Shown one piece after another: positions 1 through 31,623 of a DNA stretch of 31,623 nucleotides. Each line of letters begins with the position of its first letter. Positions within the stretch are counted from its first letter, which is position 1. The translations under genes were made by a program, and so were the position numbers. The notes beneath the pieces were generated by a model, which searched no databases, was not told the DNA's origin, and was given only the letters and a program-made list of their open reading frames with translations. This DNA comes from Coemansia sp. RSA 487 (lineage: Eukaryota > Kickxellomycota > Kickxellomycetes > Kickxellales > Kickxellaceae): positions 1-31,623 of the forward strand of contig JANBRJ010000136.1 of NCBI GenBank assembly GCA_027577595.1, written 5' to 3'.

Positions 1-189
1 ACAGCGTTGTGCAAGCAAAAACACAAAGCTGGCTTGGAAAAAGCTGCTAATATAAAAAAGTTGTAAAGTGTAAAGAAAATAGAATGTATTTAAAGACATA
101 AAGAAAGAAAAGTCTTTTTTCACTGCTCACCGAGCCAAACTCTATTGCGACCCCTCCCCCTGTAAGAAGCAGTAGAGCAAGCGGGCACA

Positions 190-1275
190 TTAATCGATTG
201 CAGGCGGTGGCAGGGTCAGATAGACAGGGCGTTTAGGCATGGTGTTGCCATTACGATACCACCAGAGAAAAGCCGCCAGAATACCAACGACGACCGCAAG
301 CATGAGCCCACGTGAAGTAAGAGGGGAATTGCGCGTGGACCCAGGCGGAGCAGTGTTCCACACTCGCACAAGCAGCGTAGCCGAGGGCGCCAAGCCGAGC
401 TCTTGCAATGTCCTGCCGTCAACGTCGCCATCAAACACGCGCCAAGGACGAACCAAGACGATTTCTGAGCGGCTCTTCACCACACCCATTGTGGATTCAA
501 TATACTCGCGCACAGTCGAAAACTTGGCATCTTTTCCGAATGACTCCTCCTTGGCTTCGCCGTTGCTGAGCCGAAAGAGCAGCCGCACCTTGTTCTCCTC
601 CGCCTTTGTGCTTACCTCACATTTATCAACAGCAGTCACGTTCTTTGTCTCACCATGAAGCATCTTGTAAGTTTCTCGATCATTCCGGATGTCGCTGCGC
701 AGCCTTTTCAGCTGTTCGTGGTTTTCGCGCCTTTCCTTGACAAGCATCTTACGGTACCTCTCAGCCTCTATTGTGCTGATATGCCGTTCATCGTTTTCTT
801 TCTTACCATTCTCAGCCATGTACAATTTCCTAAGCGCCTCTTGCCGCTGTTCGTGGAGCTGGCTATTCCTCTCGAATAGCTCTGCATACTCGCTGTCCTC
901 GGTATCATTGCTCCCGTGACCATGCACTCTTGAGACCAACTTTGCAAACAGCTGTGTTTTGTTTAAACTGCCACCTGAAAGTAAAACATTTCCGCTGGAA
1001 TGGAATATGCAAATACAAGGCGTTTCAGTCGCTTTAAGCTCTTTTACAAACAGCGCTTCCTGCTCTGCTGCGTCTGGGTCGATACGGATACAAAGGCAGT
1101 GTCGTTTTACAAGTGGCAGGATCTTTTCTGACTGAAGTATATCGTCTATTTTCTCTTTGTTCTTGCTGCTATCCTTGTCGACTACGCAGGCGAGAAGAAT
1201 AAGCTTCAGGCGAAAAGCAAGCGTTGCGGCCTTTGATACAGACCCGTTATACCATGTTGGTGCCTTGGCAGCCAT
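190..1275 (-). CDS. UBX-domain protein, UBXN4/erasin-like, membrane-anchored p97/Cdc48 cofactor
   Basis: The 361-residue product has the UBXN4 (erasin) layout. Residues 1-120 look like a thioredoxin-type fold (hydrophobic strand near 23-32, TPCICIF with a probable cis-Pro at 86-92). Residues 125-205 form a charged coiled coil rich in Glu, Arg and Lys. A UBX domain follows at about 229-307, with RPWRVF (276-281) in the place of the usual FPR-type p97-binding loop. A hydrophobic helix at 323-340 (GLMLAVVVGILAAFLWWY) ends in a short basic tail. Family knowledge: such proteins recruit Cdc48/p97 to the ER membrane for ER-associated degradation. The ATG is the first in frame and no intron is needed. 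The FPR loop differs from the consensus, so p97 binding is inferred. It lies upstream of a second minus-strand gene with about 210 bp between them. Confidence 0.75.
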   Translation of the reverse strand: MAAKAPTWYNGSVSKAATLAFRLKLILLACVVDKDSSKNKEKIDDILQSEKILPLVKRHCLCIRIDPDAAEQEALFVKELKATETPCICIFHSSGNVLLSGGSLNKTQLFAKLVSRVHGHGSNDTEDSEYAELFERNSQLHEQRQEALRKLYMAENGKKENDERHISTIEAERYRKMLVKERRENHEQLKRLRSDIRNDRETYKMLHGETKNVTAVDKCEVSTKAEENKVRLLFRLSNGEAKEESFGKDAKFSTVREYIESTMGVVKSRSEIVLVRPWRVFDGDVDGRTLQELGLAPSATLLVRVWNTAPPGSTRNSPLTSRGLMLAVVVGILAAFLWWYRNGNTMPKRPVYLTLPPPAID

Positions 1276-1486
1276 TGTATTTAGATAGAAAACATCAAGT
1301 AAAAAAAAGCTAAGATTGCAAAAGGAAAACGCAAGAAAGGAGAACCGCCCCTTGAAAGGCGATCAATTCAATTTCTCTGCTACAGCTTTTGCTTCTTCCA
1401 AATGTACCAGTCATACTGAAAAGTTTCAAAGAGATCGTCTCCCTCCCATCAACTGGCAGATGCCAATCATTCGAGAGAAAATAGAT

Positions 1487-2401
1487 TTATTTGCTAATCG
1501 CAACGAGGGAATCTGAAGCACGTCCGTATTCAGCAACACCAATTCCATGTTCCAATCCAGCCAGCTCCACATCCTGGCATGCCAGCACGGGCTGAGCGTC
1601 TTCTGAATCAAAGGCAAGTGGCTCGCCAAGCGCTTTAGCAACAATAAAACAAAAGCACAGCGGGATATAATCAAACCACACAAGCATATCTGGGCAGCTT
1701 CTCGCCGGACTTTCCAACCCTACAAATGTTCTTGCTAGCATATAGGTGCACCAAATCCCAAACAACCCAAATACAAGCGCCGACGAGATTACATTCTTCA
1801 TTGCCATATGTCTATGTAGCATCTTGATTCTATAAGCAAAGATCCCTATCATGGCGAGAGTCATCGACATCATGATGACAAAAACGACCCGGAAACAGTT
1901 CATGCCAGCACGAGCGTTTGTGGTCGGATGAAACATTAGTACCGCACCACACACGGTCACTGCAAACAGCCCTAGCGTCTGGTTAGTGCCCACAGCAATG
2001 TTAATACGTCCCTTTTTGGTATGCTCCCAGGGCGTGTTTATGCAAAATGAGTTTACAAAAAGCGCGTTGTATATGCACTGGCCAGCATGGTAATTGAGAA
2101 CCATCGATGCTATGTACAGCGCCTCCTTGTGTGTTGTATCAAGACCAACTGCTGCGCGAAGGATAATGCCTATTCCAAGCACCAACATGGACAAGCTTAT
2201 TCCATTCTTTTCATACATTAAACTACCCATGTGGCGATAAAGGGCGATGGATATTATCCCAGCAACCAGACACGCCGATCCCAGCGGCAGCAGAACACCA
2301 GGCGCCAGCTCCTCTACTATCCAGTCCCGCTCAGAGGTGCATGTTTTGTCGGGACAAAAAACGTTTTGCAACCCATCGTTATCAGCCAGCTGATCAGTCA
2401 T
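1487..2401 (-). CDS. Seven-helix membrane protein, RTA1-like topology
   Basis: The 304-residue protein has seven clear hydrophobic segments: about 33-54, 67-90, 95-117, 132-157, 168-190, 202-225 and 235-258. A 36-residue N-terminal stretch with a CPDKTC motif precedes them, and a hydrophilic tail of about 45 residues rich in Asp, Glu and Ala follows. Basic loops (YRHMG, RIKMLHRHMAMK, HTKKGR) suggest loop orientation but I did not fix the topology. Size and helix count fit fungal RTA1/lipid-translocating-exporter-like proteins or other fungal 7TM receptors, but I see no family motif that decides between them. No cleavable signal peptide is evident. Single exon, ATG start. Function unknown; a transporter or receptor role is only inferred from topology. 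Confidence 0.6.
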   Translation of the reverse strand: MTDQLADNDGLQNVFCPDKTCTSERDWIVEELAPGVLLPLGSACLVAGIISIALYRHMGSLMYEKNGISLSMLVLGIGIILRAAVGLDTTHKEALYIASMVLNYHAGQCIYNALFVNSFCINTPWEHTKKGRINIAVGTNQTLGLFAVTVCGAVLMFHPTTNARAGMNCFRVVFVIMMSMTLAMIGIFAYRIKMLHRHMAMKNVISSALVFGLFGIWCTYMLARTFVGLESPARSCPDMLVWFDYIPLCFCFIVAKALGEPLAFDSEDAQPVLACQDVELAGLEHGIGVAEYGRASDSLVAISK

Positions 2402-2754
2402 TACAAAATGTTAAAGTCGTTAAAATAAAGCAATATACTTCAAAAGCAAATGAGAGATAATGGTTAGACAAGAAAGATAAAGGAGCGAAAATTCCATGGA
2501 GAATGGAAGACAAAGCTACGTTTTTCTTGAACTATTGCTTGACATTTTTCCCCTTTTAACATGCTACAAAGACTATAAAAGAAATGCAAAAAAAACACTG
2601 GCTTTCTTTGCCAATTGGGTTGTTGATTAAAAAGAACCATGCTTAAAAGGCGCTTCTTTTGAAAGGCGCTTCTTTGCAGAGAAGTGGTTTGCTTGGACTC
2701 ACTAGGAGGAAAGGGAAGGGCATGCTTTTAACCTTTAGTGTTATTCGAAATTTT
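2402..2754. other. Intergenic, AT-rich, with a 14-bp tandem direct repeat
   Basis: No supportable gene. AAAGGCGCTTCTTT occurs twice at 2646-2659 and 2662-2675 (period 16). It lies upstream of the minus-strand gene at 1487-2401 and could be promoter sequence; that is inference. Confidence 0.5.
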
Positions 2755-2994
2755 TTATACAACAATCGATGTGTAGTCGTGGAAATTGCAGAGGTCAAGC
2801 TCATAAATTAAAATGTTGGAAAGGTTGTCATTTTCTGTGCTTTGCTGCGCATTGTTGTTAGTGTGTTGGAAGTAGCTGCGGATTTCAGCTTTAAATATTC
2901 GAGCTGGACTTGATTTATATAAAAAGAAGGGTAACGTGATAAACACAATGACGTTGTCAAGTAATGAAGTAGACATCAGTGTAGAGATTTCCAT
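2755..2994 (-). CDS. Possible small orphan gene (79 aa), weakly beta-grasp-like
   Basis: An ATG-started reading frame of 79 residues in AT-rich DNA. The order strand (NVIVFITLP), strand, helix (ARIFKAEIRSYF), then a further strand (NILIYELDL) resembles the first half of a ubiquitin fold, and the length is close to ubiquitin. No residue-level match to the other small proteins of this window convinces me. A TATA-like sequence sits only about 20 bp upstream, at 3009-3018, and is better placed for the plus-strand gene at 3197. It could equally be a chance frame. Confidence 0.2.
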   Translation of the reverse strand: MEISTLMSTSLLDNVIVFITLPFFLYKSSPARIFKAEIRSYFQHTNNNAQQSTENDNLSNILIYELDLCNFHDYTSIVV

Positions 2995-3008
2995 CCACCG
3001 ACAGTCCT

Positions 3009-3018
3009 ATATAAATGG
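3009..3018 (+). promoter_or_regulatory. TATA box of the Gly/His-rich gene
   Basis: TATATAAAT lies about 187 bp before the ATG at 3197. The 13-base string ATATAAATGGCAA here recurs at the promoter of the microprotein gene (4052-4064), suggesting shared core promoter design. Confidence 0.45.
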
Positions 3019-3196
3019 CAAAGGAACCCCTTGGCTCAAGCAAAACTGACAACACGTCCTTTTTCAGCTCAACAACCGTTTTATTCTCTTCGTTTATTTG
3101 GCTTGATTGTTAAAACACGTGCAAATATTATAACATTGTTAATTATTATTCCTGCTATTCAACAGCTCATCACCTTCACCCCAGTATAGCCAGAAC

Positions 3197-3706
3197 ATGG
3201 ACCAAGTTCTGAGCAAGCGTAAAAAGATACAGGGCATTGTTTCCTCATTGTTTGGCAAGAAGAGCGAGAACAGTGGCTCCAGCAGCGACGAAAAAGCGCC
3301 TGCTGACAACACCAAGCGTGCCATCGATGCAGTCAAGAAGGTTGTCGAAAAGAAGGTTCCCCAGAAATATGGCGGTACTTCCACAACGACTACTACTTAT
3401 ACGTCAAGAACTAGGTACAATAACGACAATTCAAATGCTGCGGGCATGCTAGTCGTTGGAAACACGGATTATGGAGGATCCAATAGCGGCTCACACTGCG
3501 GCGGCCACGGTGGACATCATGGTGGCTCTGGCGGTGGAGGACACCATGGCGGTTTTGGTGGCGGAGGACACCATGGCGGTTTTGGTGGCGGAGGACACCA
3601 TGGCGGTTTTGGTGGTGGAGACAGTGGAGGTGGCGGAGGCGGTGGAGGCGGTGATGGCGGAGGCGGTGGTGGAGGCGGTGACGGCGGCGGCGGTGGTGGT
3701 TGCTAA
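3197..3706 (+). CDS. Gly/His-rich low-complexity protein with GGHHGGFGG repeats
   Basis: A 169-residue protein with two halves. Residues 1-58 are a lysine-rich, probably helical head (KRKKIQG, KRAIDAVKKVVEKK). After a Thr/Tyr/Asn linker (TTTTTYTSRTRYNN), residues from about 90 on are almost only Gly, His, Asp and Phe. The nine-residue unit GGHHGGFGG is repeated three times, coded by near-identical 27-bp units at about 3535-3620, preceded by one diverged copy. The tail is poly-Gly broken by Asp and ends in Cys. There is no signal peptide or membrane helix. His clusters could bind metal and the Gly/Phe part could phase-separate or form a structural matrix; both are inference. Frames on the other strand here are shadows of the repeat. 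ATG 3197 is the first in frame and has a TATA box upstream. Confidence 0.6.
   Translation: MDQVLSKRKKIQGIVSSLFGKKSENSGSSSDEKAPADNTKRAIDAVKKVVEKKVPQKYGGTSTTTTTYTSRTRYNNDNSNAAGMLVVGNTDYGGSNSGSHCGGHGGHHGGSGGGGHHGGFGGGGHHGGFGGGGHHGGFGGGDSGGGGGGGGGDGGGGGGGGDGGGGGGC
3530..3625 (+). repeat. 27-bp coding minisatellite
   Basis: Three nearly perfect copies of a 27-bp unit containing GGACACCATGGCGGTTTTGG, inside the Gly/His-rich gene. The copies differ at only a few bases, so the array is young or kept uniform, and its copy number probably varies between strains. Confidence 0.8.
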
Positions 3707-4164
3707 TTTCAAAGCTCGCCGTTTTATAACTGTCTTTTTTAGTTCTCAGTTTATATTTTGTAGATCCAGCTAGCAAATGTCTAGCGCGGTGGTGCCGTTT
3801 GCTTCTAGTCTAAATAAATCATAGTTTTTCTACGTGTTGGTTCTTTTCTTTTCTTTTCTTTTTAATGTTTATATGGTGGTTTGCATGCTTTCAAAGAAAG
3901 GCGGGAAAGCTTCAAAGAAAAAGTCCCATATTGAAAGCAAGAAAGAAACATAAAGAGCAAAATAGTTCTACAAAAGTAGACATTATTTTGCATTTGATTA
4001 TTTGCTGCAATTTATTGGTTTAACTGTGCTAAACGGTTTTGAACCAGCGACATATAAATGGCAAGAAATATTCCCTAAATCATTCTGTCGCTTTTCACCC
4101 CCATTCCAAACCATTATTCGCATATTTTATTATTCACAACAATATTTGAGACTACAGCACAAGA
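3707..4164. other. Intergenic with pyrimidine tract
   Basis: The 3' region of the Gly/His-rich gene: AATAAA at 3813 is a plausible poly(A) signal. A CTTTT-type pyrimidine repeat runs through 3840-3863. The promoter of the next small gene lies near 4052. No other gene is seen. Confidence 0.5.
4053..4059 (+). promoter_or_regulatory. TATA box of the 47-residue microprotein gene
   Basis: TATAAAT lies about 112 bp before the ATG at 4165. The context ATATAAATGGCAA matches the upstream gene's TATA region at 3011-3023. Confidence 0.4.
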
Positions 4165-4308
4165 ATGAGCGAAACCGACAAAAAAGATCGTAGAAATAGA
4201 CTCGTAACCCCAAACCCGAGTGAGCTGGATAAGCAACTTCGTGAATACAACAAAAAGAGAAAGGAAAAAGAGCAGAAGGAAGAAGATAAGAACAACAGTA
4301 AAAAGTAA
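4165..4308 (+). CDS. 47-residue charged microprotein
   Basis: A short ATG-started frame encoding 47 residues: it begins MSETDKKDRRNRLVTPNPS and ends in a Lys/Glu-rich stretch (KKRKEKEQKEEDKNNSKK). More than half of the residues are charged. The tail from LDKQLREYNKK onward is likely one long helix or disordered. A TATA box lies upstream and the AG at -2 and -3 gives a fair start context (AAGAATG). I recognise no family. The regular amino-acid pattern and promoter favour a real gene, but a frame this short could occur by chance in A-rich DNA. Confidence 0.4.
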   Translation: MSETDKKDRRNRLVTPNPSELDKQLREYNKKRKEKEQKEEDKNNSKK

Positions 4309-4999
4309 TGTCAAGTCCTATTTCATTTAGTTTACATAAATAATTATACCACTGGCCACTACATGTTGGAATATATATAGAATACAAGTTGTCCTGTGTT
4401 GGATTTGACGTAGCTCATTAGTTAATATTTATATGTTTTGATGCTTGCAATATATTTTCATTATAAAACATTAGGTTCATGTCAGAGCTATATTGGCGTT
4501 GCTTGCAAAAAAAACTAATAGCGGATAAGATAATATCGCAGCACTAGACTAATTAAATGTCATAATTGCGATTCCTTAGTGCAATGTTTCCTTGGCACTT
4601 TAATAATCCTAAATTTACCCAACCACTCCTTTTTTTGCAACCTCCTTATCCAAAAAGGACAAGCGACTCTAACAATTTGGAAAAAGAAAAATGGATTTCG
4701 ATAAACCTACAAATCATATTATAGGTGTGAAGTCTCCGCCAAAAAATGGAAAACAGGGAAACTTGCATTATTCAAGGATTACAAGGAAGCGGACAGTTAA
4801 AGGCTAATAGTTGCATTAAGAAAACAACCAAGCTACCTTATAAAGGAGAATCGTCCAGTTTGAAAAAAAAGGCCCAACGTCATCCTTTTCAATTATCCTT
4901 TTCGCTTTATCACTAGCATACATACGTAAATAATACTGTCATCTTCGAATACCCTATTTTATATTTATCCATCCATTCAGCGTAAATAGCAAAGAAAGG
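4309..4999. other. AT-rich intergenic, promoter of the first UBL gene
   Basis: Mostly AT-rich noncoding sequence. A 38-codon ATG frame at 4691-4807 (start MDFDKPTNHIIGVKSPP, end RKRTVKG) is basic and has no visible promoter, so I do not call it a gene. The TATA box for the gene at 5000 is at 4839-4845. Confidence 0.4.
4839..4845 (+). promoter_or_regulatory. TATA box of UBL gene 1
   Basis: TATAAAG lies 161 bp before the ATG at 5000, the same spacing class as the other small beta-grasp genes in the window. Confidence 0.55.
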
Positions 5000-5482
5000 A
5001 TGCGACTTTCTATAAAGGTTATACTTTTGAATCCTCAAAACAGGCGACTGGATTTTGAAATGAGTGTCAGAAAAGACATTAGAATATCTTTTCTGCTGGC
5101 AAAATCGAAAGCACTAATGAACATAAGTGGCGAATATTACCTTCGCTTCATATTTGCAAACGGAAAATCTATCCCTCTAAACAAAAAAAAGCTGCTCAAT
5201 GAGTATACATTTTCTAAAAAGGTGTTTATTATGATAGTCAAAGCTACTCACACCAAGGCAGCTGTCCAGGCGCCCCAGAGCTCTTCTGGCTATATATCGA
5301 CAAAAATTCATCCCTTTACTTTGCCCCAAACACACTATAACTGTTTCCCTCTCCATAGGCCATACAAACGTGACATTCAAGGTACAGAACAATGTCTGCC
5401 AAAAGAAACATACGGTCGAGGCATTGTAGTCAACAGCAAAGCACCTCACCCTCTTAGTCGATCCACAACTATTATCCACTAA
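5000..5482 (+). CDS. Ubiquitin-like (beta-grasp) protein, paralogue 1
   Basis: A 160-residue protein. Residues 1-85 read as a ubiquitin fold: strand IKVILLNP, hairpin, strand RRLDFEMSV, helix (ISFLLAKSKALMNI), strand YYLRFIFANGKSIPL, a LLNEY turn comparable to ubiquitin's LSDY, and last strand KVFIMIVKA. Where ubiquitin would end in Gly-Gly, this chain continues into a basic, Pro/Ser/His-rich tail of about 75 residues without obvious fold. So it should not be conjugated like ubiquitin; a binding or scaffold role is inference. It shares the N-terminal pattern M-x-x-x-IKV...P-x-NRR-x-DFEM with the gene at 6935-7414 (MRLSIKV against MSQGIKV), which makes them diverged tandem paralogues. Codon use is AT-rich, unlike the housekeeping genes downstream. 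Confidence 0.6.
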   Translation: MRLSIKVILLNPQNRRLDFEMSVRKDIRISFLLAKSKALMNISGEYYLRFIFANGKSIPLNKKKLLNEYTFSKKVFIMIVKATHTKAAVQAPQSSSGYISTKIHPFTLPQTHYNCFPLHRPYKRDIQGTEQCLPKETYGRGIVVNSKAPHPLSRSTTIIH

Positions 5483-5516
5483 ATTAAACGTATTCTTTTT
5501 TCTCTTCTCTACAGCA

Positions 5517-5732
5517 CTATAAATGAGTTTGTAAAAAAATGCATTTCCTGTTTTGGTTAGCCCTCATACATGTCTGGGCTTCATTTAGTTCATGGATATA
5601 AAATTTGTCTGTTTCTTTATTCAGCTTCACGTGTTTCAGGTATGATGGGTCTATCATATTTCTCTTTCTTATTCCAAAATCTAAATACAAGTTGAAAGTC
5701 GTAAGGTCTGGTTTAAAATAATTAAATATCAC
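5517..5732 (-). pseudogene. Possible decayed minus-strand copy of the UBL pair
   Basis: An open stretch between the two UBL genes, on the opposite strand, with no ATG at its start. It reads FNLYLDFGIRKRNMIDPSYL, which lines up with FNRRMDFEMTIRNNTKMSYL of UBL paralogue 2 (matches F, N, D, F, I, R, S, Y, L with small gaps). The rest of the fold is not recognisable. It may be a relic of an inverted duplicate; the match is short and could be chance. Confidence 0.25.
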
Positions 5733-6910
5733 ACTTCTCCGCCTTTCGCGACTTTAAATAGCTGACGCAGCCACCAGCCTTTATCGCAGAAAATGGAAGC
5801 CTCCACTGCAACTGAAACTCGATGTTAACATTTGTTTGTGTGGTGTTTTTTAGAAAAGAGCAAGGGTTCCAAAAGTACAAATGCCAACAAACTTTAACTG
5901 ATTTTGTGAGACATACGACATTTCAAATTGAGGGCAGTGTGGGTTTTGAAAAGCCCTCGCGCTAACCCAAGTTAATCACCATACATGCTTGAAGAAGAGC
6001 ATCAGGCTGGTTAGCTGTTGACTGGCAGTTCTGAAATAGGAATAATTTCTTTTTCTCTGCGCTTTTCTTATTTGCTTTTATTTCTTGTTGTGGATTCATG
6101 AATAAATGAAATCTATTTCTGTAATAAATATAATTACAACGAGCACGGCGATGTAGAATATAGAAACACATTCCAAGATTAGAAAAAGAGTAAATCGGAT
6201 TGTCAAAATTTTGACAACGCATCCGTTGTACATGGAAGTGTGCAGTCAGTGATAGTTGTCCCGTCATTCATTGTTGTTTAGGGGCAGGGTTATTTTAGTT
6301 TTCTAACCCGGGCTTGTTCATTTCCCCGTTGTTTCCTACAGCGGCTTTTTCTGTTGCTTCTATATGCGAAATATATTGAGAAGCGTTCTTTTTTGGACTG
6401 CAATTCAATTCCCCCACTCCCATTTTTTCTGTTTGCTAATTGCATATGATTGTCATTCTATTTCTGTGGTTTATATGCAATTCGTTTCCTTCTTGAAAAT
6501 CTTGAAAGCATCACCCCCCATTTGTATTGTTGTATGAAAATAACTGAAGGAAAGGTAAATTTGAAGTTTTTATTTCAAAGAAAGCAGGCAGTCAAATAAA
6601 CACATTTTAAAACAAATTGGACATTTCTTATAGTCATATCCGTTCTAAAAAAGAAATCCTTTACGAGATAATAGAGAATAGAAGAGCAATTCTCAGACGG
6701 AAATTCGATATGCAACTACCAATTCATACAAAGCTTTAATATTCATTCAAGCTCAGACTTTACACACTAGCCGTTATATAAACCATAGAATTGTAATCAC
6801 TCTCCATTGCTCTCTTACACGTCCTGTATATTCACTCTCATTTTCCACATTGCATAACTATTTTTCCTATTACTCTTTTTCCCCTTACAAATATTATAAT
6901 TCTGAACAGA
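5733..6910. other. AT-rich intergenic between the two UBL paralogues
   Basis: No convincing gene. A 101-codon ATG frame on the minus strand at 5962-6267 has no recognisable domain, no TATA box and irregular composition; I leave it as unlikely coding. The promoter of the next gene lies at 6775-6782. Confidence 0.4.
6775..6782 (+). promoter_or_regulatory. TATA box of UBL gene 2
   Basis: TATATAAA lies 136 bp before the ATG at 6911 and 160 bp before the second in-frame ATG at 6935. The latter spacing matches that of paralogue 1 (161 bp). Confidence 0.55.
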
Positions 6911-7414
6911 ATGCTTTTTGGTAACAAAAAAATAATGTCTCAAGGTATCAAGGTGTCTGTGCTTTATCCGTTCAATAGACGGATGGATTTTGAAATGACA
7001 ATTCGAAACAACACAAAAATGTCGTATCTAATTGGCAAAGTGATGGCTATTCTTGCGCTGGACGCAACACATTGCCTACTACATGTGCATGGGGACAAAT
7101 CAACAACCAAATTAATAAATCGTAATATCAAGATGAGCGAGTACACAAGCAGTGATTTGATGTACTTGGTAGTTGCAAAGCAAGAGGTTTCGTTTGTGGA
7201 GAAGGCCAAGGTCCAAACCAAAAAAGCAAAGACAAAGATTATGAACTATCGTATGAAAAGAAAGCTATTGCAAAGAGTCTTGTCCCCTACAGCCATTTAT
7301 CTGCCTGAGCATTCGACTATAAACGCAAGTGCTGATTTCAAATACCAAATTACTCCTGTAAGTGCCTATCGGCCGCGGCATCCTCTTGGAAATTGCATCA
7401 GCTTTATAAGATAG
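6911..7414 (+). CDS. Ubiquitin-like (beta-grasp) protein, paralogue 2
   Basis: 167 residues from the first ATG, 159 from the second ATG at 6935. The second start gives MSQGIKV, which aligns end to end with MRLSIKV of paralogue 1, so 6935 may be the ancestral start; the extra MLFGNKKI is unsupported by the paralogue. The fold reads: strand IKVSVLYP, strand RRMDFEMTI, helix SYLIGKVMAIL, strand CLLHVHGDKSTTKLI, MSEY turn, strand LMYLVVAK. A Lys-rich helix follows (KAKVQTKKAKTKIMNYRMKRK), then a Pro/Tyr/His tail. No Gly-Gly terminus exists. The basic segment could bind nucleic acid or acidic partners, or act in nuclear import; that is inference. AT-rich codons and the same orientation as paralogue 1. 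Confidence 0.6.
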   Translation: MLFGNKKIMSQGIKVSVLYPFNRRMDFEMTIRNNTKMSYLIGKVMAILALDATHCLLHVHGDKSTTKLINRNIKMSEYTSSDLMYLVVAKQEVSFVEKAKVQTKKAKTKIMNYRMKRKLLQRVLSPTAIYLPEHSTINASADFKYQITPVSAYRPRHPLGNCISFIR

Positions 7415-7503
7415 CTCCGCTCTTTTTTAATATAATGTCTTTACTGATACTTGACTAATTAATATTTGCTTAATAACATTAAAGATGCAGAAATGACGGA
7501 ATG

Positions 7504-8673
7504 CTAGAGTGTGTCCCAAGGAATGTTTGCGGCGTTAGTTTTCCACCGAGCCGAGCAAGACATTGGCAGGAGGTGTGTGCTTTTAGCAGGATCGCAGTGG
7601 CATCGCATCTGCTTGTCCTTGGCAGCAGGGCAGTTGTGCCACAAGTCGTGTCTGTAGCCCACATCGTCGAACCAGCGGACCTTGTCTGGCTCAAGGAGCA
7701 TGGCCACAGAAAGCGACCGGATTGAAGCATCGGTCCAACGCTCATAATATATGCCGCCCTTGCGGTCCAGAAAGCCAAACAGCTGCTGGTAGGCGTCGGA
7801 GCGCATGAAATCCAAGTCGACTAGTTCAAAGTTGCTAAGGAATTCGCACCTGTTGTAATAATACGGCTGGTGCTTGCGGCTGGAATGGACGAGCCAGCCA
7901 AGCGAATTGTTGTGCGGTGGCGCCCCCTTAGAGGAGTGGATGAACTCAAGGGCCGACGCCCAGAGCGTCGGTACCGTGTCTGGCATAGCCTCGAGGGAGA
8001 CAGCAAAGCCGTAGGAGACTCCTTGGTCGTGCATGAGACGGAAGGGGTCGTAGTCAAGGTCACACGTGTAGTGGGAGCCGGGCTCAAGACGCCACATGTA
8101 CTTGAACGGGCTCACAAGCGGATGCAAGGCAACCGGACCGGCCCAGTACCTCACCATGTGGCGCCAGCCTGTGGTATCGGTGGATGCATCGTTGGCGTCG
8201 GCCCACATTTGTGCTGCATTCTCGGCACGCCCCTGATCGATCCACCTTGGATAGCGCCACTGGTGTGTATCTATCTGCCCAAAATGCACTCTGGCGCTGG
8301 TCATCCTGCGTACGGTGCGCTGAAAGGCCTCTGTGAACGGCTGTTCGCTGAGGAAGACGTACGGGTACGCGTGTCTTTCGTTGAACCGCTTTTCTACGTC
8401 AAACATCGTGCGTCTGACTTTGGTCAGCGACGCTGTGCGTGTGACGAAGACAAAGCATCCGCTGGCGCGTGTGGCATTCGACTTTTCTGGCAAGGGCTCG
8501 GGAATATCCTCGCTGTACCGGACGAGCTGGGAAACACGGGGCGTGGAATTGGGTGTCGTTTGTTTGGCCACGTGTTTGCTTAGGCGCGTGGCTACAAGGT
8601 AGCCGATAAACAAAGCGACAGCCACAAGAGATAGACGCCAGACGCGTCGTCTGCGGCTAACAAGCAGCGCCAT
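7504..8673 (-). CDS. Alpha-1,2-mannosyltransferase, GT15 (Kre2/Mnt1 family)
   Basis: A 389-residue type II Golgi protein: short basic N-terminus, membrane anchor at about 12-30, stem, then a GT15 catalytic domain from about residue 70. Family landmarks are present in order: FVFVTRTASL (74-83), YPYVFLSEQPF (103-113), WRYPRWIDQ (139-147), WRLEP (194-198), CDLDYDPF (204-211), YYNRCEFLSNFE (272-283, with the Glu that is the proposed nucleophile in Kre2), GGIYYERWTDA (306-316) and FDDVGYRHD (335-343). The enzyme adds mannose from GDP-mannose to O- and N-linked glycans of cell-wall proteins. Compared with the usual family motifs as I recall them, EPD reads EPG and CHFWSNFE reads CEFLSNFE, so this is a diverged member. 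Length is normal for the family (about 390-450). Single exon. Confidence 0.92.
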   Translation of the reverse strand: MALLVSRRRRVWRLSLVAVALFIGYLVATRLSKHVAKQTTPNSTPRVSQLVRYSEDIPEPLPEKSNATRASGCFVFVTRTASLTKVRRTMFDVEKRFNERHAYPYVFLSEQPFTEAFQRTVRRMTSARVHFGQIDTHQWRYPRWIDQGRAENAAQMWADANDASTDTTGWRHMVRYWAGPVALHPLVSPFKYMWRLEPGSHYTCDLDYDPFRLMHDQGVSYGFAVSLEAMPDTVPTLWASALEFIHSSKGAPPHNNSLGWLVHSSRKHQPYYYNRCEFLSNFELVDLDFMRSDAYQQLFGFLDRKGGIYYERWTDASIRSLSVAMLLEPDKVRWFDDVGYRHDLWHNCPAAKDKQMRCHCDPAKSTHLLPMSCSARWKTNAANIPWDTL

Positions 8674-9042
8674 TCACACCTTTTCACAAGGACTTTGAAC
8701 GGCAAGCAAGGCTCTAATTTTCTGGGAAAGTTCACAAAAGTTTGAAACGTGGGAGTGTATCTAAAGCAACAAAGCAAAAAGCGGCAAGACCACAGAATCC
8801 TCCAAGATCTCGTTCAAGTCTTTTCAAAACTACTGCGTGAAGACTTCAAAGACCAAGTCCCCTTTCGCTTGCCCCTAGTCCACACAGGAACTCCAGATGA
8901 AGAAAAAAGAACAGACCACTCAAATGGTGCTTGCAGCAAAAAGCTTGGCCAGCTGGATAGTGCCTTCTTTCTTTTCTATTCCACTTTCATCTGAGCGAAA
9001 TAAAATATTTATTTACAGAGTAGTTAAAAACAGGACGGAAAA
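8674..9042. other. Divergent promoter region, KRE2-like / AlaX-like
   Basis: Separates two divergent genes. TAAAATATTTATTTA at 9001-9015 is TATA-like and lies about 35 bp before the plus-strand ATG at 9043. No RNA or gene is seen; the open frame at 8749-8994 lacks an ATG start. Confidence 0.4.
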
Positions 9043-9834
9043 ATGGCAGTGCCAACAAAACTAAAGTACTTTGACAACACTTATGAGTTCAAGGGCGGCG
9101 CAACAGTGGTCAAAGTAATTGACACTAATGCATCAGCAGACAGCATTGCCAAAGACAGCGAAATTCTGAGCAAGGCGCTGAGCAAGCATCCGTTTGCACT
9201 GATCCTCGACCAAACACTGTTCTACCCGCAGGGCGGAGGACAGCCAACAGACACCGGCACAATAACGTTTGACATTGGAGGGCAGTCGGAGGCCGTCAAG
9301 TTTGCCGTGCAGCACGTGTTTGCCTACCAGGATCAAGTGTACCATCAGGGCAAGTTTGTCAGCAACGCAGTAGCTCTTGACGACGCCAGTGCGGTGCAGC
9401 CCGGATGCAGTGCACGCATGTACGTGGACAGGGACACGCGGCTGCGCAACGCTCGGTGCCACACGGGCGGACACGTCATTTTCAGCGTCATCCGCGGCAC
9501 CGACGAGTGGAGCCACATGAACGAGAAGAAGGGCCACCACTTTGCCGACGGCGCGTATGTCGAGTTCCAGGGCATCCTGCCCGGGTCCGAGACTGTCGAG
9601 TCCTTCCAGCAAAAGATCGACGATGTCGTCAACCAGCACATGCCGGTCAGGGTAAGCACGTGCAAAACTGACGACGGGAAGCCCCTGCGGCTCATCCAGG
9701 TTGGTGGCTTTTTGCAAAACCCGTGTGGCGGCACCCACGTGACAAATACAAATGAGCTTGGCAGGATCGCGATCAAGAAGATCGCCCGCCGCACGGGCCA
9801 GAATATTACAAAGATCTCGTACCAGATCGAGTAG
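9043..9834 (+). CDS. AlaX-like trans-editing protein (alanyl-tRNA synthetase editing domain)
   Basis: A 263-residue stand-alone homologue of the alanyl-tRNA synthetase editing domain. Landmarks: FYPQGGGQPTDTG (60-72), the zinc motif HTGGH (140-144) and its second half CGGTH (228-232), giving the full HxxxH...CxxxH metal site. The catalytic aminoacylation part is absent, as expected. AlaX and AARSD1 proteins hydrolyse Ser-tRNA(Ala) (some also Gly-tRNA(Ala)) and so guard translation fidelity in the cytosol. Length is close to AlaX-M/short eukaryotic forms and shorter than vertebrate AARSD1 (about 410). All metal ligands are intact, so it should be active. ATG in good context (AAAATGG). Two strong hairpins follow the stop codon. 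Confidence 0.9.
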   Translation: MAVPTKLKYFDNTYEFKGGATVVKVIDTNASADSIAKDSEILSKALSKHPFALILDQTLFYPQGGGQPTDTGTITFDIGGQSEAVKFAVQHVFAYQDQVYHQGKFVSNAVALDDASAVQPGCSARMYVDRDTRLRNARCHTGGHVIFSVIRGTDEWSHMNEKKGHHFADGAYVEFQGILPGSETVESFQQKIDDVVNQHMPVRVSTCKTDDGKPLRLIQVGGFLQNPCGGTHVTNTNELGRIAIKKIARRTGQNITKISYQIE

Positions 9835-10188
9835 AAGTATGATAACAGTTTGGCTCTGCAAATTGCAAGCCGAATTGCAATACGATTGATTCATGCTGAG
9901 TCAATCGTATTGCTGGATAGCACACATTTGTATGCTATCCAATTATCCAAATAGTTTTTTCACGGCTATAGATGGCCATGTTTTGCTGTGACTAATGCAA
10001 AGGAACTTCAGTTCCGTTTTTTGATTTTATTGATGTAACAAGAGGGGAAAAAAAGGGTAATGCTTCCGTTTCCTAAAGTAGAGCTGTGTTGAAATAAAAT
10101 GTTTATTTTTCTTTTGGAGTTGCCTTGTATTTGTATTTATATAAAGGCTCACATGTATACAAAAAAAGGAGGTTCAATAGATGTAGCT
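9835..10188. other. Convergent 3' intergenic region
   Basis: The shared 3' space of the AlaX-like gene (plus) and mitoferrin gene (minus). It holds the two hairpins, T-runs near 9955 and 10015, and AATAAA at 10093 on the plus strand. No gene is seen. Confidence 0.5.
9877..9940 (+). repeat. Two adjacent stem-loops after the AlaX-like gene
   Basis: GCAATACGATTGA (9877-9889) pairs perfectly with TCAATCGTATTGC (9901-9913) across an 11-base loop. Immediately after, GGATAGCA (9915-9922) pairs with TGCTATCC (9933-9940). Both lie 40-105 bases past the stop codon, probably in the 3' UTR. Role unknown. Confidence 0.7.
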
Positions 10189-11363
10189 CTAGATATTTTC
10201 AGTCGACGATGAGGCAGCGCTTCGCCGCGCAATCATCCACTTGAAGTACTCGTACGTGGTCCAGCTGATGGCAGTAGCCGGCATGTTTGCGATGATGCGA
10301 GGCTTCATGCCACGTAGGAATCCAGCGACGCCCTGGCGCCTGTATATTATCTTTGCAGACTCGAGCATGGACGATGCGGCGCGGACTTCGGGATCGCACG
10401 AGGCGCCGCGGGTCTGGAGGAGCGTTTTGCAGCAATCGATCGGTGTGGTCAGAGCAGCAGCCACGGCGCCAGCCATTCCACCGGCAATCACGTGCGTCAC
10501 CGGCGAGTATACACCCGACGGATTCATGGTGCGGCGGAACAGATCGTAGCACCCGAACTGGATCGACTGGAACGGCATGTTCATGACCAGCGTCGTCGGA
10601 TACGACACGTAAAATGCCCGCAGGCCCTCTTTGCGGAAGACCGTTGTCGCGCAATCCACAATGTTCCGGTACCCAGTGTTGGCCAGCTGCATGCGCTGCT
10701 TGACGACGTCAAACGGATTCATCAGCGCGTCGCTGATCACCGTGGCTATTCCACCTGCTGCGCCGGCCGCTAGCGCGTTTGCTTGGCCACCAGAGGCTGC
10801 CGTCAGCATCGTTTTGGTCTGCTCGTACACTGCAAAATACACTGCATGCGAAGGGCCAGCTCCCAAAACCACCGACGTGACACCCCGCCACAGCGACCGC
10901 ATCCCCTCTGTTGTCGAGATCACCTTGAGCGCCTGCGTCACTCCGCTGTACACCATCGTTGACGGCGAGCCCACCACCTGCATGCGTGTCTAACCAGGCC
11001 AGGAAAGCAAAAGCACAAAAGTAAATCGCTTGCGTAGAGTTAGTAGCCAGGGGGTTCCAATTTGCTTTCGAGTGCATTCAGCTGGTATGTTTTATTTTGG
11101 GGTTGGTACTTTACCTTGACAATATCGAACGGGTACATTACCGAATGCTCCATGATTCCGGCAGCCGCACCAGCTGTCAAATGCATTGCCAGCGATGTGG
11201 TGCCCGGAAGCTCCTCATAGTCGTAGTCGGTGGAAGCATCGGTCTTGCCAAGCAAAGTGTGCTCTGTTGCGTTTCCACCGCCATCACCACCGCCAGTACC
11301 AGCCATATTACCTATCGTTTTGTTGGAGTTTGCAGTTGCGGTAGCTGTAGCAGACAAGGACAT
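10189..11363 (-). CDS. MRS4: Mitoferrin-type mitochondrial iron carrier (Mrs3/Mrs4), two exons
   Basis: Exon 1 is 11363-11115, exon 2 is 10989-10189; a 125-bp intron (11114-10990) starts GTAAAG and ends TTAG, phase 0. The splice restores the first carrier signature as PFDIVK joined to TRMQ, giving a 349-residue protein. Three carrier repeats are clear: PFDIVKTRMQ (78-87), PFDVVKQRM (175-183) and [10 protein letters not shown] (266-275). [10 protein letters not shown] (219-228) and [10 protein letters not shown] match mitoferrin rather than other carriers. The protein imports ferrous iron across the inner mitochondrial membrane for heme and Fe-S synthesis. The N-terminal 50 residues are low-complexity, Gly/Thr/Asn-rich, and not conserved. 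MRS3 and MRS4 cannot be told apart here. Three heme/Fe-S-related genes (two complex I subunits and heme lyase) lie in the same window. Confidence 0.92.
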
Positions 11364-12201
11364 TTGCTTTTTATATTATAAGAAATTACACCACCCACTA
11401 GTATTTTTCTATTCTACTATAACAGAACAAGAATAAGGCAAAGAGATAGTGTGGGTATTTTTCAAGACAAAACTTTTTTTACGAGAAAAGGGGGGAAAAG
11501 AAAGGAAGCTCTTGCTGTTTACACAAATATTTCACAAACCCCCTTTCCGACCTTCTTGGCCATCCAAAATCCATTTTATGAGATGCGCACAAAATCATGG
11601 ACGGAAAATAATAAAATCCCCTTTCCTCATGTTAGTGACGAAAAAGCGTGAAAATGACGGAAAATCGGCAGCCACTTTTTCTTGTTCAGTTCGACGGAGC
11701 GCAAATACAAACCTGACTCGTAAATCCTCTCAGCCTTCCGCTTTTTCGTATTCCAACCACATGCAGTTTCCCCAAACCGTCCTTGTTGAAGTGGAAAAAG
11801 TTCATTTCGGAAACCCAAAGTGGCTCATTATCAGATCGGATGCAAATGTTTTGCGCTGACTGATAAAAGCTTCCAAAAGATTTTCCCATTCGTGAATATT
11901 TTGGTCAGATAAGCCAAAATTTCATAATATCAAGATGCAAGACCCATTAGCTCCATACACATTCATCCGATCTGATATGCGCTTAATTTGATCAGTGCTG
12001 ATCTGTAAATCGCGTCGGATTAGCCTTGGAAACACGTGGCCAAAAGTATCCAAGCCTTTTTTTTTCGAGTCCATGATTTCGCACAAAGAGCAAGGCGAGC
12101 AAAGCTATCCTTTTTTCTTTTCATCCTTTTTCCTATAGGAGGCCCATCCTTTTATTCATTATTTCTCTTATTTTGTGAATTTCTACGCCAATCCACAAAA
12201 T
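11364..12201. other. Divergent intergenic region, mitoferrin / TFG1
   Basis: AT-rich and without a convincing gene; the long plus-strand frame from 11449 begins at GTG and has no recognisable domain. Contains the 13-14 bp inverted repeat at 11829 and 11964 and a pyrimidine-rich stretch with CATCCTTTT three times at about 12108-12155 just before TFG1. Confidence 0.5.
11829..11977. repeat. 14-bp inverted repeat about 150 bp apart
   Basis: TATCAGATCGGATG at 11829-11842 recurs as its reverse complement CATCCGATCTGATA at 11964-11977. No coding sequence lies between. It could be the ends of a small nonautonomous DNA element or a pair of regulatory sites; no target-site duplication is obvious. Confidence 0.45.
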
Positions 12202-14163
12202 ATGAGTTCAGGAATTCGCAGGATTGACAAAAAGATGTCTTCTCTAGGGTCTGCAGGCATCCGCAACATAGGTGTGCGGCCGCAGACTGGGAGCTCGGGG
12301 GTAGGAAGACGGTTAGCGCCTGGAGCCAGAAGGACTGCTGCCCCACCACGGGGGCCGCAGCAACAGAAGGCACCAACGGATGCGGATATCCCGCTTGCAG
12401 CGGCTACCGGAGTAGCGAATCCTCAAGACACCAGGTCGTGCATCGAGTATCCGCTTATGTCGGCCACACCACAGAGCACGCATAACGTTATGCGGTTCTT
12501 GGAGGCCAATCCAGTTAATTTGCGCGAGCTTACGCAACCTGTGAAGCTGCGTAGGAGGAATCGCGAGTATTATAGATTGAAGAACAAGAAACGTAACGAG
12601 GAGCGCGCGGCGCTGCTTGCGGCAAAGACAGCAACTGACCTCAAAATTGAGGATGGGAAAGCCAAGCCCGTTGACGGTGGTGGCCAGAATGACCAGCCAG
12701 CCACAGCAGATGCTGCTGGAGTCGGTGCTTCTACTGCTGCTGGTGGTGGCAGCGCTCAGCAGGCAAATGACCAGCAGCAGCAGCAGCGTCCAAAGGCTGA
12801 CATGAGCTTAATTGCAGACATGGGTGGTGCGCGGAGGAACAAAAAGAATCTGTTCAAAAAGCGCACAAAGCAAGTGTACTTTGCAGACGAGGAGAAGCGG
12901 CGCTTGGATATAGAGGAGGCACGTCCGTGGGTACTTGAGGATGATGACGAGAAGGATGTATGGACGGGGTCTCTGGAAGGTGCGCAAAACTCTGCATACG
13001 TGCTTTTTGTGCTAACCGACGACGGGTTCAAGGTTGTTCCCGTCGATAGGTGGTACAAGTTTACCCCCAAGCTCAAATATAAGACGCTGACCCTGGACGA
13101 GGCAGAAGAGGTGCTCAAGTCGGAACAGAAAATCGACAGCCGCAGCCGCTGGATCATGAGGAAGCATATGCAGCAGAAGGAGGACGAGGAAGGCGGCAAG
13201 GAAAAGGAGGCGTCGTCTTCGTCACGGCCTGCCAAGAAGCCCTCTCTAGTCGAATACGAGGCTATGGACGAGGATGACGACCTGTTTGCGGATGATGATG
13301 AATCCTCGGCTAAGCGCAAGAAGCGCGGCACGGGGAAGAACGGGGACTTTGATGAGGTCAACTTTGAGATGGAGTTTGACGATGACGAGGAGCTCGGCGA
13401 TGTCCAGTTCGAGTACAACGAGGAGGAGTCGAGGGAGAAGGACGAGCAGAAGCGCAAAAACCACGCGACTGGGTTTGGCTCGGGCGACGAGGATGAAGAT
13501 GAGGGCGATGGCGCTGACGCACGCAATGATCTGGATGACGATGGTAAGACCATCAAGAAGCTCATCCGCAAGCGCGAAGACGGCAAGGAGTACGAGTCCG
13601 ATGACGATAACGAGAACCCATACTTGTCCCTGTCCGAGATCGATAGCGATGAATCTGACAGCGACGAGGATTCTGTCAAGAAGGAGGGCGACAATGCCAG
13701 TAAGGGCGCTGAAGCCAGCGATGGCGCTCAGAAATCGCCATCACCTTCACCGTCGACCGCTTCTACTGCCGGAGCCCCGCTACCCAGCAGCTCGAAGAAA
13801 CGCAAGCGCATATCGGTTGGAGGACCACAAGCGCGTGGCAGCGGGTCGCCATTGTCGGCAGCCAGCGACTCTCACGAGCGTATCAAACACGCCAAGTCGT
13901 CTCACCAATTGGCAAAGGCACAGTCGGGCGGATCAGCATCCAAGGGATCATCTGGAGCGTCAGGCAGCTCGCCAGATCTTATCACCAGGCGAGAAATCAT
14001 CGATCTTATCAAGAGCGGAGTCAACACAACCAAGGACCTTATCGGCTGTGTGCGCAAGAAGCTAAAGGCAAACCCCGAAAACAAGAAGCGCATCCAATTA
14101 ATCGTGAAGGATGTAGCAATATTGAAAAACGACCGACTGGCACTCAAGACCACAGCGGTTTGA
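12202..14163 (+). CDS. TFG1: TFIIF large subunit (RAP74 / Tfg1)
   Basis: 653 residues from the ATG at 12202; an extension to 12175 would need a GTG start and is rejected. The N-terminal dimerisation region is split by a low-complexity insert: HNVMRF...LTQPVKLRRRNREYY, then after an Ala/Gln-rich loop (poly-Gln at 12772-12786), RPWVLED...WTGSLEGAQNSAYVLFVL, DDGFKVVPVDRWYKFTPK and KYKTLTLDEAEEVL. These are hallmark RAP74 motifs. A long acidic, Ser-rich linker follows. The last 65 residues (TRREIIDLIKSG...NDRLALKTT) form the winged helix that contacts the CTD phosphatase Fcp1 and TFIIF partners. Role: with Tfg2, it delivers RNA polymerase II to promoters and supports start-site choice. Single exon. 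Long frames on the other strand are shadows of the acidic region. Confidence 0.95.
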   Translation: MSSGIRRIDKKMSSLGSAGIRNIGVRPQTGSSGVGRRLAPGARRTAAPPRGPQQQKAPTDADIPLAAATGVANPQDTRSCIEYPLMSATPQSTHNVMRFLEANPVNLRELTQPVKLRRRNREYYRLKNKKRNEERAALLAAKTATDLKIEDGKAKPVDGGGQNDQPATADAAGVGASTAAGGGSAQQANDQQQQQRPKADMSLIADMGGARRNKKNLFKKRTKQVYFADEEKRRLDIEEARPWVLEDDDEKDVWTGSLEGAQNSAYVLFVLTDDGFKVVPVDRWYKFTPKLKYKTLTLDEAEEVLKSEQKIDSRSRWIMRKHMQQKEDEEGGKEKEASSSSRPAKKPSLVEYEAMDEDDDLFADDDESSAKRKKRGTGKNGDFDEVNFEMEFDDDEELGDVQFEYNEEESREKDEQKRKNHATGFGSGDEDEDEGDGADARNDLDDDGKTIKKLIRKREDGKEYESDDDNENPYLSLSEIDSDESDSDEDSVKKEGDNASKGAEASDGAQKSPSPSPSTASTAGAPLPSSSKKRKRISVGGPQARGSGSPLSAASDSHERIKHAKSSHQLAKAQSGGSASKGSSGASGSSPDLITRREIIDLIKSGVNTTKDLIGCVRKKLKANPENKKRIQLIVKDVAILKNDRLALKTTAV

Positions 14164-14491
14164 TTCTGCGCACCTTCCGACTTGGCAGATCTGTGCCTCG
14201 TAATCACATTCCAATCCTATGTTGATGTGGATATTTTGTAGACAATGACACCTTTGTTTATTCGTTTGTATTAAACGATACCAGGTCCGTATATCCCAGC
14301 TTTTGCTTTTGCAGTTATTTGGTTATCGAATAACGCGGGGGAGGGGGGATTTCGCGTGTAACGTGTGGTATGACATTAGCGAAATCATCAATGGCTTGAA
14401 AAGCACTCCTTTTTCTTCTATTATATTATCATTTTATTTATACGCTAAAAGCATATTATCATTTGCTATTCTACTGGCAATCGACTAAACC
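14164..14491. other. Intergenic TFG1 / small unknown gene
   Basis: Holds the TFG1 3' region (TATTAAACG near 14270) and the promoter of the next gene: TATTATATTATCATTTTATTTATA between 14420 and 14442 is TATA-like, in two pieces. A G-run at 14337-14347. No gene seen. Confidence 0.4.
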
Positions 14492-14881
14492 ATGGATGCA
14501 AACGGTTCTAAAGGCAGCAGTGCATCAAAGGCGCAGAATATCCCACCCTCGCAAAAGCATCGCAAGACGCACGATGAGCAACATGAGACGGCCAGCAGTG
14601 AGCGCGGAGTTTCGCTTGAATCTGGATCGCCAACGGAAAGGCTTTTAGCACAGTCAACCAGGTACACAGCATGCTGTGAGCTGTATCCAAAAGCTCTGCG
14701 CGACACGGTCAACGAGAATCCTGATGGGGCTGTTCTTGCTACGCGAGATCCAGAGGTCACTCGCAAGGCTGAAAAGCTACATCGCGAGAAACTCAGGAGA
14801 GACATGGAGGCCACAGCGATGCACCCTGAACAGGAGTTGGCATTCTACCCTGCTGCTGCACGGAGAAGTACTGGTAGCTAG
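14492..14881 (+). CDS. Conserved-looking small protein of unknown function (129 aa)
   Basis: The ATG has a good context (ACCATGG). Residues 1-50 are Ser/Gln/His-rich and probably disordered. Residues 50-118 look folded and mainly helical: ERLLAQSTRYTACCELYP, ALRDTVNENPDGAVL, then a charged helix (EVTRKAEKLHREKLRRDME) and HPEQELAFYP. There is no signal peptide, membrane helix or motif that I recognise. Codon composition is like that of the flanking housekeeping genes, which favours a real gene. It lies between TFG1 and NDUFS8 on the same strand, about 330 and 280 bp away; no functional link is implied. Confidence 0.6.
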   Translation: MDANGSKGSSASKAQNIPPSQKHRKTHDEQHETASSERGVSLESGSPTERLLAQSTRYTACCELYPKALRDTVNENPDGAVLATRDPEVTRKAEKLHREKLRRDMEATAMHPEQELAFYPAAARRSTGS

Positions 14882-15158
14882 CTCTCTAGGTTAACGCTAA
14901 AAATAACATTATATATTTCGAATTGCTGCATAAAACTCTGTGCAACTTTAGGAGAGGATTTTGAAACAGAGGGTGAGGGGGTTTAGAGGGTGATCTGATT
15001 CACACTTGATCATGAATCTTTATAAGCTCCAATCAAGATAAGATGAAGTTGAAACAAGGCTTTAGCTTTCCTTCTTTTTTTCTCATTTGGTTTATTTTAC
15101 CATTCTATTTTTTTTTTACTCAGAAACACTTGAATTCTAAAAAAAACAAGAGTTGACA

Positions 15159-15963
15159 ATGTACCCGCGCTTGGTCTTGACCCGTGTTTCGAGCCTGCTA
15201 TCCGCACGCAATGCATCAATCTCTGCAATGGGTAAGTGATGCATTTTCTTTGAAGGATGCAAGCTAAATTCACTAGATTAAGTCTTGTGCTAAACAAACA
15301 AAACAAGAAAATTGATCTATACTTTTAGGTGCCCAGCGTTTGCAAAGCGCTTTGCTGCTAAGATCCCGCGGATACGCGTCGCAGACTCCACCAACAAACA
15401 TCCACGAGCAAAGAATATCAGAAAACAAGAGCTTCAAGATCCCGTACCAGACGTGGGAGGAGCGCGATACGACACAATCGATATGGGATTTTTCAGCAAA
15501 GACTTTTTTCATGACAGAGATGGCGCGCGGCTTCTGGATCGTGTTCATGCAGTATTTGCGTGAGCCATACACGCTGCACTATCCGTTCGAGAAGGGCCCG
15601 CTTTCGCCCAGGTTCCGTGGAGAACATGCACTGCGCAGATACCCGTCAGGGGAGGAGAGATGCATTGCGTGCAAGCTGTGCGAGGCCATTTGCCCGGCCC
15701 AGGCGATTACTATTGAGGCCGAGCCACGCGAGGATGGAGCCCGCCGCACGGTGCGCTACGATATCGATATGACAAAATGCATTTACTGTGGCCTGTGCCA
15801 GGAGGCATGCCCTGTGGACGCTATTGTGGAGGGACCTAACTTTGAGTACTCCACAGAGACGCGTGAGGAACTTTTGTATAACAAGGAGAAGCTTCTGGCT
15901 AATGGCGACCGCTGGGAGACCGAGATTGCGCAGAACCTCAGATCAGAGCACATGTACCGTTAG
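15159..15963 (+). CDS. NDUFS8: Complex I 23-kDa Fe-S subunit NDUFS8 (NuoI/TYKY), two exons
   Basis: Exon 1 is 15159-15231, exon 2 is 15329-15963. The 97-bp intron runs GTAAGT...TTTTAG and splits a Gly codon. The mature frame is 235 residues. The N-terminus ([20 protein letters not shown]) is Arg/Ser-rich and lacks acids, as in a mitochondrial presequence. Two ferredoxin motifs carry clusters N6a and N6b: C136-x2-C139-x2-C142-x3-C146-P and C175-x2-C178-x2-C181-x3-C185-P. All eight ligands are present. The subunit passes electrons along the peripheral arm towards quinone. Length is usual (210-235). NDUFV1 follows 312 bp downstream on the same strand. Confidence 0.96.
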
Positions 15964-16275
15964 ACCTTTTGCTGTAGGAGAGACTTTTTTCAATTTCATG
16001 TTCTAGACATTATTAAAAAAAACAACTTTTCTTTTGGTCTTCAAATGTATGCATCTCGGAATTATCTGTGATCAAGCAAGATAGATCAGCAATCTCCACA
16101 TCTTTTTATCTCTTTTACGCTTTTGCTTTCATCTTGTTTTATCCTTGAAGCGTTTGCTGTTTTTTTTTGTTCTTTTCGCGGATTCACTTGGCTAAAGGTG
16201 TTTGTTTTCTTCTTTCGTTTTATCGAGTGAATCTAAACTTTTGTCAATATCTTGTTCTATTAAATTCCCAAAGCA
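15964..16275. other. Intergenic NDUFS8 / NDUFV1
   Basis: Contains TATTAAAAAAAA at the NDUFS8 3' end (16008) and long T-rich runs (16105-16250) typical of a fungal promoter before NDUFV1. No other gene seen. Confidence 0.5.
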
Positions 16276-17814
16276 ATGATGCGCCCAGCACTGACAAAAG
16301 GTAAGCCAGACATGGTTGTCCCTCCCCACCCTCGCTGATCATTAGATTTCGTTTCGGATTCCATCAGTTAGCATTACTGAAATCTACTGCAATCCGTAAA
16401 TGTAGCGGCCGGTCGTTTTGCAAAGCAAGCGCATGTCAACGCGCTGCGCACATACGCAACCGAAGGCGGCAGCACTCGCCAGTACGGCGGGCTAAAGGAC
16501 CAGGACCGCATATTCACCAACCTGTATGGACAGCACGATTTCGGACTCAAAGGTGCGCTGAAACGCGGCGACTGGTACAAGACAAAGGAGCTCGTCCTGA
16601 AGGGCGAGGACTGGATCATCAACGAGATGAAGGCCAGCGGTATGCGCGGGCGTGGCGGCGCAGGGTTCCCGTCAGGACTCAAGTGGAGCTTTATGGGAAA
16701 GTCGTCGCCTGGCCGCCCACGGTACCTTGTCATCAACGCCGACGAGGGCGAGCCTGGTACGTGCAAGGACCGTGAGATCATGCGCCACGACCCGCACAAG
16801 CTGGTCGAGGGATGTCTTCTGGCTGGCCGCGCAATGTTCGCCAACGCCGCCTATATCTACATCCGTGGCGAGTTCTACAACGAAGCATCTAATATGCAGC
16901 AGGCGATCGACGAGGCGTACAAGGCTGGGCTTATTGGCAAGAACGCGTGTGGGTCTGGATACGACTTTGACATCTATGTGCACCGCGGAGCCGGTGCCTA
17001 TATCTGCGGCGAGGAGACCGCCCTTATCGAATCGCTTGAGGGCAAGCAGGGCAAGCCGCGTTTGAAGCCGCCCTTCCCTGCAGACACTGGTCTTTTTGGC
17101 TGCCCTACCACAGTCACCAACGTCGAAACCGTGGCAGCAGCGCCGACCATCCTGCGCCGCGGGGGCTCCTGGTTTGCCGGCTTTGGCGCACCGCGCAACT
17201 CGGGCACAAAGCTCTTTGCCATTTCGGGGCATGTAAACAACCCATGCACTGTCGAGGAAGAAATGTCGATTCCGCTGCGTGAGCTGATCGAGCGGCACTG
17301 CGGTGGCGTGCGTGGAGGCTGGGACAATCTGCTTGCAGTCATCCCTGGCGGCTCCTCGGTTCCTTTGTTGCCCAAACACCTGTGTGATACTGCGCTGATG
17401 GACTTTGACACCCTACGCGACATGCAGTCGGGTCTTGGTACGGCTGCCGTAATCGTCATGGACAAGAGCACCGACGTCGTGCAGGCGATTGCTCGGCTGG
17501 CCTCGTTCTACCGCCACGAGTCGTGTGGCCAGTGCACGCCGTGTCGCGAAGGTTCCAGGTGGCTCGACCTGATGATGGCTCGTTTCGTGCGTGGCGACGC
17601 AACCAAGGCTGAGATCGACCAGATCATCGAGATCACAAAGGAGATGGAAGGCCACACGATTTGTGCGCTGGCTGATGCTGCTGCCTGGCCTGTCCAGGGC
17701 CTGATCCGCCACTTCCGCCCAGAGGTTGAGAGGCGCCTTAAGGACGCGTCCATCGGCTCTCAGATCCGTTCCAACGCTAATTACCGCCCAGATCAGACCA
17801 TTGCCACTCTCTAA
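16276..17814 (+). CDS. NDUFV1: Complex I 51-kDa flavoprotein subunit NDUFV1 (NuoF), two exons
   Basis: Exon 1 is only 25 nt (16276-16300, MMRPALTK), exon 2 is 16406-17814; the 105-bp intron runs GTAAGC...TGTAG. The protein is 477 residues with an Arg/Ala-rich mitochondrial presequence at about 1-28. The FMN/NADH fold is marked by [13 protein letters not shown] (90-102), [17 protein letters not shown] and [19 protein letters not shown]. The N3 cluster ligands are C382, C385 and C388 ([11 protein letters not shown]) plus C428 (TICALAD). The subunit accepts hydride from NADH. Length and all motifs are normal, so it should be functional. The first exon holds only part of the targeting peptide, so the exon 1 start matters for import. 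Confidence 0.97.
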
Positions 17815-17916
17815 AGGGTGAATATCCAGGACATAAACCGGTGGATCCTGGTATTTTCCTGGGGCTTAATATGCTGGTTTGGTGATTTGGAAGGCACAAA
17901 AATATCAATTATAGAG

Positions 17917-19524
17917 TCAGCAGCTCAGAAATTCAAGTGTCTTTATCCTTGCCATCAGATAGTTTCTTATATCGACAGATGCTTCTTCTGACCACTTTAG
18001 TCTTTCATTATCCAAGCTCAACCTCTGAAGGTTGGAGCTGTACTGTTCAACAGGTTTCATATCACAGCTAACAAGACTCTGCGTTTCTGGCATCATACCA
18101 GACGTTCTGTTCGTGTTGATAACTGCAGACACTTTGCATACATTGATTGCAATAAGGTCAATCAAGCGAGGCAATCGCTTAATGAGATCCAACAATACTT
18201 CAAAATCGATCGTTTTTGCAATTGCCAGTTTCATTAGATAGTCCCACTGGAGCTTATTCACGTCCAGATAGTCGTCTTGCGCATATCCAATACTGAGAAA
18301 CGAGCTATCAGCCAATTCTGGAATGCTGAATATCTCGTTCGTAAATGTCGTAAAATCAACCAAAAGAATGCCCCTGTCATCATTGTCGTTATGCTCACTA
18401 CTCGAAATAGATGCGTATTTAGAAAAAACCTGTTGCACTGGTAGCGAATTTAGCCTTGGGTTGGTGAGCTCCACCTCTGCTTTGTCCATGATTGCCAGTT
18501 TGAATGTCTCTAACTTTTCGGAGAAAATAGTGGATGCGAGAAGTGAGCATGCAATAGGGCTAGCAAATGTGCGCAGATATTTAAGAGAAGGCATTGAGAG
18601 CTTCTGCTGTAGCTTTCCGCCGCTTGTGCGCCAAATCTCAATACCATCCACGTTTACACGGGGCAAAAACGATGTACCGAAGTACACATACTCTAGAGAC
18701 TCAAATAGTATGTTTCCTGTTTCGGGATCGGCAACAAATGAACTCCAGTCGAATCCAGACGAAACGGCCTCAAGCTCAAGGTGTTTTAAGGCATCAGTGC
18801 GTATGTATGGGAGTTTTACTCTGGGTTTAAGATAACAGTCAACATGCAGCGACCTAAGGTGTGTTGAAAACCCTTGTGTTGAATGCAAAGCCTCGGGTCT
18901 GCCGCTTACATTTACCAGCTGGTGCGCATAGTGCTTTATAAGCTCATCGGCCAAGTCCGTGTAAATAGTGTTACCAGTGATCCTACAGAAATTCACCGTA
19001 TCTATTCTTGGTACCAGGCTTGCAAACCTTCCAGCAATATCAATCATCTTACTAGCTTCCAACGACATGTCGCTATCTTCGTAAGAGACCGACTGTGGCC
19101 CTGCAAATACCTCGAGTTCTAAGTCTCTGGCATTAGCCAGTGCTTTGCCGCAGTTCTCAAACTCATAGCATATCATTTCCAAGATTGAGATTGCATTGAA
19201 GCAAAAGTAAATTCCTATCTTGATTGACTTTGGTCTGCATTTGTGCTTGTGCCAAGAGATGAATTCAATGTTGGAATCCATAGTCACCTTGGTTTTCTTT
19301 CCTACTGTGGAGTAGTTGTAGGCATTTCCAAACAGACTCCCTCGGTCTGAGCATTTTATTATCATCTGTCTACATACATGGGGCAATGCAAGCGCCCGCC
19401 ACCTCCTACATACATGTGCCAAATATATCCGCCACCGCCATTCTATCAAGCTGCTTGTTGTGTCATCTGTGATTTTCCGAATAATTAGTTCAATAAGCTC
19501 AGGTAACAAAACATCGATACCCAT
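17917..19524 (-). CDS. F-box protein with leucine-rich-like repeats
   Basis: A 535-residue protein. An F-box-like helix bundle fills residues 3-50: LLPELIELIIRKI, then YLAHVCRRWRALALPHVCR, the classic core. The rest alternates hydrophobic strands and helices in irregular leucine-rich units (THLRSLHVDC, DALKHLELEAV, PSLKYLRTFA, EKLETFKLAI, SNLQRLSLDN). Such proteins present substrates to SCF ubiquitin ligases through Skp1; here the substrate is unknown. Large families of this F-box type are known in some early-diverging fungi, and this may be a lineage-specific member. Codon use is more AT-rich than the complex I genes next door. Single exon from ATG; no frame break. Convergent with NDUFV1, only about 100 bp between stop codons. 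Confidence 0.75.
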   Translation of the reverse strand: MGIDVLLPELIELIIRKITDDTTSSLIEWRWRIYLAHVCRRWRALALPHVCRQMIIKCSDRGSLFGNAYNYSTVGKKTKVTMDSNIEFISWHKHKCRPKSIKIGIYFCFNAISILEMICYEFENCGKALANARDLELEVFAGPQSVSYEDSDMSLEASKMIDIAGRFASLVPRIDTVNFCRITGNTIYTDLADELIKHYAHQLVNVSGRPEALHSTQGFSTHLRSLHVDCYLKPRVKLPYIRTDALKHLELEAVSSGFDWSSFVADPETGNILFESLEYVYFGTSFLPRVNVDGIEIWRTSGGKLQQKLSMPSLKYLRTFASPIACSLLASTIFSEKLETFKLAIMDKAEVELTNPRLNSLPVQQVFSKYASISSSEHNDNDDRGILLVDFTTFTNEIFSIPELADSSFLSIGYAQDDYLDVNKLQWDYLMKLAIAKTIDFEVLLDLIKRLPRLIDLIAINVCKVSAVINTNRTSGMMPETQSLVSCDMKPVEQYSSNLQRLSLDNERLKWSEEASVDIRNYLMARIKTLEFLSC

Positions 19525-20096
19525 TCTTGCTAAAGTAACAGTAAAACAACCTCCAATAGTACACGAAGAGAAATGAAGAAGAGAGAAACTTGTGAAAAGA
19601 AGGAAAGTGCTTGCCTATTTATCCAGATAAGCGTTGAGATGCGCAAGACATTGCTAGCCAACTACTTTCTTTTTACCTTTCAGAATTTCAATTTAGCACA
19701 AAGCTTTTATTTATATTATAATGGAAGTTGAAAATAAATAAAAGGCTTTCTGCAAAGATTTCCCTTTTTGAGCTTTGCACATAAAATAGCTAGCTAATCC
19801 GTGCGTATCTGTCGATACCGTTAATTGTTTTGAAGTTGTAAGCCAGAATATGGCGCATACCATATAAGAATGTCTGAACAGTAAAACATCTAGTTGAATT
19901 TTAATATCGAAAGCAACATTTTTGCGATGTTTGTTCTAGCTCTTATGTTTAGTTTCATTTTGATACTATGGATTATTGAAGAGTGGAGTTTTTGAAACAT
20001 ACTGAGAAAAGAGAGAGAAAAGAAAGGTAAGGAAAAGAAAAGAAAGTAGTAAAATGTTGCTGGTATTCGCAGTCTGAAAAGGATATCTGGAAAGAT
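19525..20096. other. AT-rich intergenic with purine tract
   Basis: The promoter side of the F-box gene (GATAAATAG on the minus strand near 19617-19625 is TATA-like). A purine-only stretch of mainly GAAAA units runs from about 20003 to 20047. No gene is seen. Confidence 0.45.
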
Positions 20097-21892
20097 CTAT
20101 GCTGGTGTGCGGCGGGCATAGAAAAGCATATCCGCCCTTACAGATAGCACACGCACAATGCTGACCTCGATAGCGCTTTCGCCGGACTTGTAGAGATTCC
20201 AGACCTCCTGCGATGTCTTGATGTAGATGGCGTATCGGTCCTTGCCGATATCAGCCCCGTCGTGTACAGCCACCGCATAGAGGTCATAGTCCGTGGCTTT
20301 GGTACCCTGGTGCTGTGTGCTGAGATAAGGTTTCGTGTTGAGCCTTCTCGGGAACCATATGTGGTGCACGTGCTTATTAACGTGGAAGGATCCACGGAAG
20401 TACTCGAGCTGGATCGCCAGCATCTGCGGCAGGGAGTGGGACATCCTTCTCCGTGTCTGGCCGCCAGACACTCCTCTTCGACACTCCCTGCAAGATATTT
20501 TGCTGGACCTGCTAAGTTCTGCTGTGTGTATACGCGGCCAGCGCTTGCTCGACGCAGGAGAGTGCCTGTGCATTGATGGCCAGGAAGGGCTGCGTATCGA
20601 AAGTAACCGATGTGCAGCCTCGCGCTCTGCAGAAATCCAAGATACATTCCTTGAACGCAAACATACTCATAGCAAGATTGTCGTTCCGATGCAGCTGAAG
20701 AAGCTGGCTGAGGGAAAGGTGATGGCTTCTCGCCGTACTTTTCCTAGACATTATGTGACAGATTAGATGGTACATAGTGTAGTCGTTGTAAGAAAGGTCT
20801 AGCACCACCGACTCCTTGTTAACGACTTCGTAGTCTGAGTCGGCGTCATCCGCGTCAAGCATCATATAGCTCTTGTCGCTACCACTAGTCCAGATGCTGC
20901 TGGTATCGAGGGGGCTGAAGGTGCTGAAGATGCTGTTGGTGTTATCGTAGTTGTCGCTGACATCAGCCTCACCGCTGGCGCCGCTCAGGCTGCTGATACC
21001 GCTCTCTCTGGTGCTGACAGAACTATCCCTACTGATATGCCTCCCGCTGCTGTCGCTGCAATTGCTTCTGCCGGCACCGCATTGGATGTTCTCGCCGTCA
21101 AGTCCGCCGTTGCAGACGTTGTTGTTGCTGTACTCACATACGGGGCACCTTCTACCAGCGGAGATCCTGGTAGTCAGTGAGGAAAGTCGGCAGCTAATGA
21201 ATTCACTATATTCAGCCCCTCTTCTGTCGAAGACCCCGGAACCTTGGTAGTAGAAGCCCTGGCCACTTCAGTGCTTAGCGCAACACGAACGCAGCTGACG
21301 TTAACTTGAGCAGCGTAGCTAGAAGAAGAATAAGAAGGCACGAGCTCAGTGCTGCAGGCATTGAGAGAGGAGTAGTAGTCGCCGTTGATAGAGCCGATAG
21401 CAGAAGTCGAGAAGAGGTGGCTGTGAGCGAATGAGCCGTCTGCGGGCGCTTCGTCATTGTTGCTGTCGGTCCGATCAGAGGCGTCAGCCTGAGCCTTCCT
21501 GCGCCTAGCTACCAAAATGGTGAGATAGCTAGATATAGCCCCAGCCATTATTAGCCCCTGAGGCCGCTAATCAGGATAGAACATCTGTGCAAAGGAAGCA
21601 CATCCTGGCTGTCGTTAGTGTTGTCGGCATGTGGAGGCGGAGGAGTAGGAATGGGGTCTGCGATTGACGCTGCAGTGTCAAAATCAGGGGATGAGAGGAT
21701 GTAGTGCACTTCATCGGAAGGCTCCGGTTTATGCTCCAAGGAAATGGCATCCTAATAATCAATGTAGCTGGTGCCGATAGTCATAATGCTGTGTGCCAGG
21801 ACACCGATGATTGTTAGGCTAATGATGTTGTGGACACTATCCTCGAGGAAGCCCAGCCCAAAGAACTATGCTTGCTCAGCGAGGGCAAGCAT
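20097..21892 (-). pseudogene. Decayed ubiquitin-specific protease, membrane-anchored USP30/Ubp1 type
   Basis: Pieces of one USP appear in order on the minus strand, in different frames. N-terminal piece (from ATG 21892): FFGLGFLED then a hydrophobic helix IISLTIIGVLAHSIMTIG, with in-frame stops at 21868-21866 and 21754-21752. Next SGLRG, broken at about 21552, continuing one frame over as LIMAGAISSYLTIL: the usual GL-x-NLGNTCF-x-NS Cys box, with Cys read as Ser. Then, from 21180, a third frame holds CPVC and an acidic Ser-rich insert, and ends at 20512 after TFDTQPFLAI...CVEQALAAYT. A last frame has ISCRECRRG, LPQMLAIQLEYF, YDLYAVAVHDG and RADMLFYAR, the USP C-terminal boxes. The catalytic GHY reads DRY. 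Stops, shifts and loss of both catalytic residues point to a dead gene; an intron or sequence error could explain some breaks, but not the lost residues. Confidence 0.65.
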
Positions 21893-22692
21893 GAAAGAAA
21901 TAACAACAAAAGCAAAGATCGTTGTGAAATGCCAAAATGTAGTGAGTAGAGATGATATTTTTGCAAGAGGTCAACAACGAGGAAAAAACGAAGAGTGGGC
22001 GCGGTCAAGGGCTTATTATACATGTCCCGTTGCCAGCTTGCCATTCCAACCTCGTGGCTTTGCGTTCTAGGACGGTGCTACTTTCAAAGTAGTCCAATTC
22101 CTGTATTAAAACCCTCCCAAATAATTGTATGGCTCTTTTCACTGTTCATATAGGTACGGCCTGTTTTTAGAAAATAAAGCCACCCACCACAAAATGACAT
22201 GGGCTATTAGGACTTTGAACTCTAGTTAATCAAATGACCCAACAGCACAATAATCTGCTTTTCGAATTAGATGTTCATGCTTTAATATTTTGAAACTGAA
22301 TTCTCTTAAAAATAAGCACTTGCAGAAATACAACACTTTCAAATTCAACAAGGCCAGATATATTGATATACATCCCGGCTTAAGTTCTTGGATACTCTAT
22401 TTTAACAAACTCAGCGAATTATGCCAAAGGACCATGACTCAGCAACTAGCTGTGATAAGTTAGTCTTGTAATCTTACAAGATTTGGATGATGTGAATAAA
22501 GCGATTTTAGGGCGGCGCCTGTTTCAAAGGAGAATTTTTCCATACTTGTGTATTTTGTATTTGTATAATATATTTTAAAAATCAATTTTCTGTTAAAATA
22601 AATATAGAGCGTGTTTGTGCTACCCTACGACAAAGAAACAGGAAATATAAAACCATCTCCATGCGTGCTTGTCGCCCCAGCTGAAAGTAGAG
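21893..22692. other. AT-rich intergenic region
   Basis: No gene supported. A frame on the plus strand over 21771-22070 overlaps the USP relic and is its shadow. A small hairpin TCTTGTAATCTTACAAGA is at about 22464-22481. The 3' end of the small UBL gene lies at its right edge. Confidence 0.4.
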
Positions 22693-22992
22693 CTAGCTCT
22701 TTTGTACGATTTTAAAAGCTACGTTTTGGTTGTATACAGTTGAGCCATTGCAGATTCCTTTACTTGCGATAGTAGCCTGCTCATTAGATGAATCCAAAGC
22801 TCTATCTCCAAACTTTATAGGTTTATTCAATTTATAGCATTCTATTTTCTTTCCTGAGCCCTTACACGATTCATTTGCCTCTTTTATACCTTTATTCATT
22901 TTCTTGAGATGCTTTTCAATCTCATCTCTCAAGTCTTCTACCGTGTCGTTCATTTTTATAGAAATAATTACTGGTTTAATTGCTATTGGCAT
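22693..22992 (-). CDS. Small ubiquitin-like (beta-grasp) protein (99 aa)
   Basis: An ATG-started gene of 99 residues. Pattern: strand AIKPVIISIKM, turn NDTVEDLRDEIEKHLKKM (the helix 1 region, cf. the TIENVKAKIQ helix of ubiquitin), a Lys/Gly-rich loop, strand KIECYKL, IKFGDRAL, then IASKGICNGSTVYNQNVAFKIV. The last part corresponds to ubiquitin's YNIQKESTLHLVLR, with the short ICNGSTV turn frequently seen in UBL domains. No Gly-Gly and no tail: it ends QKS. I judge this a ubiquitin-fold protein that cannot be conjugated in the usual way. It is not clearly closer to any of the other small proteins in the window. TATAAATA lies about 165 bp upstream on the minus strand. Confidence 0.6.
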   Translation of the reverse strand: MPIAIKPVIISIKMNDTVEDLRDEIEKHLKKMNKGIKEANESCKGSGKKIECYKLNKPIKFGDRALDSSNEQATIASKGICNGSTVYNQNVAFKIVQKS

Positions 22993-23744
22993 CGTTAATG
23001 ACTAAATAACACTGTTGCTCTTGTCAAATATGTAATGATGTTGCCAGAATTAAACGTTAAACAAGAAATACCTGTCTGTAGTGACAAATGGAAAATGCAG
23101 CTAATATTGTGGATGTGCTGAAAAATAAAATGCAGCAGAGGCGCCGGCCAAAGTATTTATACATGTAGCAAAGCCAAGAAAGGGGCTACTGTTGATGAAA
23201 TATGCGTACGCAAAATCTAAACCAACCTTGGCATTCTGATTGCTCTTTTTGTCTTCTAATGTATTGACACGAATGTTCTGTATAGAAAAACAGCTCTCCA
23301 GTCAGCGGTGGAAAGTAGCACTGGTGACACAAATATATTAAAGAATCCCTCGACATCCGTCGTTTAGCCTGCGGATTATTCTATGGAATCACAACAAAGC
23401 TCTTACTTTGGTTGTAATTCCCTTTGCGCTTTGTTTTTTCTTGAAAAGCTTGGAAAGACAAACATACAAAGTGAAAAAGACAGACTTATCTGATCGGAAA
23501 ATCCGATGGGTTTTTCGAGCTACAAGCCAGTTTTCTTTTTTATCAGATCGCAAACTCTGTGCATTCAAGCCAATGTTAATAGGCCACATTGTCTATACAT
23601 TTACCATAGGATATTCCGACAAAATGTGCGAATGGAGGCAGAGTGAGCTCCACTATTATTATTATTATTATTATTATTCATCTCGAAAATGCGAATATGG
23701 TGCCATACTCCAAATAATATTTATTTAGCCATTCGATGTGTAAT
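22993..23744. other. AT-rich intergenic with ATT microsatellite
   Basis: Upstream of the UBL gene and downstream of the TPR-like gene. Contains an ATT repeat (about 8 units) at 23656-23678. TTATCTGATCGG (23489-23500) and TTATCAGATCG (about 23540-23550) form an imperfect inverted pair and resemble the repeat near 11830. No gene is seen. Confidence 0.45.
23154..23161 (-). promoter_or_regulatory. TATA box of the 99-residue UBL gene
   Basis: TATAAATA on the minus strand, about 162-169 bp before the ATG at 22992; same spacing class as the other UBL-like genes. Confidence 0.5.
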
Positions 23745-24794
23745 CTACAAATCCGACACATTTTTCTCTTCGGCTTTATCGTCATCGAGCGCCATGTCTT
23801 TATCAGCGTCGTCACCAAGGCGGCCCACCACCCATCGAACTGATTCGCGCAAGTCTTTGGTATCGCAGCTTTCCAAAAGCTCTGCGCCATGCGACTTATC
23901 GAAAGTAGATTCTTTGATGCAAGCGCTCCAAACAAGATTGCTATCGCCAGTGCAGCCGCCTTTTGAGTATTTGTCGTGTTGCGACAGGTGCAGATTCAGT
24001 GCGGATATTGCATTCTCTAGTAGCTCGTCTTCTTGTAAGCGCTTTCTCTTAACAGCAACTGGTGTATCCTTCCAGTTCTTGCACGCCTCGATGATGTTAT
24101 GCGATCTATAGAATGCACGCAGTGCCAGTCGCAACCAAATATCCCGAATAGATTTGACATTGTTTATCGAATGGGTATTGAAGAGAGCCACAAGTGTTTT
24201 GCCCAAGAGTTCCCACACAGACGCATCCTGACGGCGCTCCTCCAGATATTCGACATGTTGAGCAAGCGCCATGGCATGTTGCCCCAGCGCAGTAAGCACC
24301 TCTGCGAGAAAGTAATTATACCCGGGGTTCTTGCCACCGCACTGCAGGTACCAGTCGTAGAAAAATCGAGCGGATTCCAAGTCGCCTATCCGCATAGCAG
24401 ACTTGGCGCCAATCTCAAGCACCTCGCGCAACGTGGCCACACGTAGATTCTTCTGCTTTTTTGCGACAAATCCATAGACCGTTTTCTTACAAAGAGAACA
24501 TGCTTTGGCATAGTCTTGGGTAAAGTACATACGCTGTACAGTAAATGTAATCTCGTCAAGCCCTGCATGCCGCGAGACCCAGTCCTCGGCGCTTAGCTCA
24601 TCTGAGAAATCGTACCAGCGGTCCTCGTCTATTCTAGGGAAAAAGTTTATCTTTTTGACGTCAAAGGCGACTTTGCGGTCGCGTGTAGCGTTGAACAGTC
24701 CGCTGTCCTCGTCTTCGCTATCTGAAAATGCTGCAAACTGGAAGAATCCGTGCGAGTCTTCGAGCTGCTCGTCTGAATTGTTATGTGTTGTCAT
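23745..24794 (-). CDS. TPR-like helical-repeat protein, possibly related to animal C8orf76
   Basis: 349 residues from the ATG at 24794 (MTTHNNSDE); an upstream TTG is not a plausible start. An acidic N-terminus (FSDSEDEDSG) is followed by RWYDFSDELSAEDWV, then paired amphipathic helices: DYAKACSLCKK, VLEIGAKSAMRIGDLESARFFYDWYL, YFLAEVLTALGQHAMALAQHVEYLEER, ASVWELLGKTLVALF and DIWLRLALRAFYRS. This is the style of tetratricopeptide repeats. The WY-F...helix pairs remind me of animal C8orf76, whose role is unknown; that link is from memory and weak. The tail is acidic. Likely a soluble scaffold. Divergent from RPN9 with about 315 bp between start codons. Confidence 0.6.
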   Translation of the reverse strand: MTTHNNSDEQLEDSHGFFQFAAFSDSEDEDSGLFNATRDRKVAFDVKKINFFPRIDEDRWYDFSDELSAEDWVSRHAGLDEITFTVQRMYFTQDYAKACSLCKKTVYGFVAKKQKNLRVATLREVLEIGAKSAMRIGDLESARFFYDWYLQCGGKNPGYNYFLAEVLTALGQHAMALAQHVEYLEERRQDASVWELLGKTLVALFNTHSINNVKSIRDIWLRLALRAFYRSHNIIEACKNWKDTPVAVKRKRLQEDELLENAISALNLHLSQHDKYSKGGCTGDSNLVWSACIKESTFDKSHGAELLESCDTKDLRESVRWVVGRLGDDADKDMALDDDKAEEKNVSDL

Positions 24795-25108
24795 TAGCAA
24801 TGAAAATTATATACACAAGAGCTATTGTGAAACAGAAAAAGCTCTAAATCGCTTTAGATCAATTTTTTTCAGCTATTGAAAAATACATAGTTTGTATCAA
24901 GTGTCACAGGTGACAAGGCAGTAATGTCGTTTGTGGCACTTACAAACACAAAAGAGTAACTGAAATCGTCATCATACGCGACAGTATTTTGTTTTATGTT
25001 TTCTCAATCTTGAATTTTCATTCTTCTCTTCTACATTATTTTAGCTGTGTTCAAAAATTAGCATTGTTTATAACCTATTCCTAAGCTTCTTGAGCGAATC
25101 AACTTCAA
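24795..25108. other. Bidirectional promoter region, TPR-like gene / RPN9
   Basis: A short AT-rich space between divergent ATGs at 24794 (minus) and 25109 (plus). GGTGACAAGGC at 24908-24918 resembles the fungal proteasome-associated control element (GGTGGCAAA) of Rpn4-type regulators with one or two mismatches, 191 bp before RPN9. Functional use is inference. Confidence 0.35.
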
Positions 25109-26372
25109 ATGGATGTCGACAATCCCGCACACAGCTACTTGCAACAGCAGCAGAATGAAGTGCCCAGCGCGCTAGCCCAGTACTTTCGGGAATTTGAGGA
25201 CCTCTACGAGAGAAAGTAAGCAGATTCTCAAAGACTGTGCATTCGCAATGTGCTTGTATTCACCAACAACACTCAAATTAACGCTCGGTTGTCATCCTGT
25301 TTGCAAATTTTGAAATTTATCCTTGTGTAGATTGTGGCACCAGCTTACAAAAAAAGTCGAAGCGTTTATCAACATCCCAGAGGCCGCGCCCTATCGCATC
25401 GGACTGTACAATGAGTTTGTGAAGGACTGGCAAAAGCACATGAACAAGGTGAAGCTTGTTCTCTTTGCCCTGGCAGCAGCGCGTCAGTTCGACAGTGTTC
25501 CCGAGGCCGCGGAGTTTATGACAAAGATAGCCGAGGACGTGGATACGCCCGAGACACAGGAGGCGTATGTGCTGGCGTCGCTTGAGAGTGCCAATTTCAA
25601 GCTGCTGCTCAACGACCTAGATTCGACGCGCGATGTTCTTGACTTGTGCCAAAAGAAGATCGAGTTGTTCGCGGTAGTCGATCCTGTTATCTATGCGAGC
25701 TTCTATCGTGTCTGTGCAGACTACTATAAGGCGAAGGCGTCCTTTGGACAGTACTACAAGAACGCACTTCTTCTACTGGCCTGCATCGACATCCAGGAGC
25801 TGAGTGCAGAGGACCGTGCGCAGCGGGCCTACGATCTGTGCATTGCTGCACTGCTAAGCGACAACATTTACAACTTTGGAGATCTTCTGTCGCACCCTAT
25901 CCTTGGCTCGCTCAAGGGCACGGAACACGAGTGGATGGTCGCTCTGCTTTTGGCGTTCACCTCTGGCGATATTGCCAAATATGAGTCGATGGCTAGTAGT
26001 CTCCACTCGCAGCCACTGCTGAAGCAACAAGAAGCGATGCTAGAGCAAAAAATCCGGCTGATGGCGCTCATCGAGTCCATGTTTAAGCGGCAGGGTGCAG
26101 GCACGCGCCTGGTTCCGTTTAACGCGATTGCAGCTGAGACTAAAATGCCTATCAACGATATCGAGCACCTTATTATGAAGGCGCTATCGCTGGGTTTGAT
26201 TCGTGGCAGCATCGATCAGGTCGACAAGCAGGTCACGGTGCAGTGGGTGCAGCCGCGCTACCTTGGAAAGGACCAGATCCAAAGTCTTGTTGACCGCCTG
26301 TCGCAGTGGGAGTCGCATGTTAAGAACACTGCTCAGAAAATGAGCCAGACGGCGCCGGAGCTGTTTGCCTGA
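25109..26372 (+). CDS. RPN9: 26S proteasome lid subunit Rpn9 (PSMD13), two exons
   Basis: Exon 1 is 25109-25215 (MDVDNPAHSYLQ...EDLYERK), exon 2 is 25331-26372; the intron (115 bp) runs GTAAGC...GTGTAG and splits an AAA codon, restoring ERKLWHQLTKKV. The 382-residue length fits the family (376 human, 393 yeast). N-terminal helical repeats come first; a PCI domain occupies about residues 200-345 (LLLAFTSGDIAKYES..., IPFNAI-like TRLVPFNAIAAETKM, DIEHLIMKALSLGLIRGSIDQ, VTVQWVQPRYL). Rpn9 is a lid scaffold that helps join Rpn10 and supports lid assembly. The PCI winged helix and length are intact. Its 3' end converges on the heme lyase gene with 130 bp between. Confidence 0.94.
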
Positions 26373-26501
26373 TATCAATTCGCGCATGGTGCACTGAACT
26401 CGATCACCTTAACAATCCATCTAGCAGTTTCCACAAATAAACACTATATTATTAGAAAGCAACAGTTTAGCTACTTCTCAGTCGATACTAGCGAGAGGCT
26501 G

Positions 26502-27314
26502 CTACTTCCCAAAGTACTTTTCCTTGGAGTCTGCCCAAAGCTGCTTTGCACGGTCAGCCAGGCTGCCAAAGTCGTCGATGGCTGGGCGGACAACTAGATT
26601 GAACACGGGCATGTCGTTTTCAGGGGCGCCCTCGTAGTAGTCGATGACGTAGCGGATCTGCTTCCCGCACCTGTCGACGTACCAGTCGTGGCGGTCGAAC
26701 GGGCGCACGCCATGAAACCAACCAGACATCCGAGCCATCGGGCTCAGGTCGCGCGGCCGGCCTTGGAGCCTTGAAAGGCGCGGCATCTTGCACTCGTCCT
26801 TGTGCCTGGCCTCCCACTTTAGGACCTCGTTCCAAGCGCCCTCGTTCAGAAAATTATGGATGTCTACCATCACGTCGATGTACTCCTCGGGCGCTGCCAT
26901 GTTTTTCCTCGCCAACGCGTTGTAGAACTGCTGCGAAGACGGGTACTCCCACACGTTATCCTTGTCTTCTGTGGCTCCTGTGGCTCGAGGAATCGACGAG
27001 AGCTCGCGGTCGATCGACAGCTCTGCTTTCTGTCCGTCGTGCTTCTCTTGCGTTAGGTTCGGCATCATGTTGAGTGGGTTGATCTGACCGTCCCCGTGGT
27101 CCACCGGACATCCGGATGAGCTCTTGCCACTTGTCGCTTTGGTTCCAAAAAGCGACTGCGCAAAGCTTGGCCCTTGCTTGCTGTGGTCAGCCGGACACTC
27201 TGACCCGTGTGGCGCTCCGCCGACTGCTATCGAGTCCCTTTTGCTCATTGCGGAGTGGTCGACAGGACACCCGCTAGTTGTCGTACTTTTTTCGTTGCCA
27301 GAAGCCCCTGACAT
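26502..27314 (-). CDS. CYC3: Holocytochrome c synthase (cytochrome c heme lyase)
   Basis: A 270-residue protein with three heme-regulatory motifs at the N-terminus: GCPVDH (15-20), ECPADH (39-44) and GCPVDH (68-73). The conserved core follows: INPLNMMP (78-85), WEYPSSQQFYNAL (122-134), IHNFLNEGAW (152-161) whose His153 matches the essential heme ligand of human HCCS (H154), LKWEARH, GRPRDLSPMARM, RPFDRHDWYVDRCGKQIRYVIDYY and VVRPAIDD. The enzyme attaches heme to cytochrome c in the mitochondrial intermembrane space. Three CPx motifs are one or two more than in yeast Cyc3. Single exon from ATG. Whether it serves cytochrome c, c1 or both cannot be told. No presequence is needed for this family. 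Confidence 0.95.
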   Translation of the reverse strand: MSGASGNEKSTTTSGCPVDHSAMSKRDSIAVGGAPHGSECPADHSKQGPSFAQSLFGTKATSGKSSSGCPVDHGDGQINPLNMMPNLTQEKHDGQKAELSIDRELSSIPRATGATEDKDNVWEYPSSQQFYNALARKNMAAPEEYIDVMVDIHNFLNEGAWNEVLKWEARHKDECKMPRLSRLQGRPRDLSPMARMSGWFHGVRPFDRHDWYVDRCGKQIRYVIDYYEGAPENDMPVFNLVVRPAIDDFGSLADRAKQLWADSKEKYFGK

Positions 27315-28365
27315 TTCTGAAATTTACAAAAAAAACAAATGCTTAAAGTAGAAAAATAAGTGTACAATGTGTATTTAAAAAGTATAGCTACAGAAGAAGA
27401 GATTAGATCCGTTCTGAAAGTGAACCCACCCAATCACACTTTCGTTTGAAAAATGCTAGAGCCTTTTCTCTCCCCAAAAAAAAAAACTAAGCAGTCAAGC
27501 AGACACAAACACGACAGCTTACTGAAATCGGTATCAGTGTACAAGTAATGTAAAAGGCTGTTTGGCTGTTGCTATTTTTTTTTGTATTTCTGGCTCAACA
27601 GTGTCATCTACAAAAAAAGCTACCAATCTAAATCTTTAAGGATGGTCATCATATCCAACAAAAAAGACTGGTACTTGGGCCTACTACAATTCTACAGTGT
27701 CCGCTTTCAAAGTGGCGAATCGCGTGTTGCTACATTCGCATTTCGCGTTGAGTTCAATGGAGTCTGGATAGATGAAGCTTCCTGTGAAAGTTAGAGTAGA
27801 CTGATCATACAAAGGTATCGCGAGTTTGGTTAGAGCATGTATCCAATCATAGATATTAACGATAGTTAAAGAACGTAGGCAAATCTTCACTAAATTTTAC
27901 GCAAGACAGTCAGAAAAATCGCCCACAGTTAGGTTGTTTTCATGGGCCACTTCAAGAACCATACACCAGCTAACGTAAAATGTATGAAAATGTGTAAAGT
28001 AAAATGTTTAGTAATAGCATGCGTTGAGCTGTTAGGCAACCTCGTGCTCAATCAACAACTCCAACCTATGATGTCTTTATTAAGATGGATGCTGTAACAT
28101 TGAACTTGGTGATATAGTGCTATTATGATACATTCTTTGTTTTTGTTGAATAAACTATTATGCATTTTTTATTTCGTAGGCCGCTACTACTTTTAATTGT
28201 TTTCGTTTTGCCTTTTACACTTTGAGGATCTATAGTAGTCTCACAATAAAAAGCAAAGTATTATTTTGCGGATTTGCTAAAAAGAAAATCATTGCTTTTA
28301 GAAGACAGCAACTATCCGCACTACCACATGATACATTTAATCTACTAAAATCTCTAAACATTACC
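27315..28365. other. AT-rich intergenic region
   Basis: Upstream of the heme lyase gene (minus). Contains a possible F-box/LRR fragment on the minus strand at 27684-27950 (listed separately) and a 50-codon plus-strand frame from ATG 27642 that is its shadow. Otherwise no gene. Confidence 0.4.
27684..27950 (-). pseudogene. Possible decayed F-box/LRR-type fragment
   Basis: On the minus strand one frame reads VLEVAHENNLTVGDFSDCLA, a stop codon, then KICLRSLTIVNIYDWIHALTK and LTFTGSFIYPDSIELN, ending at 27684. LRSLTI, DWIHALTKLAIPL and SFIYPDSIEL look like leucine-rich repeat turns of fungal F-box proteins such as the one at 17917-19524, but no exact match to it is seen. One in-frame stop and no start suggest a relic. 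Weak support. Confidence 0.25.
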
Positions 28366-28470
28366 ATGACTACATTAACTATTTGCTATGATTTGTTTAA
28401 TAGCAAGAAAAAAGCTGTTTTTCATTATTCTCTAGATTTAGCAGGGTATAAAAGGAAAGCTTTGAAAGTG
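28366..28470 (+). pseudogene. Relic of the small beta-grasp-like array family
   Basis: From ATG 28366 the frame reads YDLFNSKKKAVFHYSLDL, which lines up with FNIFNGAKKVVSTSLDV of the gene at 29925, then loses similarity after AGYKRKAL. The core helix and C-terminal part are absent; the frame runs on as hydrophobic random sequence to 28659. The TATA box of the next gene (28447) lies inside it, and no TATA box stands about 150 bp before it. I judge it an N-terminal stub of a fourth copy. Confidence 0.45.
28447..28453 (+). promoter_or_regulatory. TATA box of array gene 1
   Basis: TATAAAA lies 158 bp before the ATG at 28605. Confidence 0.6.
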
Positions 28471-28604
28471 GAATTCATAGGCCTTCCTTTCTTAATCATT
28501 ACTTCTCTCTTACATTTGAACATTATATATTATTCATACATATTTAACATTACTACGGATAATCTGATTTCAATAAGTAAAGGATATTCGAATCACAAAC
28601 ACAA

Positions 28605-28886
28605 ATGCCAAGCTACAGCTGCAACATTTATACAGGCTCCAAAATACAAGCATCAGTAACTGTGGATGTTAAAGATGATGAAAAGCCAAGAGATGTACTA
28701 GCCTCAGTAATTTCAAAAGCTAAAGAGGAGCATCCCAAAACGTTTCCAGAAAAGAAACCTGTTTTCACATTTGATTATAGCAAGACAAACACTTCCAGAA
28801 GCCATAACAAACCATTCGTGGAAATGTTTAAGGGAAAATCAGTTACTGTAAAATATAAACCTGGTGAACTTCCAAAGATAAAGTAG
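28605..28886 (+). CDS. Small beta-grasp-like protein, array member 1
   Basis: 93 residues, ATG start in an A-rich context (CACAAATGCC). Predicted order: strand YSCNIYTGS, strand SVTVDV, helix KPRDVLASVISKAKEEH, strand FTFDYSKT, SHNKPFVEMFKGKSVTVKYKPGE. The layout (beta hairpin, helix, strand, short turn, final strand) fits a ubiquitin-like fold, and the FVEMFKGKSVTVKY end recalls ubiquitin's DYNIQKESTLHLVL. Shared with member 2: KPR[DE]VL, DY, SHNK-x-F-x-E-x-F-x-G, VKY-x-PG. There is no signal peptide, no membrane helix and no terminal Gly-Gly (ends KIK). I do not recognise a named family; the fold is inferred from the pattern. Likely an intracellular protein. Lys-rich, AT-rich codons. Poly(A) candidate AATAAA at 28917. 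Confidence 0.65.
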   Translation: MPSYSCNIYTGSKIQASVTVDVKDDEKPRDVLASVISKAKEEHPKTFPEKKPVFTFDYSKTNTSRSHNKPFVEMFKGKSVTVKYKPGELPKIK

Positions 28887-29611
28887 AATTCCCCATTTGT
28901 TTATATCTTGGACATCAATAAATTACCTGTATTCAAAGTTTCATTTGAGTTAGATAAAGCAAGAAATGAACAGTGTGCGGAGTACTTTTGTCACGAAAGT
29001 TCAATAAAGTTTTTCTTTGTAAGTTTTGTCTATAGCGTTTGTTGTAAAGATTTCCCTTGTGATACGAAATCTAATTACCGGATGTATGTTTACCACTATT
29101 TAACAGCATGCCATGTCATCACAGATAGATAGACTTTTCTCCTCTGGGGGGTTCCTTCTTCAGTTTTTATAATATACTTTTATTCATATTAAATCCCTAG
29201 TGCGATGTTCTAGTATTTATTTTTGTACTTTTTGATATTCCACTTGTATAGCTTATGAAGTCATCCATGGTGATAGAAAAATATAAATGTATGATTTAAT
29301 TTGATACACTGGCTGTGGATACCTAGACATGCAAAATCTTTGAATTATTACTAAAAATACAGGCATTTGAGAAATATATTGATCTATATAAGTACTGCCA
29401 TGGTATTTAGATCAATTGTTTAAGTATGCATTTAATATTTCCAATACCCGCATCTTCTGTACAATACATATGATTTCATGAAGGCTAGTGGAAATGGTTG
29501 GATTCAGAAAGTAAAAAATAATTACCCAAATCTAAAAAAACAGCCACGCAAACAAAAGATCAAATTGTGATTAAATTGTCAAAATGTAGCAATATTATAA
29601 GCGGAACTGAG

Positions 29612-29651
29612 ATATATATATATATATATATATATTTATTTATTTATTTAA
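29612..29651. repeat. TA / TTTA microsatellite
   Basis: About 12 TA units followed by three or four TTTA units, immediately before the conserved GTGGAAATGGAAAT motif. Confidence 0.85.
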
Positions 29652-29652
29652 A

Positions 29653-29731
29653 GTGGAAATGGAAATGGATAACAAAATAGGCAAATTTATATTTAAATAG
29701 AAGCTTCAATATTGAATAGTTTAAAAAAAGG
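29653..29731 (+). promoter_or_regulatory. Conserved upstream element of array gene 2
   Basis: AAGTGGAAATGGAAAT followed by TTTAAATAGAA and TAAAAAAA in the same order as upstream of array gene 3 (from 30896). The element starts about 120 bp before the TATA box here and about 100 bp before it at gene 3. Confidence 0.45.
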
Positions 29732-29774
29732 CAACACAACCCTAAATACAAAATACTTTCAGACTGTGGCATGG

Positions 29775-29781
29775 TATAAAA
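29775..29781 (+). promoter_or_regulatory. TATA box of array gene 2
   Basis: TATAAAA lies 150 bp before the ATG at 29925. A GTGGAAATGGAAAT element sits about 120 bp further upstream. Confidence 0.6.
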
Positions 29782-29924
29782 CAGCAACTTGCCAAAAGAA
29801 ATGCAACCTTTTCTCTTTTCCACCATGCTTTCTCACGTACACCTCAATAGAGATACTCTTAACTTGTCAATAACCCTGTAGGACGCTAAATCAGCACGAT
29901 TAGACATTATTAAATACAAATAAA

Positions 29925-30209
29925 ATGGTGCGGTATAATTTCAATATCTTCAACGGCGCCAAAAAAGTTGTATCCACATCTCTGGATGTAGGCACCACTG
30001 ACAAGCCAAGAGAAGTACTGGAATCTTTGGCCAAGCAAGCCAAGAGGGATTATCCAGATAAATTTACAGAGGAAATTCCACCATTATCAATCGACTATAT
30101 CAGTGCAGGCGTTTCTAAAAGCCACAATAAGAAATTTTCAGAGCAGTTTAGCGGTATAAGCACTGTCAAAGTGAAATATTTCCCTGGATTAACATGGGGA
30201 TCCAAGTAA
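29925..30209 (+). CDS. Small beta-grasp-like protein, array member 2
   Basis: 94 residues with ATG in the context AAATAAAATGG. Pattern: strand YNFNIFNGAKKVVSTSLDV, helix KPREVLESLAKQAKRDYPDKF, strand LSIDYIS, KSHNKKFSEQFSG, strand TVKVKYFPG. It aligns over its whole length with member 1 (SHNK-x-F-x-E-x-F-x-G, VKY-x-PG) and more loosely with member 3 (RYNF, LSIDY). Pairwise identity with member 1 is moderate, so the duplication is old or selection is strong. No targeting signal or Gly-Gly tail. The same plus-strand orientation and a regular spacing of about 1.2-1.3 kb point to tandem duplication. Function unknown. Confidence 0.65.
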   Translation: MVRYNFNIFNGAKKVVSTSLDVGTTDKPREVLESLAKQAKRDYPDKFTEEIPPLSIDYISAGVSKSHNKKFSEQFSGISTVKVKYFPGLTWGSK

Positions 30210-30432
30210 ATGTGTAGTATCGAGTGATGCATAAATAGCTCCAACTAAAAAATAAACAAATTCCCAACATGCATACATCCATTGTCATTGGATGATTACT
30301 TTACAATGGCAAAGATGGGGTTGACAGCTTTCCTCGATTCATAAACAATAAATTCCATATAAACCAAAAAAAACGAATGTGTTCACCATGTGTAAAAAGC
30401 AAGTGGGTAATAATTGGGTGGTAATTCTAATT

Positions 30433-30460
30433 AAATAACTTGATGCAAATCAAGTTATTT
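30433..30460. repeat. Perfect 12-bp hairpin with GCAA tetraloop
   Basis: AAATAACTTGAT (30433-30444), loop GCAA (30445-30448), ATCAAGTTATTT (30449-30460). The GCAA loop is of the stable GNRA class. It lies 224 bases past the stop codon of array member 2. Role unknown. Confidence 0.7.
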
Positions 30461-30895
30461 TCTCAGGTATATATGTAGGAAATAGGAGTGGAATATCCAT
30501 GTACATTTTTCTGCGCAGAATAAAGCAAGCCCGTCAAAATTAATTACCATACACGAAGCCGGCAAAAATAGATTTGGTCTAAAATATAAACTACAAATTA
30601 GAGTAAAGCTTAAAGGTGAATAATTGGCGATATATGTCACGCTAGTGTGGTTGTCGTATGCAAGGAAAGCCCATGACAATGGGTTTGCACAGCCACTAAA
30701 AGTTAACAATGCAACAGTGCACTACATGTAACGGCTCCCTGTTACATATAAGGATAGTATTGCCTGTGGGTCATTGCCTTCTGAAGGAAGGCATAGCTTT
30801 TTTCTTTTATCTAGTTTGAAAAGCAAGCGATCTATAAATTACTCTGTGTTATTTTATCCTGAGTCCATGGTAAACCCGTTACAATATATTTGGAA

Positions 30896-30957
30896 AAGTG
30901 GAAATGGAAATCGTAACTTTAAATAGAAATCGTACATTCGAAAAACTAAAAAAAAAT
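30896..30957 (+). promoter_or_regulatory. Conserved upstream element of array gene 3
   Basis: AAGTGGAAATGGAAAT, then TTTAAATAGAA and CTAAAAAAAAA. Homologous to the block before array gene 2 with small deletions. Either a retained promoter duplication or a binding site under selection. Confidence 0.45.
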
Positions 30958-30997
30958 ACATGGAGAATAATGCAAAAGTCAGTCGCATTTGGATGAA

Positions 30998-31005
30998 TAT
31001 AAAAA
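30998..31005 (+). promoter_or_regulatory. TATA box of array gene 3
   Basis: TATAAAAA lies 145 bp before the ATG at 31143. Confidence 0.6.
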
Positions 31006-31142
31006 GCGGCTGCTAGGACCAATTCAACAACTTGATAATTCACTATGCGTTATATCATAAACCAAACTGTGAAGCATAATATTTACATCTTTGCCATTAA
31101 TGTTTTCAATCTACTTAACATAGCTCCAACTCGCAAATAAAA

Positions 31143-31412
31143 ATGCCAAGATACAATTTTATACTATCCAGTGGCTACAGCATTCATGGGTCGGTGTCTA
31201 TGAACGTAGAAGGCAATGTCAGCCCAGAAACTGTCTTGGCTTGTATAGCTTCTAAAATCAAAAAAAGTAGATATGAAAAGGCACATAGGGGCCTATCTTC
31301 CGAACTTTCGATAGATTATGAAAAAACAAAGGCAAGATATAGTTCTAAAAATTACTTTAACATAAAATTTAAGGGTTTGGACAATATTTATGTGAATTGT
31401 AAATCCAAATAA
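31143..31412 (+). CDS. Small beta-grasp-like protein, array member 3
   Basis: 89 residues, ATG in the context AAATAAAAATGCC. Pattern: RYNFILSSGYSIHGSVSMNV, helix SPETVLACIASKIKKSRYEKA, strand ELSIDYEKT, ARYSSKNYFNIKFKG, strand NIYVNCKSK. It shares PRYNF and LSIDY with member 2 and the overall layout with both, but has lost the SHNK motif and the terminal VKY-x-PG, so it is the most diverged copy. No signal peptide, membrane helix or Gly-Gly. Function unknown. The right window edge lies 211 bp past the stop, so more members could follow outside the window. Confidence 0.6.
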   Translation: MPRYNFILSSGYSIHGSVSMNVEGNVSPETVLACIASKIKKSRYEKAHRGLSSELSIDYEKTKARYSSKNYFNIKFKGLDNIYVNCKSK

Positions 31413-31623
31413 CGCCTCAACTAATACAAGGATGTTGTCAGCCCCTTTGTTTCATTTTGAAATATATCGAACATAGGGCATGTAAGGACACATCATCATT
31501 TGCTAAAAAAAAAAAAGGAAAAGAAAATAGAATGCTGTGGTTTGGGACTGTGACGAATCGAGCATGGACCTGGGATGGATAACAAGGAGTATTCAGATGA
31601 TGTTTTATCTTTTATTTCCTTTC
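31413..31623. other. Right-edge sequence
   Basis: Downstream of array member 3; an A-run at 31506-31516. No gene is seen. Confidence 0.4.

What the first reader, a model, noticed from the sequence alone, without database searches (positions are those of the whole stretch)
28366..31412. Tandem array of small, fast-diverging beta-grasp-like proteins
Three intact plus-strand genes (93, 94 and 89 aa) and one N-terminal relic sit at regular spacing in an AT-rich island. Members 1 and 2 share KPR[DE]VL, SHNK-x-F-x-E-x-F-x-G and VKY-x-PG; member 3 shares RYNF and LSIDY with member 2. The strand-strand-helix-strand-strand order resembles ubiquitin, but there is no Gly-Gly, signal peptide or known domain. 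I know no named family with these motifs. A lineage-specific, birth-and-death gene family is the simplest reading.
Basis: partly seen in the sequence, partly recalled or inferred. Interest (0 to 1): 0.72.

Follow-up and report, generated by a model that had tools for sequence, protein, structure and literature searches.

The report
Orphan ubiquitin-fold gene array
A cluster of three small, related genes in a fungus-type genome encodes proteins that are predicted to fold like ubiquitin but lack the tail that lets ubiquitin be attached to other proteins, and it lies in a stretch that holds remnants of mobile DNA.

Summary
Three plus-strand ORFs (93, 94, 89 aa) are homologous coding genes; the 'N-terminal relic' is not supported. 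AlphaFold2 on the three-sequence alignment gives a confident beta-grasp model of gene 2 (pLDDT 89.3), and 40 of the 50 listed Foldseek PDB hits come from entries titled ubiquitin or ubiquitin-like. There is no Gly-Gly, no Pfam match over its cut-off, and no further copy was found in the 17.8-Mb genome. Each gene has a TATA box about 150 bp upstream; two other small orphan families on this contig share that placement, and ten other genes of the contig lack it. One of these families, unrelated by sequence, also models as ubiquitin-fold. The array's spacers hold two dispersed repeats with 5-bp target-site duplications; one looks like a solo LTR. Of ten other repeat-bearing stretches, two hold further private small-gene arrays; in one of them coding sequence has diverged nine times more than upstream DNA. 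Best reading: private, stand-alone, non-conjugating ubiquitin-fold binding proteins, perhaps shaped by genetic conflict. Binding and conflict are inferred. Expression, relatives in other fungi and partners could not be tested.

The parts
28605..28886 (+). gene 1 (g1), 93 aa, stand-alone ubiquitin-fold protein without Gly-Gly
   Evidence: ORF and translation; homologous to g2 and g3; fold inferred from the g2 model by homology
29925..30209 (+). gene 2 (g2), 94 aa, the protein modelled
   Evidence: AlphaFold2 pLDDT 89.3, pTM 0.79; fold searches
31143..31412 (+). gene 3 (g3), 89 aa, most divergent member
   Evidence: shuffle z 9.4 and 8.0 to g1 and g2; not modelled
28447..28452 (+). TATA box of g1 (-158)
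29775..29780 (+). TATA box of g2 (-150)
30998..31003 (+). TATA box of g3 (-145)
29650..29666 (+). 17-bp upstream element of g2, identical to that of g3; two exact copies in the whole genome
   Evidence: upstream g2/g3 similarity reached by 0 of 300 shuffles
30895..30911 (+). 17-bp upstream element of g3
29058..29193 (+). R2: dispersed repeat between g1 and g2, with 5-bp target-site duplication TCCCT at 29053-29057 and 29194-29198
   Evidence: 24 other matches in the genome; boundaries by alignment with 6 copies; flanks
30635..30883 (+). R1: solo-LTR-like repeat (TG...CA) between g2 and g3, with 5-bp target-site duplication ATATA at 30630-30634 and 30884-30888
   Evidence: 56 other matches in the genome; sharp ends against 9 copies; flanks
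31549..31623 (.). R3: repeat at the contig end, where the assembly breaks
5000..5482 (+). context: family B member 1; N-terminal domain predicted ubiquitin-fold, in another AT-rich island of this contig
   Evidence: TATA at -161
6911..7414 (+). context: family B member 2; probable start at a second Met, 6935
   Evidence: TATA at -160/-158 from 6935, at -136/-134 from 6911
22693..22992 (-). context: family C, singleton 99-aa ORF with a weak, below-cut-off Pfam Ubiquitin_4 match, in the third AT-rich island
   Evidence: TATA at -169

Best explanation
g1-g3 are a tandemly duplicated family, so far private to this genome, of stand-alone ubiquitin-fold (beta-grasp) proteins that cannot be conjugated. 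Shown by computation: the three ORFs are homologous and coding; g2 is predicted with good confidence to be a beta-grasp domain of the ubiquitin kind; there is no Gly-Gly; each gene has a TATA box at -145 to -158; the array lies in an AT-rich island with two inserted short repeats. Inferred: each gene is transcribed separately and makes a small intracellular protein that works as a non-covalent binding module. Duplication keeps a set of residues that look structural (Y4, G11, V22, P28, V31, L32, Y58, F71, F75, V83, invariant in the three) and lets the rest diverge. By a register with ubiquitin made by eye, the Ile44 patch is replaced by polar residues, so the partner is probably not a classical ubiquitin receptor. 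The most likely driver is genetic conflict (with transposons, viruses or rival alleles), because the genes sit in repeat-bearing AT-rich islands and small genes of another such island diverge in their coding part far more than upstream; this last step is the weakest.
Against: For g2 no Foldseek match has E at or below 0.001 and TM-scores are about 0.4-0.6; the model shows no clear strand 4. Only g2 was modelled. For g1-g3 pN/pS is 0.51-0.70, purifying or saturated, with no sign of positive selection. The C58 genes are a different short family of unknown fold; if they start at the first Met the ratio is 1.93 with p 0.062, and their synonymous sites also differ more than the upstream DNA (6 of 37 against 9 of 263, p 0.005), so upstream conversion or constraint explains part of it. 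The other two young pairs give 0.85 and 1.17, neither significant. The upstream DNA of g1 is not alignable beyond chance with g2 or g3. The C30 member of family B has no TATAWA within 250 bp. Tandem small-gene arrays were found in 2 of 10 other repeat-bearing stretches. No expression, partner or relative in another species is known.
Confidence: 0.55

Rival explanations
1. g1-g3 are fast-diverged paralogues of an ordinary conserved ubiquitin-like protein (for instance a Get5- or Hub1-like Ubl) that still do a housekeeping or adaptor job; no conflict is involved.
For: The top Foldseek match is the Get5 UBL; non-conjugating stand-alone Ubls exist (recalled: Hub1, Elongin B); pN is below pS.
Against: No known Ubl was recovered by sequence: no Pfam match over cut-off, no PDB relative better than E 0.25, and none of the 22 PF00240 matches in the genome lies on this contig. 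GC3 is 0.32-0.42 against 0.62-0.72 for five other genes of the contig, and the island carries inserted repeats.
Confidence: 0.17
2. They are intracellular or unconventionally secreted effectors, similar in fold to the ubiquitin-like header of Crinkler proteins.
For: Repeat-bearing AT-rich islands with small orphan genes are typical of effector compartments (general knowledge); Crinkler N-termini were modelled as beta-grasp (PMC6131194, passages).
Against: No signal peptide by eye, no C-terminal domain, no LxLFLAK or HVLxxP motif by reading g1-g3; the lifestyle of the organism is unknown.
Confidence: 0.1
3. They are parts of killer or poison-antidote elements comparable in genomic behaviour to the wtf meiotic drivers of fission yeast, with the ubiquitin-fold protein as a specificity or antidote partner.
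For: Tandem small genes beside a solo-LTR-like repeat; in the C58 pair a conserved upstream region with a divergent coding region, as described for wtf genes (conserved_up, solo LTRs, tandem pairs; PMC11497594, passages).
Against: No overlapping poison and antidote products, no partner gene and no long hydrophobic stretch seen in g1-g3 (by eye); Wtf proteins are recalled as multi-pass membrane proteins. Solo LTRs also gather in islands for neutral reasons.
Confidence: 0.08
4. The ORFs are chance or dead reading frames in repeat debris.
For: AT-rich, repeat-bearing setting; no expression data.
Against: Three intact homologous frames with similarity highest in the coding frame, a third-position excess of changes, TATA boxes and a confident fold model.
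Confidence: 0.03

Closest known systems
Ubiquitin and ubiquitin-like modifiers (PF00240 and relatives)
   Same: Predicted beta-beta-alpha-beta(-beta) topology; 40 of 50 listed Foldseek rows are from entries titled so; weak in-register match over strand 2 and helix 1.
   Different: No Gly-Gly tail, no Pfam match over cut-off, longer helix and no clear strand 4, no Ile44-type patch by a register made by eye; not found by the PF00240 search.
Stand-alone non-conjugating Ubls such as Hub1/UBL5 and Elongin B (recalled)
   Same: Single ubiquitin-fold domain without Gly-Gly, working through non-covalent binding.
   Different: Those are recalled as conserved genes; these are a tandem family with no sequence relation shown.
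Crinkler (CRN) N-terminal ubiquitin-like header (PMC6131194, passages)
   Same: Modelled ubiquitin-like fold; present in some fungi.
   Different: CRNs carry an LxLFLAK-type motif, HVLxxP and a C-terminal region; g1-g3 have none of these by reading.
wtf killer meiotic drivers of Schizosaccharomyces (PMC11497594 and PMC9562144, passages)
   Same: Genomic behaviour only: orphan genes, some in tandem, beside solo LTRs; conserved upstream region with divergent coding sequence (seen here in the C58 pair).
   Different: Different proteins; no poison/antidote arrangement shown; no drive tested.

Membership tests
Ubiquitin fold (beta-grasp, ubiquitin-like) | Predicted three-dimensional topology and match to solved ubiquitin-like domains | tested here: met
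   for g2 only, g1 and g3 by homology
Ubiquitin fold (beta-grasp, ubiquitin-like) | Detectable sequence relation to ubiquitin-like families | tested here: inconclusive
   No Pfam match over cut-off; hhalign P 0.01 in the expected register but probability 4%
Conjugated ubiquitin-like modifier | C-terminal di-glycine | tested here: not met
   No GG anywhere in the three proteins
Crinkler effector | LxLFLAK-type motif and HVLxxP boundary followed by a C-terminal region | tested here: not met
   Motifs as given in PMC6131194 (passages); absent by reading the 89-94 aa sequences
wtf-like killer driver | Overlapping poison and antidote products and biased transmission | not testable with these tools
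   No RNA or cross data
wtf-like killer driver | Association with solo LTRs and a conserved upstream region | tested here: inconclusive
   Solo-LTR-like R1 present; conserved upstream region in the C58 pair but not across g1-g3

The most novel reading that the evidence does not exclude
The AT-rich, repeat-bearing islands of this fungus-type genome are nurseries for many sequence-unrelated families of non-conjugating ubiquitin-fold microproteins, with TATA-type promoters and fast-changing coding regions: a hidden, fold-level superfamily engaged in genetic conflict, of which g1-g3 is one array.
Probability: 0.2. Interest if true: 0.8.

Novelty: new variant of a known kind. Interest (0 to 1): 0.55.

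Why it matters
Orphan genes rarely come with any structural clue. Here two families unrelated by sequence, on one contig, are both predicted to be ubiquitin-fold proteins; they share TATA placement and an AT-rich setting, and the three-gene family lacks a conjugation tail. If this holds, sequence-based counts miss a pool of ubiquitin-like proteins in such fungi, and this contig gives a small, testable set for asking how fast-changing proteins keep one fold and what they bind.

Tried and rejected
The relic at 28366 was tested by shuffling and rejected. A profile search without filters over six frames of the window and five other stretches found no further member of the g1-g3 family (next best E 3.4). 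Viral and prokaryote collections gave no relative at E 1e-3. Pfam gave only matches below cut-off for g1 and g3 and none for g2 (best E 0.011). PHROGs gave nothing better than E 0.25 for g1-g3 and 0.1 for the other three proteins. The PDB sequence search gave nothing better than E 0.25, and for family C nothing at all. Rfam gave no match over the gathering score and ARAGORN no tRNA. A relation between families was sought by profile comparison in 36 pairs of nine groups, each with a reversed control; apart from g1-g3 against ubiquitin (P 0.01), the best pair was C17/C58 (P 0.019, control 0.049), while one reversed control also reached 0.019, so none stands out. Family B is not visibly related to ubiquitin by sequence, only by predicted fold. 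No sign of positive selection on g1-g3 themselves. No paper on this family was seen in the held library; searches: (listings only), so absence from print is shown for those terms only. The organism was not identified; one literature search (listing) was not decisive.

Choices made after seeing the data: the TATA test was made after the motif was noticed; the scan allows for position but not for the choice of motif. There B2 was given the second Met (6935); with the first Met (6911) 5 of 6 genes fall in a 25-nt window and 6 of 6 in a 36-nt window, where 1500 null sets reached at most 5. The ten control genes have names from recall and start codons taken from ORFs, some of which may be wrong. 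The C58 genes were started at the second Met. The ten repeat-bearing stretches were chosen because one search found repeats there, so they are no random sample.

Full report
Setting. The window is the whole of contig C136 (31,623 bp) of a 17.79-Mb, 184-contig genome. Other genes of the contig include a cytochrome c heme lyase and a glycolipid 2-alpha-mannosyltransferase (Pfam), which fits a fungus; the species is not known. The three genes lie in the last 3 kb, at 31-35% GC. In 41 one-kb bins from five stretches elsewhere the mean is 48%, and 2 are at or below 36%; both lie in the one stretch that was chosen because it holds a family B gene.

The observation. g1, g2 and g3 are intact ORFs of 93, 94 and 89 aa. 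They share 43, 32 and 31% identity and align far above 1000 shuffles (z 16.8, 9.4, 8.0). The similarity is strongest in the coding frame, and third codon positions differ most (g1/g2: 56 of 93, against 35 and 36 at positions one and two). The relic at 28366 does not pass.

How many. Protein searches of the genome with each member return only these three genes (with g2 as query at E 0.001 only g1 and g2). The tool scores the best candidates only and ignores introns. The contig stops in a repeat 211 bp after gene 3, so members may be missing from the assembly.

Promoters. TATAAA lies at -158, -150 and -145. With all six orphan genes of the contig (g1-g3, B1, B2, C), all six have TATAWA in one 25-nt window; in 3000 resampled sets the best was 5, once; none of 10 other genes of the contig has one there. 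With the other possible start of B2 it is 5 of 6 in 25 nt, or 6 of 6 in 36 nt. Outside the contig the pattern is not general: the C30 member of family B has none within 250 bp, two C17 genes have one at -177, and the C58 and C56/C145 genes have one at about -80. g2 and g3 share a 17-mer with two exact copies in the genome, and their upstream similarity is reached by 0 of 300 shuffles; g1's upstream DNA matches neither beyond chance.

Repeats. The island searched as DNA against the genome gave 89 matches: itself, 56 to R1 (between g2 and g3), 24 to R2 (between g1 and g2), 5 to the contig-end repeat R3 and 3 to an AT simple repeat (my count of the rows); 40 of 168 candidates were scored, so these are lower bounds. 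R1 has sharp ends TG...CA when aligned with nine copies and a 5-bp duplication ATATA here; R2 has TCCCT. R1 is best read as a solo LTR; on C176 a copy lies next to retroelement-like pol reading frames, recognised by eye. From their duplications, both elements were inserted into spacers that already existed (inference).

Other islands. Ten further stretches bearing R1 or R2 were read (L042-L047, L053-L056). In a comparison of their low-GC ORFs, two of the ten hold private tandem small genes: C17, with ORFs of 120, 120 and 140 aa and no other copy found, and C58, with a pair whose DNA has no third copy found. One dispersed pair joins C56 and C145, and some ORFs shared by C56, C30 and C58 look like repeat sequence. 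In the C58 pair the 263 bp before the ATG differ at 9 places, while 177 aligned coding sites differ at 55, with pN/pS 2.15 and Fisher p 0.029. Against a simple reading, a start at the first Met gives 1.93 and p 0.062, and synonymous sites too differ more than the upstream DNA (p 0.005), which points to upstream conversion or constraint as part of the cause. C17 a/b gives 0.85, the C56/C145 pair 1.17, neither significant, and g1-g3 0.51 to 0.70. So divergence beyond neutrality is hinted at for one family only, and not for the array in question. By eye the C17 proteins and a C176 ORF (no other copy found) have a similar strand-strand-helix order; they were not modelled.

Reading. The fold without Gly-Gly, the private tandem copies, the TATA boxes and the repeat-bearing niche are best joined as stand-alone ubiquitin-fold binding proteins, with constraint on the core and freedom elsewhere. 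A beta-grasp review states that conjugation and sulfur transfer require the free C-terminus of a standalone domain, and that versions used for protein or nucleic-acid interaction are under no major constraint to stay standalone (PMC1949818, passages); a standalone form without Gly-Gly is therefore allowed but not the usual case. Genetic conflict is the driver I consider most likely. The wtf genes of fission yeast show how orphan genes, solo LTRs and a conserved upstream region can go together (PMC11497594, passages; PMC9562144, passages), and a survey of fungal orphan candidate effectors describes families with kept structure that diversified at surface residues (PMC10462633, abstract and section list). 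These are analogies, not membership.

Noticed in passing
window 5000-5482 (+), 6911-7414 (+); C30:47957-48253 (-): A second orphan family with a predicted ubiquitin-fold N-terminal domain and a longer C-terminal tail, unrelated by sequence to g1-g3.
   Followed up: yes
window 22693-22992 (-): Singleton 99-aa ORF with a weak, below-cut-off Ubiquitin_4 match in the third AT-rich island.
   Followed up: partly
C17:41916-44659 (L045 2911-3330, 4133-4492, 5301-5660, minus): Three tandem small orphan genes at about 1.2-kb spacing among R1/R2 repeats; two are 83% identical.
   Followed up: partly
C58:106713-108379 (L043 5698-5943 and 6949-7176, minus): Tandem pair with nearly identical upstream DNA and highly divergent coding sequence (pN/pS 2.15, or 1.93 with the other start).
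   Followed up: partly
L042:2879-3112 (+) on C56 and L047:3000-3236 (-) on C145: Dispersed pair of small orphan ORFs, 66% identical, with upstream DNA that looks alike and a TATA box at -83 in both.
   Followed up: partly
C176:2956-3186 (-) (L055): Small orphan ORF of 77 aa with a strand-strand-helix look by eye; no other copy found in the genome.
   Followed up: partly
L055:4931-7913 (-), C176: Broken retroelement-like pol reading frames next to an R1 copy (by eye), suggesting that R1 is an LTR; not mended or joined.
   Followed up: no
window 3197-3706 (+): Glycine- and histidine-rich 169-aa ORF with repeated GGFGGGGHH-type units; no Pfam match over its cut-off.
   Followed up: no
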